DNA of 64,000 nucleotides from Aquabacterium lacunae (GTDB taxonomy: Bacteria > Pseudomonadota > Gammaproteobacteria > Burkholderiales > Burkholderiaceae_C): positions 186,001-250,000 of the forward strand of contig NZ_SIXI01000001.1 in NCBI RefSeq assembly GCF_004310865.1, written 5' to 3'. Each line of letters starts with the position of its first letter. The stretch's first letter is position 1. Shown piece after piece: positions 1 to 64,000 of the stretch. A model generated the notes under the pieces. That model was not told the DNA's origin. It did not search any database and saw only the letters and a list, made by a program, of their open reading frames with translations. The position numbers and the translations under genes are program-made.

Positions 1-81
1 CAGGTCGACCATCGCCACCAGGCACGCCATGGCCAGCAGGAAGATCTCCGGGGCCACCGCGATCCAGTTGAGGTTTGTCAT
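1..81 (-). CDS. nuoN: NADH-quinone oxidoreductase subunit N, N-terminal fragment
   Basis: Only the first 27 codons lie in the window; the gene runs off the left edge. The start codon is at 79-81 on the minus strand, 13 nt after the nuoM stop. The peptide begins MTNLNWIAVAPEIFLLAMA, a hydrophobic first helix typical of betaproteobacterial NuoN. NuoN is one of the three antiporter-like proton-pumping membrane subunits of complex I. It is the expected last gene of the nuo operon, so position and sequence agree. Nothing can be said about the remaining 90% of the protein. Confidence 0.85.
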   Translation of the reverse strand, partial: MTNLNWIAVAPEIFLLAMACLVAMVDL

Positions 82-94
82 GTCAGTTGGGCCC

Positions 95-1582
95 TCAGTT
101 CAGCTTGCTGATGTTGACGTGCTTGATCAGCTCGGTCACCGAGACGTGCATCACGTCGGTGAACGGCTTGGGCTGGATGCCCATCCACAGCACGGCCACG
201 GCCAGAACGGCCAGGATCAGGAATTCACGGGCATTGATGTCGTTCAAGGCGCGCACGTCGTCGTTGGCCACGTCACCGAAGTAAACGCGCTTGTACATCC
301 ACAGCGTGTAGGCCGCACCGAAGATCAGTGCGGTCGCCGCCAGGATGCCAATGAGGAAGCTGTGTTCGATGGCACCCAGGATGACCATCCACTCGCCCAC
401 AAAACCAGCCGTGCCCGGCAGACCGCAGTTGGCCATCGAGAACAGCAAGGCGAACGCCGCCAGCTTGGGCATGGTGTTGACCACGCCACCGTACGAGGCA
501 ATTTCGCGCGAGTGGACACGGTCGTACAGCACGCCGATGCACAGGAACATGGCGCCCGACACGAAACCGTGGGCGATCATCTGCACCAGACCACCGGCAA
601 TGCCCAGCTCGTTGAAGATGAAGAAGCCCAGGGTGACGAAGCCCATGTGGGCGATCGACGAATAGGCCACCAGCTTCTTCATGTCCTGCTGCACCATGGC
701 CACCAGACCGACGTAGATCACGCCGATCAGGGACAGGGTGATCACGATCGGGGCGTATTCATGCGACGCATCGGGCACGATGGGCAGCATGAAGCGCAGG
801 AAGCCGTAGCAGCCCAGCTTCAGCATGATGGCCGCCAGCACGGCCGAACCACCCGTGGGCGCTTCCACGTGCACGTCAGGCAACCAGGTGTGCACCGGGA
901 ACATGGGCACCTTCACGGCGAAGGCCGCGAAGAAGGCCACGAACAGCAAGGTCTGGGCCGTGGCGGCCAGCGGCAGCTTGTGCCAGGTCAGGATGTCGAA
1001 ACTGCCACCCGACTTGTAGTACAGGTAGACCAGTGCAATCAGCATCAGCAGCGAACCGGCCAGGGTGTACAGGAAGAACTTGAAGGCAGCGTACACGCGA
1101 CGCGGGCCGCCCCACACACCGATGATGATGTACATCGGGATCAGGGTGGCTTCGAAGAACACGTAGAACAGCATGCCGTCCAGGGCGGCGAACACGCCGA
1201 CCATCAGACCCGACAGGATCAGGAAGGCGCCGTTGTACATGTGCGGGCGGTCTTCCACCACTTCCCAGCCCGCCAGCACCACGATGACGGTGATGAAAGC
1301 GGTCAGGGGCACGAACCACATGGAGATGCCGTCAACGCCCAGGTGGTAGAACACATTGAAGCGTTCGATCCAGGGCGCCTTCTCGACGAACTGCATGGCA
1401 GCCGTGGAGGTGTCGAAATCGGTGATCAATGGCAGCGTGACCAGGAAACTGATCACGGCGCCCACCAGGGCGATCCAGCGGGTGACGCCGGCGTTCTGCT
1501 GCCGACCGGCGATCAGCAGCAGCAGACCGAAGGCGATCGGCAGCCAGATGGCAAGAGAGAGTGTGTTGGACATGGTTTGCAT
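95..1582 (-). CDS. nuoM: NADH-quinone oxidoreductase subunit M
   Basis: 495 aa, normal length for NuoM, an antiporter-like proton-translocating subunit in the membrane arm of complex I. The protein is almost entirely transmembrane helices. The conserved charged residues are present: Glu144 in FFEATLIPM and Lys224 in AVKVPMFP, followed by HTWLPDVHVEAPT at 231-243. The start at 1582 is preceded by GAGGTG with an 8-nt spacer, which favours it over the ATG three codons downstream. It lies 16 nt after nuoL and 13 nt before nuoN in the same operon. Confidence 0.97.
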   Translation of the reverse strand: MQTMSNTLSLAIWLPIAFGLLLLIAGRQQNAGVTRWIALVGAVISFLVTLPLITDFDTSTAAMQFVEKAPWIERFNVFYHLGVDGISMWFVPLTAFITVIVVLAGWEVVEDRPHMYNGAFLILSGLMVGVFAALDGMLFYVFFEATLIPMYIIIGVWGGPRRVYAAFKFFLYTLAGSLLMLIALVYLYYKSGGSFDILTWHKLPLAATAQTLLFVAFFAAFAVKVPMFPVHTWLPDVHVEAPTGGSAVLAAIMLKLGCYGFLRFMLPIVPDASHEYAPIVITLSLIGVIYVGLVAMVQQDMKKLVAYSSIAHMGFVTLGFFIFNELGIAGGLVQMIAHGFVSGAMFLCIGVLYDRVHSREIASYGGVVNTMPKLAAFALLFSMANCGLPGTAGFVGEWMVILGAIEHSFLIGILAATALIFGAAYTLWMYKRVYFGDVANDDVRALNDINAREFLILAVLAVAVLWMGIQPKPFTDVMHVSVTELIKHVNISKLN

Positions 1583-1598
1583 GGTCTGGTCACCTCGT

Positions 1599-3602
1599 TC
1601 AGTGCTGCAGGAACACGAACCAGGTCATGAGGGCGAACACCCCCAGGATCATGACCAGCGCGTAGTGATACAGGTAACCGGTCTGGAACAGGCGAACGAC
1701 CGAGCCAATCAGGCCGACCAGCTTGGCCGAACCGTTCACGGCCAGGCCGTCGATCAGGGTCTGGTCACCGATCTTCCAGAAGCCGCGGCCCAGCAGGCGG
1801 GCGCCAGCGGCCAGAACGTTCTCGTTGAACCAGTCCAGGAAGTACTTGTTCTCGCCAATGACGATCAGCGGGCGCAGCACCTTGGCGAACATCGCCGGGA
1901 TCTGCGGAGCCACCATGTAGAACACGAAGGCCGTGACCACACCACCCAGCGCCAGGAAGAACGGCAGGGTCACCAGACCGTGCAAGCCCATCGCGACCGC
2001 ACCGTGGAAGTGGTGGGCCAGATCAGCCATGGCACCGTGCTTGGCCGCATCGACATGGATGGCGTCCTTGAGGAAGTCGCCGAACAGCAGGCCGTCGATG
2101 GTCAGGTAACCGATCACCACCGAAGGAATGGCCAGCAGCACCAGCGGCAGGGTCACCACCCAGGGCGATTCATGCGGGGTGTGGGCGTGGCCATCGCCGT
2201 GGTCATCGTGATGGTCGTGCTCGCCAGGGAAAGGCTTGTGATGGAAGTGTTCCTTGCCATGGAAGACCAGGAAGTACATCCGGAAGCTGTAGAAGGCGGT
2301 CACGAAGACACCGGCCAGCACCGCGAACTGGGCGAAACCGGCGGCAGGCAGCGTCGAAGCCTCCACAGCCAGAATGATCGAATCCTTCGAATAGAAGCCC
2401 GAGAAGAACGGCGTGCCGATCAGGGCCAGCGAGCCCAGCAGCGACGTGATCCAGGTGATCTTCATGTACTTCCACAGGCCACCCATGTTGCGGATGTCCT
2501 GGTCATGGTGCATGCCGATGATCACCGAGCCGGCGCCAAGGAACAGCAAGGCCTTGAAGAAAGCGTGGGTCATCACGTGGAACATGGCCACGCTGTAGGC
2601 CGACACGCCCAGGGCCACGGTCATGTAGCCCAGCTGCGACAGGGTGGAGTAAGCCACCACGCGCTTGATGTCGTTCTGGATGATGCCCAGGAAGCCCATG
2701 AACAGCGCCGTGATCGAGCCGATGACGACGATGAAGTTCAGCGCCACGTCCGACAGCTCGAACAGCGGCGACATGCGCGACACCATGAAGATGCCGGCCG
2801 TCACCATGGTGGCGGCGTGGATCAGCGCGGAGATCGGGGTCGGGCCTTCCATCGAGTCAGGCAGCCACACGTGCAGCGGGAACTGGGCCGACTTGCCCAT
2901 CGCACCGATGAACAGGCAGATGCAGATGGTGGTGATCAGGGGCCAGCCAAAACCAGGAATCTCCGGGCCGACCAGCTCGTTGGCCTTGGCGAAGATTTCG
3001 GTGTAGTTCAGCGTGCCGGTGTAGGCCAGCACCAGGCCAATGCCCAGGATGAAGCCGAAGTCACCCACACGGTTGACCAGGAAGGCCTTCATGTTGGCGA
3101 AGATGGCCGTGGGCTTCTTGAACCAGAAACCGATCAGCAGGTAGGACACCAGGCCCACCGCTTCCCAGCCGAAGAACAGCTGCAGCATGTTGTTGCTCAT
3201 CACGAGCATCAACATCGAGAAGGTGAACAGCGAGATGTACGAGAAGAAGCGCTGGTAACCCGGATCTTCTTCCATGTAGCCGATGGTGTAGAGGTGCACC
3301 ATCAGGGACACGAAGGTCACCACGCACATCATCATGGCGGTCAGGCCATCGACCATGAAGCCGATTTCCATTTTCAGCGTGCCCAGCGTCATCCATTCAT
3401 AGACGGTCTGGTTGAAGCGCGCGCCGTCCATCACGGCGTCGAGCGTCATCGCCGAAATGATGAAGGACACCAGCACACCGGCGATGGTCAGCACGTGGGC
3501 GCCCTTGCGGCCGATCAGCTTGCCGAACAGGCCGGCAGCGATCGAGCCGACCAGCGGCGCCAGGGGCACGGCCAGCAGCGAGTTGAGAGAAAGTTCAGAC
3601 AT
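1599..3602 (-). CDS. nuoL: NADH-quinone oxidoreductase subunit L
   Basis: 667 aa distal proton-pumping subunit of complex I, related to Mrp antiporters. Glu147 (FGWEAVG) and Lys237 (MGKSAQFP), the key residues of the family, are present, followed by HVWLPDSMEGPTP at 244-256. The C-terminal third contains the long amphipathic helix region. An unusually His/Asp-rich hydrophilic loop is encoded at about 2170-2265 (GEHDHHDDHGDGHAH); similar loops occur in some betaproteobacterial NuoL, and metal binding is only a guess. AGGGGAAA precedes the start. Confidence 0.97.
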   Translation of the reverse strand: MSELSLNSLLAVPLAPLVGSIAAGLFGKLIGRKGAHVLTIAGVLVSFIISAMTLDAVMDGARFNQTVYEWMTLGTLKMEIGFMVDGLTAMMMCVVTFVSLMVHLYTIGYMEEDPGYQRFFSYISLFTFSMLMLVMSNNMLQLFFGWEAVGLVSYLLIGFWFKKPTAIFANMKAFLVNRVGDFGFILGIGLVLAYTGTLNYTEIFAKANELVGPEIPGFGWPLITTICICLFIGAMGKSAQFPLHVWLPDSMEGPTPISALIHAATMVTAGIFMVSRMSPLFELSDVALNFIVVIGSITALFMGFLGIIQNDIKRVVAYSTLSQLGYMTVALGVSAYSVAMFHVMTHAFFKALLFLGAGSVIIGMHHDQDIRNMGGLWKYMKITWITSLLGSLALIGTPFFSGFYSKDSIILAVEASTLPAAGFAQFAVLAGVFVTAFYSFRMYFLVFHGKEHFHHKPFPGEHDHHDDHGDGHAHTPHESPWVVTLPLVLLAIPSVVIGYLTIDGLLFGDFLKDAIHVDAAKHGAMADLAHHFHGAVAMGLHGLVTLPFFLALGGVVTAFVFYMVAPQIPAMFAKVLRPLIVIGENKYFLDWFNENVLAAGARLLGRGFWKIGDQTLIDGLAVNGSAKLVGLIGSVVRLFQTGYLYHYALVMILGVFALMTWFVFLQH

Positions 3603-3620
3603 GTTGTTGTTTCCCCTGCC

Positions 3621-3932
3621 TCAGCCCTTGAGCGTGTCGAGCTCGTCCACATTGATCGACGCGCGATTGCGGAAGAGGACCACCAGGATGGCCAGACCGA
3701 TGGCCGACTCGGCGGCCGCCACGGTCAGGATGAAGAACACGAAGACCTGACCGGCCATGTCGCCCAGGTAGTGCGAGAAGGCCACGAAGTTCAGGTTGAC
3801 CGCCAGCAGCATCAGTTCGATGGCCATCAGCAGCACGATCAGGTTCTTGCGATTCATGAAGATGCCGATCACCGACATCGAGAACAGGATCGCGCCCAGC
3901 GACAGGTAATGTCCGAGGGTGATGCCGGTCAT
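3621..3932 (-). CDS. nuoK: NADH-quinone oxidoreductase subunit K
   Basis: 103 aa three-helix membrane subunit of complex I, related to MrpC. The two conserved membrane glutamates of the E channel are visible as Glu39 (MAIELML) and Glu75 (AAAESAIG). Length is typical. Its start overlaps the nuoJ stop in an ATGA arrangement (3929-3932), indicating translational coupling; nuoL follows 18 nt downstream. Confidence 0.97.
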
Positions 3933-4567
3933 GCCTGGCCTCCTTCCTTGGCGTTGTCAGACGAAGGCTGTTCGACGACAGCGTCCATCTTGACGATGCG
4001 CAGGCGGTCGGCCTTCTTGGTGCGGACGGCGACGGCCGGATCGATGGCCTTCGACTCCTTGCGGTTGCGGTGCGTGAGCGCGATGGCGGCGATGATGCCC
4101 ACCAGCAGGATCACGGCTGCAATCTGCACCGGGTACAGGTAGTTGGTGTAGAGGTCGATGCCCAGTGCCTTGGTGTTGGCCACGTTGGCCAGCTCGGGCG
4201 CGAACGGCTTGGCTTCTGACAGCCGGAAGCCGCTCATCAGCACGAAGGCCATTTCCAGCGCGATCACCACGCCGACGAACCCCGCCAGCGGAAAGACCTT
4301 CCAGAAGCCCTGTCGCATCGAGTCGATGTTGATGTCCAGCATCATCACCACGAACAGGAACAGCACCATCACGGCGCCCACGTAAACGAGCACCAATGAA
4401 ATGGCCAGGAATTCGGCCTGCAGCAGCATCCACACGCCAGCGGCGTTGAAGAATGCCAGCACCAGGTGCAGCGCGGCCGACACGGGGCTCTTGGCGGTGA
4501 TCACGCGGAACGCCGCGAAGACCAGCACAGCCGAGAACAGATAGAAAAGCACGGTCAAGGTATCCAT
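3929..4567 (-). CDS. nuoJ: NADH-quinone oxidoreductase subunit J
   Basis: 212 aa, five predicted transmembrane helices, then a basic hydrophilic C-terminal tail of about 40 residues. NuoJ is a core membrane-arm subunit next to the quinone-coupling channel. An in-frame opening extends upstream to 4702 but over unrelated sequence; the start at 4565-4567 ([17 protein letters not shown]) puts a hydrophobic helix directly at the N-terminus as in the family and leaves a 34-nt gap after nuoI. The 3' end overlaps nuoK by 4 nt. Confidence 0.95.
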
Positions 4568-4601
4568 AGGTGTTGCACCCGCAACCGCCAAGCCTGAAGG
4601 C

Positions 4602-5093
4602 TCAGCGGTACTTGGCGTCGGCCTCCTTGTTGGCAGCGATTTCCTTTTCGTAGCGATCGCCCACCGCCAGGAGCATGTCCTTGGTGAAGTACAGGTCGCC
4701 ACGCTTTTCGCCGTGGTATTCGAAGATGTGGGTTTCGACGATCGAATCCACCGGGCAGCTTTCTTCGCAGAAACCGCAGAAGATGCACTTGGTCAGGTCG
4801 ATGTCGTAGCGCGTGGTGCGGCGGCTGCCGTCGTCACGCACGTCCGACTCGATCGTGATGGCCATGGCCGGACAGACGGCTTCGCACAGCTTGCAGGCGA
4901 TGCAGCGCTCTTCGCCGTTTTCATAACGGCGCAGGGCGTGCAGCCCGCGGAAGCGCGGCGACAGCGGCGTCTTTTCTTCCGGGAAATGGATGGTGATGTT
5001 CTTCTGCAGGAAGTGCTTGCCGGTCACGGCGAAGCCCTTGACGAAATCCGCCAGCAGGAAGCTCGAGAAAAACTCTTTCAGGGACGTGGACAT
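4602..5093 (-). CDS. nuoI: NADH-quinone oxidoreductase subunit I (2x[4Fe-4S])
   Basis: 163 aa peripheral-arm subunit carrying clusters N6a and N6b, which pass electrons towards NuoB. Two complete ferredoxin motifs are visible: Cys64/67/70/74 ([11 protein letters not shown]) and Cys103/106/109/113 ([11 protein letters not shown]). A longer in-frame opening reaches 5246, but those extra codons overlap the end of nuoH. The ATG at 5091-5093 gives the usual start ([14 protein letters not shown]) 14 nt after nuoH. Confidence 0.96.
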
Positions 5094-5107
5094 GTGTAGG
5101 CGCCCTC

Positions 5108-6166
5108 TTATTTCCAGATGTTCCAGGGCGACTGGATCCACAGGCCCACGAACACCAGCCACACCAGGGTGACGGGGATGAAGATCTTCCAGCCCAGACG
5201 CATGATCTGGTCGTAACGGAAGCGGGGGAAGGACGCACGCACCCACAGGAACATGGTCACAACCACGAAGGTCTTGATGCCCAGCCAGATCCAGCCCGGG
5301 ATGAAGTTCAGGAAGGCCACCGGCGCATCCCAGCCACCCAGGAACATCAGCACGGCCAGCATCGACACCAGGATCATGTTGGCGTATTCCGCCAGGAAGA
5401 ACATGGCGAACGACATGCCCGAGTACTCAATCATGTGACCGGCCACGATTTCCGATTCGCCTTCCACCACGTCGAAGGGGTGGCGGTTGGTTTCGGCCAG
5501 ACCCGAGATGAAGTAGACGATGAACACGGGCAGCAGTGGCAGCCAGTTCCAGGACAGGAAGTTCAGACCCATCTCGGCGAACTGGCCCTTCTGCTGGCTG
5601 GTGACGATGTCGGTCATGTTCAGCGAGCCCGAGGTCATCAGCACGATGACCAGGCAGAAGCCCATGGCGATTTCGTAGGACACCATCTGGGCCGACGCGC
5701 GCAGCGCACCCAGGAAGGCGTACTTCGAGTTCGAAGCCCAGCCGGCGATGATCACGCCATAGACTTCCAGCGAGGTGATCGCCATCAGGAACAGCAGACC
5801 GGCGTTGACGTTCGCCAGGGCCACTTCGGGGCCGAAGGGGATCACGGCCCATGCGGCCAGGGCCGGCATGATGGTCATGACGGGGCCCAGGAAGAACAGG
5901 CCCTTGTTGGCCGCTGTCGGGACGATGATCTCCTTGAAGATCAGCTTGACGGCGTCGGCGATGGGTTGCAGCAGGCCGCCAGGGCCGGTGCGGTTGGGGC
6001 CTGGACGGATCTGCGACCAGCCGATGGCCTTGCGTTCCCACAAGGTCAGGTAGGCCACGCAACCCAGCAGGGGCAGCATCAGGGCAATGATCTTGAGCAG
6101 GGCCCAGACCACAGGCCAGGCGCCACCCAGGGCCTGGCTGCCAGCGTTGAACAGGGTGTCAATCAT
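5108..6166 (-). CDS. nuoH: NADH-quinone oxidoreductase subunit H
   Basis: 352 aa eight-helix membrane subunit that links the peripheral arm to the membrane arm and forms much of the quinone pocket. The family signature [14 protein letters not shown], preceded by [11 protein letters not shown], follows the first helix, and the Glu-rich loop [15 protein letters not shown] is intact. Length is standard. It lies 14 nt before nuoI and 21 nt after nuoG. Confidence 0.97.
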
Positions 6167-6187
6167 GCTTTGGTTCCTTCCCTGTCA

Positions 6188-8503
6188 TCAGGCCTTTTCG
6201 ACGCGAACCGCGCCGAAGGCAGCACCCAGGGTGGCCGTGGCCGCGTGACCCGCAGGCACGCGGACCACGTTGGCCGGCAGGCTGGCGTCGAGCACGGCGG
6301 GCAGCACGGCCGAAGCGCCGTCCTGGCTCACCTTGACCGACGCGCCATCGCTCAGACCCAGCTCGGCCCACAGGGCCTGAGGCAGGCTGGCCACGGGCGC
6401 CGCGGCATCGGCCGTGGCCTGCAGGGCCGGCGAGCGGCGCACCAGGGCGTCGGCGCTGTACACCGGCACATCGGCGATGCGCTCCAGGCCACCGGTCGAG
6501 GCCGACACGGTGATGGGGGCGCTGGTGGCGTTCGACAGGCGGGCCGGCACGGTGGCCAGGTCGCCCAGGGCGCGGGCCTTGACCTGCTCGGACGTGTCGT
6601 ACTCGAAACCGGGGATGCCCAGCATCGTGCCCAGCACGCGCAGCACCTTCCAGCCCGGACGGGTCTCGCCCAGGGGCTTGACCACGCCGTGGAAGCTCTG
6701 CACGCGGCCTTCGGCGTTCACGAAGGTGCCCGACGTTTCCGAGAACGGAGCGATCGGCAGCAGCACGTCGGCGTAGTCGGTGGCGGCCGTCTTGAAGGCC
6801 GACAGGCTGACCACCATCTCGGCGGCATCGACCGCAGCGCGGGCGGCCGACGGGTTGGCGGCGTCGAACTCGGGTTCGGCATGGAACAGCACCGCGGCCT
6901 TCAAGGCCTTGCCGTTCAGCATCTGGCCTGCGTTCAGGCCCCCAGTGCGCGGCTGCGCGCCCACCAGTTGGGCGCCCACGGTGTTGGCGGCTTCACCGAA
7001 CACACCGAATTTGGCGCCGGTGGTCTGAGCGATCCACTGGGCCAGGGCCAGCAGCGAAGAAGCTTGCGGGTGCTGCACGGCGGCATTGCCCAGCAGCACG
7101 GCCTTGCGCTCACCCGACAACAGCGAGGCGGCAATGGCCTGCGCAGCGTCGGTGGCGTTGCCAGCGGCCGGTGCGGCCACGTTCAGCTGGGCGGCAATCG
7201 CCGAGGCCACATCGGCCAGGGCTTGCACCCAGGCGCTCGGGGCCACGGTCACGCGTTGGGCCACGGGCATCAGCCAGTCGTCGGTGGTGGCACCGATGGC
7301 ACTGATGCTGCAGCCCTTCTTGGCGGCCTGACGCAGGCGCGAGGCGAACAGGGGGTGGTCCTTGCGCAGGAAGGAGCCGACCACCAGGGCCGATTCCAGG
7401 GTGCTCAGATCGGCAATGGGCATGCCCAGCCATTGAGCGCCCTGCCCCGCGGCGAACTCGGTGTGACGCAGGCGGGTGTCGATGTTGTCGCTGCCCAGGC
7501 CGCGCATCAGCTCGCCCAGCAGGAACAGCTCTTCCACCGTGCTGTGGGCGGTCGCCAGGGCACCGATGGCGCCAGCGCCATGCTCGGCCTTCACACCCTT
7601 GAGGCCGTTGGCCACGTATTCCAGGGCGGTGGTCCAGTCGACTTCACGCCATTGGCCGCCCTGCTTGATCATGGGCTGGGTCAGGCGCTGGTCGCTGTTC
7701 AGGGCTTCGTAGCTGAAGCGGTCGCGGTCGGCGATCCAGCATTCATTGACCGACTCGTTCTCCAGCGGCACCACACGCAGCACCTGGCCGTTCTTGACCT
7801 GCACGATCAGGTTGGCACCGGTGGAATCATGGGGCGACACGCTCTTGCGGCGCGACAGCTCCCAGGTGCGGGCGCTGTAGCGGAAGGGCTTGCTGGTCAG
7901 GGCACCGACCGGGCAGATGTCGATCATGTTGCCCGACAGCTCGGAATTGATCGAACGGCCCACGAAGGTCTCGATCTCGGAATGCTCGCCACGGTTGGAC
8001 ATGCCGAGTTCCATCACGCCGGCAATTTCCTGGCCGAAGCGCACGCAGCGGGTGCACTGGATGCAGCGGCTCATCTCTTCCATCGAGATCAGCGGGCCCA
8101 CATCCTTGGGGAACACCACGCGCTTTTCTTCGTTGTAGCGCGACTTGCTGCCACCATAGCCCACGGCCAGGTCCTGCAGCTGACACTCACCGCCCTGGTC
8201 GCAGATCGGGCAATCCAGCGGGTGGTTGATCAGCAGGAACTCCATGACCGACTGCTGGGCCTTGACGGCCTTGTCGCTCTTGGTGCGCACGATCATGCCC
8301 TGGGTCACCGGGGTGGCGCAGGCCGGCATGGGCTTGGGCGCCTTCTCGATGTCCACCAGGCACATGCGGCAGTTGGCCGCGACCGACAATTTCTTGTGGT
8401 AGCAGAAGTGAGGAATGAAGGTGCCGTTTTCTTCGGCAGCCCGGATCAGCATGGAGCCTTCCTGGGCTTGGACCTTTCGGCCGTCGATTTCGATTTCAAC
8501 CAT
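6188..8503 (-). CDS. nuoG: NADH-quinone oxidoreductase subunit G (iron-sulfur, molybdopterin-like fold)
   Basis: 771 aa. The N-terminal ferredoxin domain carries N1b ligands Cys34, Cys45, Cys48 and Cys62. Next come His94/Cys98/Cys101/Cys107 (N5) and Cys147/150/153/197 (N4). The C-terminal two thirds is the degenerate molybdopterin-oxidoreductase domain; I see no CxxCxxxC for the extra N7 cluster found in E. coli. The last ~120 residues are Ala/Val-rich. It acts in the NADH-dehydrogenase module with NuoE and NuoF, which lie immediately upstream. Confidence 0.96.
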   Translation of the reverse strand: MVEIEIDGRKVQAQEGSMLIRAAEENGTFIPHFCYHKKLSVAANCRMCLVDIEKAPKPMPACATPVTQGMIVRTKSDKAVKAQQSVMEFLLINHPLDCPICDQGGECQLQDLAVGYGGSKSRYNEEKRVVFPKDVGPLISMEEMSRCIQCTRCVRFGQEIAGVMELGMSNRGEHSEIETFVGRSINSELSGNMIDICPVGALTSKPFRYSARTWELSRRKSVSPHDSTGANLIVQVKNGQVLRVVPLENESVNECWIADRDRFSYEALNSDQRLTQPMIKQGGQWREVDWTTALEYVANGLKGVKAEHGAGAIGALATAHSTVEELFLLGELMRGLGSDNIDTRLRHTEFAAGQGAQWLGMPIADLSTLESALVVGSFLRKDHPLFASRLRQAAKKGCSISAIGATTDDWLMPVAQRVTVAPSAWVQALADVASAIAAQLNVAAPAAGNATDAAQAIAASLLSGERKAVLLGNAAVQHPQASSLLALAQWIAQTTGAKFGVFGEAANTVGAQLVGAQPRTGGLNAGQMLNGKALKAAVLFHAEPEFDAANPSAARAAVDAAEMVVSLSAFKTAATDYADVLLPIAPFSETSGTFVNAEGRVQSFHGVVKPLGETRPGWKVLRVLGTMLGIPGFEYDTSEQVKARALGDLATVPARLSNATSAPITVSASTGGLERIADVPVYSADALVRRSPALQATADAAAPVASLPQALWAELGLSDGASVKVSQDGASAVLPAVLDASLPANVVRVPAGHAATATLGAAFGAVRVEKA

Positions 8504-8517
8504 GTGTCTTGCCCAGT

Positions 8518-9861
8518 TCAGATGTAGGCCGGGACCATGCAGGTCTTGTGTTCGATGTGGTGCACGAACTCGTCGCGGTAGTGCTTGATGAAGCCACGCA
8601 CCGGCATGGCGGCCGCGTCACCCAGCGCGCAGATGGTGCGGCCCTGGATGTTGTCGGCCACCGAGTTCAGCAGGTCGATGTCTTCCGGACGACCCTGGCC
8701 GTGCTCGATGCGGTTCATCATGCGCCACAGCCAGCCCGTGCCTTCGCGGCAGGGGGTGCACTGACCGCACGACTCGTGCATGTAGAAGTAGCTCAGGCGC
8801 AGCAGGCTCTTGACCATGCAGCGGCTGTCGTCCATCACGATCACGGCGCCCGAGCCCAGCATGGAGCCGGCCTTGGCGATCGAGTCGTAGTCCATGGTCA
8901 GGTCCATCATCATGGCGCCCGGGATCACGGGCGACGACGAACCACCAGGGATCACGGCCTTGAGCTTGCGACCGGTGCGCACGCCGCCCGCCAGCTCCAA
9001 CAGGGTGCTGAAGGGCGTGCCCAGCGGGATCTCGTAGTTGCCGGGGCGCTCGACGTCACCAGAGATGGTGAACAGCTTGGTGCCGCCGTTGTTGGGCTTG
9101 CCCACGGCCAGGTAGGCCTCACCGCCGTTGCGGATGATCCAGGGGACCGCCGCGAAGGTTTCGGTGTTGTTGATGGTGGTGGGCTTGCCGTACACGCCGA
9201 AGCTGGCGGGGAACGGCGGCTTGAAGCGCGGCTGGCCCTTCTTGCCCTCGATCGATTCGATCAGGGCGGTTTCTTCGCCGCAGATGTAGGCGCCGAAACC
9301 ATGGTGCGCATGCAGCTGGAAGCTGAAGCTGCTGCCCATGATGTTGTTGCCCAGGTAGCCGGCCGCACGGGCTTCTTCCAGGGCCGCTTCGAAGCGTTCG
9401 TACACCTCGAAGATTTCGCCGTGGATGTAGTTGTAGCCCACCGAGATGCCCATCGCGTAAGCCGCGATGATCATGCCTTCGATGACGATGTGCGGGTTGT
9501 GCATCAGGATCTCGCGATCCTTGGCCGTGCCCGGTTCACCCTCGTCGGAGTTGCAGACCAGGTACTTCTGACCCGGGAAGGCGCGGGGCATGAAGCTCCA
9601 CTTCAGGCCGGTGGGGAAACCGGCGCCGCCGCGGCCGCGCAGGCCCGAGGCCTTCACTTCGGCGATCACCTGGTCTTGCGTCAGGCCTTCGCCACCATCT
9701 TTGCCCAGCAGCTTGCGCAGGGCCTGGTAGCCACCGCGGGCTTCGTAGTCCTTGAGGCTCCAGTTCTTGCCGTCAAGGCCGGCGTAGATCTGGGCACCGA
9801 TGTGGCGGCCGTGGAAGCAGGTTTCCGCGCCGCTCGATTGGAATTGGCTGAGATCGATCAT
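8518..9861 (-). CDS. nuoF: NADH-quinone oxidoreductase subunit F (FMN, NADH-binding)
   Basis: 447 aa catalytic subunit that oxidises NADH through FMN. The nucleotide-binding glycine loop [13 protein letters not shown] lies at 76-88. The N3 [4Fe-4S] ligands are Cys365/368/371 (SCGQCTPC) and Cys411. Length and motif spacing are normal. It lies between nuoE (11 nt) and nuoG (14 nt) on the same strand. Confidence 0.97.
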
Positions 9862-9872
9862 CGCTCTGCCCT

Positions 9873-10358
9873 TTACTTCGCGTTGGACTTCAGATGAGCC
9901 AGCAGCTGATCCAGCTTCTCATTGCTCATGAAGCTCAGCATCTGACGGTCATTGACCAGCATGACGGGGGCGTCAGCGCAAGCGCCCAGGCATTCGCTGG
10001 GCTGCACGGTGAACACGCCGTCGGCGGTGGTGCCATAGGGCTCGACGCCCAGCTTGCTGCACACGTGCTGCAGGGCCTTCTCACCGTCGCGCAACTGGCA
10101 CGGCAGGTTGGTGCACACGTTCAACTTGAACTGGCCCACCGGCTTCTGGTTGTACATGTTGTAGAAGCTGGTGACTTCGTGCACGGCCATGGGGGCCACG
10201 CCCAGGTAGTCGGCCAGCTCCTGCTCGCTTTCGGGCGACACCCAGCCGCGCTCCTGCTGCAAGATGGCCAGGCAGGCCATCACGGCAGAGATGCGCTGGT
10301 TGGCCGGGTACTTGGCCAGTTCGCGGTCGAACCGCGCTTTCGTTTGTTCGCTCAACAT
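9873..10358 (-). CDS. nuoE: NADH-quinone oxidoreductase subunit E ([2Fe-2S])
   Basis: 161 aa thioredoxin-like subunit binding cluster N1a. Ligands are Cys82 and Cys87 (CTNLPC) and Cys123 and Cys127 (CLGAC). The frame is open to 10409, which would overlap nuoD by 17 nt; I chose the ATG at 10356-10358 because homologues begin [18 protein letters not shown] and the extra residues look uncharacteristic. Neither start has a strong Shine-Dalgarno, so the start is less certain than the gene. Confidence 0.93.
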
Positions 10359-10392
10359 GGTGTGTTTCGCTGCTGTGTTCGGGGTGCTCGGC

Positions 10393-11646
10393 TCAGCGGT
10401 CGATCTCACCGAACACGATGTCCATCGTGCCGATGATGGCCACGGCGTCGGCGATCATGTGGCCACGGCCCATTTCGTCGAGGGCGGCCAGATGCGGGAA
10501 GCCAGGGGCACGGATCTTCAGGCGGTAAGGCTTGTTGGCACCGTCGCTGACCAGGTAGATGCCGAACTCGCCCTTGGGGTGTTCCACGGCGGCATAGGCC
10601 TCGCCTTCGGGCACATGGAAGCCTTCGGTGAAGAGCTTGAAGTGGTGGATCAGCTCTTCCATGGAGGTCTTCATCTCCAGGCGCGAAGGCGGGGCCACCT
10701 TGTGGTTGTCGGTGATGACCGGGCCGGGGTTCTTCTTGAGCCAGTCCACGCACTGCTTGATGATGCGGTTGGACTGGCGCAGTTCTTCCACGCGCACCAG
10801 GTAACGGTCGTAGCAGTCGCCGTTCTTGCCGATGGGGATGTCGAAGTCCAGCTCGGAATAGACGTCGTAGGGGCGCTGCTTGCGCAGGTCCCAGGCAATG
10901 CCGGAGCCGCGCAGCATGGCCCCCGAGAAGCCCAGGTTCATGGCGCGCTCGGGGCTCACCACGCCAATGCCCACCGTGCGCTGCTTCCAGATGCGGTTGT
11001 CGGTCAGCAGGGTCTCGTATTCATCGACCAGCTTGGGGAAGCGCTGGGTGAAATCCTCGACGAAATCGAGCATCGTGCCCTGGCGGTTGCGGTTCAGCTC
11101 GGCGATGGCGCGGCCGTTCTTGAGCTTGTTGACCTTGTACTGCGGCATGCTGTCCGGCAGGTCGCGGTACACGCCACCCGGACGGAAGTACGCCGCGTGC
11201 ATGCGGGCGCCCGACACGGCTTCGTACAGGTCGAACAGGTCTTCGCGCTCACGGAAGCAGTAGATGAAGATGTTCATCGCGCCGCAGTCCAGACCGTGCG
11301 CACCCAGCCACATCAGGTGGTTCAGGATGCGGGTGATCTCGGAGAACATCACGCGGATGTACTGCGCGCGCTTGGGCACCTCGATGCCCAGCATCTTTTC
11401 GATGGCCAGGCAGTACGCGTGCTCGTTGGACATCATCGACACGTAATCCAGCCGGTCCATGTAGGGCAGCGACTGGATGAAGGTCTTGCTCTCGGCCAGC
11501 TTTTCGGTGGCGCGGTGCAGCAGGCCGATGTGGGGGTCGGCACGTTGGATCACTTCGCCGTCCAGCTCGAGCACCAGACGCAGCACGCCGTGTGCGGCCG
11601 GGTGTTGGGGGCCGAAGTTCAGGGTGTAGTTCTTGATATCTGCCAT
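10393..11646 (-). CDS. nuoD: NADH-quinone oxidoreductase subunit D
   Basis: 417 aa 49-kDa subunit, derived from the [NiFe]-hydrogenase large subunit, which forms the quinone-binding site with NuoB. The N-terminal [20 protein letters not shown] and the C-terminal GEIDR ending are the normal family termini. It is a separate gene, not fused to nuoC as in E. coli; nuoC precedes it by 16 nt. No anomalies seen. Confidence 0.97.
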
Positions 11647-11662
11647 GACTCAGTCTCTGGGC

Positions 11663-12274
11663 TCAGTGCAGGCCGCCGTAGTTGTCTTCACGGATCACGC
11701 GAGGGGTGATCTCGCGCAGCTCGATGGACACGGGTTGATAGACCACGCGCTTTTGCTCGGCGTCGTAGCGCATTTCGACGTGACCGTTGGTCGGGAAGTC
11801 CTTGCGGAACGGATGCCCGATGAAGCCGTAGTCGGTCAGGATGCGGCGCAGGTCTTCGTGGCCGTCGAACACGATGCCGAACAGGTCAAACGCCTCGCGC
11901 TCGAACCAGTTGGCGCTGCTCCACAGCGGGGTGACCGAGGCCAGCAGCGGGAAGTCATCGTCGGTGGCGAAGGTACGCAGGCGCAGGCGCCAGTTATGGG
12001 TCAGCGACAGCAGGTGCGAGACGGCAGCAAAGCGCGGGCCGTCGGTGAACTGCGAAGGCGCGCCGTCCTTGTAGGCCGAGTAGTCCATGCCGCACAGGTC
12101 CATCAGCTGCTCGAAACGCAGGCTGGCATGGTCGCGCAGCGTGGTGGCCACCGCATAGTAATCGGCGGCCTTGACGGTCAGGGTGAGTTCACCGAGGGCG
12201 CGGTCGAGACGAACGATCTTGTCGCCCAGCACGCTCTTCAGGTTCTGCTCAAGGGTGTCGAGTTTCACGGTCAT
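11663..12274 (-). CDS. nuoC: NADH-quinone oxidoreductase subunit C
   Basis: 203 aa 30-kDa subunit that packs against NuoD in the connecting part of complex I. The family core [19 protein letters not shown] and the downstream [19 protein letters not shown] (split here for length) are intact. No cofactor is expected. It sits between nuoB (14 nt) and nuoD (16 nt). Confidence 0.96.
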
Positions 12275-12288
12275 GGTGTGCCCTGCCC

Positions 12289-12765
12289 TCAGCGTGCGAT
12301 GGTGTTTTCACGGCGCACCTTGGCCTGCAGCTGCAGGATGCCGTACAGGAGCGCTTCGGCGGTGGGCGGGCAACCCGGCACATACACATCGACAGGCACG
12401 ATGCGATCACAACCGCGCACCACCGAATAGCTGTAGTGGTAATAGCCGCCGCCGTTGGCACAGGAACCCATCGAGATCACCCAACGCGGTTCGGCCATCT
12501 GGTCATACACCTTGCGCAAGGCCGGGGCCATCTTGTTGCACAGCGTGCCGGCCACGATCATGAGGTCGGACTGACGGGGGCTGGGACGGAACAACATGCC
12601 GAAGCGGTCGATGTCGTAACGCGCTGCACCTGCGTGCATCATCTCCACGGCGCAGCAGGCCAGACCGAAGGTCATGGGCCACATCGAGCCGGTCTTGGAC
12701 CAGTTGATGAGCGTGTCAGCCGTGGTGGTGATGAAGCCTTCTTTGAAGACGCCTTCGATACCCAT
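12289..12765 (-). CDS. nuoB: NADH-quinone oxidoreductase subunit B (N2 cluster)
   Basis: 158 aa subunit holding the terminal [4Fe-4S] cluster N2, which reduces quinone. The tandem cysteines Cys37-Cys38 (LACCAVEMM), Cys102 ([11 protein letters not shown]) and Cys132 ([11 protein letters not shown]) are all present. AAGGT lies 8 nt before the start codon. Length is standard. Confidence 0.97.
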
Positions 12766-12799
12766 TTGAAGCTACCTTATTGCTTGCCTGACCTGCGGA

Positions 12800-13162
12800 T
12801 CATTCCCAGTCCAGGGCGCCCTTCTTCCACTCGTAGGCAAAGCCAACCACCAGGATGGCCAGGAAGAGCATGATGGTCCAGAAACCGACCGGACCGATTT
12901 CCTTCAGGGCCACAGCCCAGGGGAACAGGAAGGCGATTTCCAGGTCGAAAAGGATGAAGAGGATGGCCACGAGGTAGTAGCGCACATCGAACTTCATGCG
13001 AGCGTCTTCGAAGGCTTCGAAGCCGCACTCGTAAGGCGAGTTCTTCTGCTCGTCAGGGCGACGAGGGCCGAGCAAGGCACCCAGGACCTGGGGGGCCACC
13101 CCCACGCCGATGCCCACCAGGATGAACAGGATGACTGGGAGGTATTGCTCAAGCTGGAACAT
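12800..13162 (-). CDS. nuoA: NADH-quinone oxidoreductase subunit A
   Basis: 120 aa three-helix membrane subunit, first gene of the operon. The conserved loop [20 protein letters not shown], with the quinone-linked cysteine, and the acidic helix [12 protein letters not shown] are intact. AAGG lies 7 nt before the start. The 5' flank contains a long-armed hairpin followed by a U-rich tract (separate entry), then tRNA-Leu(GAG), so the operon either has its own promoter here or is read through from secG/tRNA-Leu. Confidence 0.97.
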
Positions 13163-13195
13163 GAGGTGACCTTGTGCTCGGTTTACAAAAAGACA

Positions 13196-13260
13196 ATAAA
13201 AAAGCGCGTTGCGAGTTTAACCGCCGACCCATGACAGGTCAGCACAAACCCTCAACGCGC
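13196..13260 (-). terminator. Candidate terminator or attenuator upstream of nuoA
   Basis: GCGCGTTG (13204-13211) is the exact reverse complement of CAACGCGC (13253-13260). On the minus strand the structure ends in an uninterrupted U-rich stretch (13203-13196), about 35 nt before the nuoA start. The 41-nt loop can itself fold through GACC/GGTC at 13226-13240. The long loop makes a plain terminator less certain; it may end the tRNA-Leu transcript or act as an attenuator. Confidence 0.4.
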
Positions 13261-13389
13261 CCACTTGAGTCTTGCGTACAACAACCACCACTGCCTGAAT
13301 GCAAGTTGGCGCTGACGAACCCTTGATCAACCTGAACCTGAACTGAACGGCTGATCATGGGTTGGCACGAAGACTCTGTTGGAATTCTC

Positions 13390-13474
13390 TGGTGCCGACG
13401 GCGAGACTCGAACTCGCACAGCTTTCGCCACTACCCCCTCAAGATAGCGTGTCTACCAATTTCACCACGTCGGC
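13390..13474 (-). tRNA. tRNA-Leu(GAG)
   Basis: An 85-nt cloverleaf with encoded CCA. The acceptor stem is GCCGACG/CGTCGGC with discriminator A. The anticodon stem is CTATC/GGTAG around loop TTGAGGG, giving anticodon GAG. The long variable arm of a class II tRNA and GTTCGAGTC in the T arm are present. It lies between secG and nuoA, the standard betaproteobacterial arrangement. Confidence 0.95.
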
Positions 13475-13623
13475 AAAACAGCCCGATGTTCAGGCTTGTT
13501 CTTCGATTGCTTCGGCTTGCATGAGGCTCGCTCACCGAAGACTCAGATTCTAACCCGAAAAATCGGCACTTCTGTTTGAAACGCCGGATTGTTTCGGTTT
13601 GTTGTCCAGCCTGCGTTGTCGAA

Positions 13624-13648
13624 CAGGCGTGCAGCATGTGCACGCCTG
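13624..13648. repeat. Perfect inverted repeat after secG
   Basis: CAGGCGTGC (13624-13632) and GCACGCCTG (13640-13648) form a 9-bp stem with a 7-nt loop, 7 nt past the secG stop on the minus strand. No U-run follows, so it is not a canonical intrinsic terminator. It may stabilise or punctuate the secG end of the pnp-tpiA-secG transcript ahead of tRNA-Leu. Confidence 0.4.
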
Positions 13649-13655
13649 CCGATGA

Positions 13656-14021
13656 TCACTTGGCCGGGATCAGGGCAGCGCCCGAAGCTGCGGCCGAGGG
13701 GGCCGGGACAGCAGCAGATGCCGCAGACGCAGCGGAAGCCGCGCCGGCCTGGTCCAGAACGGAGGCCTGAGGCGCCATGGTGCGGTTGCTGCCCAGGTAG
13801 GCCAGGGCCAGAGTGCACACGAAAAACACCGTGGCTGCGACCGCTGTGGAGCGCGACAGGAAGTTGGCACTGCCGGTGGCGCCAAACAGGCTCCCGGACG
13901 AACCACCGCCAAACGAAGCGCCCATGTCGGCGCCCTTGCCGTGCTGCACCAGCACCAGACCGATCATGGCGATCGCCGAAGCAATCTGCGCCATGAGGAT
14001 CAGCGTGGTCAAGACTTGCAT
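13656..14021 (-). CDS. secG: Preprotein translocase subunit SecG
   Basis: 121 aa small membrane subunit of the SecYEG translocon. Two hydrophobic helices (about residues 3-22 and 54-75) flank the conserved [20 protein letters not shown] loop. The C-terminal ~40 residues are Ala/Pro/Ser-rich and low in complexity, as is common in this family. It lies 33 nt after tpiA, the usual tpiA-secG order. Confidence 0.93.
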
Positions 14022-14054
14022 GAAAGAAACTCCTTGAACAGTTCGCGCGCCCGA

Positions 14055-14801
14055 TCAGGCGGCGCGTGCGATGGCCGCAAAGTCGGCCGCCTTGAGGGCT
14101 GCGCCGCCGATGAGGCCACCGTCGATGTCGGGTTGAGCGAAGAGCTGGGCCGCGTTGTCGGGCTTGACCGAACCACCGTACAGCAGCGGCACGGCAGCAG
14201 CCTCGGCCTGAGCGGCCTTGAGCTGAGCACGCAGGAAAGCGTGAACAGCCTGCGCCTGCTCGGGCGATGCGGTCTTGCCGGTGCCGATGGCCCAGACGGG
14301 CTCATAGGCCACCACCACCTTGGCCAGATCGGCACCCAGGGTGTCGATCACAGCCTGGAGCTGACGCCCCACCACGGCTTCGGTCTGACCCGCCTCACGC
14401 TCAGCCAGGGTCTCGCCCACGCACACGATGGGCACCAGACCGTGCGACAGCGCAGCCTTGGCCTTGTCGGCCACCAGCTGATCACTTTCGCTGTGGTAGC
14501 TGCGGCGCTCGGAGTGACCCACGATGGCGTAGGTCGCACCGAACTCCTTGAGCATCGGGCCAGAGACCTCACCGGTGAAGGCCCCCTGAGCCTGCACGGA
14601 CACGTCCTGCGAGCCAACAGCGATGGCCGAACCGGCCAGCGCCGCCGCCACATCGGCGATGAAAACGGCGGGCGGGCACACCGCCACATCGGCCTTGGGG
14701 GCGGAGACCGACAGATCAGCAGCCAGAAGGCCCTGGATCAGTTCGGCATTCGATGCACGGGTGCCGTGCATCTTCCAGTTTCCGACAACCAGTTTCTTCA
14801 T
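14055..14801 (-). CDS. tpiA: Triose-phosphate isomerase
   Basis: 248 aa TIM-barrel enzyme interconverting dihydroxyacetone phosphate and glyceraldehyde 3-phosphate. Catalytic Lys10 (GNWKMHG), His96 (IVGHSERR) and Glu167 ([11 protein letters not shown]) are all present, as is the phosphate loop [11 protein letters not shown]. The frame is open upstream to 14975, but that overlaps the end of pnp; the ATG at 14799-14801 is the conserved start, 7 nt after the pnp stop, so the two are probably cotranscribed. Confidence 0.96.
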
Positions 14802-14808
14802 GGCCCGA

Positions 14809-17088
14809 TCACTGCTGCTGTTGTTGCTGAGCCTGGCTGTCAGCGCCTTCGGCACCTTCGCCATCGGCCTGCTGCTCGGCACGGGGGGCGCGTTCACGGC
14901 GCTCTCCACGGTCGCCACGGTCGCTGCGCTCACGGCGGGGGCGGTCACCACGGTCACCGCGGTCGCCACGCTCACGCTCTTCGGGCATGCCTTCGGGGCG
15001 CTCCAGCAGGGCCTTCATGGACAGTTTGATGCGACCCTTTTCGTCGGTCTCCATCACCTTGACCTTCACGACCTGGCCTTCTTGCAGGTAGTCGGACACC
15101 TTCTCGACGCGCTCGTGGGCGATCTGGCTGATGTGCAGCAGGCCGTCCTTGCCGGGCAGCAGGTTCACCAGGGCACCGAAGTCGAACAGCTTGGTGACGG
15201 GGCCTTCGTAGACGGCACCGATTTCCACCTCAGCGGTGATTTCGTTGATGCGGCGCAGGGCGAACTCGGCCTTGTCGGCGTCGCTGGAGGCCACGGTCAC
15301 CACGCCATCTTCGGCGATGTTGATCTGGCAGCCGGTTTCTTCGCACAGGCCGCGGATGGTGGCACCACCCTTGCCGATCAGGTCACGGATCTTCTCGGGG
15401 TTGATCTTGACGGTGTACAGGCGGGGCGCGAACTGCGAGACCTCGGTGTTGGCCGAGCCCATGGCGCTGACCATCTCGCCCAAGATGTGCAGGCGAGCTT
15501 CCTTGGCCTGGGCCAGTGCCACCTGCATGATTTCCTTGGTGATGCCCTGGATCTTGATGTCCATCTGCAGGGCGGTGATGCCACCGGTGGTACCGGCCAC
15601 CTTGAAGTCCATGTCGCCCAGGTGATCTTCGTCACCCAGGATGTCGGTCAGCACGGCGAACTTGTTGCCTTCCTTGATCAGACCCATGGCGATGCCGGCC
15701 ACGTGGGCCTTCATGGGCACGCCGGCGTCCATCATGGCCAGACAGCCACCGCACACCGAAGCCATCGACGAGGAGCCGTTCGACTCGGTGATTTCCGAGA
15801 CCACGCGCACGGTGTAGGCGAACTCGTCCTTGGCCGGCAGCAGCGGCACCAGGGCGCGCTTGGCCAGGCGGCCGTGGCCGATTTCGCGGCGCTTGGGGCT
15901 GCCCACACGACCGGTTTCGCCGGTGGCGAACGGCGGCATGTTGTAGTGGAACAGGAAGGTGTCGCGGAAGTCACCGGCCAGGGCGTCGATGCGCTGGGCA
16001 TCTTGCTCGGTGCCCAGGGTGGCGATGACCAGGGCCTGGGTTTCACCACGGGTGAACAGGGCCGAGCCGTGCACGCGCGGCAGCACGCCGGTGCGGATCT
16101 CGATGGGGCGCACGGTGCGGGTGTCGCGGCCGTCGATGCGGGGCTCGCCAGCCAGGATCTGGCTGCGAACGATCTTGGCTTCGATGTCGAACAGCAGGCC
16201 TTCGACCTTGACGCCGTCGAACTCGACGCCTTCAGCCGTCAGGGCAGCCTTCACTTCGGCGTAAGCAGCGCGGCAAGCTTGCGTGCGGGCTTGCTTGGAG
16301 CGGATCTGGTAGGCGGCACGCAGCTTGTCTTCTGCCAGGGCGTTGACCTTGGCGATGAAGGCTTCGTCCTTGGCGGGGGCTTCCCAGTTCCAGGCCGGCT
16401 TGCCGGCGTCACGCACCAGCTCGTGGATGGCGTCGATGGCGGCCTTGCCTTGCTCGTGGCCATAGACCACACCGCCCAGCATGACGTCTTCCGACAGCTG
16501 GTCGGCTTCCGACTCGACCATCAGCACGGCCGCTTCGGTGCCGGCAACGATCAGGTCCATCTTCGATTCGGCGATCTGGGCCGGGCTGGGGTTCAGCACG
16601 TATTCGCCGTTGATGTAGCCCACGCGGGCGGCACCGATGGGGCCATTGAACGGGATGCCCGAGATGCTCAGCGCGGCGCTGGAAGCGATCATGGCAGCGA
16701 TGTCGGCCGGCACTTCAGGGTTCAGCGACACCACGTGGATGACCAGCTGCACTTCGTTGAAGAAACCTTCAGGGAACAGCGGGCGGATCGGGCGGTCGAT
16801 CAGGCGCGAGGTCAGGGTTTCGAGTTCGGAAGGCTTGGCTTCACGCTTGAAGAAGCTGCCAGGGATCTTGCCGGCGGCGTAGGTCTTCTCGATGTAGTCG
16901 ACGGTCAGGGGGAAGAAATCCTGGCCGGGCTTGGCATTCTTGGCGCACACCACGGTGGCCAGCACGGTGGTGCCTTCGATGTCGAGCATGACGGCGCCCG
17001 AAGCCTGACGGGCGACTTCGCCGGTCTCCATGGTGACGGTGCGGCCGCCCCACTGGAAGGTCTTGGTGACTTTGTTGAACATGGTCAT
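14809..17088 (-). CDS. pnp: Polyribonucleotide nucleotidyltransferase (PNPase)
   Basis: 759 aa phosphorolytic 3'-5' exoribonuclease of the RNA degradosome. Two RNase PH domains are followed by a KH domain ([15 protein letters not shown]) and an S1 domain. The acidic active-site stretch [16 protein letters not shown] is intact. The last ~55 residues form a disordered tail of Arg-Gly-Asp and Arg-Glu repeats ending in a run of seven glutamines broken once by Ala, longer than the core family end. It lies downstream of rpsO, as in most proteobacteria, but an rpsO terminator separates them. Confidence 0.96.
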
Positions 17089-17245
17089 GGATGAGTTCCT
17101 CTGGGTTGATTGCCCACATGGGCGGTGCCGTCACTCATTCGCGATGCCATTCCAGGGCTGCACAGGGCTGCACGGGGCGGCTGCAAGTGGTGCAGCCTTG
17201 GAATGACACAGCGGTCGCTGGTTCGAGTGCTCGGCGTTGAAAAAC

Positions 17246-17282
17246 AAAAAGCCTGTGCTGGAGGAGACCAGACAGGCTTTTT
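17246..17282 (-). terminator. rpsO intrinsic terminator
   Basis: The 11-nt arms AAAAAGCCTGT (17246-17256) and ACAGGCTTTTT (17272-17282) are exact complements, and an inner CTGG/CCAG extends the stem around loop AGGAGA. On the minus strand it lies 15 nt past the rpsO stop and ends in a U-run. Partial readthrough could feed pnp. Confidence 0.85.
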
Positions 17283-17297
17283 GCGATCATGCAGTGC

Positions 17298-17567
17298 TTA
17301 CTTGCGCAGGCCCAGCTTCTGGATCAGGGCAACGTAGCGGTCGGCGTCCTTGGACTTCAGGTAGTCCAGCAGCTTGCGACGACGGCTGACCATGCGCAGC
17401 AGGCCGCGACGACCGTGGTGGTCCTTCTTGTTGGCCTTGAAGTGGGGGGTCAGTTCGTTGATGCGAGCGGTCAGCAGGGCCACTTGCACTTCGGGAGAGC
17501 CGGTGTCATTGGCGCTGCGAGCATTGCTCTTGACGATTTCTGCGACATTGATGTCTGCGACGGACAT
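17298..17567 (-). CDS. rpsO: 30S ribosomal protein S15
   Basis: 89 aa, standard length. S15 binds the central domain of 16S rRNA during 30S assembly. The core [20 protein letters not shown] and the basic [21 protein letters not shown] stretch are intact. The frame is open further upstream, but [12 protein letters not shown] at 17565-17567 is the conserved start. Followed by a strong terminator, then pnp. Confidence 0.96.
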
Positions 17568-17823
17568 GGTGTTTCCTATCAAAACAACGTGCAGACCACA
17601 GACCCGGCCAAACATGGCGGCGAGCCGATGGTTTCTGCGGTGAACTTGCGGCACCGGGTGAAACCGACCCAGGCCGTGCGAAATGCCGCCATGCGCAAGC
17701 AAAACCCGCAAAGGGCAGCCATTGCATTGCTGGCAAGCCTTGCAGTATAGCAAATCTGGCCACTTGCGACCATGACTGTGCCCGGCAGGCATCGAAACCC
17801 CGAGGCGCCGGGGCGGGCACCCA

Positions 17824-17851
17824 TTGACGTTGGCACTGAGCGTGCTAGCGT
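17824..17851 (+). promoter_or_regulatory. Candidate sigma70 promoter of the SRAP-like gene
   Basis: TTGACG (17824-17829) and TAGCGT (17846-17851) are separated by 16 nt. The predicted transcription start falls at or next to the ATG at 17858, so if this promoter is used the mRNA would be nearly leaderless. The AAGG 1 nt before the ATG is too close to act as a normal ribosome-binding site, which fits that reading. Confidence 0.35.
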
Positions 17852-17857
17852 GAAGGC

Positions 17858-18553
17858 ATGGTCGTCAGTTACTGCCCTCTTCTTGATCGGGGGCTGCTGA
17901 GACAGCGGTATGGGGTGACAGCAGAATTCTCCAGCCAATGGCCGGAGGAAGTTGCCCCCGAGTTGCCAGCCCCGGTCATTGTCCGATCCGGCGAAGCCGG
18001 TTGCCAGTTGATCAGCGCCCGCCTGGGCTTGCTGCCGCATTGGGTGAGAGACCCGACCGTGGTGCGCAAGACCTTCAATGCGCGCCTGGAGACGGTGCAG
18101 GAGCGCGCCATCTTCAAAGACACCTGGCTGCGCGGGCAACGCTGCGTGGTGCCCGCGCTGGCTTTTCACTTGAACCACCCACTCCCCGGTCAGCGCTGGC
18201 GGGTGACACCGCACCACCCAGAGGCACAGGATGCACCCACCGTGCTTCACCTGGCAGGGCTGTGGGCCCGCGGCTGGAGCCCGAACGGTGAGGCGCTGAT
18301 GACCTTCACGCTACTGACCCTGCCCGCCCAGGAAGACCCCGAAGCCTCGCGCCTGCCCGCCCTGGTGCCCGATGACCGGGTGATCGAATGGCTGACCGCC
18401 GCGCCCGAGACGGCGGCCTCGGTGCTGAGCCCGCCCGACACCCATCAGGCATGGCAACACACCCAGGAAGCCATTCCGGAGCGGCATGCCGCCACCCGCA
18501 TCAAGAACACCCCCAAAGACCTGCCTTTCAGGTCACGCGCCCTGCCGCCTTGA
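17858..18553 (+). CDS. SRAP (YedK/HMCES)-like protein lacking catalytic residues
   Basis: 231 aa with the SRAP domain layout. Recognisable blocks are the LLPHW segment (58-62), FNARLET (73-79), RCVVPA (95-100) and a late TLLTLPA strand. Active SRAP proteins use Cys2 to crosslink abasic DNA, assisted by an Asn, an Arg, a Glu and a His. Here Asn74 and Arg76 remain, but residue 2 is Val (the nearest Cys is Cys6), the GFYEW block reads AFHLN so the Glu is lost, and the HDRMPV block reads ASRLPA so the His is lost. It is therefore probably not an abasic-site crosslinker. It may be a DNA-binding pseudoenzyme or in decay, although the frame is intact. Confidence 0.75.
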
Positions 18554-18643
18554 GCACACCGGCCGATTCATCGAATTGACACCTTGCTGTGCCTCTTTTT
18601 GCAGCAAAGGACCCCATCTCCCTGGGGGAGCGGCCGTTGCCCC

Positions 18644-18683
18644 AACCTTGCCAACAAGGTTATCCACAGGATGCGGGGATAAC
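18644..18683. repeat. Two overlapping inverted repeats with a consensus DnaA box
   Basis: AACCTTG-ccaa-CAAGGTT (18644-18661) overlaps GTTATCC-N11-GGATAAC (18659-18683). TTATCCACA at 18660-18668 matches the E. coli DnaA-box consensus exactly. From memory, the 26-nt block beginning at 18658 has the same layout as the element beside the pMB1/pUC origin (GGTTATCCACAG, 5 nt, GGGGATAAC), differing only in the central 5 nt. It lies at the left edge of the accessory island. Confidence 0.6.
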
Positions 18684-18749
18684 TCTCACCTTGCCCAAGC
18701 TAATGCGTGCAGGGCAAGCTACCAAAGCACCGCGCAAGACATGCGCTCA

Positions 18750-19025
18750 ATGAGAAACGCCCAAATGAAGCCTACGCACGAAGACAATGAATATCACCTG
18801 ATCTTCCAAGACGACGGCCCCTACACACTGGAGGTCTTCCAACACGGAAGACCGTTCGGTGGGCTGCCGACAAAGGGCGTTCATGCCGCTGACATCATGA
18901 GGCTCATTGACCCAGCCACCGGCAAGTTCAAAAAGGCTTTGTACTTCGATGACCATCTCTTCAAGATCGAGAGCTACTCGATCCACCCCAAATTGATGGA
19001 GATCCGGATTCACATTGCACCGTGA
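18750..19025 (+). CDS. Small hypothetical protein
   Basis: 91 aa acidic/mixed protein beginning MRNAQMKPTHEDNEYHL. I do not recognise a family. It looks like a real globular protein: it has alternating hydrophobic strands (YHLIFQDDGPYTLEVF; KALYFDDHLFKIESYSI) and lower GC with varied codon use compared with its neighbours. An alternative start lies three codons upstream at 18741. No clear Shine-Dalgarno is present. It sits between the SRAP-like gene and the restriction locus and could be part of the island cargo. Confidence 0.5.
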   Translation: MRNAQMKPTHEDNEYHLIFQDDGPYTLEVFQHGRPFGGLPTKGVHAADIMRLIDPATGKFKKALYFDDHLFKIESYSIHPKLMEIRIHIAP

Positions 19026-19442
19026 GTGGAGCATTCGGGGTGTCCCATTTGTTGAGGTGCCCCATGACGCCGCACCTCAGACGATCCGCACAAACGTACT
19101 GCCCATGTACTTGTCTCGCCCGCACTCCATGAACAGGACATGTCGGCCCTGGAGCCGCTGCTTCTTGTTGTCACTGGTCCAAAACCTAGCGATGTGTTCA
19201 ACCTACCCTGCTGCTTCTGATGCGCCGGGGGTCTAGGCGTGATCACCATGGACATGATCGGCAGAGTCAGGCGGCTGCACAGCCAAGGCAAGTAGACTGC
19301 GCGCCCGGCACCACACATGGGTGGCGCAGCGTATCGGCTGGCACTCAAGACACCGAGCGATCTCCGCGGCACCGCCTGTGAACACCTGCCCCTTCTCTGC
19401 TCTCAAGCTCCATTTCTCGCCCAGCCAAAGCCCGGCTTCACC
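19026..19442. other. 417-nt gap before hsdM with probable gene remnants
   Basis: I see no complete gene here. On the plus strand 19248-19295 encodes MDMIGRVRRLHSQGK then TAG, which resembles the N-terminus of IS21-family IstA transposases. On the minus strand 19202-19077 is an open stretch of 41 codons without a start codon whose translation looks protein-like (QGRHVLFMECGRDKYMGSTF). Both suggest decayed insertion-sequence or cargo DNA. No good hsdM promoter could be identified. Confidence 0.4.
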
Positions 19443-21906
<2,464 letters not shown>

Positions 21907-21914
<8 letters not shown>

Positions 21915-23172
21915 CATCGTGGTGCCCTTTGGATGGAAGCAAACCAGCCTAGCGGCGCTCGCCAGCTACGTGAACGGCTTCGCCTTCAATGATCAGTTCT
22001 GGTCGGAAGAGGGATTGCCAATCGTTCGAATCGCGCAGATCACGGGCTCTCAACCTGTGGTGGACAGATTCGATGGTCAGCTTCCCAGTCATTACCGACT
22101 CGATGATGGCGATTTGATTTTTTCGTGGAGTGGGACTCTCGCCGTTGTCCGTTGGTCCGGTGGTGCAGCTTGGTTGAATCAGCATTTGTTCAAGGTCGAG
22201 CCAAAAGCCGACGTTCACGGCAATCTGCTCTTCCACTTGCTACAGCGCTCTGTCGCTGAGATGGATAAACGCGCTCATGGCAGCACGATGAAACACATCA
22301 AGCGCGGCGAGTTGGCAGAGTACGAGGTATTGCTGCCAACAGACCTGAAAGAGCAAGGCGCGCTGACCGAAGTCCTCGACACCCTCGACACCACCATCCG
22401 CCAGACTGAGGCCATCATCGCCAAGCTCAAGCAGGTCAAGCAAGGCCTGCTGCACGACCTGCTGACCCGAGGCATCGACGCCAACGGCGAACTGCGCCCA
22501 CCGCAAAGCGAAGCGCCTCGGAAGTGGCGAATCGAACGCATGGGCACCCTGATGGAAGGTGCGCCACGGAATGGCATCTACAAACCCGCAAGTGACATTG
22601 GGGCTGGCACCCTGCTTATCGGGCAAACCGCTTTCACTCCTTCGGGTTCAGTCGATGCGAGCTTGGCAAGGCGTACGCATCTGACCAAGGCAGAGCAAGA
22701 GATGTTTAGCCTTCGGCGCGAAGATCTGTTGGTGTCGCGTGTCTTCGCAACTCGGGAAGGCATCGGGCAACCTGTGCTTGTTCCCGATTTTGGAGAGCCC
22801 GCGGTGTTCGAGTCCAACATGATGCGCGTCAGGTGCCGCGCGGACTTGATCCGCGCTCCATATCTGTTCCATTGGTTAAAGCACCGAACTTCCAGGGCGT
22901 GGTTGATGTCCCGTGCGTTTGCATCCAATCAGGCCAGCATCAACCGTGAGACCTTGTGCGGACTGCCCGTGCATCTGCCGCCAGTGCATGAACAAGATCA
23001 GATCCTGTCGATCATCTCTGCGCAGGATGCTAGGTTGGGGTGCGAGGTTGATGAAATGATCAAATTGAAGCAACTCAAATCCGGCCTCATGGACGACCTC
23101 CTCACCGGCCGCGTGCGCGTCACCCCCTTGCTCCAAGACCATGGACAATCTCACCCAGAAGGGATGGCCTGA
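21907..23172 (+). CDS. hsdS: Type I restriction-modification system, specificity subunit
   Basis: 421 aa with the normal two-half architecture. Target-recognition domain 1 spans about 1-150, followed by a conserved helix ending [17 protein letters not shown]. Domain 2 spans about 205-375, followed by the repeated helix [17 protein letters not shown]. The two helix repeats are the circular symmetry that lets HsdS contact two HsdM. The recognition domains have visibly lower GC than the flanking genes, as expected for fast-exchanging specificity modules. The ATG at 21907 lies inside the hsdM 3' end. Confidence 0.93.
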
Positions 23173-23174
23173 CC

Positions 23175-25031
23175 ATGCGCCTGTTGCACTATCTTGAAAT
23201 CGAGAACTTCAAACGCTTCGGCGCCAAACAGCGAATTGAGTTGGATCATCCTGGTGTTCTGATCGGCCCCAACAACTGCGGTAAAACCAGCGCCATCCAG
23301 GCCCTGGCCTTGTGGTCGCAAGCGGTGCGCACCTGGTACGACGCGCGCAAGGCATCGTCTGCCAAAGAGCGCACGGCCACGTCCATCAACCGCCTGAACA
23401 TCGTGGCCGTGCCGGTGCAGCGCACGCGCTTTTTCTGGCACAACACCCATGTGCGCAAGGGCAACAAGGACATCCCGCTCACCATCACCGTGGGCGTCGA
23501 GTTCAAGGGGCAGATCAAACCGCTGCCCATGCGCTTTCGCAACCAGGGCGATGAGTTGGTGTACTGCACCCCCGAGGGTGATGCCGCCGCAGACCTGGAG
23601 CTGATCGCCCACGCTGCGTCGTTGCGGGTGGAGTTGCTCTACCCCATGTCGGGGCTGGACACCGAAGAGCCCATCTTGCAGCCGGGGCGCGTGGACGTGC
23701 TGCTGGGCCAGGGCCGCACGGCCGACGTGCTGCGCAACCTGTGCCTGTCGGTGGCCAGGTCATCTGAAGACGACTGGAAGCGCATCGTCTCGCTCATGCA
23801 GCGCTTGTTCAATGTGGTACTGGATGCGCCCCAAGAGACCGCACGGGGCGGCATCGCTTTGCAGTACCGGCAGCCGGGGGTGAAAGAGGCCCTGGATGTG
23901 TCTTCAGCCGGGCGGGGCTTCTTGCAGATGCTGCTGGTGTTTGCCTACCTCTACTCGCACAAGCGCAGCGTGCTGCTGGTGGACGAGCCCGATGCACACC
24001 TGGAGATCTTGCGCCAAAAGCAGGTGTACGTGCTGCTGCGTGACATTGCCAGCGAAAACCAGTCGCAGGTGATCATGGTGACGCACTCCGAGGTGATCCT
24101 GGATGAAGCGCTGGACAACAACCTCACCTTGCTGCTGGAGGGAAAGACAGACAACCTGGCGAAAAAGCAGGACATCCGCAACAGCCTCAAACACTTTGGC
24201 GCCGAGCATTACGTGAAGGCCCGCGAGCGTGGCTATGTGCTTTATGTGGAAGGCGGCACAGACCTGGACATGCTGCGCGCGCTGGCCCAACGCTTGAACC
24301 ACCCGGTGAGCGCCATCTGGGACGAACGCATCAACTCGTTTTACGTGCAGAACAACTACCCTCTGCAAGATGCGCAAGCCGAGCTGGAGCGGGTGGAAGG
24401 CGGCTTTGGCGTGACGCCACGCGAGCACTTCAATGGCTTGCGCAACTTGCTGCCTGAGCTGAAGGGCCTGGCCATTCTGGACAACGACGGGCAGAACCGG
24501 CAAGACCGCGACGAGGGGGCACTCAAGCTGCGCTATTGGAAGCGCTACGAGGCCGAGAACTACTTCGTGACGCCCGAGGTGCTGCGCCACTATGCGCTCA
24601 GCCAGTATCCGGTGGACGACCTGTTTTCAGCCCAGGCCCACACTGCGGTGGACGAGGCACTGTCGGAGGTGTTGACCGAGATGGTGTTCGATGGCAATGC
24701 CGATGATTTCCGACTGTGGAGCGACTCACCCACCGATGCCGCCCGCCTGGTGTGGGAGGCCAAGACTGAGCGACGCAAGCTCAGTGCCGTTGCAGAGGAG
24801 TTCTTCCGCCGGCTGGCGCACAAGCTGAGCGTGACCATGCTGCTCAAAAAGGGCGAGTTGCATGCCTTGGTGTCTGGTGCTGTGTTGACCCCGGCTGCTG
24901 AGGCAGAGGTACGCGCCAAGCTCGATTTGTTGGTGGAGGTTTTTCAGCTGGCGCAGGCTCACGGTGAGCAGGAGCTTCCACTGGCTGGCCAAGAAGGCCA
25001 TGAGTCCGAACAGCCAGATTCATTGCCCTGA
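23175..25031 (+). CDS. OLD-family ATPase/TOPRIM nuclease
   Basis: 618 aa. An ABC/SMC-type ATPase domain has Walker A GPNNCGKTS (31-39), signature SSAGRG (243-248), Walker B LLVDEPDAH (267-275) and switch THSE (303-306). A C-terminal TOPRIM nuclease domain follows, with Glu359 (YVEGGTD), the DxD pair Asp436/Asp438 (ILDNDG) and EAENYF (459-464). This is the architecture of overcoming-lysogenization-defect nucleases such as P2 Old and GajA. No UvrD/GajB partner follows, so it is not a Gabija pair. It lies 2 nt after hsdS and ends 1 nt before the next ATG, so it is read with the restriction operon. Confidence 0.85.
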   Translation: MRLLHYLEIENFKRFGAKQRIELDHPGVLIGPNNCGKTSAIQALALWSQAVRTWYDARKASSAKERTATSINRLNIVAVPVQRTRFFWHNTHVRKGNKDIPLTITVGVEFKGQIKPLPMRFRNQGDELVYCTPEGDAAADLELIAHAASLRVELLYPMSGLDTEEPILQPGRVDVLLGQGRTADVLRNLCLSVARSSEDDWKRIVSLMQRLFNVVLDAPQETARGGIALQYRQPGVKEALDVSSAGRGFLQMLLVFAYLYSHKRSVLLVDEPDAHLEILRQKQVYVLLRDIASENQSQVIMVTHSEVILDEALDNNLTLLLEGKTDNLAKKQDIRNSLKHFGAEHYVKARERGYVLYVEGGTDLDMLRALAQRLNHPVSAIWDERINSFYVQNNYPLQDAQAELERVEGGFGVTPREHFNGLRNLLPELKGLAILDNDGQNRQDRDEGALKLRYWKRYEAENYFVTPEVLRHYALSQYPVDDLFSAQAHTAVDEALSEVLTEMVFDGNADDFRLWSDSPTDAARLVWEAKTERRKLSAVAEEFFRRLAHKLSVTMLLKKGELHALVSGAVLTPAAEAEVRAKLDLLVEVFQLAQAHGEQELPLAGQEGHESEQPDSLP

Positions 25032-25032
25032 G

Positions 25033-25746
25033 ATGCCGCCCCGCGAATCACTCACCACCGCCCCCCGCCCGCGCAACCGCACCCTGGCCGACGCCATGAA
25101 GCGCGTGGGCATGGTGGAGCGCTCTGGCCGGGGCGTGGACAAGATCTACCGGGGCATGCTGCGCTTTGGCCGACCCGAGCCAGACTACCGCCGCACCGAT
25201 GTGTACAGCGTGGTGCTCCAGCTGGCCACGGTCGATGCCGACGAGGCCTTCCTGAAACTGGTGATCGAACAAGAGAGCAAGCGCGGCCAAGAGCTGCCCA
25301 TCGACAGCCTGATCGCCCTGGCCGCCCTGCGCGAGCTCAAGCGCTTGAGCACCGAAAAGCTGGCCACCCACTTCCAGCGCGAAGCCGCCCAGGCCAAGCG
25401 CACCCTGGAGGCCCTGGTCGAGATGGGCCTGGTGCAGGCCCACGGTAACGCCCGGGGCCGCAGCTACACCCTGACGGCTGGCGTGTACCAGCTTGACGGC
25501 GAAAAGGCTGCCTACACGCGCCAGGTGGGCTTCAGTGCCTTGCAGCATGAGCAGCTGGTGCTGAGCTATGTGCGGCAGCATGGGCGGATCGCCCGGGCCG
25601 ACGTGGCGGACCTGTGCCGCCTGTCGCCAGACCAATCGGCCAAGCTGCTCAAAAAACTGAAGGAACAGGGCTTGCTGCAGCAACACGGCGAACGCCGGTG
25701 GGCCACGTACACCTTCATCTCTATGAGACTTTATGGGTTTCTATGA
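25033..25746 (+). pseudogene. C-terminal part of an AlbA_2/HATPase_c_4 (RecG-like) protein, 5' truncated
   Basis: 237 aa, intact from an ATG at 25033, but it starts in the middle of a known architecture. TTAPRPRNRTLADAMKRVG, then MVERSGRGVDKIYRGMLRFG and RPEPDY, is the end of the ATPase-like module in COG2865 proteins, which normally follows ~300 residues of AlbA_2 and HATPase sequence. After it come two winged-helix-like segments (STEKLATHFQREAAQAKRTL; RIARADVADLCRLSPDQSAK). The N-terminal module is absent and its place is taken by the OLD gene. It may still be made as a small DNA-binding protein, coupled to the preceding stop. Confidence 0.65.
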
Positions 25747-25827
25747 GCCGCTATGAGCCTGTTTGGGCGCTCAATGCCCATATCATCTCAATGGAATCAA
25801 TGACTTAACAAGCAGGCTGGGAGGCCT

Positions 25828-28800
25828 ATGGGCTGGGAATTGGATGAAGTCGAACGGCCCTTGGTCGAGCAACTGGTCAAGCAGGGTTGGCAGCATGTGG
25901 CCGGCACGCTGGACGACCCGGCCCGCACCGAGCGCGCCGCCTTCTCTGAGGTGGTGCAAGAGGCCGTGCTGCGCCGCCAGCTCCGTGCCCTGAACCTGCA
26001 CGACGGCCAGCCCTGGCTGGACGCCGAGCGCATCACCCAGGCCGTGGGCGCCCTCACCCGCATCCCCGCCCACAAGCTGATGGAGGCCAACCGCGCCGCC
26101 ACCGAGTTGCTGCTGGGCGGCATCACGGTGGAGGGCCTGCCCGGTTGGGACGGCGGCCGCCACCAGACCATTCACTTCATCGACTGGGCCCACCCCGAGC
26201 GCAACACCTTCACAGTCATCAACCAGTACCGGGTCGATTGCCCGCCGGGCTTCAACCGGGGCAAGGCCTTCATCGTGCCCGACCTGGTGCTGCTGGTGAA
26301 TGGCATCCCCCTGGTGGTGATCGAATGCAAGAGCCCCTCGGTGCCCGAGCCCCTGGCCGAGGCAGTGGACCAGCTGCGCCGCTACAGCAACCAGCGCAAG
26401 GCCAGCGGCGAGGTGGCCGACCACGAGGGCAACGAGCCCCTGTTCCACACCACGCAACTGCTGGTGGCCACCAGCTTCGATGAGGCACGTGTGGGCTCAG
26501 TGGGCGCCACCTTCAAACACTACGCCGCCTGGAAGACGGTGGCGCCCTTGACCGAAGAGGCCGTGTGCCAACAGTTGGGCAAGGCCAAGCTCTCAGAACA
26601 AGAGCGCCTGGTGGCGGGCCTTTTCACCCCCAGCCACCTGCTGGACGTGCTGCGCCACTTCACCCTCTTCATGAACGCCGACGGTGCCACCGTCAAGGCC
26701 GTGTGCCGCTACCAGCAATACCGGGCCGTGAGCCGCGCCATTGAGCGCCTGCGGACCGGCAAGACCCGCCTGCAAGATGGCGAGCACGACCGGCGCGGCG
26801 GCATCGTCTGGCACACCCAGGGCTCGGGCAAGAGCCTGACCATGGTGTTCCTGATTCGCAAGCTGCGCACAGACCCCGTGCTGCGCCGCTTCAAGGTGGT
26901 GGTGGTGACCGACCGCACCGACCTGGAAAAGCAGCTCTCTGAAACGGCCGTGCTCACGGGCGAAAGCGTGGAGCGCGCCACCACGGCCGACAAGCTCAAG
27001 GCCATGCTGCGCATCAAGGGCCCTGGCCTGCTGTTCGGCATGATCCAGAAGCAGCGCACGGGCGACGCCGTGGGCGAGGCAGGCCTCACCGCTGCCGACC
27101 TGCCCCAGCGCGGCGCCCCGATCCGCACCAGTGAACCTGAGATGGCCGAGGTGCTCAACGAAGACGACACCATCCTGGTGCTGGTGGACGAAGCCCACCG
27201 CGGCCAGTCGGGTGACCTGCATGCCGCCCTGCAAGTGGGCCTGCCCAACTGCGCCCGCATTGGCTTCACTGGCACGCCCATCCTGATGGGCGACAAAAAG
27301 CGCACGCACGAAGTGTTTGGCGAGTTCATTGACCGCTACACCATCCGCGAGGCCGAAGCAGACGGCGCCATCGTGCCCATCTTGTACGAAGGCCGCACAG
27401 CCCAAGGCGCCATCAAGGACGACGCCAACCTCGACGAACTGTTTGAAGACCTCTTCCGGGATCACACGCCCGAAGAGCTAGAGGCCATCCGCAAGAAGTA
27501 CGCCACCAAGGGCCAGATCTTCGAGGCGCCTGACCTGATCCGTGACAAGGCGCGTGACATGCTGCGCCACTACGTCACCCACATCCTGCCCAACGGCTTC
27601 AAGGCCCAGGTGGTGGCCTACAGCCGCTTGGCTGTGGTGCGCTACCTGGATGCATTGAAGGAGGCCCGTGACGCGCTGGTCACTGAGGCCGAAGCACTGA
27701 GCGGCCAAGACAAGGCCATGAGCGACGAAGCCTTGTGCACCCGCCCCGCTGCCGTGCAGGCGCAGGTTCAGGCGTGGCGGCACATCGCCACCCTGCGTGC
27801 CATGGAGTTTGCGCCCGTCATTTCTGGCGGCAACAACGACGACCCAGCCTGGAAGACATGGACCGACAGCGCAACTCACGAGCACAGCATCAAGCGCTTC
27901 AAAAAGCCAAGCGACCCGCTGGCCTTCCTGATCGTCAAATCGATGCTGCTGACAGGCTTTGATGCGCCCATTGAGGGCGTGATGTACCTGGACCGCCCCA
28001 TTCGCGAGGCCGAGCTGCTGCAGACCATCGCCCGCGTGAACCGCACGGGCCACGGCAAGAAGTTCGGCATCGTGGTCGATTACTACGGCCTGGCCTATCA
28101 CCTCAAGCAAGCCTTGAGCGTGTATGCCGACGAAGACATCGACGGCGCGCTACAAAGCCTGAAAGACGAGATCCCGGTGCTGCGCGACCGCCACCTGCGG
28201 GTGGTGGACCTGTTCCGCAGCCGGGGCGTGGAATCTTTGTCGGACATTGAAGCCTGTGTGGAGCTGCTGGGCAGTGAGCGCCTGCGCGCCGAGTTTGGCG
28301 TGAAGCTCAAGGGCTTCCTGAACCTGCTCGATGTGGTCTTGCCACGTCCAGAGGGCCTGCCCTTTGCCGCTGATGCCAAGCTGCTGGCCTTCATCTACGC
28401 CCGCGCCCGCAACCGCTACCGAGACACCCAGGTGCTGGGCAAAGATGTCGGCGCCAAGGTGCGTAAACTGATCGACGACCATGTGATCTCGATGGGCGTG
28501 AACCCCAAGATCCCACCCGTGTCGCTGACCGATGCAGACTTTGGCGCCCAGGTCTCCCGCGAGCCCAACGACCGCGCCAAGGCCTCCGAGATGGAGCACG
28601 CCATCCGCGCCCACATCCGCGAGCACATCGACCAAGACCCGGTGGCCTACCGCAAGCTCAGCGAGCGCCTGAAGGACCTGCTCGACAAACTGGGCGAAGA
28701 GTGGGACGAGCTGGTGAAAGCCTTGACCAGCATGGTGCAAGACATCAAGCAAGGCCATGTCACCCAAGACGATCGGCTGCCAGAGGTGCCTGAGCATTAC

Positions 28801-29091
28801 GGTCCCTTCCTGCGTTTGATCTTGGACACGGCAGTGGGCGAAGGCAGTATCACCGAGGCTGAGCGGCAAAAGTTGGTGGGCCTGACAGTGGAGGTGGTCG
28901 ACACCATCGCGGCCGAGCTGGTGCCCAACTTCTGGCGTCCCAACCGCCAACCTGCACAAGATGCGCTGGCCACTTCGGTGTTTGAGCGCTTGATGCACTC
29001 ACGCCTGCTGCCTGCGCCCGAGCTGGACGCCCTGGTGGACAAGCTGATGGCCCTGGCCAGAGCCAACCATGACAGGCTGCTGCAAGCATGA
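25828..29091 (+). CDS. hsdR: Type I restriction-modification system, restriction subunit
   Basis: 1087 aa ATP-dependent translocase and endonuclease. The nuclease motif is PDLVLLVNGIPLVVIECKSP, with Asp152 and Glu166-Cys-Lys168. The SF2 motor has Walker A QGSGKS (331-336), DEAH (454-457) and FTGTP (near 480). The C-terminal helical region that docks on HsdM is full length. GGGAGG lies 3 nt before the start. The frame appears intact. It overlaps the following metallopeptidase gene by 4 nt (ATGA), indicating coupling. Confidence 0.95.
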   Translation: MGWELDEVERPLVEQLVKQGWQHVAGTLDDPARTERAAFSEVVQEAVLRRQLRALNLHDGQPWLDAERITQAVGALTRIPAHKLMEANRAATELLLGGITVEGLPGWDGGRHQTIHFIDWAHPERNTFTVINQYRVDCPPGFNRGKAFIVPDLVLLVNGIPLVVIECKSPSVPEPLAEAVDQLRRYSNQRKASGEVADHEGNEPLFHTTQLLVATSFDEARVGSVGATFKHYAAWKTVAPLTEEAVCQQLGKAKLSEQERLVAGLFTPSHLLDVLRHFTLFMNADGATVKAVCRYQQYRAVSRAIERLRTGKTRLQDGEHDRRGGIVWHTQGSGKSLTMVFLIRKLRTDPVLRRFKVVVVTDRTDLEKQLSETAVLTGESVERATTADKLKAMLRIKGPGLLFGMIQKQRTGDAVGEAGLTAADLPQRGAPIRTSEPEMAEVLNEDDTILVLVDEAHRGQSGDLHAALQVGLPNCARIGFTGTPILMGDKKRTHEVFGEFIDRYTIREAEADGAIVPILYEGRTAQGAIKDDANLDELFEDLFRDHTPEELEAIRKKYATKGQIFEAPDLIRDKARDMLRHYVTHILPNGFKAQVVAYSRLAVVRYLDALKEARDALVTEAEALSGQDKAMSDEALCTRPAAVQAQVQAWRHIATLRAMEFAPVISGGNNDDPAWKTWTDSATHEHSIKRFKKPSDPLAFLIVKSMLLTGFDAPIEGVMYLDRPIREAELLQTIARVNRTGHGKKFGIVVDYYGLAYHLKQALSVYADEDIDGALQSLKDEIPVLRDRHLRVVDLFRSRGVESLSDIEACVELLGSERLRAEFGVKLKGFLNLLDVVLPRPEGLPFAADAKLLAFIYARARNRYRDTQVLGKDVGAKVRKLIDDHVISMGVNPKIPPVSLTDADFGAQVSREPNDRAKASEMEHAIRAHIREHIDQDPVAYRKLSERLKDLLDKLGEEWDELVKALTSMVQDIKQGHVTQDDRLPEVPEHYGPFLRLILDTAVGEGSITEAERQKLVGLTVEVVDTIAAELVPNFWRPNRQPAQDALATSVFERLMHSRLLPAPELDALVDKLMALARANHDRLLQA

Positions 29092-29789
29092 ACACCTTGG
29101 TGGCTGACGACTTGACCTTTGACGTGAGGCTCAGTGCCGCCAGGCGCACCCTGGGCATCACCGTGGGGCGCATGGGCGACCTGGTGCTGTCATGCCCGCC
29201 TGGTGTGCCAGAGGCGCAGCTGCGCGACTTCGTGATGCGCAAACGGGCCTGGGTCTACAAGCAACTGGCCAGGAAAGAAGCCTTGCAGCATGTGGTGCCT
29301 CGCAAGGTGTTTGTGGACGGCGAAGGCCTCACCTACCTGGGCAGAACCTACCGCCTGCGCCTGATCGATGGCCCAGCCGGCCCAGTCAAGCTGACCGGGG
29401 GAAGATTCGTGATGCCCAAGGCCACGGCCATTGAGGGCAGCACGCACATGGTTCGCTGGTACAGCGAGCGCGCCAAGCCCTGGCTGGAAAGCAAAGTCAT
29501 TGCCTTTGCCGACCGCATGGAAGCCCACCCCTCAGGCTTGAATGTGCAAGATCTGGGCTATCGCTGGGGCTCATGCGGCAAGGGCGCGCGCCTGTACTTC
29601 CACTGGAAGACGATCTTGTTGCCTGCGCGAATCGCCGAATACGTGGTGGTGCACGAGTTGGCCCACCTGCATGAACCCCATCACACGCCAGAGTTCTGGC
29701 AGAGGGTGGAGCGCGCCATGCCGGACTACACGCGCCGCAAGGCCTGGCTGGCTGAACATGGCATGAGCGTTGAGGGTTTGCAGGGCTGA
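29088..29789 (+). CDS. YgjP-like zinc metallopeptidase (M48/DUF45)
   Basis: 233 aa. The zinc-binding HELAH lies at 189-193 with a following His at 198-199 (EPHHTPEFW). The family motif RWGSCG (159-164) and the basic N-terminal domain (LRDFVMRKRAWVYKQL) are also present. Genes of this family are frequently the last gene of type I restriction operons, but their role there is not established as far as I know. Cotranslation with hsdR is implied by the ATGA overlap. A terminator follows at 29854. Confidence 0.85.
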   Translation: MNTLVADDLTFDVRLSAARRTLGITVGRMGDLVLSCPPGVPEAQLRDFVMRKRAWVYKQLARKEALQHVVPRKVFVDGEGLTYLGRTYRLRLIDGPAGPVKLTGGRFVMPKATAIEGSTHMVRWYSERAKPWLESKVIAFADRMEAHPSGLNVQDLGYRWGSCGKGARLYFHWKTILLPARIAEYVVVHELAHLHEPHHTPEFWQRVERAMPDYTRRKAWLAEHGMSVEGLQG

Positions 29790-29853
29790 GCCCAAGTGTT
29801 TTCACAATGACGGGCCGGATGATGGGCGGCCGTATTTCAGGCACACCAAAAGC

Positions 29854-29890
29854 AAAAAACCCCAAGCGAAACAATCACTTGGGGTTTTTT
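29854..29890. terminator. Bidirectional intrinsic terminator
   Basis: AAAAAACCCCAAG (29854-29866) and CTTGGGGTTTTTT (29878-29890) are perfect 13-nt complements with an 11-nt loop. It ends the restriction operon on the plus strand and tRNA-Ser on the minus strand, and marks the right edge of the island. Confidence 0.88.
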
Positions 29891-29905
29891 GACGAATCAG
29901 AATTT

Positions 29906-29996
29906 TGGCGGAGAGAGCGGGATTCGAACCCGCGGTGGGCTATTAACCCACACACGCTTTCCAGGCGTGCGACTTAAACCACTCATCCATCTCTCC
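29906..29996 (-). tRNA. tRNA-Ser(GGA)
   Basis: A 91-nt class II tRNA with encoded CCA. The acceptor is GGAGAGA/TCTCTCC with discriminator G. The anticodon stem CACGC/GCGTG encloses CTGGAAA, giving anticodon GGA. The variable arm is long. A -10-like TATAGT lies 12 nt upstream (30008-30013). Its 3' end faces the restriction island. Confidence 0.95.
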
Positions 29997-30048
29997 GGAA
30001 GCCCGAGACTATAACACGAATCGGGCTTTTCAATGCCGCAGCAAGTGC

Positions 30049-31179
30049 TCAGTTCAGCGCCACGCGCTTGCCACCCTTGTACACGTACAGGGTCATGGCC
30101 GGGCTCACCAGTTCGCCGTTGGGCTCGAACTTCACCTTGGCGGTCACACCCTGGTAATCGGTCGATGCCAGCTTGGCCGCGTACACCTTCGGGTCGGTCG
30201 AGTTGGCGCGCTTCATGGCGTCCACCAGCACCATGGTGGCATCGTAGGTGTAAGGCGAATAGACCTGGAACTGCCCCGGGAACTTGGCGTCGTAACGGCC
30301 GCGCCAGGCTTTGCCCTGGGCCAGCTTGTCGAGCGAGGCGCCACCCACGGCACACACCACATTGCCCAGGGTGCGCGCACCGCTGGACAGCTCGGACAGC
30401 TTCTCGGTGCAGATGCCGTCACCGCCGAACACGTAGACCTTGCTCATGCCGAGCTGCTGCATCTGCCGCAGCATGGGGCCAGCTTGCGGGTCCATGCCAC
30501 CGAAGAAGATGCCATCAGGTTTCTTCGACTTGATGGCGGTCAGGATGGCCGAGAAATCAACGGCCTTGTCGTTGGTGAACTGCTCGCTGACCACTTCCAT
30601 GCCCAACTGGCGAGCGGTCTTGGTGAAGACCTCGGCCACGCCTTTGCCATAGGCCGTGCGGTCGTCGATGATGGCAACCTTCTTGAGCTTGAGCACATTC
30701 TTGGCATGCTGGGCCAGGCCCGCACCCAGGGCGTTGTCGTTGGCCAGCAGACGGAACACGTTCTTGTAACCCAGGGCCGTGAGCTGCGGGTTGGTGGCCG
30801 AGGGCGTGACCATGGGCAGGCCGCAACCGTCGTACACCTTGGCCGCCGGGATGGTGGTGCCCGAGTTCAGGTGCCCCACCACGCCGTTGACCTTGCTGTC
30901 ACACAGCTTCTGGGCAGCGGCGGTGCCCTGCTTGGGGTCGGCCGCGTCGTCTTCGGCCACCAGCTCGAAGCGCACCTTGTTGCCACCGATCTTCACCCCC
31001 TGGGCATTGAGCTCGTCGACGGCCAGGCGGGCGCCGTTTTCGTTGTCTCGGCCGTAGTGGGCCTGAGGGCCGGACACCGGCGCCACATGGCCGATCTTGA
31101 CGACCACATCGGCGGCCACGGCGGGCAGGCTGGATGCGACGGCCAGGGCCACCAGACTCCAGGCGGGGTTGAATTGCAT
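30049..31179 (-). CDS. Branched-chain amino acid ABC transporter substrate-binding protein (LivK-like)
   Basis: 376 aa periplasmic type I binding protein. A Sec signal peptide ends at PAVAA, and the mature protein starts VVVKIGHVAPVSGPQAHYG. The Leu/Ile/Val-binding fold is continuous. The frame is open to 31212, but AGGAG with a 5-nt spacer precedes the ATG at 31177-31179. No permease or ATPase genes are adjacent, so this is an orphan receptor whose ligand cannot be read from the sequence. Confidence 0.9.
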   Translation of the reverse strand: MQFNPAWSLVALAVASSLPAVAADVVVKIGHVAPVSGPQAHYGRDNENGARLAVDELNAQGVKIGGNKVRFELVAEDDAADPKQGTAAAQKLCDSKVNGVVGHLNSGTTIPAAKVYDGCGLPMVTPSATNPQLTALGYKNVFRLLANDNALGAGLAQHAKNVLKLKKVAIIDDRTAYGKGVAEVFTKTARQLGMEVVSEQFTNDKAVDFSAILTAIKSKKPDGIFFGGMDPQAGPMLRQMQQLGMSKVYVFGGDGICTEKLSELSSGARTLGNVVCAVGGASLDKLAQGKAWRGRYDAKFPGQFQVYSPYTYDATMVLVDAMKRANSTDPKVYAAKLASTDYQGVTAKVKFEPNGELVSPAMTLYVYKGGKRVALN

Positions 31180-31208
31180 GTCGACTCCTGTGTGTGAGGG
31201 GAAAAGAT

Positions 31209-31910
31209 TCATTGACCCTGGCGGCTGCGCTGGCGGGCCACCTCCTGGGCCACGGCACGCGCCACCACGTCTTTCATGGTTTTGCTGAGCTCTTGCCGCA
31301 ATTCGCGTACCAGCAGTTCGGTGGTGCGGGCCAGCACAGGTGCCATGGCCTCGCGCAGCCGGTACTCGAGCATGCCGTCGATCTGACGCTGCAGATCGGC
31401 GTGCACGCGCTGCACGATCTGGGCCTCGTCGATGGCCAGACCACGCACATCGGACGCGGGCCGCGCACCGGCAAGCGCGGCGGACGGCAGGGGTGAAGGC
31501 ATCGCAGGCGAAGTGCTCGCAGACGGCACCAGACCGGCGTCCGGAGGCGTCAGCGCAGATGGACGCAGAACCGCACGCGGCAGCACCGCGCGGTCTTGCT
31601 CGGAAAGCACCGGCGCACTGGCCGCTTCATGGCCCTGCGCAAGGGGCTGCATGTCATCGGCCTGCGCGGCGCGCGGCGTGTCCGGCGCAGGCGTCAGCAC
31701 AGCGTCTGCCAGCACCAGGTCGGGCACATCGATGCGGCCCACCGACTCCACCACCGCGCCATCCGCCAGGGCCGGCTCGGCCTCAGTTTGGGGCAATGCC
31801 AGATCCACCGTCGGTTCAGGCAAAGGTTGCGGCTGCACCTCGATGACCTCGGTGAGGGTGGGCACGTGGCGCGCCACAGTGGGGGCGGCAGGTCGGGGCG
31901 GGAAACTCAT
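31209..31910 (-). CDS. Pro/Ala-rich hypothetical protein, DUF2486-like position
   Basis: 233 aa. Residues 1-160 are a low-complexity Pro/Ala/Val/Asp-rich region. Residues ~165-230 are a highly charged amphipathic helix (QRQIDGMLEYRLREAMAPVL; ELRQELSKTMKDVVARAV). There is no signal peptide or membrane helix. Its start overlaps the holC stop by 4 nt. In Burkholderiales a DUF2486-type protein often sits next to holC, and I suspect this is that family, on position and composition only. No function is known to me. Confidence 0.7.
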   Translation of the reverse strand: MSFPPRPAAPTVARHVPTLTEVIEVQPQPLPEPTVDLALPQTEAEPALADGAVVESVGRIDVPDLVLADAVLTPAPDTPRAAQADDMQPLAQGHEAASAPVLSEQDRAVLPRAVLRPSALTPPDAGLVPSASTSPAMPSPLPSAALAGARPASDVRGLAIDEAQIVQRVHADLQRQIDGMLEYRLREAMAPVLARTTELLVRELRQELSKTMKDVVARAVAQEVARQRSRQGQ

Positions 31911-32347
31911 GGTTCGGAGGATGCCACATGGGCGCGCACGGTCCAGCCCTGCGCCTTGTACGCGCGCCAGCGCTGCCGCCCCAGTTCAGCGTCTTCGGGC
32001 TCGCTGGACACCACATCGAAAAAGCGCGCGAAGGGTTCGATACCCACGGGCATGTCGCGCCCCAGGTTGATCAGCACCTGGCGCCCGGCCGGTGCCTGCG
32101 CGGGCTGGTCGGTCAGCCAGATGGGCGTTTGATGCAGTCGCTCAGGCAAGGCCTGACCGCCCACGGCGCACACATGGGGCACGAACTCTTCTTCGTCGAA
32201 GGTCCAGAGCTGGCGGTCGAGCTGGCGCAAGGTGGCGCTGTCGCCCGTGACCACGACGGTGGCCCCGCTGCGGTAGGCCTTGCGCAGCAGCCGGCAAGCG
32301 TAGGCCAGCTTGTCGGGCATGCCGTGGTGAAACTCGACCGTGGTCAT
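31907..32347 (-). CDS. holC: DNA polymerase III subunit chi
   Basis: 146 aa, normal length. Chi links the clamp loader to single-stranded-DNA-binding protein. Family blocks visible are EFHHGMPDKLAYACRLLRKA, the DRQLWTFDEEEFVPH strand-loop and PVWLTD-like TPIWLTDQP, then LINLGRDMP. It lies 18 nt after pepA, the standard pepA-holC order. Confidence 0.93.
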   Translation of the reverse strand: MTTVEFHHGMPDKLAYACRLLRKAYRSGATVVVTGDSATLRQLDRQLWTFDEEEFVPHVCAVGGQALPERLHQTPIWLTDQPAQAPAGRQVLINLGRDMPVGIEPFARFFDVVSSEPEDAELGRQRWRAYKAQGWTVRAHVASSEP

Positions 32348-32365
32348 GCAGCACGCCCCACTGAA

Positions 32366-33967
32366 TCAGGCCGAAGCCTTGGGTTTGCGCGCACGGCTGG
32401 CCGGTGCTACAGCAGGCGAGGCCTTGGGGGCCTTGCTCGCTTTGGCAGCCTTGGCAGCCTTGGTGGCCTTGACGGTCTTGGATGCGGCGACCGGCGCCAG
32501 CGCCCCCTCGCCTGCCTGCCCCAGCACGAAGTGGGTCAGCAGCGGCACAGGACGACCGGTACCGCCCTTGGCGGCGCCCGATTTCCAGGCCGTGCCGGCG
32601 ATGTCCAGGTGGGCCCAGCGGTAGGCCTTGGCGAACTTGCTCAGGAACACGGCCGCCGTGATGGAACCACCAGCGCGCCCGCCCACATTGCCCAGGTCGG
32701 CAAAGTTGCTCTTGAGGGCATCGCCATATTCTTCGTCCATGGGCATGCGCCAGGCGGTGTCCTGGGCCGTTTGGCCGGCCTGCAGCAGGGCATGCGCCAG
32801 TTCGTCGTCGGCCGAGAACAAGCCGGTGTGGATGTGCCCCAGGGCGATCACGCATGCACCTGTCAGTGTGGCGATGTCCACCACCACGGCGGGCTTGAAA
32901 CGCTCGGCGTAGGTCAGGGCGTCGCACAAAATCAGGCGGCCTTCGGCGTCGGTGTTCAGCACCTCGATGGTCTGGCCCGACATGCTGCGCACCACATCAC
33001 CGGGCTTGGTGGCTGTGCCGCTGGGCATGTTCTCGCACGAGGGCACCAGGCCGATCACGTTGACCTTGGGCTTGAGTTCAGCCAGCGCGCGGAAGGTGCC
33101 CAGCACCGACGCAGCGCCGCCCATGTCGAACTTCATTTCGTCCATCTCGGCGGCGGGCTTGATCGAAATGCCCCCCGTGTCGAAGGTGATGCCCTTGCCC
33201 ACCAGGACCACGGGCGCCTGCGACTTGCCTGCGCCTTCGTAGCGCATGACGATGAACTTGGGCGGCTGGGCCGAGCCATTGGTCACCGACAGGAACGAAC
33301 CCATGCCGAGCTTTTCCAGGGCCGGGCGCTCCAGCACTTCGACCTGGATGTGGCGGAACTGCTTTCCCAGGGCCTTGGCCTCGTTGGCCAGCACGGTGGG
33401 GGTGCAGTGGTTGCCCGGACGGTTGGCCAGTTCACGCGCGAAGTTCACGCCGGCACCCAGGGCCTGCCCCTGGGCCAGACCGGCTTTGACGGCCGCCAAG
33501 GCATCGGCAGGCACGGCCACCGTGAGCTTGCGCAAGGCTGCGGGCTCAGGCGCCGAGGGCTTGGTCAGGCGGTAGGTGTAAGCGCCCTCTTCCGCGGCCA
33601 CCGCCAGGGCTTCAGCCTGCGCGGCCGAGCACGACAGGCCGTCGGCCAGTGCCAGCGCCGCATGGGCCACGGTCTGGCCGCGCACCTGCCCCAGCAAACG
33701 GCCGACAGCGGCCTTGAACTGACGCACCGACGTGCCCCCCGCCACCGTGATGGCCAGGCGCGGAACCTTGAGCCCTGCCGGGCGGTGCACATACAGCGAC
33801 TTGCCGTCTTTCAGCTCGAGGTCACCGGCCTTGACGGCTTCGGCGATCAGGGCATCGAGCGCCTGGGCGCCGGTGCGGGACTGTTCGGGCGTGAGGATCA
33901 GGAGCAGGGCATCGGCCGAAAGGCTGGAAAGTGCCGAGCCAGAAGCCACCAGGGTGCGGTAGTCCAT
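32366..33967 (-). CDS. pepA: Cytosol (leucyl) aminopeptidase
   Basis: 533 aa M17 dizinc aminopeptidase. The metal/catalytic motifs GKGITFDTGGISIKP and NTDAEGRL (near residue 336) are intact. After the catalytic domain ends at about LLTHFVLGQ, an extra ~50-residue tail rich in Lys-Ala repeats (KAAKAAKASKAPKA) runs to the stop; this is not part of the usual ~500-aa enzyme. Two starts are possible, 33967 (MDYRTL) and 33982 (MDAHRMDYRTL), neither with a clear Shine-Dalgarno. It is divergent from lptF with under 45 nt between start codons. Confidence 0.94.
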   Translation of the reverse strand: MDYRTLVASGSALSSLSADALLLILTPEQSRTGAQALDALIAEAVKAGDLELKDGKSLYVHRPAGLKVPRLAITVAGGTSVRQFKAAVGRLLGQVRGQTVAHAALALADGLSCSAAQAEALAVAAEEGAYTYRLTKPSAPEPAALRKLTVAVPADALAAVKAGLAQGQALGAGVNFARELANRPGNHCTPTVLANEAKALGKQFRHIQVEVLERPALEKLGMGSFLSVTNGSAQPPKFIVMRYEGAGKSQAPVVLVGKGITFDTGGISIKPAAEMDEMKFDMGGAASVLGTFRALAELKPKVNVIGLVPSCENMPSGTATKPGDVVRSMSGQTIEVLNTDAEGRLILCDALTYAERFKPAVVVDIATLTGACVIALGHIHTGLFSADDELAHALLQAGQTAQDTAWRMPMDEEYGDALKSNFADLGNVGGRAGGSITAAVFLSKFAKAYRWAHLDIAGTAWKSGAAKGGTGRPVPLLTHFVLGQAGEGALAPVAASKTVKATKAAKAAKASKAPKASPAVAPASRARKPKASA

Positions 33968-34010
33968 GCGGTGCGCGTCCATAATGGACGGATTGAGTTG
34001 AAGCTGAGTG

Positions 34011-35102
34011 ATGTTATTCGATTCCTCCCTGCGCCGAGAGGCCTGGCGTGGCTTTGTCGGGACGCTGGTGGTGCTGCTGACGGTGGTGCTGACCATGATC
34101 CTGATCCGCATGCTGGGTCTGGCCGCCAAAGGCAGTGTGGCCGTGGCCGACGTGAGTCTGCTGCTGGGCTACAGCCTGTTCAATCAGACGCCCGTGCTGA
34201 TCAGCCTGGCGCTGTTCGCCGCCGCCGTGGGCATGCTCGCCCGCCTGCAGCGCGACAGCGAACTGGTGGTCTGGCAGGCCAGCGGCGTGAAGCTGTCGCG
34301 CCTGATCAAACCCTTGTGGCAGATGGCCTGGCCCATCCTGGCCGTGTTGGCCCTGCTGGTGCTGGTGGTGCGCCCATGGTCACAGAACCAGGCGCAGCAG
34401 ATCAAAGAGCGGTTCGAGCAGCGCTCTGACATCGCACGCGTGGCACCCGGCCAGTTCCAGACCTCGGCCGACGGACGCAAGGTGTTCTTCATCGACAGCC
34501 ACTCCGACGCCGAGACGGTGGGCCGACAGGTGTTCATCGTGACCACCATCGGCCAGGTTGAATCGGTGATCACCGCCGAAGAAGGCCGCGTGATCACGCG
34601 CGACGGCCTGCGCCATCTGGTGCTGCGACGCGGCGAGCGGGTCGAAACCCACCTGGACACCGGCATGAAGTCGCGGGCCAAGTTCGACCAGGCAGAAGTG
34701 CTGCTGGGTGATGCACCCGGGGCCATCACCAGCACCGACAAAGCACGCAACAAGCCCACACTGGATCTGGTGACCAGCACGAACCGCACCGACCGCGCCG
34801 AGCTGGTCTGGCGACTGGGCACGGTCTGGGCGGCCATGAACCTGGTGCTCATCGCACTGGTCAGCAGCTCCGATCAGGTGCGCCGCGCCAACAGCTGGTC
34901 GATGGTGTGGGCCCTGCTGGTGTTCATCGTGTACTACAACCTGCAGTCGCTGGTGCAGTCGTGGGTGGCCAGCGGGCGCATGCGCGAAGGCGTGGGCCTG
35001 TTTGCCGTGCATGGGGCCGTGACCTTGGGGGCCCTGGCCTGGCTGTACTGGCGAGACGGCACCTGGCGAGGCCGCTGGCAACCACGAGGGGCCCGCGCAT
35101 GA
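34011..35102 (+). CDS. lptF: LPS export ABC transporter permease LptF
   Basis: 363 aa inner-membrane permease of the LptB2FGC lipopolysaccharide exporter. Two transmembrane helices near each end of the core flank a large periplasmic beta-jellyroll domain (about 115-265). The N-terminal FDSSLRREAWRGFVGTLVVL is typical. A GTG 3 nt upstream (34008) is an alternative start. It overlaps lptG by 4 nt (ATGA). Confidence 0.94.
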   Translation: MLFDSSLRREAWRGFVGTLVVLLTVVLTMILIRMLGLAAKGSVAVADVSLLLGYSLFNQTPVLISLALFAAAVGMLARLQRDSELVVWQASGVKLSRLIKPLWQMAWPILAVLALLVLVVRPWSQNQAQQIKERFEQRSDIARVAPGQFQTSADGRKVFFIDSHSDAETVGRQVFIVTTIGQVESVITAEEGRVITRDGLRHLVLRRGERVETHLDTGMKSRAKFDQAEVLLGDAPGAITSTDKARNKPTLDLVTSTNRTDRAELVWRLGTVWAAMNLVLIALVSSSDQVRRANSWSMVWALLVFIVYYNLQSLVQSWVASGRMREGVGLFAVHGAVTLGALAWLYWRDGTWRGRWQPRGARA

Positions 35103-36244
35103 AGACCGTCCGCAAACTGCTGTACGGCCAGATCCTGGGCGCGGTGCTGTTCGTCACCCTGGCCTTCCTGGCTCTGTTCCTGTTTTTTGACCTGGTCGAC
35201 GAGCTGCAGCGGCTCGGCCGCGACGGCTACCGACTGCCCGACGCCTTGCTGAGCTGCGCCTACCAGCTGCCTGGGCACCTGTACGACATCTTCCCGATCA
35301 CCTTGCTGATCGGCTCGATTTCGGCTTTGGCACGGCTGGCCCAGACCTCCGAATACACCATCTTGCGCACCGGCGGCCTGGGCCCGGGCCGCGCCTTGCG
35401 CCTGCTGGGGCTGCTCGGGCTGCTGGCCGCCGCCCTCACCTTTGCCATGGGCGAGTGGGCTGCGCCCTGGGGCGAGCAGCAGCTGGCACGGCACAAGGCG
35501 CGCTTCGACGGGCGGGCGGAAGTCACCCTGGGCCGGGGCGGCGCATGGTTGCGAGACGCATCCGATGCGTCCGGACAAGGCCACACGCTGACCGTCAATG
35601 TGGGGGCGGCACGCGGCGCCCAGGAATTCCTGGCCGTGCGCGTGTTCGAGTTCAACCGCGAAGGCCGGCTGGTGCGGCGGCTGTCAGCCCAATCGGCGCG
35701 CATCGAGCCACTCGGCGAGCAGGCTTCCCGATGGCACCTGCAGGGTGTGGAGCAAACCCTCTGGCACCACGCCACGAAGGCCCGGGAAGACACCGTGGGC
35801 GATGTGCTGGCACACACGCGCAAGCTCGACACCCTGGTGTGGGACAGTCGCCTGTCAGGCGACGTGGTCGCGGCCTCCGTGCTGCCGATCGACACCATGT
35901 CCACAGCCGCCTTGTGGCAGTACACCCGCCATCTGGCTCGCAACGCCCAGGCCGTGCAGAAGTACGAATTGCAGTTCTGGAAAAAGACCTTCGCTCCGCT
36001 GGCCTGCCTGGTGATGATGTCGCTGGCCCTGCCGTTTGCCTACCTGCAGGCGCGCAGTGGCGGCATGAGCCTGAAGATCTTTGGCGGCATCATGCTGGGC
36101 ATCAGCTTCGTGCTGGCCAACCATGTCAGCAGCCACCTGGGCCTGATCCACCAATGGTCACCCTGGCTGTCCGCCCTGGCGCCCAGCCTGTTCTACACCC
36201 TGATGGCCCTGTCGGCATTCGTCTGGCTGGTCCGCAACCGTTGA
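35099..36244 (+). CDS. lptG: LPS export ABC transporter permease LptG
   Basis: 381 aa partner of LptF. N-terminal helices begin MKTVRKLLYGQILGAVLFV, a periplasmic jellyroll occupies about 120-275, and the C-terminal helices include KKTFAPLACLVMMSLALPFA. The frame is open upstream into lptF, but the ATG overlapping the lptF stop is the conserved start. It lies 7 nt before the cbiX-like gene. Confidence 0.94.
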   Translation: MKTVRKLLYGQILGAVLFVTLAFLALFLFFDLVDELQRLGRDGYRLPDALLSCAYQLPGHLYDIFPITLLIGSISALARLAQTSEYTILRTGGLGPGRALRLLGLLGLLAAALTFAMGEWAAPWGEQQLARHKARFDGRAEVTLGRGGAWLRDASDASGQGHTLTVNVGAARGAQEFLAVRVFEFNREGRLVRRLSAQSARIEPLGEQASRWHLQGVEQTLWHHATKAREDTVGDVLAHTRKLDTLVWDSRLSGDVVAASVLPIDTMSTAALWQYTRHLARNAQAVQKYELQFWKKTFAPLACLVMMSLALPFAYLQARSGGMSLKIFGGIMLGISFVLANHVSSHLGLIHQWSPWLSALAPSLFYTLMALSAFVWLVRNR

Positions 36245-36251
36245 GGCCCAC

Positions 36252-36644
36252 ATGACCCCTGGCATCTTGCTGTTCGCCCATGGCGCCCGTGACCCGAACT
36301 GGGCCATCCCCTTCCAGCGCACCCAGGCCTTGCTGGCAGAGCAGCCGACCGCCCACGGCAAGGTGCCGGTCGAGCTGGCCTTTCTGGAGTTCATGCAGCC
36401 CGACCTGATCGAAGGCGGCGACAGGCTGGTGAAGGCCGGCTGCACCGAAGTGACCGTGGTGCCGCTGTTCCTGGGTGCCGGTGGCCACGTGCGCAAGGAC
36501 CTGCCCGAGCTGATGAGCCAGCTTCAGGCCCGACACCCTGACGTGGCTTGGCGACTGGCCCCGGCGGTCGGCGAAACCGACACCCTGGTGCAGGCCCTCG
36601 CACGCTCGGCCGCAGAGCTGGCAGGACTGACGCCGAAGGCCTGA
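36252..36644 (+). CDS. Small CbiX-type sirohydrochlorin chelatase
   Basis: 130 aa single-domain chelatase, the length of the small CbiX/SirB form that inserts Co or Fe into sirohydrochlorin. Metal-binding histidines are His10 (LFAHGARD) and His79 (GAGGHVRKD). The gene lies 7 nt after lptG and 37 nt before a CysB-type regulator; since CysB controls sulfur assimilation and siroheme is the sulfite reductase cofactor, an Fe chelatase role is likely. That is inferred from context. Confidence 0.85.
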   Translation: MTPGILLFAHGARDPNWAIPFQRTQALLAEQPTAHGKVPVELAFLEFMQPDLIEGGDRLVKAGCTEVTVVPLFLGAGGHVRKDLPELMSQLQARHPDVAWRLAPAVGETDTLVQALARSAAELAGLTPKA

Positions 36645-36681
36645 GGCACCTGGCTGCCGCCCTGCCCTGAAAGGCTCACGC

Positions 36682-37653
36682 ATGAACCTGCACCAGCTGA
36701 GATTTGCCTGGGAAGCGGCTCGCCGCAACCTGAACCTGACCGAGACCGCCAAAGCCCTCCACACCTCGCAGCCCGGCATCTCCAAGGCCATTCTGGAGCT
36801 GGAAGAAGAGCTGGGGGTGGACATCTTCGTGCGCCATGGCAAACGACTCAAGCGCGTGACCGAGCCAGGCGAGCAGGTGCTTCAGTCGATCGATGTGATC
36901 CTGCGTGAGCTGGCCAACCTCAAACGCATCGGCGCCGAATACGCCAAGCAGGACGCCGGCACCCTGTCGATCGCGACCACCCACAACCAGGCGCGCTACG
37001 TGCTGCCCGCCTCGGTGGCCGCGCTGCGCCAGCGCTACCCCAAAGTGTCGATCAGCCTGCACCAGGGCACGCCACAGCAGGTGGCCCGCATGGTGCTGGA
37101 CGATGTGGCCGACATCGGCCTGGCCACGGAATCACTGGCCGACTTTGCCGACCTGATCACCCTGCCTGCCTACGAATGGCAGCACGTGGCCGTGATGCCG
37201 GTGGACCACCCACTGGCGCGGCAGAGCACTCGGATCACCCTGGAACAACTGGCCGAGCAACCCCTGGTGTGCTATCACGCGGCCTTTGCAGGACGCTCAC
37301 GCATCGACCAGGTGTTTGCGCAACGGGGCATGGCGCCGCAGGTGGTGCTGGAGGCCATCGATGCTGACGTGATCAAGACCTACAGCCGCCTGGGGTTGGG
37401 GGTGGGCCTGGTGTCCGAAATGGCCGTGCGCGACGACCCGCTGTTTGGCGTCGGCGGCGACATGGCCGTGCAGCCTTTGGGTCACCTGTTTGGCAGCAAC
37501 GTGACCCGGGTGGCCTTCAAGCGCGGCACCTACTTGCGCGAGTTTGTGGTGACGCTGGCCGAGCTGCTTTCACCGCGGCTGAACCGGGCCCTGATCAAAC
37601 AAGCCGTGCAGGCGGGTGAGTCAATGCCGCAGAACGATCACGGAGCACTGTGA
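36682..37653 (+). CDS. cysB: CysB-family LysR transcriptional regulator
   Basis: 323 aa. The N-terminal winged helix begins MNLHQLRFAWEAARRNLNLT, with the recognition segment TSQPGISKAILELEEELG, followed by a substrate-binding effector domain with THNQARYVLP and YHAAFAGRSRIDQVF. Length and sequence match CysB/Cbl activators of cysteine biosynthesis, which respond to N-acetylserine or adenosine phosphosulfate. No cys structural genes other than the upstream chelatase lie nearby. Confidence 0.9.
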   Translation: MNLHQLRFAWEAARRNLNLTETAKALHTSQPGISKAILELEEELGVDIFVRHGKRLKRVTEPGEQVLQSIDVILRELANLKRIGAEYAKQDAGTLSIATTHNQARYVLPASVAALRQRYPKVSISLHQGTPQQVARMVLDDVADIGLATESLADFADLITLPAYEWQHVAVMPVDHPLARQSTRITLEQLAEQPLVCYHAAFAGRSRIDQVFAQRGMAPQVVLEAIDADVIKTYSRLGLGVGLVSEMAVRDDPLFGVGGDMAVQPLGHLFGSNVTRVAFKRGTYLREFVVTLAELLSPRLNRALIKQAVQAGESMPQNDHGAL

Positions 37654-37717
37654 CCGCGCATGACAGCCGAGGGCGCTGACTCGCAGAGGCGCTGCGCAAC
37701 CACATCCAAAGCCAGAT

Positions 37718-39982
37718 TCATCGCCTTGAAGGCCCACTGGACTGGTCGGCTGGCGCCAAGGTCATGTTGTCCTCGACAGGCACCACGCCCGGCATGGCTG
37801 CGTTGGGCTCGCGCATCTCTGCATCGCGCTGCGCCACATCACCTGCGCCGGCTGGCCGCTCGATGTGGTCGCCAGACAAGTCGTCCAACGAAAGATCCAA
37901 GCTGAAACTGGGCCGCGCGTCGGGCGTGGCCTTGACAGGCCGCGTGGCCATCAAGGGCGCCACCGCGGTGGGCTCGTCGAGATCGATATCGGGCACCATG
38001 GTCAGGGCCTGAGCCTCACGGGCCAGCAGGTCAACCGCCGGACGGTCTTGAGACTCGCGCTCGGACAGGTCACGCGCGACGGCATACAGGAACAGCAGTT
38101 CGCGGTAGGCCGGCAGGTCGAAGGTCTCGACAGTTTCATCGGGCCGCGTCAGAGACTTCTGCAACACGCTCATGGCCTGCGACGGAGAGGACCAAATGGC
38201 CTGCAGCCGCTCCAGCACGCCCGGGTATTCGCTCAGGGCGTGACCATGTGACAGGTCGGCGTCCCAAGCAGGCGCGTAGGCATTGAAGCGCTGGTTGAAC
38301 TCGGCCTGCACACGCTGGTAGTCGTCCTGACGACCCAAGCGCTGGTACATCTCAAGCAACTTGAGGAACGGCAGCGGGCTGGAGCCTGCCGTGTTGTGGA
38401 TGCTGCTTTCCAGCAATTCGATGGCTGCATCGTCCTGACCCAGCACGCTGAAGAACTCGGCCTGTTGCTCCAGGTCGATGAGCTCTTCAACACTCAGGGC
38501 TCGCACGGCCTCGGAAGCTTCCGGGTTGACCGAGCTGATGCTGACGGGCGGCGGCACGACCGGCACGGTGGGAAGCGCCACCGGTGTGCCTGAGTTGGCT
38601 GCGGGCATGATCATCGGATCAACCGATGACACGACTGGCGTAGGCTCCTCGAGGGGTGACACAGGGCCAGATGCCACAACCGACCGAACACTCGCTGGCT
38701 CCATGGCCACAAACTCAGCGGCGGTTCGGTCCAGTGCAGGCTCGGCCAGCGGGGTACGGGACTCACCATCAGCCGGGGGCGAGGGCTCATCTTCAGGCTG
38801 CCACCAAGTGGCCTGAGCTTCGGCCGGCTTTTGCCGTCGAACCACATAGAACAAAGCCGCAGCAAGCAAGGCACTGACACCGGCCAGGCCCATCACAAGG
38901 GGCTGAGTGAGCTTGCCTTCCTCTGCCTCGCGCACGCGAGCTTCCAAGGCCAGCACCTTTTCGCGGGCGGCCACCGAATCCTGCTGCAGGCGTGCAAGTC
39001 GCTGCTCCAACTCCTGCATGCGGGTGCGATCGCGGGCCAGCTGTTCGGGCGAGGCGTTCATGGCCGCCCACAGAGCAGCAGCGGCGGCACGCCGCTCCTG
39101 GGCCTGGGGAGAGTCAACGTCCAGCCCGCCCTTGAGCTCGGACGACATCATCAATGACGGCGCGATGGTGGCGTCGGTCTCGACCGGGTCCAGCACGAGG
39201 CGCGACGCCGCCGGACGGGCTGAAGTGCTAGCGTCCAGTCGCGCGGACAACCGGTCTCGGCGGGCTGCAGCCAAACGTTGCTCGACCTTGCTGGACCTGG
39301 GGGGCGGCGACTCGGCCGCACGAGACACAGGGGCAGCATCGGCTCCACCCACGGAAGCCGAGGTCGAGGGCCGTACCGCACGAGGAGCACCGGCATCGAC
39401 ATTGGCCGGTGCGGGAAAGCGACCACGGGTGCTGCGCGATTCGTCGCGGGACTCCAGAGGGTGGGCATCGACCCTGGCGCTTCCTCGGGCAACTGCTGAG
39501 CCCAAAGGCAACGCGGGAGAGGCCGCGGAGGGCGTGCCGGCAGGAGTGACACTGCCCTGCCCTGCATCGACCACCGACGCGTCCGAAAGGGCGGCCAACT
39601 GGGGTGGGTCGGCAAAGGCCACAAATTTCCGGCTGACCTTTGCCGAACAACCTGCAGCCAGGTACAACGTCACCACCGGCTCGTTGACGACCGCTGCGGT
39701 GCTGATGCGCACACTGCGCTCGGTGCCTTTGCCCGGCAGCAACTGGGCTTGCACACGGGAAGTTTCGACCTTGTCGTCGCCAAAGTAGACGTCGGCGACC
39801 AGGCACTTGTCGTCGAACTCTTCACCTGCCTCGAGTCTCAAAGGCACCGTGGCCTGGAAAGATTCACCGAGGATGGCCCGACTCACGGGACGGCCGAACC
39901 CCAGCGACCACGCCGGTGCAGCAATCCCCATGATCAAGACCCCGATGGCGCACACCACCGGCAGTCTGTTGACGTTCTTCAT
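37718..39982 (-). CDS. FimV/HubP-like membrane protein
   Basis: 754 aa. It has a signal peptide (1-26, ending PAWS), a FimV N-terminal beta-rich domain (27-130), and a long Ala/Ser/Pro/Arg-rich disordered linker. A coiled coil (about 312-356) and a transmembrane helix (about 361-381) follow. An acidic cytoplasmic part ends in a TPR-like FimV C-terminal region (VEELIDLEQQAEFFSVLGQD onward). FimV/HubP proteins act at the cell pole in type IV pilus assembly and twitching. No peptidoglycan-binding LysM is evident by eye. The gene stands alone. Confidence 0.8.
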   Translation of the reverse strand: MKNVNRLPVVCAIGVLIMGIAAPAWSLGFGRPVSRAILGESFQATVPLRLEAGEEFDDKCLVADVYFGDDKVETSRVQAQLLPGKGTERSVRISTAAVVNEPVVTLYLAAGCSAKVSRKFVAFADPPQLAALSDASVVDAGQGSVTPAGTPSAASPALPLGSAVARGSARVDAHPLESRDESRSTRGRFPAPANVDAGAPRAVRPSTSASVGGADAAPVSRAAESPPPRSSKVEQRLAAARRDRLSARLDASTSARPAASRLVLDPVETDATIAPSLMMSSELKGGLDVDSPQAQERRAAAAALWAAMNASPEQLARDRTRMQELEQRLARLQQDSVAAREKVLALEARVREAEEGKLTQPLVMGLAGVSALLAAALFYVVRRQKPAEAQATWWQPEDEPSPPADGESRTPLAEPALDRTAAEFVAMEPASVRSVVASGPVSPLEEPTPVVSSVDPMIMPAANSGTPVALPTVPVVPPPVSISSVNPEASEAVRALSVEELIDLEQQAEFFSVLGQDDAAIELLESSIHNTAGSSPLPFLKLLEMYQRLGRQDDYQRVQAEFNQRFNAYAPAWDADLSHGHALSEYPGVLERLQAIWSSPSQAMSVLQKSLTRPDETVETFDLPAYRELLFLYAVARDLSERESQDRPAVDLLAREAQALTMVPDIDLDEPTAVAPLMATRPVKATPDARPSFSLDLSLDDLSGDHIERPAGAGDVAQRDAEMREPNAAMPGVVPVEDNMTLAPADQSSGPSRR

Positions 39983-40088
39983 ATCTCAGATTTCAGGCCA
40001 GAGAATCACTCTATCACGCGGACCTGCTGACTCAGGTCATCATTAGCCCGCAGGCACATGATGAAACCGTAACAAATTTTTGACACCC

Positions 40089-40859
40089 ATGACCACTGAA
40101 TTACTCACCGAACGCATTGACCAGACACTGCTGATCACGCTGTCGGGGCCAGCCACACGCAACGCACTGTCGCCACAGGTTTACGCCGCTGGTGTGGAGC
40201 TGCTGAACGTGTCCGACGCCGATCCCGGCGTGCGCGCGGTGGTGCTGACCGGCAGCGGTGAGCACTTTTGCGGCGGAGGCGACCTGCAGCGCCTGTCACA
40301 CCTGAGGGTTCACGACCCCGCGCAACAAGCTCGCCATGTCGAGGATTTTCACCGGTGGGTGGAGGCCTTGCGCACCAGCCCCAAGCCCGTGATCGCTGCT
40401 GTCGAAGGCGTAGCGGCTGGCGGCGGGCTGTCGCTGGCTCTGGCCTGCGACCTGGTGGTGGCAAGCGACAGTGCGCGTTTTGTGAGCGCCTACAGCCGGG
40501 TCGGACTGTCGCCAGACGGTGGTGGAAGCTGGCACTTGACCCGCCAGCTCAGCCGGGGACAGGCACTGGCATGGTTATGGAGCGGCGACGAGCGCAGCGC
40601 TCACCAACTGCAGCAAGCTGGCTTGGTGCATGAAGTGGTGCCCTCAGGTACCGCACGCAGCGCAGCGCTCGCGCTGGCCAAGCGTCTGGCCCAAGTGCCT
40701 CAGGGCGTGCTGGCCAGCATGAAAGAGCTGGTGAACGACGCCCCCCACCAGCCGCTGGGTGCACAGCTGCAGCAGGAGCAGCATCACTTCATGGACAACC
40801 TTCTGAGCCTGGAGGCTGGGCATGCCATTCAGGCATTTCTGCAGAGAAAAAAGCCCTGA
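40089..40859 (+). CDS. Crotonase-family enoyl-CoA hydratase/isomerase, PaaG-like
   Basis: 256 aa crotonase fold. The oxyanion-hole motifs are GEHFCGGGDL and EGVAAGGGLSLAL. The catalytic loop reads GLSPDGGGSW; an Asp at this place, rather than the Glu of true hydratases, is the pattern of PaaG-type isomerases, so isomerase activity on an unsaturated or epoxy acyl-CoA is more likely than hydration. No paa genes are adjacent. A TTG three codons upstream is a weaker alternative start; no Shine-Dalgarno is clear. Confidence 0.85.
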   Translation: MTTELLTERIDQTLLITLSGPATRNALSPQVYAAGVELLNVSDADPGVRAVVLTGSGEHFCGGGDLQRLSHLRVHDPAQQARHVEDFHRWVEALRTSPKPVIAAVEGVAAGGGLSLALACDLVVASDSARFVSAYSRVGLSPDGGGSWHLTRQLSRGQALAWLWSGDERSAHQLQQAGLVHEVVPSGTARSAALALAKRLAQVPQGVLASMKELVNDAPHQPLGAQLQQEQHHFMDNLLSLEAGHAIQAFLQRKKP

Positions 40860-40866
40860 GCGGGGC

Positions 40867-41514
40867 TCAAGGCTGAGCCAGCCTTCGTGCCATGAGATCG
40901 AACAAGCTCGACAACTTGCGCAACTGCTCGACACTCAGGCCGCGGCAATCACTGCGCAAGGTCAAAATACCCCGGTTCAGCGTGATCACGAGCGGCATGG
41001 GGTCGGTCCACCACGAAGTGGCGGCCTTCTCCAGGGCCTCACCCAACTCGGCATCGAGCCAGTTCAGGAGCACAGGTTCGGCATTGGCGATCAGCAGAAA
41101 ACGCTTGGCCAGGGCAGGAAAGGCCTGCAACGACACCTTGGGGTGCATGGCCAGCCAGCGCATCTCGTCAGGCAGGGTGTTGTCGACCCGGGTCTGCATG
41201 GCATCGGTGAAGCTGTCGAACACATCGGCTTCCAGCACGTGGGCCAGGGTGCGTGTGAGCAGCAAGGCCTGCACATCACCGGGCACGCCAGACTCGAAGC
41301 GGAAGCGCAACTCTTGCCCCTTGATGTAGGGGCGCTGGGAAGGTCCCCACTCGGCGCGCCAGCCTTGGGGACTGATGATGACAACGCCGCCCGGCGCCTG
41401 CGACACTGTCTTGAAGGACAGCCCCGCTTCCTTGGCCCATTGGGCCAGCACCTTGCTTTCCTGCCCCGCGGGGGCCGTTGCACCGCCGAAAAGGCGTTTG
41501 ATCGCATCCAGCAT
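40867..41514 (-). CDS. Conserved hypothetical protein
   Basis: 215 aa from MLDAIKRLFGG (a start three codons upstream at 41523 is also possible). I do not recognise a named domain. The sequence is soluble, with a strand-rich central part (QELRFRFESGVPGDVQALL) and a Leu-rich C-terminal helix (SVEQLRKLSSLFDLMARRL). Homologues appear to be common in Burkholderiales, but that is from memory. It is convergent with the crotonase gene, the stops lying 7 nt apart, and immediately downstream of tRNA-Arg. Confidence 0.75.
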   Translation of the reverse strand: MLDAIKRLFGGATAPAGQESKVLAQWAKEAGLSFKTVSQAPGGVVIISPQGWRAEWGPSQRPYIKGQELRFRFESGVPGDVQALLLTRTLAHVLEADVFDSFTDAMQTRVDNTLPDEMRWLAMHPKVSLQAFPALAKRFLLIANAEPVLLNWLDAELGEALEKAATSWWTDPMPLVITLNRGILTLRSDCRGLSVEQLRKLSSLFDLMARRLAQP

Positions 41515-41541
41515 GATCAGCATCCGGCATTGAGTGGTGTG

Positions 41542-41618
41542 TGGCCCGTCCGGAGGGACTCGAACCCCCGACCTACTGCTTAGAAGGCAGTTGCTCTATC
41601 CGGTTGAGCTACGGACGG
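41542..41618 (-). tRNA. tRNA-Arg(TCT)
   Basis: 77 nt with encoded CCA. The acceptor is CCGTCCG/CGGACGG with discriminator G. The anticodon stem ACTGC/GCAGT encloses CTTCTAA, giving anticodon TCT, which reads AGA/AGG codons that are rare in this GC-rich genome. A -10-like TAAACT lies about 10 nt upstream. Confidence 0.95.
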
Positions 41619-41668
41619 CCAAGGCTGAAGTTTAGCCGCTGGCACTTCACGCCAAAGGTCAAGATGCC

Positions 41669-41699
41669 TTGAATTCCCGGGTCCCGGGCACACTTGCAA
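41669..41699 (+). promoter_or_regulatory. Candidate MerR-type promoter/operator of the copper chaperone gene
   Basis: TTGAAT (41669-41674) and TTGCAA (41694-41699) are 19 nt apart, the over-long spacer used by MerR-family activators. The spacer contains the dyad CCCGGG-T-CCCGGG (41676-41688). The -10 is weak, so the assignment rests on the spacer length, the dyad and the function of the downstream gene. Confidence 0.3.
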
Positions 41700-41732
41700 C
41701 ATTGACCTCATTGAACCCGAAGGAGAAACACC

Positions 41733-41945
41733 ATGAACACGACCCACGAGTTTCACGTCCAGGGCATGAGTTGCCAGCATTGCGTTCGCGCCGTGAGCCA
41801 GGCCGTGGCCGAACTGGACCCCCAGGCACACGTGCAGGTGACGCTGCTGGAAGGCAAGCAAGGCCACGTGAGCGTGACCACCGAACATGCACGCGCCAGC
41901 GTTCAGGCTGCGATCGAAGAAGAAGGCTATGCCGTGGTGGCCTGA
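41733..41945 (+). CDS. Heavy-metal-associated (CopZ-like) metallochaperone
   Basis: 70 aa single HMA domain with the metal-binding GMSCQHC (residues 11-17), the CxxC that carries Cu(I) in CopZ/Atx1 chaperones. Length is exactly one ferredoxin-like domain. GAAGGAG with an 8-nt spacer precedes the start. There is no P-type ATPase in the window, so the delivery partner is elsewhere. Confidence 0.9.
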   Translation: MNTTHEFHVQGMSCQHCVRAVSQAVAELDPQAHVQVTLLEGKQGHVSVTTEHARASVQAAIEEEGYAVVA

Positions 41946-42018
41946 AACATCGCCTCGGTCCTGCCGGGGCAGGCTTCGACAAATCAAACCAGGCGACTCA
42001 AGGACCCAAAAACACGAA

Positions 42019-42046
42019 AGCCGCAGCAGATTGCTCTGCTGCGGCT
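42019..42046 (-). terminator. tRNA-Pro terminator hairpin
   Basis: AGCCGCAGCAG (42019-42029) and CTGCTGCGGCT (42036-42046) are perfect 11-nt complements with a 6-nt loop. Read on the minus strand it follows tRNA-Pro and is succeeded by TTCGTGTTTTT, an interrupted U-run. It may also slow transcription from the metallochaperone gene. Confidence 0.6.
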
Positions 42047-42056
42047 CGTGATTTCT

Positions 42057-42134
<78 letters not shown>

Positions 42135-42144
42135 CAAGAATTAA

Positions 42145-42174
42145 ACTATAGCACGGTTTTTGTTGTTTTCGCAA
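42145..42174 (-). promoter_or_regulatory. tRNA-Pro promoter
   Basis: On the minus strand TTGCGA (42174-42169) and TATAGT (42150-42145) have an 18-nt spacer, with the -10 lying 12 nt before the tRNA 5' end. Both hexamers are close to the sigma70 consensus. Confidence 0.65.
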
Positions 42175-42217
42175 GCGAGCTGCAAAAGTTGCAGTGATTG
42201 CGGAGGGCCACCGCAAC

Positions 42218-42871
42218 TCAGCCCAGGATGTCGCGAATGGCCAACAATTCGGCACGCATGGCCTCGACGGCCGCCGGATGCTGGGCTGCCAGCAGGGCCA
42301 TGTCGATGCCGTGCCAATGCGCCACCGGCTCTGCGCTCACCAGTGCGGCACCTGTGGCCACAGCCCGCTGCAAGGGTGTGGATTGGCGGTCCACCGTCGG
42401 CGTCATGTCCGACGCAGCGCCGGCGGCAGACGCATGCGAGATGTGGTCATGCAGCTGGTTGCGGGCGCCACTGATGGTGAAGCCTTGCTCGTACAACAGC
42501 TCACGGATGCGGCGCACCAGCAGCACTTCGTGGTGCTGGTAGTAACGGCGGTTGCCGCGCCGCTTCATGGGCCGCAGTTGCTGGAACTCCTGTTCCCAAT
42601 AGCGCAACACATAGGGCTTCACGCCACACAGGTCGCTGACCTCACCGATGGTGAAGTAGCGCTTGGCAGGAATGGGCGGCAGCACAGCGGCAGGCAGAGC
42701 GGCGGGCACACCAACGCGCGCCTCCTGGCGACCGGCATCGACCGCAGCCGGCCGGTTGAGGGCACGCGCACGAACCTTGGGTGCCGCCACGGGAACTGTC
42801 GGCGAGCTCCCACTGGGCGCAGCCACGCTCACGGCGTCATCGACCTGCTGATCAAGATCTTCCTGACTCAC
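42218..42871 (-). CDS. MerR-family transcriptional regulator
   Basis: 217 aa. The first ~68 residues are an Ala/Pro-rich extension. The MerR winged helix starts at KRYFTIGEVSDLCGVKPYVL and continues RYWEQEFQQLRPMKRRGNRR. The C-terminal part lacks the cysteines of metal sensors. This gene is a constant neighbour of ihfA in the infC-pheST block of beta- and gammaproteobacteria; its target is not known to me. Confidence 0.88.
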   Translation of the reverse strand: MSQEDLDQQVDDAVSVAAPSGSSPTVPVAAPKVRARALNRPAAVDAGRQEARVGVPAALPAAVLPPIPAKRYFTIGEVSDLCGVKPYVLRYWEQEFQQLRPMKRRGNRRYYQHHEVLLVRRIRELLYEQGFTISGARNQLHDHISHASAAGAASDMTPTVDRQSTPLQRAVATGAALVSAEPVAHWHGIDMALLAAQHPAAVEAMRAELLAIRDILG

Positions 42872-42964
42872 CTTGCCTCACCTCACCTGGGGCTTGACGG
42901 GCGCCGCGCCATGCATCGCGCCGGCGGGCAGACCTCTCCCGGCGGCAACGCCGGGACGTGCACT

Positions 42965-43324
42965 TTACTCCAGATCCTCGCCGGCCGGAATGTCACCTTG
43001 CACCATCGACTTGAGCTTGGCGCTGGCGTGAAAGGTGACCACCTGACGGGCCTCGATGGGGATGACTTCACCCGTGCGCGGATTCCGCCCGGGGCGCGCA
43101 GCCTTCTGGCGGATCTGAAAGTTGCCAAACCCCGACAGCTTCACGTCATCGCCCTTGGCCAGAGCCTCGTGCACCAGGTCGAAAAAGGCTTCGACCATGT
43201 CTTTCGATTCGCGCTTGTTCAGGCCCAGGCGCTCGAAGAGCAGGTCCGACAGTTCGGCCTTGGTCAACGTGGGCGTTTCGAGCGTGGGCATCAGGCCCGG
43301 CATGTCACTGAGCTTGTCGTTCAT
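42965..43324 (-). CDS. ihfA: Integration host factor subunit alpha
   Basis: 119 aa DNA-bending protein that pairs with IhfB. The core [20 protein letters not shown] and the DNA-intercalating arm [14 protein letters not shown] are intact. An N-terminal extension of about 18 residues precedes the usual start; the internal ATG codons at positions 8 and 12 are possible alternatives. It lies 25 nt after pheT, the normal pheT-ihfA order. Confidence 0.95.
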
Positions 43325-43349
43325 GGTCCTTGGCCTCCTGGGTGTGTGC

Positions 43350-45782
43350 TCAGGCGCGCACGCGCGCGCCGGCCTTGTCGCCCACGCTGGCCAGCACGGC
43401 CTTCATGGCGGCGTCGATGCGCTCGTCGGTCAGGGTCTGCTCGTCGTCGCGCAGTTCCACCCGCACGGCCAGGCTGCGCTCGTCGTCGGCCATGCCGGCC
43501 ACGGGCTGCTTGGGCTTGTAGATGTCGAACAGGCGTGCGCCACGCACCAGGCCATCGGCATCGGCCGAGGTGATGGCCGAGATCACGGTGTCGTGGGCGG
43601 TGGTGTCGGCCACCACCAGGGCGAGGTCACGGAACACCGACTGCATGCGCGGCACCGAGGTGAAGGCCGGCACGGTGCGCTGCGTCAGGGCCGAGGCATC
43701 GAGCTCGAACAGCACCGGCGCGTTGGGCAGGTCATAGGCCTGGCGCCACTTGGGGTGCAGCTCGCCGATCACGCCCACGGCCACACCGTCAACCGACACC
43801 TGGGCACAGCGGCCCGGGTGGAAGGCGGGGTGCTCGACAGCGGTGAAGGTGGCCTGACGCGGGGCCAGCAGCGACTCGACATCACCCTTCACATCGAAGA
43901 AATCGACCGTGCGCGAGGCCACGCCCCACTGCTGGGCGTCGGCCGGGCCATAGGCCAGACCCGACACCTTCACGGGCTGGTCAAAGCCACCCACGGTGCG
44001 GTCGGTGTCCTGCACGGACGCGTCTTTGCGGAACACGCGACCGATTTCAAAGATGCGCACGCGGTCGGCAGTTTTGCGCGACAGGTTGGTGCGCAGGATG
44101 TCGATCAGGCTGCCCACCAGGGTCGAGCGCATCACGGCCAGCTGGCTGGCGATCGGGTTGAGCACGCGGATGGGGGCGGTGTTGCCGGCGAAGTCGGCTT
44201 CCCACTTTTCTTCCACGAAGCTGAAGTTGATGGTTTCCTGATAGCCACGAGCGGCCACCATGCGGCGCACGGCGTACAGGCCGCGCTGCGCCTCGGGGCG
44301 CGCTTCCGACACCACGGGGGCCTTGGGGGCACGCTGGGGCAGCTTGTCGAAGCCGATCACGCGCACCACTTCTTCGATCAGGTCTTCTTCGATCTGCAGG
44401 TCGAAGCGCCAGCTCGGCGGGTTCACGGTGAACTGCACGGCCTCGCCCTGCCCTTCCACCGTGAAGGCCAGGCCCAGGCGCTGGAACACGGTGGCCACCT
44501 GCTCCTGGCTCACGGGCATGCCGATCACGCGCTGGGCGCGCGACAGGCGCAGCACCACGGGCTTGCGCTCGGGCATGGCCAGTTGCTGGTCGTCCAGCGG
44601 ACCGGCCTGGCCGCCACACACCTCCAGGATCAGCTGGGTGATGCGCTCGATGTACTGGGCCGTGGGGGCCGGATCGACGCCGCGCTCGTAGCGGTGCGAG
44701 GCATCGGTCGAGAAGTTGTAGCGACGGGCACGGCCGGCAATGGCCTTGGGCCACCAGAAGGCCGCTTCCAGGTAGATGTTGGTGGTGTCGTAGCCCACGG
44801 CGGTGGCGTCACCGCCCATGATGCCGGCCAGCGATTCCAGCTGGGCGTCGTCGGCGATCACGCCCACCTGCTCGTCCACCGTGATGGTGTTGCCGTTCAG
44901 CAGCTTGAGCTGCTCACCGGTCTGGCCCCAGCGCACGGTCAGGCCACCCTGGATCTTGTCGAGGTCGAACACGTGGGAGGGCTGACCCAGCTCGAACATC
45001 ACGTAGTTGGAGATGTCGACCAGGGGCGACACCGAACGCTGGCCGCAGCGGGCCAGGCGCTCGACCATCCAGGCCGGCGTGACGGCCTGGGGGTTCACGC
45101 CACGGATGACGCGACCGCCGAAACGGCCGCACAGGTCGGAGGCCTGCACCTTCACGGGCAGGCGGCTGTCGATGGCAGGCACCACCGGGGCGATGGCCGG
45201 CAGCGTCAGGGGGGCGCCGGTCAGGGCCGAAACCTCGCGCGCAATGCCGGCCACGCTCAGGCAGTGGGCCAGGTTGGGCGTGAGCTTGAGCGTGAACAGG
45301 GTGTCGTCCAGGCGCAGGTGCTCGCGGATGTTCTGGCCCACGGGCGCGTCGTCGGCCAGGATGTGCAGGCCGTTCGACTCTTCCGACACGCCCAGCTCCT
45401 TGGCCGAGCACAGCATGCCCAGGCTTTCCACGCCGCGCAGCTTGCCCTTCTTGATCATGAAGGGCTTGCCATCTGCGCCGGGCGGCAGCGCAGCACCCAC
45501 GGTGGCACAAGGCACCTTGATGCCGGGGCGCACATTGGGCGCACCACACACGATCTGCAGCACCTCGCCCGTGCCGGCGTCGACCTTGCACACGTTCAGT
45601 CGGTCGGCATCGGGGTGCTTGGCCACTTCCAGCACATGGCCCACGACGACGCCCGTGAAAGCAGGGGCCACAGGTTGCAGCTCTTCCACCTCCAGGCCGG
45701 CCATGGTCAGCAGGTCAGCCAGTTGCTGGGTGGTCAGGTCAGGGTTGCAGAACGAACGCAGCCAGGACTCGGGGAATTGCAT
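43350..45782 (-). CDS. pheT: Phenylalanine--tRNA ligase beta subunit
   Basis: 810 aa, standard for the bacterial beta subunit. Domains in order: N-terminal tRNA-binding (EMAP-like; PEWLRS-like [11 protein letters not shown] start, residues 40-150), B3/4 editing domain, B5, and the C-terminal ferredoxin-like anticodon-binding domain ([17 protein letters not shown]). The enzyme is an alpha2beta2 tetramer with PheS, but here pheS is separated from pheT by an alcohol dehydrogenase gene on the same strand. Confidence 0.96.
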
Positions 45783-45827
45783 GGAAAGGATCCTTGGGAA
45801 TCGGGTGTCGTGGTGGGCGCGGCGCGA

Positions 45828-46862
45828 TCAGAAATCGGCGTCCAGCACCACGCGGTAACGGGCCTTGCCGGCGCGCAGGTGGTCCAGCGCGTCGTTGATG
45901 CGGCTCATGGGGAAGTGTTCGGTTTGTGGTTCGATGCCATGGCGAGCAGCGAACTCGAGCATGGTGTCGATGTCCTGGCGCGAGCCGGTGGGCGAGCCCG
46001 ACACGCTGCGCTGGCCACCGATCAGCGGGAAGGCCTCGACCTCCATGGGCTGGGGCAGGATGCCGACCAGGTGCAGGCGGCCATTGGGCGCCAGCGTGCT
46101 CATCAGGGCCTTCCAGTTGAGCATGACGTTGACGGTGACCAGCACCATGTCAAGGCGGCCAGCCACAGCCTTCATGGCCTTGGCATCGACGCTGGAGACC
46201 ACCTGGTGCGCACCCAGGGCCAGGGCCTCGTCGCGCTTGCTGTCGCTGGAGGTGAAAGCCGTGACCTCGCAACCCCAGGCGCGGGCGAACTTCAGGGCCA
46301 GGTGGCCCAGGCCGCCAATGCCCACCACACCCACACGGTGCGTGGGCTTGATGTCGAAGTTCAGGAAGGGCGAAAACACGGTGACGCCGCCGCACAGCAA
46401 GGGGCCCGCCTTGGCAGGATCAAGTTTTTCCGGGATGGGGCAGGTCCAGAGCCAGTGCGCACGCACACGCTCGGCAAAGCCGCCGTGGTGGCCCACGATG
46501 GTGGGCTGACCGGCGCGGCACAACTGCGGCTCGCCGCCCAGGCAACTCTTGCAGGCCATGCACGAGCCGGCCATCCAGCCAATGCCCACCTTCTGACCCA
46601 GCTTCAGGCCCTTGGTGGCAGCGCCGAGGGCCACGACCGTGCCCACGACCTCATGGCCGCCGACCACCGGGTAGCCCGAAAAGCCCCATTCGTTGTCGAT
46701 CAGGGACAGGTCGGAGTGACACAGGCCGCAATGCTCGACCTGCACCTCGACCTCTTCGGCGCCCAAGGGGCCCGGGTCGTACGAAAAAGGCACGACGGGC
46801 TTGGCAGCCTCTTGGGCAGCCCAGGCGCGAACATGGGTCGAAGCGGGGGTGGCAGTGGTCAT
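45828..46862 (-). CDS. Zinc-dependent alcohol dehydrogenase (YahK/cinnamyl type)
   Basis: 344 aa medium-chain dehydrogenase. Catalytic-zinc residues lie in HCGLCHSD and GGHEVVG. Structural zinc is bound by cysteines in GSCMACKSCLGGEPQLC. The Rossmann loop is VGIGGLGHLAL with SSDSKR after it, the NADP-preferring pattern of the YahK/CAD branch. GGAGG sits 8 nt before the ATG at 46862 but only 2 nt before the ATG at 46868, so I chose the former. Its place between pheS and pheT is an insertion into a normally contiguous operon. Confidence 0.9.
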   Translation of the reverse strand: MTTATPASTHVRAWAAQEAAKPVVPFSYDPGPLGAEEVEVQVEHCGLCHSDLSLIDNEWGFSGYPVVGGHEVVGTVVALGAATKGLKLGQKVGIGWMAGSCMACKSCLGGEPQLCRAGQPTIVGHHGGFAERVRAHWLWTCPIPEKLDPAKAGPLLCGGVTVFSPFLNFDIKPTHRVGVVGIGGLGHLALKFARAWGCEVTAFTSSDSKRDEALALGAHQVVSSVDAKAMKAVAGRLDMVLVTVNVMLNWKALMSTLAPNGRLHLVGILPQPMEVEAFPLIGGQRSVSGSPTGSRQDIDTMLEFAARHGIEPQTEHFPMSRINDALDHLRAGKARYRVVLDADF

Positions 46863-46974
46863 GGTCATCTCCTCCGATCAGGTCGACTGCGGCCCGGCCA
46901 GCAGGCCAGGGCAAACGGTCGGGTGGCACACACGGCGCGAAACACCAGGCAGGCGCCCTGCCCGGCCCACGCGC

Positions 46975-48024
46975 TCACTGGAACTGCTGCAGGAAACGCA
47001 AATCGCCTTCGTAGAACAGGCGCAGGTCATTCACACCATAGCGGAGCATCGTGAGGCGATCCGGGCCCAGGCCGAAGGCAAAACCGATGTAACGCTCGGG
47101 GTCGAGGCCGAAATTGCGCACCACATTCGGGTGCACCTGGCCGGCGCCACCCACCTCCAGCCAGCGGCCCTTGAGCGGGCCCGAGGCGAAGGCGATGTCC
47201 ACTTCGGCCGAGGGCTCGGTGAAGGGGAAGAACGAGGGGCGGAAGCGGATGTCCAGGCTGTCGGTCTCGAAGAAGGTCGAGAAGAAGTCGCCCAGCACGG
47301 CCTTGAGATCGGCAAAGCTGACGGCCTCGCCGATCCACAGGCCTTCGCACTGGTGGAACATGGGCGAGTGGGTGGCGTCGCTGTCGACGCGGTAGGTGCG
47401 GCCCGGTGCGATCACACGGATCTCGGGGATGCGCTCACCGCGGGCCAGGGCCTCGGCATGGGCCTTCACGTGCTGCACGGCATAGCGCACCTGCATGGGG
47501 CTGGTGTGCGTGCGCAGCAGGTGGCCACCTTCGACATAGAAAGTGTCGTGCATGGAGCGGGCGGGATGGTCTTCCGGCGTGTTCAAGGCCGTGAAGTTGA
47601 ACCAGTCGGCTTCGATTTCCGGGCCGTCGGCCACGGCAAAACCCATCGAGCCGAAGATGCCTTCGATGCGCTCGATGCTGAGCGACACGGGGTGCAGGCC
47701 GCCCTCGCCGCGGCGACGACCGGGCAGCGTCACGTCCAGGCGCTCGGCCTGCAGTTGCTGCGCCAGTTCGGCATCGGCCAGGGCCTGGCGGCGGGCGGTC
47801 AGAGCTGCCTCGACCTGCTGCTTGGCCTGGTTGATGGCGGCGCCGCGGGTTTTCTTGTCTTCGGGGCTGAGGGCGCCCATGCCCTTGAGCAGCTCGGTCA
47901 GGCTGCCGGACTTGCCCAGGAAGCGGGCCTTGGCATTTTCCAGGTCGGCCGGCGTGAGCGCGGTGGCAAAGGCCTCCTGCGCGCTGTGCACGATGGCCAG
48001 GAGATCGCTGGGCATGTCGTTCAT
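46975..48024 (-). CDS. pheS: Phenylalanine--tRNA ligase alpha subunit
   Basis: 349 aa catalytic subunit. An N-terminal coiled coil (to about residue 100) contacts tRNA. Class II motif 2 lies around [14 protein letters not shown], and the Phe-binding and motif 3 region [19 protein letters not shown] is intact. A terminator hairpin ends about 25 nt upstream, so expression depends on readthrough from rplT or an unseen promoter. Confidence 0.96.
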
Positions 48025-48048
48025 GTTCGGTGGGGTCGGGTGCTGTCG

Positions 48049-48079
48049 AAAAAAAAGGCCAACGTGTCCGTTGGCCTTT
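48049..48079 (-). terminator. Terminator between rplT and pheS
   Basis: AAAGGCCAACG (48054-48064) and CGTTGGCCTTT (48069-48079) are perfect 11-nt complements with loop TGTC. The minus strand continues into eight U residues. It lies in the rplT-pheS spacer just upstream of pheS, the position where E. coli pheST has its attenuator. The only short frame upstream (starting at 48132) contains no Phe codons. Confidence 0.85.
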
Positions 48080-48154
48080 CGATCACCTGCCCTGCCGGCC
48101 AGCCAGAAGCTGAAGACAGGGCGGGCGCAGCATGTTCGCTGCTTGAGCTCGAGA

Positions 48155-48514
48155 TCAGGCAGCCAGCGAAGCCTTGGCCTTTTCCACGATGCTGGCGAAA
48201 GCAGCGGGATCGTTCACGGCCAGGTCGGCCAGGACCTTGCGGTCGATCTCGATCGATGCCTTCTTGATGCCGGCGATGAACTTGCTGTAGGTCAGGCCCA
48301 GAGCGCGGCTGCCGGCGTTGATGCGAGCGATCCACAGGCGGCGGAATTCGCGCTTCTTGGCACGGCGGTCACGGTAGGCATACTGACCTGCCTTCATGAC
48401 GGCTTGCTTGGCAATACGGAACACGTTCTTGCGGCGACCACGGAAACCCTTGGCCAGGGCGAGAACCTTCTTGTGACGAGCGCGGGCGGTAACGCCACGT
48501 TTGACGCGAGGCAT
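48155..48514 (-). CDS. rplT: 50S ribosomal protein L20
   Basis: 119 aa, standard. Basic N-terminus [20 protein letters not shown] and the globular end ([20 protein letters not shown]) are intact. L20 nucleates 23S rRNA folding and in many bacteria represses the rpmI-rplT messages. AAGGAG precedes the start. Confidence 0.97.
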
Positions 48515-48571
48515 GGAATGACTCCTTCAGCGTAAAAATCTAAACCAGAATTCGAGACAGCTGTTCGCGGC

Positions 48572-48775
48572 TTACAGGCCGGCGAAAGGCAGCATTTGAG
48601 CCATGTGGCCCATGTTGGTCTCGTGCACGTTGACGGCGCCGCGCAGGTGGCGCTTGTTCTTCGTGGTCTTCTTGGTCAGGATGTGGCGCTTGAAGGCTTG
48701 ACCGCGCTTGACGGTGCCACCGGGACGCACGCGAAAACGCTTCTTCGCGCTGCTCTTGGTCTTCATTTTGGGCAT
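48572..48775 (-). CDS. rpmI: 50S ribosomal protein L35
   Basis: 67 aa, standard. It begins [20 protein letters not shown] and has the conserved [18 protein letters not shown] block. AGGAG lies 6 nt before the start. It is between infC (150 nt) and rplT (57 nt). Confidence 0.97.
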
Positions 48776-48925
48776 GTTCTGCTCCTTTTAAATTGCTCCT
48801 GCCAGGCGCCACGGCCAAAGCTCTGCCATGTCTTGACAGCCTGCAGGGGCTTCGAGCCGCCAGCCAGTGACCAGACCAGCAAGCGGCAAAACCATAGATT
48901 GTAGAAGAAAAATCAGCCGCGTGGC

Positions 48926-49474
48926 TCACTTCTTCTTTTTGGGGCCCAGCACCATGATCATCTGGCGGCCTTCCAGCTTGGGCATGTTCTCCACCACCGA
49001 GCAGTCTTGCAGGTCGTCGCGCACGCGCTCGAGCAGCTTCAGGCCCAGTTCCTGGTGGGTGATTTCACGGCCACGGAAGCGCAGCGTGACCTTGCCCTTG
49101 TCGCCGTCTTCGAGGAATCGGCGCAGGTTGCGCAGCTTGATCGCGTAGTCGCCGTCGTCGGTGCCAGGGCGGAATTTGATTTCCTTGACCTCGATCACCT
49201 TCTGCTTCATCTTCGCATCGTGGGCCTTCTTCTGCTCCTGGTACTTGAACTTGCCATAGTCCATCAGGCGGCAGACGGGCGGGTCAGCCTGGGCAGCCAC
49301 TTCCACCAGGTCCACATCGTGTTCGGCGGACAGGCGAAGCGCTTCCTGGATGCTGACGATGCCGAGCGGTTCGTTTTCCGGGCCGTTCAGACGGACTTCC
49401 GGTGCGGTGATTTCACGGTTCAGCCGGTGCTTGCGCTCGTCATTGCGCGTGCGGCGGTCGAAGAAGTTAGCGAT
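48926..49474 (-). CDS. infC: Translation initiation factor IF-3
   Basis: 182 aa if started at the ATC codon at 49474-49472, giving [20 protein letters not shown], the expected IF-3 beginning. AAGGA lies 7 nt before this ATC. The only upstream ATG-type start would add 32 residues of unlike sequence. Use of AUC/AUU start codons in infC is known and allows IF-3 to repress its own translation. Both IF-3 domains ([32 protein letters not shown]) are complete. With thrS displaced it probably has its own promoter. Confidence 0.93.
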
Positions 49475-49869
49475 GTCGAATTCCTTCAGGCGGACGCCTG
49501 GATCGCAGGACGGCCACCGACAAAACAAACACACGCGCCCAGAGCGCCTGGTCAGCGCCACCGGAACCACGCCGGCAACACGGACACATCAGGCCTGGCA
49601 GAGGATGTCTGAAGAGAGCTTCGGGGAAGTCATCGGGCGACATCACACCGAGGGATGAGCACCTCGGGCGCGCACGGCTTTCAGGCGAGCGCGCAACCAG
49701 CGGGAAAGCCCACCAGCAACACCCTGCACCTTTTTGCAGCAAATGCTCGCGCGATTCTATACGCGATGGCCATGTTGCGCAAATCAGACGCCACCGTGTC
49801 ACCAGCCTAAGTGCTTGTTTGCAAAGCGCTTTGGTGATGCACTGGCAAGGTTTTCGCACCACGACCACC
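49475..49869. other. Divergent 395-nt spacer between infC and the sensor kinase
   Basis: I find no gene here. It holds the long infC leader on the minus strand and the kinase promoter region on the plus strand. A candidate infC promoter is listed separately. An alternative kinase start (ATG at 49837) lies within it. There is no obvious terminator. Confidence 0.5.
49756..49782 (-). promoter_or_regulatory. Candidate infC-rpmI-rplT promoter
   Basis: On the minus strand TTGCGC (49782-49777) and TATAGA (49761-49756) are 15 nt apart, followed by AT. It would give a 5' leader of about 275 nt before the AUC start, long enough for autoregulatory structure. The short spacer lowers confidence. Confidence 0.4.
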
Positions 49870-52447
<2,578 letters not shown>

Positions 52448-52464
<17 letters not shown>

Positions 52465-54367
52465 TGGCCTGCTGCACGGTCTGCACCAGGGCTTCGAGCG
52501 ACATCACGCCCAGGTCCTGGTTGCCGCGGGCCCGCACGGCCACGGCACCGGCTTCCTTTTCCTTGTCGCCCAGCACGATGAAGTAAGGCACCTTCTGCAC
52601 CGCGTGCTCGCGGATCTTGTAGGTGATCTTCTCGTTGCGGGTGTCCAGCTTGGTGCGGATGCCGGCCTTGGTCAAGGCCGCGGCCACTTCGCGGGCGTAC
52701 TCGGCCTGGGCGTCGGTGATGTTCAGCACCACGGCCTGCACGGGCGACAACCACACGGGCAAGGCACCCGCGTGCTGCTCGATCAGGATGCCGATGAAGC
52801 GCTCCAGGCTGCCCAGGATGGCCCGGTGCAGCATGACCGGGTGCTTGCGGTCGCTGGCTTCGGTCACGTACTCGGCGCCCAGGCGTTCGGGCATCGAGAA
52901 GTCGACCTGGATGGTGCCGCACTGCCAGTGGCGGCCGAGTGCGTCTTTCAGCGTGTACTCGATCTTGGGGCCATAGAAGGCGCCGTCACCGGGGGCGATG
53001 GTGAACTCGCTGTTCGTGGCGCGCAGCGATTCCATCAGGGCGTTCTCGGCCTTGTCCCACACCTCGTCGGAGCCGATGCGCTTTTCAGGGCGCGTGGCCA
53101 CCTTGTAGATGATGTCGGTGAAGCCGAAGTCGGCATACACCTTTTGCAGCAGCGCGGTGAAGTCCACGCACTCCTGCAGGATCTGGTCTTCGGTGCAGAA
53201 CACGTGCCCGTCGTCCTGCGTGAAGCCGCGCACGCGCATGATGCCGTGCAGCCCACCCGTGGGCTCGTTGCGGTGGCACTGGCCGAACTCGCCGTAGCGC
53301 ACGGGCAGGTCACGGTAGCTCTTGAGCCCCGAGTTGAAGATCAGGATGTGACCCGGACAGTTCATCGGCTTGAGCGCGTAGTCGCGCTTTTCCGACTCGG
53401 TGGTGAACATGTTCTCGCGGTACTTGTCCCAGTGACCGGTCTTTTCCCACAGGGTCTTGTCGATGATCTGCGGGCCCTTGACTTCCTGGTAGCCGTTGTC
53501 GCGGTACACCTGGCGCATGTACTGCTCGACCGCCTGCCACACCGTCCAGCCCTTGGGGTGCCAGAACACCACGCCCGGCGCGTGCTCGTCGATGTGGAAC
53601 AGGTCGAGTTCCTTGCCCAGCTTGCGGTGGTCGCGCTTTTCCGCCTCTTCCAGACGGGTCAGGTACAGCTGCAGGTCGTCCTTGCTGGTCCAGGCCGTGC
53701 CGTACACGCGCTGCAGTTGCTCGTTGCGGTGGTCACCGCGCCAGTAGGCGCCGGCCACCTTCATCAGCTTGAAGTGCTTGAGCTTGCCGGTGCTGGGCAC
53801 ATGGGGGCCACGACACAGGTCGGTGAAGTTGCCTTCGCTGTACAGCGACACGTCTTCCCCTTGGGGGATGGCCTCGATCAGCTCGGCCTTGTAGTGCTCA
53901 CCCAGACCCTTGAAGTAGCTCACAGCCTCATCGCGCGGCAGCACCTTGCGGGTCACGCGCTCGTCCTTCTTGGCCAGCTCGGCCATCTTCTTTTCGATGG
54001 CAGCCAGGTCTTCGGGCGTGAAGGGGCGTTTGTAGGCGAAGTCGTAATAGAAGCCGTCTTCGATGGTCGGGCCGATGGTGACCTGCGCCTCAGGGAACAG
54101 CTCCTTGACGGCGTAGGCCAGCAAGTGGGCGGTGGAGTGGCGGATGACGTCGAGGCCATCGGCGTCCTTGTCGGTGACGATGGACAGCGCGGTGTCGGCT
54201 TCGATCAGGTGGCTGGTGTCAACCAGACGGGCGGCATCACCGCGGCCCACGCGGCCTGCCAGCGCAGCCTTGGCCAGACCGGTGCCAATGGATGCGGCCA
54301 CATCGAACACGGTGACCGGACCGGGAAATTCACGTTGGGAGCCGTCAGGCAGCGAAATGGTGATCAT
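52448..54367 (-). CDS. thrS: Threonine--tRNA ligase
   Basis: 639 aa class II synthetase. A TGS domain (1-65, [18 protein letters not shown]) precedes the SAD editing domain with its HxxxH ([11 protein letters not shown]). The catalytic core includes the zinc Cys in [12 protein letters not shown] and the motif 2 region [11 protein letters not shown]-like [18 protein letters not shown]. The anticodon-binding domain is at the C-terminus. The frame is open 20 codons upstream, but the ATG at 54365-54367 is the family start; a terminator hairpin occupies that upstream stretch. Probably attenuated by the leader described separately. Confidence 0.96.
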
Positions 54368-54384
54368 GATTTTGAATCGGACAG

Positions 54385-54412
54385 AAAAAAAGCGCGGAGG
54401 GCGCCGCGCTTT
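54385..54412 (-). terminator. thrS leader terminator (attenuator)
   Basis: AAAGCGCGG (54412-54404 on the minus strand) pairs with CCGCGCTTT (54397-54389) around a 6-nt loop, followed by seven U residues, ending 17 nt before the thrS start. Just upstream, GCTTTC (minus 54441-54436) is the exact complement of GAAAGC at the 5' side of the terminator stem (minus 54413-54408), a possible antiterminator. The placement inside the thrS 5' leader points to transcription attenuation. Confidence 0.75.
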
Positions 54413-54454
54413 CCAGGGTTCGAACAAGGATGTGCGAAAGCAGCGGCCAGCCCA

Positions 54455-54502
54455 CTAGACCTCGGGCGAGGTGAACAGGGAGGTGGGAGTTCGCGGTGTC
54501 AT
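54455..54502 (-). CDS. thrS leader peptide, threonine-rich
   Basis: A 15-codon frame (MTPRTPTSLFTSPEV, stop TAG) with Thr codons at positions 2, 5, 7 and 11, ending 42 nt before the terminator stem and upstream of thrS on the same strand. AAAGG lies 11 nt before the ATG. This is the layout of ribosome-mediated attenuation: stalling at Thr codons when charged tRNA-Thr is low would favour an antiterminator. I am not aware of a described thrS leader peptide of this kind in Burkholderiales; translation is unproven. Confidence 0.5.
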   Translation of the reverse strand: MTPRTPTSLFTSPEV

Positions 54503-54660
54503 AACCTGGAGTGCCTTTCTACGGTCCTTACCTGGGTTGCACGAGGTGCGGCATGCACTTTGCTCACATTGTAGTGGAGCACCAACCCATGATGCTCTTT
54601 TGCCCTGCATGCAACTCAACGCCCATTCACGCCCATTCACCCTGACCACCGCGCACCACC

Positions 54661-55188
54661 ATGACCCTCACGCAGTACCCCGCCCCAGACGAACGCACCG
54701 TGAACATCTGGCTGGGCTGGGCCCATGAGGTGGCCGAACGTGCGCAGGCGCAAGGCCATCACCCATTTGGTGCCGTGCTGGTGGGCCCGCAGGGCAATGT
54801 GCTCATGACCCAAGGCAATGTGGACACCGTGAACCACGCCGAAGCAGTGCTGGCGCGCCGGGCAGCCGAGCGCTTTTCGCCGCAGTTCCTGTGGCACTGC
54901 ACTTTGGTGACCACCGTGGAGCCATGCGCCATGTGCGCAGCCACCCAGTACTGGGCCCACATTGGGCGGGTGGTGTACGGCATGGGCGAGCACCGCCTGC
55001 TGCAACTGACCGGCAACCACAGCGAGAACCCCACGCTGGCCCTGCCCTGCCGCGAAGTGTTCGCCCGCGGACAAAAAACTGTGGAGGTGGTGGGCCCGGT
55101 GGCCGCGATGGAAGATCGGATCGCCAGCCTGCACATGAACTTCTGGCAGCGCACGCCTGCGCCGACCGGACATGAACTGAAGGCGTGA
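54661..55188 (+). CDS. Nucleoside/nucleobase deaminase (CDA family)
   Basis: 175 aa zinc deaminase. His59-Ala-Glu61 (NHAEAV) supplies the first zinc ligand and the proton shuttle; Cys89 and Cys92 in EPCAMC complete the site. The sequence is closer to stand-alone guanine/cytosine deaminases than to TadA, lacking the TadA LEPCVMCAGA block, so the substrate is likely a free base or nucleoside. It is divergent from thrS and ends at a bidirectional terminator. Confidence 0.85.
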   Translation: MTLTQYPAPDERTVNIWLGWAHEVAERAQAQGHHPFGAVLVGPQGNVLMTQGNVDTVNHAEAVLARRAAERFSPQFLWHCTLVTTVEPCAMCAATQYWAHIGRVVYGMGEHRLLQLTGNHSENPTLALPCREVFARGQKTVEVVGPVAAMEDRIASLHMNFWQRTPAPTGHELKA

Positions 55189-55230
55189 ACCACACGGAAC
55201 TCACAACCAGCGGGCCGTGCTGACAAAGAA

Positions 55231-55258
55231 AAAAGGCAAGCCACCAGGCTTGCCTTTT
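55231..55258. terminator. Bidirectional intrinsic terminator
   Basis: AAAAGGCAAGCC (55231-55242) and GGCTTGCCTTTT (55247-55258) are perfect 12-nt complements with loop ACCA. It serves the deaminase gene (plus) and tRNA-Gly (minus). Confidence 0.88.
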
Positions 55259-55266
55259 CATGAATT

Positions 55267-55342
55267 TGGAGCGGGATAAGAGGCTCGAACTCTCGACCTA
55301 TACCTTGGCAAGGTATCGCTCTACCAACTGAGCTAATCCCGC
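55267..55342 (-). tRNA. tRNA-Gly(GCC)
   Basis: 76 nt with encoded CCA. The acceptor GCGGGAT pairs with ATCCCGC, with discriminator T. The anticodon stem ATACC/GGTAT encloses TTGCCAA, giving anticodon GCC. The D arm GCTCAGTTGGTAGAGC is standard; the T stem contains one G-U pair. Confidence 0.95.
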
Positions 55343-55404
55343 ATTGCTTTTCAGCACTTCGCTGGTTTGATCGCGCTTGGTTGTTGCGATCAGCGAAGAC
55401 CTGA

Positions 55405-55434
55405 ACTATACATCGATTTTCACGACTTTGGCAA
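55405..55434 (-). promoter_or_regulatory. tRNA-Gly promoter
   Basis: On the minus strand TTGCCA (55434-55429) and TATAGT (55410-55405) are separated by 18 nt, giving a leader of about 55 nt before the tRNA 5' end. Confidence 0.6.
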
Positions 55435-55568
55435 GTTAACACGATTTTTTTGTGCGCCAACGATGCGGGAACGCGCCACGCCAGCCCACCACACCCCCTG
55501 TCGCGGGGCCATCGGGGGCGCAAGCTGCGGCGCACAGACCGCGCACCACTACACTGTCGCCCTGCCAG

Positions 55569-55657
55569 GCCCTGGTGGTGAAATCGGTAGACACAGCGGA
55601 CTTAAAATCCGCCGACCCCACAAGGTCGTGCCCGTTCGAGTCGGGTCCGGGGCACCA
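55569..55657 (+). tRNA. tRNA-Leu(TAA)
   Basis: 89 nt class II tRNA with encoded CCA. The acceptor is GCCCTGG/CCGGGGC with discriminator A. The anticodon stem GCGGA/TCCGC encloses CTTAAAA, giving anticodon TAA. A long variable arm is present. A -10-like TACACT lies 13 nt upstream (55550-55555). Confidence 0.95.
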
Positions 55658-55676
55658 GGCACCTCACATCCCTTCC

Positions 55677-56330
55677 ATGGAAGCGCAGCACGGCATGCCC
55701 CACTCGCGCCCGCCGCCCCTGGCGCCCCGAGACAGGCCCAGCCTGCCCCTGCTGGCATGTGCCGCTGCGGGCCCTGTGGCCTTGGCTGCGGCCGTGCATG
55801 CTGCGCACGCCGCCGGCATGACCCACCTGCCCCTGTTGCATGAGGCCGTGTCCGCCGGGCAGCCCTGGCGCCTGCTCACCGGCCACTGGGTGCACACCAA
55901 CACCGCCCACCTGCTGCTGAATGCAGGCGGCTGGGCCCTCGTGGTGGCGGCGCACTTTCATGCCTGGCAGCGCATGAAAGGGGTCCAGCACCTGGTGGTG
56001 TGGACGGGCCTGTGCCTGCTGACCAGCACCCTTTTGCTCACCGCATGGCCCCAGGTCAGCCCCTACATGGGCTTGTCCGGCGTGCTGCACGGCTGGTGGC
56101 TGTGGCTGGCATGCCGATCGGTGCGCGACGGCGACACCGTGTGGGGCTGGGGCAGTCTGGCGGTGCTGGGCGGCAAGCTGGCCTATGAAGCCGGTGGCGC
56201 GCAGGGCGCCACCGCCGACTGGATCGGCGCGCGGGTGGCCGTCGAAGGCCATGTGTGCGGCGCCATCGCCGCAGCGGGCATGCTGCTGGCACACCACCTG
56301 CTGCGGCGCTGGCAAAGCCGCTCGCACTGA
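55677..56330 (+). CDS. rrtA: Rhombosortase (rhomboid-type protease)
   Basis: 217 aa, six hydrophobic segments, the short rhomboid form. Catalytic Ser134 (YMGLSGVLHGWW) and His191 (VEGHVCGA) are present, together with the rhomboid motif HTNTAHLLLN (73-82). Rhombosortases cleave GlyGly-CTERM tails of secreted proteins. The frame extends upstream through the tRNA, so the start must be internal; ATG at 55677 and 55695 are candidates. No GlyGly-CTERM substrate is encoded in this window. Confidence 0.82.
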   Translation: MEAQHGMPHSRPPPLAPRDRPSLPLLACAAAGPVALAAAVHAAHAAGMTHLPLLHEAVSAGQPWRLLTGHWVHTNTAHLLLNAGGWALVVAAHFHAWQRMKGVQHLVVWTGLCLLTSTLLLTAWPQVSPYMGLSGVLHGWWLWLACRSVRDGDTVWGWGSLAVLGGKLAYEAGGAQGATADWIGARVAVEGHVCGAIAAAGMLLAHHLLRRWQSRSH

Positions 56331-56355
56331 AGGCCACAGGCCTCGACAGGCCAAA

Positions 56356-56383
56356 AAAAACGGCACCCGAGGGTGCCGTTTTT
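56356..56383. terminator. Bidirectional intrinsic terminator
   Basis: AAAAACGGCACCC (56356-56368) and GGGTGCCGTTTTT (56371-56383) form a near-continuous stem. It separates the convergent rhombosortase and isocitrate lyase genes. Confidence 0.88.
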
Positions 56384-56427
56384 GCAGAGCTGCTGAATCA
56401 GCCCACAGGCCTTGCGGCCTGCAGGGA

Positions 56428-57744
56428 TCAGTGGAATTGCTCTTCTTCGGTCGAGCCGGTCAGGGCCTTCACGGAAGACGAACCACCTTGGATCACGGTG
56501 GTCACGTCGTCGAAGTAGCCAGCACCCACTTCTTGTTGGTGCGACACGAAGGTGTAACCCTTTTCGCGGGCAGCGAATTCGGGCTCTTGCACCATGTTGG
56601 TGTAGTGCTTCATGCCTTCGCCGCGGGCGTAAGCGTGGGCGAACTGGAACGTGTTGTACCAGTTGACGTGGATACCAGCCAGGGTGATGAACTGGTACTT
56701 GTAGCCCAGGGCCGACAGGTCTTCCTGGAAGGAAGCGATCTGCGAGTCGTTGAGGTTCTTCTTCCAGTTGAAGGAAGGCGAGCAGTTGTACGACAGCAGC
56801 TTGCCGGGGCAGGCAGCGTGCACGGCTTGAGCGAATTCGCGGGCGAAGCCGATGTCAGGCACGCCGGTTTCGCACCACACCAGGTCGGCGTAAGGAGCGT
56901 AGGCGACGCCACGGCTGATGGATTGCTCCAGGCCGTTCTTGACGCGGTAGAAACCTTCTTGGGTGCGCTCGCCGGTCACGAAAGGACGGTCGTTTTCGTC
57001 GCAGTCGCTGGTCAGCAGGTTGGCAGCTTCAGCGTCGGTACGGGCCAGAACGATGGTGGGCACGCCCATCACGTCGGCAGCGAAACGAGCAGCGATCAGC
57101 TTCTCGACGGCTTCACGGGTGGGCACCAGCACCTTGCCGCCCATGTGACCGCACTTCTTGACAGCAGCCAGCTGGTCTTCGAAGTGAACGCCAGCGGCGC
57201 CCGAAGCGATCATGTTCTTCATCAGTTCGAAAGCGTTCAGAACGCCACCGAAACCGGCTTCAGCGTCAGCGACGATGGGCAGGAAGTAGTCGATGAAGCC
57301 TTCGTCGCCGGGGTTGATGCCACGCGACCACTGGATTTCGTCAGCACGCTTGAACGTGTTGTTGATGCGGCGAACCATGGTGGGCACCGAGTCGTACGCG
57401 TACAGCGACTGGTCGGGGTACATGGTTTCCGAGGTGTTGCCGTCGGCGGCAACTTGCCAGCCCGACAGGTACACGGCTTCCAGACCAGCCTTGGCCTGTT
57501 GCATGGCTTGACCGGCGGTGATGGCGCCGAAAGCGTTCACGTAGCCCTTCTTGGCACCGCCGTTGACCTTTTCCCACAGCTTTTCAGCGCCGCGCTTGGC
57601 CAGGGTGTACTCAGGCTGCAGGCTGCCGCGCAGGCGAACCACGTCAGCGGCCGAGTAGCCACGCTTGACGAGCTTCCAACGGGGGTTTTCGGCCCAGTCT
57701 TTTTCCAGGGCAGCGATTTGCTGTTCACGGGTCAGTTGAGTCAT
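56428..57744 (-). CDS. aceA: Isocitrate lyase
   Basis: 438 aa first enzyme of the glyoxylate shunt, cleaving isocitrate to succinate and glyoxylate. The catalytic-loop signature KKCGHMGGK (near residue 195) is intact, as is [14 protein letters not shown] lies 6 nt before the start. Malate synthase is not adjacent. Two palindromes 57-95 nt upstream are likely operator sites (separate entries). Codon use is strongly biased, consistent with high expression. Confidence 0.97.
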
Positions 57745-57800
57745 GACGATCTCCGAGGGTTGAGGGGGGAGGTGCTTGAAAACGCGCCCATTCTAAGCAC

Positions 57801-57812
57801 GAACGGTCGTTC
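57801..57812. promoter_or_regulatory. Palindrome GAACG-gt-CGTTC upstream of aceA
   Basis: A dyad with 5-bp arms, 57 nt upstream of the aceA start. Its form resembles operators of TetR-type acyl-CoA regulators, but the regulator is not identified. Confidence 0.4.
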
Positions 57813-57825
57813 TGCCAACACTTAT

Positions 57826-57839
57826 GTCTTATATAAGAC
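57826..57839. promoter_or_regulatory. Perfect palindrome GTCTTATATAAGAC upstream of aceA
   Basis: A perfect 14-bp AT-rich palindrome 82 nt upstream of aceA, in an otherwise GC-rich spacer. Similar TCTTATATAAGA sites occur upstream of acetate and TCA-cycle genes in betaproteobacteria, as far as I recall. It is probably the site of a dimeric regulator, possibly overlapping the promoter. Confidence 0.55.
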
Positions 57840-57894
57840 CTCAGGTTTACCCTGACACCACAGATCGGGGGTGCAACACCACCGAAAAGACACG

Positions 57895-57917
57895 AAAAAG
57901 GCGGCCCGGAGGCCGCC
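57895..57917 (-). terminator. Terminator of the SGNH esterase gene
   Basis: GGCGGCC (57900-57906) pairs with GGCCGCC (57911-57917) around loop CGGA. Five U residues follow on the minus strand. It lies 25 nt after the stop at 57943. Confidence 0.75.
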
Positions 57918-57942
57918 CTGTGCTGAAACGAACTGGCGACGA

Positions 57943-59124
57943 TCAGGGCGCCACGGCAGTTCGGGTGAACTCGGCCCCCAGCACGCGGCTGGCCCAGTCG
58001 GTCGGGTGGTTCTTGTCCCAGAACAGGTACTTGTCAGGGTCAGCGCACACCTGAGGGACCACCTTGCCGCCCACGAACTTGCTGCTGTAGCAGGACTCGG
58101 TCACGTTGTAGCCCTCGGCCTGGATCTTGACGTACTGCTCACGCATGTAGGTCAGGGTGTCGAACACCTTGATCTGGATGCCCGGCATCTCGGCACGCGC
58201 CTGCTCGATGGCCTGCAGCATGGCCACCTTGGTTTCATCAGAGCGCCGTGCGGCTGCAGCCTTGTAGCCGGAGTCCTGCTTCTGGAAGGCGGTGGACTGC
58301 GGGGTCAGGCTCAGGTCGGGCATCAGCGGGATGAAGAAATGCCGAGCGCCGCGGGCATACAGCGCACGCAGGGCTTTGAGGTGATTGGCACCCACATTGC
58401 GCGACACCTGGCTGCTGAACATGTTCACACCCACGAAGTGATCGTTGGGGCCGGCCCACAGGAAGTACAGGGCGTTGGGGTCGTTCTGCACCTCGCCACG
58501 CGCGGCCAGGGTGCGGTGGTACTCGTCGATCTGGAATGTCATGCCCCGCTGCCACGACCAGAACGGCAGCAGGTTGCCCCTGCCCGACTGCCCGCCCGAA
58601 AAGCAGTAGTTGGTCAGCGGCAGTTGCAACTGGTTGGCCAGCACCTCGAGGGCCACCACACCATTGCTGAAGCGCCCCTTGTTGCTGGGGGCCTGGGGCA
58701 TGCCCACACCACCCACCGCCTGCGTGAAGCGGAACAGGTTGCCGGTGTCGGACATGCTGTCGCCAAAAGCCACGATCTGTGTGTAGGGCGAGGCCATGTG
58801 CACGGCGTCAGGGCCAGGTGGCACCTTGAATGGCGGGTTGATGGCTGGCGGTGACATCAACGACCACTTGCGGGCACGCGGCAACCACTCTTCCACCGGA
58901 CCGTAGTAGTCGCTCATGTAGGGGATGTTGTTGACGACCAGGCCCAAGGTGCCCAGGAATTCCTTGCTGGTGATCGGCAGCAGAAAGCCTGCATACATCG
59001 TGTCAGGGGTCAGGGTCGAACCCACCACCATGGCGGGGGTCACGGCACGCGCGCCGGTGAGGCCCGAACTCAACGCTGCGGCGACCAGCGCCACGCGCCA
59101 GCCCTTGAGAGCCAAAGTCTTCAT
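57943..59124 (-). CDS. Secreted SGNH/GDSL-family hydrolase
   Basis: 393 aa. A signal peptide (MKTLALKGWRVALVAAALSS, cleavage near GARA) indicates export. The nucleophile block is FGDSMSDTGN (Ser123), the GxND block is AGPNDHF, and the catalytic Asp/His pair is in DKNHPTDWAS near the C-terminus. The ~90 residues between the signal and the GDS block are extra compared with compact lipases. GGAG with an 8-nt spacer supports the ATG at 59122-59124. The likely activity is an esterase or lipase; the substrate is unknown. Confidence 0.85.
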   Translation of the reverse strand: MKTLALKGWRVALVAAALSSGLTGARAVTPAMVVGSTLTPDTMYAGFLLPITSKEFLGTLGLVVNNIPYMSDYYGPVEEWLPRARKWSLMSPPAINPPFKVPPGPDAVHMASPYTQIVAFGDSMSDTGNLFRFTQAVGGVGMPQAPSNKGRFSNGVVALEVLANQLQLPLTNYCFSGGQSGRGNLLPFWSWQRGMTFQIDEYHRTLAARGEVQNDPNALYFLWAGPNDHFVGVNMFSSQVSRNVGANHLKALRALYARGARHFFIPLMPDLSLTPQSTAFQKQDSGYKAAAARRSDETKVAMLQAIEQARAEMPGIQIKVFDTLTYMREQYVKIQAEGYNVTESCYSSKFVGGKVVPQVCADPDKYLFWDKNHPTDWASRVLGAEFTRTAVAP

Positions 59125-59191
59125 GTCATCTACTCCATGGGTTTGTGTGTGAGGCGCCATCTGACTTCCGCGCCCCGCAGATGATTTTGAA

Positions 59192-59208
59192 ATAACGGTA
59201 GGCGTTAT
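59192..59208. promoter_or_regulatory. Inverted repeat ATAACG-N5-CGTTAT
   Basis: Exact 6-bp arms spaced by GTAGG in the divergent spacer between the SGNH hydrolase and the aminotransferase genes. It may be an operator for either gene; no regulator gene is adjacent. Confidence 0.35.
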
Positions 59209-59340
59209 AACTTCGGGTTTCCATGGAGCCCCACCCCCTCAGCTGCGTGGTGCAGGCCCGGTCTTTGCGTTAAGGTGATGTCAAGGCGCGGCGCCTGCAC
59301 CGCGCTCTGAAATCTCTGGATTGCTGAAAGGACCTCTTGC

Positions 59341-60651
59341 ATGACCGCCCGCACGGATGCCTTCTGGATGCCGTTCACGGCCAACCGTGATTTCAAGCAG
59401 GCCCCCAGGCTGTTGCAGCGGGCGCAGGGCATGCATTACTTCACCCCGGAAGGGCGGGAGGTGCTCGACGGCACGGCAGGCCTGTGGTGCGTGAACGCAG
59501 GCCACAGCCGACCCCGCATCGTCGACGCCATCCAGCGGCAGGTGGCCACGCTCGATTACGCACCGCCCTTCCAGATGGGGCACCCCCTGGCGTTTGAACT
59601 GGCCGAGCGCATGGTCGAGCTGTCGCCCCCCGGGCTGAACCGGGTGTTCTTCACCAACTCGGGCTCGGAAGCGGTCGACTCGGCCCTCAAGATCGCACTG
59701 GCCTACCACCGGCTCAAGGGCGACGCCCAGCGCACCCGCCTGATCGGTCGCGAACGCGGCTACCACGGCACCAACTTCGGCGGCACCTCGGTGGGGGGCA
59801 TCGGCCCCAACCGCAAGATGTTCGGCAACGCGCTGTCAGGGGTCGACCACCTGCGCCACACCCATGACCTGACGCGCAACGCCTTCACCGTGGGGCAACC
59901 TGAACACGGCGCCGAACTGGCCGACGATCTTGAGCGCCTGGTGGTGCTGCACGACGCCTCGACCATCGCGGCCGTGATCGTCGAGCCGATGGCCGGCTCC
60001 AGCGGTGTGCTGCTGCCGCCCAAAGGCTACCTGCAGAAGCTGCGCGACATCTGCACGCGCCACGGCATCTTGCTGATCTTCGACGAGGTCATCACGGGTT
60101 TCGGCCGCCTGGGCTCGCCCTTTGGCGCACAGCACTACGGCGTCACGCCCGACATGATCACCTGCGCCAAGGGCCTGACCAACGGCACGGTGCCCATGGG
60201 TGCGGTGTACGTGAACCAGACCATCCACGACACCTTCATGCAGGCCAGCGGCCCCGGCATCGAGCTGTTCCATGGCTACACCTACTCGGGGCACCCCGTG
60301 GCCTGTGCCGCAGCCCTGGCCACGCTCGACACCTACGCCGAAGAAGGCTTGCTCACCCGTGGACAAGCCATGGAACGCGCCATGGCAGAAGCCGCTCACG
60401 CGCTCAAGGGGCTGCCTCACGTCATCGACATCCGCAACACCGGGCTGGTGGCGGCCATCGAGTTCGCGCCGCGCCCCAACGCCCCGGCCGGTCGGCGCGC
60501 CTTCGAAACCTTCCTGGGCTGCTGGGATCGTGGCGTGCTGGTGCGCGCAGCCGGCGAGAACATCGCCATCTCGCCGCCGCTGATCATCAACGAAGCGCAG
60601 ATCGGCCAGATCTTCCAGACACTGGCCGAGGTGATCCCGACCGTGGCCTGA
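59341..60651 (+). CDS. Class III omega-aminotransferase (beta-alanine--pyruvate type)
   Basis: 436 aa PLP enzyme. The pyridoxal lysine is Lys277 in TCAKGLTNG. The phosphate-binding block is TNSGSEAVDSALKIA, and the Asp of IFDEVITGFGR binds the ring nitrogen. The sequence resembles omega-amino acid:pyruvate aminotransferases, which act on beta-alanine and related amines. AAAGGA with an 8-nt spacer precedes the start. A bidirectional terminator follows at 60684. Confidence 0.88.
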   Translation: MTARTDAFWMPFTANRDFKQAPRLLQRAQGMHYFTPEGREVLDGTAGLWCVNAGHSRPRIVDAIQRQVATLDYAPPFQMGHPLAFELAERMVELSPPGLNRVFFTNSGSEAVDSALKIALAYHRLKGDAQRTRLIGRERGYHGTNFGGTSVGGIGPNRKMFGNALSGVDHLRHTHDLTRNAFTVGQPEHGAELADDLERLVVLHDASTIAAVIVEPMAGSSGVLLPPKGYLQKLRDICTRHGILLIFDEVITGFGRLGSPFGAQHYGVTPDMITCAKGLTNGTVPMGAVYVNQTIHDTFMQASGPGIELFHGYTYSGHPVACAAALATLDTYAEEGLLTRGQAMERAMAEAAHALKGLPHVIDIRNTGLVAAIEFAPRPNAPAGRRAFETFLGCWDRGVLVRAAGENIAISPPLIINEAQIGQIFQTLAEVIPTVA

Positions 60652-60683
60652 GCGCCCTGCCCCATCCGGGCAGCGGCCATGAA

Positions 60684-60707
60684 AAAAGCCGCCCGAGGGC
60701 GGCTTTT
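60684..60707. terminator. Bidirectional intrinsic terminator
   Basis: AAAAGCCGCCC (60684-60694) and GGGCGGCTTTT (60697-60707) are perfect complements. It separates the convergent aminotransferase and ppa genes. Confidence 0.85.
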
Positions 60708-60725
60708 ACTGAAGGCGTGAAGCGA

Positions 60726-61253
60726 TCAGGCCTTGGCGACGTTGGCCAGACCGGTGATGACTTCCTGCTTGGCTTCGTCGATGCCGCCCCAGCCCTTGAC
60801 CTTCACCCACTTGCCAGGCTCCAGATCCTTGTAGTGCTCGAAGAAGTGCTGGATCTGCTTGATCAGCAGCTCGGGCAGGTCTTCCAGCTTCTGCACGTTC
60901 TTGTACATCGGGCAGATCTTTTCGGTGGGCACGGCCACGATCTTCGAATCGCCACCGGCTTCGTCGTCCATGTGCAGGATGCCCAGCGGACGGCAGGCGA
61001 TCACCACACCGGGGGGCAGCTTGAACGGGGTCACGACCAGCACGTCCACCGGGTCACCGTCGGCGGCCAGGGTCTGGGGCACGTAGCCATAGTTGCACGG
61101 GTAGTGCATGGCGGTGCCCATGAAGCGGTCCACGAACACGGCGCCGGTTTCATCGACTTCGTACTTGACGGGGTCGGAGTTGGCCGAGATTTCGATGATG
61201 ACGTTGAAGACGTCGGGGGTCTTGGAACCGGGGGTGACGTTCAGCAGGCTCAT
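60726..61253 (-). CDS. ppa: Inorganic pyrophosphatase
   Basis: 175 aa, the soluble family I enzyme. The Mg-binding signature DGDPVDVLV and the upstream [11 protein letters not shown] block are intact, and the C-terminal [10 protein letters not shown] stretch is typical. It stands alone, divergent from the phasin gene across a 231-nt spacer. Confidence 0.96.
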
Positions 61254-61350
61254 GGTGAATGATGCTTGGGTTGGACAAGGGACGCAGGCCTCTTGGGCTG
61301 CGCGACGCGCAAGTGTAGGCGATCAGGTTTTAGACTCGGCAATCTAATGT

Positions 61351-61421
61351 ATGTTGCAGCGCACAAATCACGCTTGCAAAGCCACGGGAGATCCCTATAC
61401 TGAGAACCATGTTGCAGCGCA
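61351..61421 (+). promoter_or_regulatory. Phasin promoter bracketed by two direct repeats
   Basis: TTGCAA (61374-61379) and TATACT (61396-61401) with a 16-nt spacer form a good sigma70 promoter. The 13-nt sequence ATGTTGCAGCGCA occurs twice, at 61351-61363 and 61409-61421, just upstream of the -35 and just downstream of the -10. The repeats hold a TGC/GCA core like sites bound by PhaR, the repressor of phasin genes, so they are probably its operators. Confidence 0.6.
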
Positions 61422-61484
61422 GCAAACCGATGTGGAGTTGATCGGGGCCGCGCGACACCTCTAACCCTCATACCGGAGATGATC

Positions 61485-62036
61485 ATGCTGACTGCTGAAC
61501 AACTGCTCGCCGCTCACAAAGCCAACCTGGACACCATGTTCAGCCTGGGTGCCAAGGCCTTCGAAGGCGTCGAGAAGCTGGTCGAGCTGAACATTCAGAC
61601 CGCCAAGACGACCATGGAAGAAGCCGCCGAGCACGCCAAGGCTGTGCTGTCGGCCAAGGATGCCCAGGAACTGGTGGCCCTGCACAGCGCCCTGCTGCAA
61701 CCCTCGGCCGAGAAGATCGCCGCCTACAACCGTCACCTGTACGACATCGCCACCGCCACCGGCGGCGAAGTGACCAAGGTGGCTGAGGGTCAGGTTGCCG
61801 AAGCCCAGAAGAAGTTCATGACCGTGGTCGACAACGCCGTGAAGAACGCGCCCGCCGGCACCGAAAACGCCGTCGTGCTGGTGAAGTCGGCCGTGGCCGC
61901 CGCCAACAACGCTTTCGACAGCGTCCAGAAGGCCGCCAAGCAAGCCGCCGATGTGGCCGAAGCCAACTTCCAGGCCATGACCAACACCGCCGTCAAGGCC
62001 AGCCAGGCCGCTGCCAAGGCTCGCAAGACCGCCTGA
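61485..62036 (+). CDS. phaP: Phasin family protein (PHA granule-associated)
   Basis: 183 aa, almost wholly helical and Ala/Lys/Glu-rich. The phasin core (EGVEKLVELNIQTAKTTMEE; ALLQPSAEKIAAYNRHLYDI) is present, and the Ala/Lys-rich C-terminus (VKASQAAAKARKTA) is typical. Phasins coat polyhydroxyalkanoate granules. GGAG is 6 nt before this ATG but abuts the ATG at 61479, so 61485 is preferred. It is monocistronic, with its own promoter and a strong terminator. Confidence 0.9.
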   Translation: MLTAEQLLAAHKANLDTMFSLGAKAFEGVEKLVELNIQTAKTTMEEAAEHAKAVLSAKDAQELVALHSALLQPSAEKIAAYNRHLYDIATATGGEVTKVAEGQVAEAQKKFMTVVDNAVKNAPAGTENAVVLVKSAVAAANNAFDSVQKAAKQAADVAEANFQAMTNTAVKASQAAAKARKTA

Positions 62037-62166
62037 TGTGCGTGTGAGGGCGCGTGCCAGCATGCGCCTCTGACGCCCGATTCCCTCGCTGGCCACGGGT
62101 GCCATTGCCAGCCGGGACGTACCAGTTGTCTCCTCGGTACCCAGTGAAATCTTTTCACCGTACCTT

Positions 62167-62197
62167 AGCCTGGTGGCTTGCCACCAGGCTTTTTTTT
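62167..62197 (+). terminator. Phasin gene terminator
   Basis: AGCCTGGTGG (62167-62176) and CCACCAGGCT (62181-62190) are perfect complements with loop CTTG, followed by seven T residues. It lies only 15 nt before the aat start. Confidence 0.88.
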
Positions 62198-62211
62198 CTA
62201 TGCTTGCGACC

Positions 62212-62949
62212 ATGATCGAATGGCTGACCGAGCAAGACCCCTTCCCGCCCACACGCCTGGCCCTGGGCCCGGACACCGACGCCCCCGGCCTGCTGGCCGC
62301 AGGGGGTGAACTCTCGGTTGCACGCCTGCAGCAGGCCTACCGCCAGGGCATCTTCCCCTGGTTCGGCCCGGGCCAGCCCGTCATGTGGTGGAGCACGGCG
62401 CCCCGCATGGTGCTGCCGGTGGCCGACTTCCGCCTGACACGCTCGCTGCGCAAGACCTTGCAGAGGTTCCGCCGCACGCCGGGCTGTGCCGTGCGCATCG
62501 ACACCGCCTTCCCCCAGGTCATTGCCCACTGCGCCGGCACCCCGCGCCCCGGGCAAGATGGCACCTGGATCGTCGAGGGGGTTCAGCGCGCCTACCTGGA
62601 CTGGCACCAGCAGGGCCAGGTGCACTCGTTCGAAACCTGGGTGGATGGTGAACTGGTGGGCGGGCTGTACGGCATCAACCTGGGGCGCATGTTCTATGGC
62701 GAGTCGATGTTCGCGCTGCGCACCGACGCCTCCAAGATCGCGCTGGCCGCCCTGGTGTGCTTCTGCCGGGCCCACGGCATCGAGGTGATCGATTGTCAGC
62801 AGGAAACCTCGCACCTGGCCTCGATGGGCGGCAGCGCCTGGCCCCGCGAGGCGTTTGAATCTCACCTCAAACGGGTGGTGGATCTGCCACCTCCGACCGA
62901 TTGGACCTATGATGAATCTCTCTGGTCCCATCTGTTCGAGACGGCGTGA
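62212..62949 (+). CDS. aat: Leucyl/phenylalanyl-tRNA--protein transferase
   Basis: 245 aa N-end-rule enzyme that adds Leu or Phe to proteins with N-terminal Arg or Lys, marking them for ClpS/ClpAP. Family blocks seen are [35 protein letters not shown] and [15 protein letters not shown], then [13 protein letters not shown]. The ATG at 62199 is nearly inside the phasin terminator, so 62212 is the better start. It overlaps the bpt GTG start by 4 nt. Confidence 0.94.
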
Positions 62950-63731
62950 CCCACCTCAAAGACCTGCCCCTGGCGTCGCTTCAGTTCTACGCCACCGCGC
63001 CTTACGCGTGCAGCTACCTGCCGGACCGCACGGCACGCTCGCAGGTGGCCACCCCCAGCCACGCCATCAATGCCGACGTCTATTCCGGCCTGGTGCTCAA
63101 TGGCTTTCGGCGCAGTGGCATGTTCACCTACCGCCCGCACTGCGACGGTTGCCAGGCCTGCGTGCCCATGCGGATCCCGGTGGCCCGCTTCGAGGCCAAC
63201 CGCAGCCAGCGCCGCGCCTGGAAGGCCCACGAGGCCCTGGAAGCCCGGGTGATGCGCCTGTGCTTCGTGCCCGAGCATTACCGCCTTTACCTGCGCTACC
63301 AGGCCCACCGGCACAGCGGCGGCGGCATGGACCAGGATTCGATCGACCAGTACACCCAGTTCCTGCTGCAGAGCCGCGTGAATTCTCGCCTGGTGGAATT
63401 CCGCGAGCCTGCCGACCCCAGCGGCCAGCCCGGTGCCCTGCGCATGGTGTCGATCCTGGACATCCTGAACGATGGGCTGTCGGCCGTGTACACCTTCTAC
63501 GACCCGCAGGTGCCCGCCAGTTACGGCACCTACAACGTGCTGTGGCAGGTGCGACAGGCCGCGGAGATGGGCCTGCCGCATGTGTACCTGGGCTACTGGA
63601 TCCCCGACAGTCCCAAGATGGCCTACAAGGCCAACTTCCGGCCTTGCGAGGTGCTGCAGAACGGCCAGTGGGTCGAGCCCCGCCTCAGCGAGGGGCCGAT
63701 GCCGCAGGGTTCAGCACCATCGAGCCGCTGA
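62946..63731 (+). CDS. bpt: Aspartate/glutamate leucyltransferase (Bpt/ATE family)
   Basis: 261 aa second N-end-rule transferase, adding Leu to N-terminal Asp or Glu. The N-terminal CSYLPDR and the [14 protein letters not shown] cysteine block are intact, as is the GNAT-like C-terminal part ([20 protein letters not shown]). The start is GTG within the aat stop (GTGA), indicating translational coupling. Its last 47 nt overlap the convergent SIMPL-domain gene. Confidence 0.93.
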
Positions 63732-64000
63732 CCGACACCGACACCACACCCTTGCCCGGGGCCACCGGCAGCGGCGCGTCGGCCATGGACTCGGCCTTGA
63801 CCGAGCGCATCAGCATGGGCTGCACACCCTGGTCAAAGCCTGGCTCACCCGACTGGATGCTCAACTCACCCACCCCGTAGCCGGGTGCGCCGAAGGCCTT
63901 GGCCACATCGTGCGCCTTGGCCTGCCAGCGGCCGATGGCCTGGCCCAGCAAGGCCGATTCGGCCGATTCACGCGCAGCCCTCGACAGGCCATACGCCACC
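63685..64000 (-). CDS. SIMPL (DUF541) domain protein, C-terminal fragment
   Basis: 104 residues are visible and the gene continues past the right edge. The segment [20 protein letters not shown], then later [11 protein letters not shown] near the end, is the C-terminal half of SIMPL/DUF541 domains, usually exported ~230-250-aa proteins of unclear function. The visible part has no signal peptide, as expected for a C-terminal piece. The 3' end overlaps bpt by 47 nt, tail to tail. Confidence 0.75.

Follow-up and report, generated by a model that had tools for sequence, protein, structure and literature searches.

The region upstream of thrS, the gene for threonyl-tRNA synthetase, in Aquabacterium lacunae very probably encodes a ribosome-mediated transcription attenuator with charged tRNA-Thr as its signal. 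Such a control had been proposed in a first-pass annotation of the window (the whole analysed stretch of 64,000 nucleotides), and the proposal is supported by what sequence and statistics point to: a short leader frame with a putative ribosome-binding site, a bias of this frame towards threonine, a predicted terminator, a predicted antiterminator pairing that is mutually exclusive with it, and a pairing segment (segment 2) placed close to the leader stop codon. The following features were assigned before and at thrS.

54568 to 54573, minus strand: candidate -10-like box TACAAT, a possible promoter of the leader transcript
54514 to 54520, minus strand: predicted ribosome-binding site of the leader frame, AGAAAGG, assigned by position and conservation
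54489 to 54506, minus strand: core GGTTATGACACCGCGAAC, almost invariant, across the leader start
54455 to 54502, minus strand: leader frame MTPRTPTSLFTSPEV followed by a stop, 15 codons, with Thr at codons 2, 5, 7 and 11
54436 to 54447, minus strand: segment 2, GCCGCTGCTTTC (GCCGCUGCUUUC), predicted antiterminator partner, 8-19 nt past the leader stop
54403 to 54413, minus strand: segment 3, GAAAGCGCGGC, the terminator 5' arm and predicted partner of segment 2
54384 to 54413, minus strand: predicted intrinsic terminator, 9-bp stem AAAGCGCGG/CCGCGCUUU plus U tract, -13.4 kcal/mol
52448 to 54367, minus strand: thrS, threonyl-tRNA synthetase, 639 aa, with its start ATG at 54367

The leader frame starts with ATG at 54502 and continues for fourteen further codons to TAG at 54457-54455. 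The frame of 15 codons with four Thr codons given in the first-pass annotation was located exactly at 54502-54455 on the minus strand, and both spacings given there were also exact, namely 42 nt from the leader stop codon to the start of the 9-bp terminator stem at 54412, and 17 nt between the final U at 54385 and the thrS ATG at 54367. The AGAAAGG before the leader, presumably complementary to the 3' end of 16S rRNA, was conserved among the 150 loci with leaders of the MTPRT class, of which 127 contained GAAAGG and 105 the complete AGAAAGG. Further upstream, a TANAAT box was found at -110 to -30 of the leader start in 98 of the 147 relatives of the MTPRT class whose upstream sequence was long enough, compared to 4.6 in base shuffles. 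No full sigma-70 match was found in a scan of 54200-54800 of the window. No ribosome-binding site was evident before the thrS ATG of the window (54388-54368, TTTTCTGTCCGATTCAAAATC-ATG), unlike L032 and L033, where GGAG was observed at the usual place, and translation of thrS in the window may have a weak or different start. A frame that by eye resembles a deaminase is located upstream of the leader at 54661-55188 on the opposite strand. The end of the leader frame (54472-54459) contains a small hairpin, ACCTC-GCCC-GAGGT, for which the congeners L003-L005 have ACCTC-GACC-GAGGT.

The fold and terminator-scan statistics of the window were ordinary, and the single sequence therefore proves little. 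One terminator-like site was found in 54200-54800 compared to 0.4 expected, and folds of the single whole leader were not unusual (z -0.17 and -1.02). Among the curated RNA families (Rfam, gathering scores) only tRNAs were detected in the window, with no T-box or other leader. In 14 loci searched with the same collection at E<=0.5, the matches were tRNAs and, below threshold, HPnc0260, asX2 and BSnc120; no leader family was among them. The leader was not found in plasmid records. The ordinary fold statistics of the window are in agreement with a hairpin and Thr codons occurring together by chance in DNA rich in GC. This explanation is hardly credible, as it was refuted by the comparison with relatives in conservation, Thr enrichment and codon pattern. 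The strong case for an attenuator is the comparative one.

Conservation of the leader was studied with the 292 nt before thrS as query in 299 genomes of the family (E<=0.01), and the region was matched in 225 of these. Among the matches listed, most did not extend beyond a block with the first five leader codons and the ribosome-binding site, and a few covered the terminator only. The thrS gene of the window showed 82% identity (best segment) to its closest named relatives, and a thrS match at E<=1e-100 was found in 108 of 110 genomes of the order. L283 and L286 were excluded by hand (wrong stretch), and L112, L114 and L156 were excluded because the thrS start was absent or scored too low. L057 contained only a few bases before thrS. 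Removal of duplicates reduced the upstream regions from 275 to 266, and a stem search without false-positive control gave a terminator-like hairpin in 248 of them.

The amino acid content of short frames was studied in 230 of the 266 regions; of the others, 18 had no terminator found and 18 had less than 40 nt left. Each short frame upstream of the terminator was scored for all 20 amino acids, with dinucleotide-preserving shuffles as background. At least four Thr in six codons were found in 37% of the 230 loci, compared to 0.2% of the shuffles, and other amino acids were nowhere near this level. The loci of the family were partly picked by similarity to the leader block, and this count, as well as the pairing, position and codon figures given below, leans towards the core. 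The Thr count was repeated on sets collected by the thrS protein alone, which avoids choosing loci by the leader itself. These sets consisted of named loci (the best 80 of 585) and of regions from other families of the order. At least four Thr in six codons were observed in 20 of 67 named loci (from the best 80 of 585) compared to 0.27% of shuffles, and in 8 of 47 loci of the other families compared to 0.13%. Glu was also in excess in the named set (best 80 of 585), with at least three in six codons in 9 of 67 loci compared to 1.0%, perhaps because of the tails of upstream genes. A leader rule, set after the sequences were seen, held for 44 of the 80 named loci (best 80 of 585) and for 22 of the 69 loci of the order; it failed in 23 of the 67 named loci (best 80 of 585) with a usable terminator.

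The codon pattern of the MTPRT class points in the same direction. Thr was present at codon 6 in 102 of 150 loci, with all four Thr codons in use, and at codon 7 in 92 of 150, mostly as ACC. In the named subset found by thrS (best 80 of 585) the corresponding numbers were 23 and 21 of 37. In the 150 loci, the third base of codon 6 clearly varied more than the other two, and that of codon 7 slightly more. A lack of reading-frame conservation, which the first-pass annotation had named as refuting its reading, was thus not observed at codon 6 and less clearly so at codon 7. Only the two core Thr were present in some leaders (L279 and L280). An RTTTT centre was shared by leaders of other families with unrelated starts, as in L275 (MAVRTTTTHP), L287 (MSFRTTTTGTLNQG), L228 (MQLNRTTTTS) and L096 (MFKRTTTTRISR); RTTTT leaders with two ATG codons were read from the inner ATG. 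The first-pass annotation had regarded relatives with a retained terminator and no Thr frame as evidence against its reading. Most of the matches listed did cover the start of the frame, but three loci were of the opposing kind. In L045 and L046 (Limnohabitans) and in L048, a promoter-like TAAAAT and a GC-rich terminator are located directly before thrS without a Thr leader, as if the sensor had been lost and the terminator kept.

A pairing of GCTTTC (54441-54436, minus strand) with GAAAGC on the 5' side of the terminator stem had been proposed as antiterminator. The pairing was correct, and the match extends beyond these six letters. GCCGC(U)GCUUUC (54447-54436) can form 11 pairs, with one bulged U, with segment 3 (54413-54403). 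The energy of this 2:3 duplex was -19.9 kcal/mol for the longer arm and -15.1 kcal/mol for the arm of the shuffle test, compared to -13.4 kcal/mol for the terminator stem, and the duplex was equalled by 2 of 100 spacer shuffles. The letters of segment 2 and of its partner are identical in the congeners L003 and L005, and L004 keeps most of them. Pairing was tested in 170 loci. The centre of the best 2:3 duplex was located 0-18 nt past the leader stop in 78% of these, compared to 39% in spacer shuffles. The footprint of a ribosome waiting at the stop codon would cover this stretch, and the position of the duplex therefore fits a simple reading of the switch, in which segment 2 is either covered or free.

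Segment 2 and the terminator arm of the same locus paired better than permuted partners (159 distinct loci, z -3.6, 0 of 2000), and one position beside the shared CGCG was found to co-vary in the 83 loci of the anchored test (63 paired compared to 38.9 expected, 0 of 5000), with G-C in 35 and T-A in 21; neither test takes relatedness into account. No co-variation was observed at the five other of the six helix positions tested in these 83 loci. The co-varying stems suggested as a check in the first-pass annotation were thus found at one position and in the permutation, but not along the rest of the helix. The 2:3 duplex reached the 5% shuffle level in only 24% of the 150 MTPRT-class loci and 5% of the 20 others, and in these 20 leaders without the MTPRT core the permutation was not significant (z -0.84). 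Support for the predicted antiterminator, which would exclude the terminator, is moderate. A 1:2 pause helix, the classical first helix formed by the leader frame with segment 2, was unsupported in the MTPRT class, both against shuffles (z -0.09) and against permuted partners (z 0.18). Permutation gave a hint only of 1:2 pairing in the 20 other leaders (z -2.1). By eye, a 1:2 helix was clear in L053 (GCGAACTAC with GTAGTCCGCG) and in L042 (CGCGAAC with GTTCGCG).

In the circuit that we infer, transcription would start about 60 nt before the 15-codon frame with its strong ribosome-binding site. With plentiful Thr-tRNA, the leading ribosome would proceed to the leader stop (54457-54455) and cover part of segment 2, whereby segment 3 would be left free, the terminator (54413-54384) would form and transcription would end before thrS. 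With scarce Thr-tRNA, the ribosome would stall on the early Thr codons and leave segment 2 free for pairing with segment 3 (11 bp, one bulge), and the blocked terminator would allow transcription of thrS.

By a looser rule, the leader was found in 14 of the 50 families of the order other than that of the window. This tally may err either way, as some loci of f23, f35, f39 and f47 were picked by the core and the matches of L213 and L257 may be chance, and as each of f8 and f32 was counted as lacking the leader from a single locus, though other genomes of both carry it. A tRNA gene (mostly tRNA-Val, anticodon by eye) is located immediately 5' of the Thr leader in L215, L216, L217, L229, L275 and L287, which suggests that tRNA, leader and thrS may share a transcript in these loci. 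In L311, from a genome outside the order, a frame MSTTTAQR with stop codon is followed by a U-tailed hairpin before thrS (by eye), and this leader may have an independent origin. Two thrS-like genes per genome were observed in G330 and G374 (family f33), the second copies having 57 and 54% identity to thrS of the window.

The terminator could alternatively end the transcript of an upstream small RNA or tRNA, in which case the leader would be a small protein with a job of its own and thrS would be transcribed from a promoter elsewhere. The presence of a tRNA gene directly before the leader in a number of other families and the conservation of the core GGTTATGACACCGCGAAC beyond coding need would both fit such an arrangement. 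A small protein is, however, difficult to reconcile with leaders of the MTPRT class, in which little except Thr is conserved beyond the MTPRT start and the length varies from 10 to 29 codons. The order of frame, terminator and thrS recurs in other families, and a segment 2 adjoining the leader stop is unexpected for a plain terminator. An upstream transcript ending before thrS is for these reasons improbable, and attenuation by a ribosome on the leader is the preferred reading.

The core itself is conserved at third codon positions as well as in the 4 nt before the ATG. Codons 2-4 were ACA in 148, CCG in 149 and CGA in 139 of the 150 loci, and codon 5 was ACT or ACG and never ACC in the 150 MTPRT-class loci. 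GTT was present before the leader ATG in nearly all, and the base preceding it was G, or C in 12 of 167. With at most two mismatches, the core gave a single match in the genome of the window, which was perfect and located at the leader. Of 399 genomes of the order, 87 contained the 18-mer with at most two mismatches; only the exact and one-mismatch matches in this figure count, as a reversed control pattern also scores at two mismatches. In thrS of the 37 named carriers (best 80 of 585), ACA and ACT made up 4% and 5.5% of the Thr codons and CGA 4% of the Arg codons. ACA and CGA were absent from two genes of the window, thrS and a 438-aa frame that resembles isocitrate lyase. No convincing hairpin was seen by eye within the core.

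The conservation of the core exceeds what the peptide requires. CGCG is found again in the pairing segments of many relatives and may account for some of the constraint, and the rest may be due to a series of slow codons or to an RNA site. It is conceivable, though doubtful, that the core GGTTATGACACCGCGAAC provides a second functional input beyond the Thr codons, either as a rare-codon series or as a factor-bound RNA site, which would time the ribosome relative to RNA polymerase or read more than threonine. If true, an attenuator with a start region fixed at the RNA level across families and a drifting remainder would be a new variant of the leader peptides.

ThrRS of E. coli and other gamma-proteobacteria represses its own translation by binding to a mimic of the tRNA anticodon arm upstream of the gene. 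The same control could operate here, with ThrRS binding its own leader RNA via a tRNA-like arm and blocking translation, and with the Thr frame as an incidental feature. The arm was modelled as a hairpin of five or more pairs whose loop contains NGU, located within 100 nt of thrS. The class-level set was drawn from 53 genomes with thrS; the best 30 of 53 places were used, one of which is the window, and 28 were readable. A loop of exactly 7 nt was found in 3 of 28 class-level loci (best 30 of 53 places). A 9-nt loop ending in GTA was found in 11 of 28 (best 30 of 53 places) and in 1 of 266 Burkholderiales regions, and missed E. coli. The final model, which accepts GT[AG] and leaves the third loop position free, was loosened after the E. 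coli control had been seen; it detected E. coli and, from outside the order, 12 of the 28 thrS leaders (0.3 expected; best 30 of 53 places). Inside the order it matched 6 of 266 regions compared to 3.65 expected, which is chance level, and five of the six were terminator stems and the sixth was weak. No arm was found in the window region by the arm-model search.

The contrast to E. coli drawn in the first-pass annotation holds: E. coli has the arm, as do 12 of the 28 leaders from outside the order (best 30 of 53 places), and inside the order the arm is at chance level. The order thus appears to be without the operator, in place of which the leader is found in many of its members. Binding of ThrRS to the leader RNA would moreover leave the Thr codon bias unexplained, and despite its occurrence outside the order it is a very unlikely explanation for the window. 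With a Thr attenuator in this position, thrS would seem to have passed from control sensed by a protein to control sensed by the ribosome.

With an attenuator of this kind, an essential gene would have its control circuit described for much of the Betaproteobacteria, to which the E. coli ThrRS model seemingly does not apply. The patchy distribution of the leader can be placed on a tree, and a leader frame as short as this is easily missed in annotation. The leader would also be a ready reporter for the charging of threonine tRNA.

Compared to known systems, the E. coli thrS operator concerns the same gene and differs by the binding of a protein to an RNA mimic of the anticodon arm, which is at chance level in this order. 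E. coli thrL (Rfam Thr_leader) responds to Thr and Ile and regulates biosynthesis genes. Like thrL, the thrS leader contains Thr codons and is followed by a terminator, and it differs from thrL in that no Thr_leader match was found in the window (gathering score) or in the 14 loci (E<=0.5). The pheM leader of the E. coli pheST-ihfA operon, annotated as a leader peptide in E. coli, is a ribosome-mediated attenuator of an aminoacyl-tRNA synthetase operon. The two have in common a short frame with cognate codons, an intrinsic terminator and a synthetase gene located 3'. The present leader, unlike pheM, is directed to threonine instead of phenylalanine and to thrS, and has a nearly invariant core and a predicted antiterminator segment right past the stop. 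In a passage of PMC1262725, pheST is named as a gamma-proteobacterial example of leader-peptide control. In the part of PMC8079986 that treats Streptomyces lividans, a thrL before thrS is proposed, with a leader frame to sense threonine; it is described there as an 18-aa, leaderless frame with two Thr and, according to the authors, no clear terminator. The S. lividans peptide printed in that part is by eye unlike the leader peptide of the window. No thrS leader attenuator of Betaproteobacteria was recognised in the accessible parts of the open-access literature, and one may be predicted by Lopatovskaya et al. 2010 (Mol Biol 44:128; cited in PMC4833913 and PMC10272879). Ribosome-mediated attenuators of synthetase genes are already known, and the thrS leader would add a threonine member to them.
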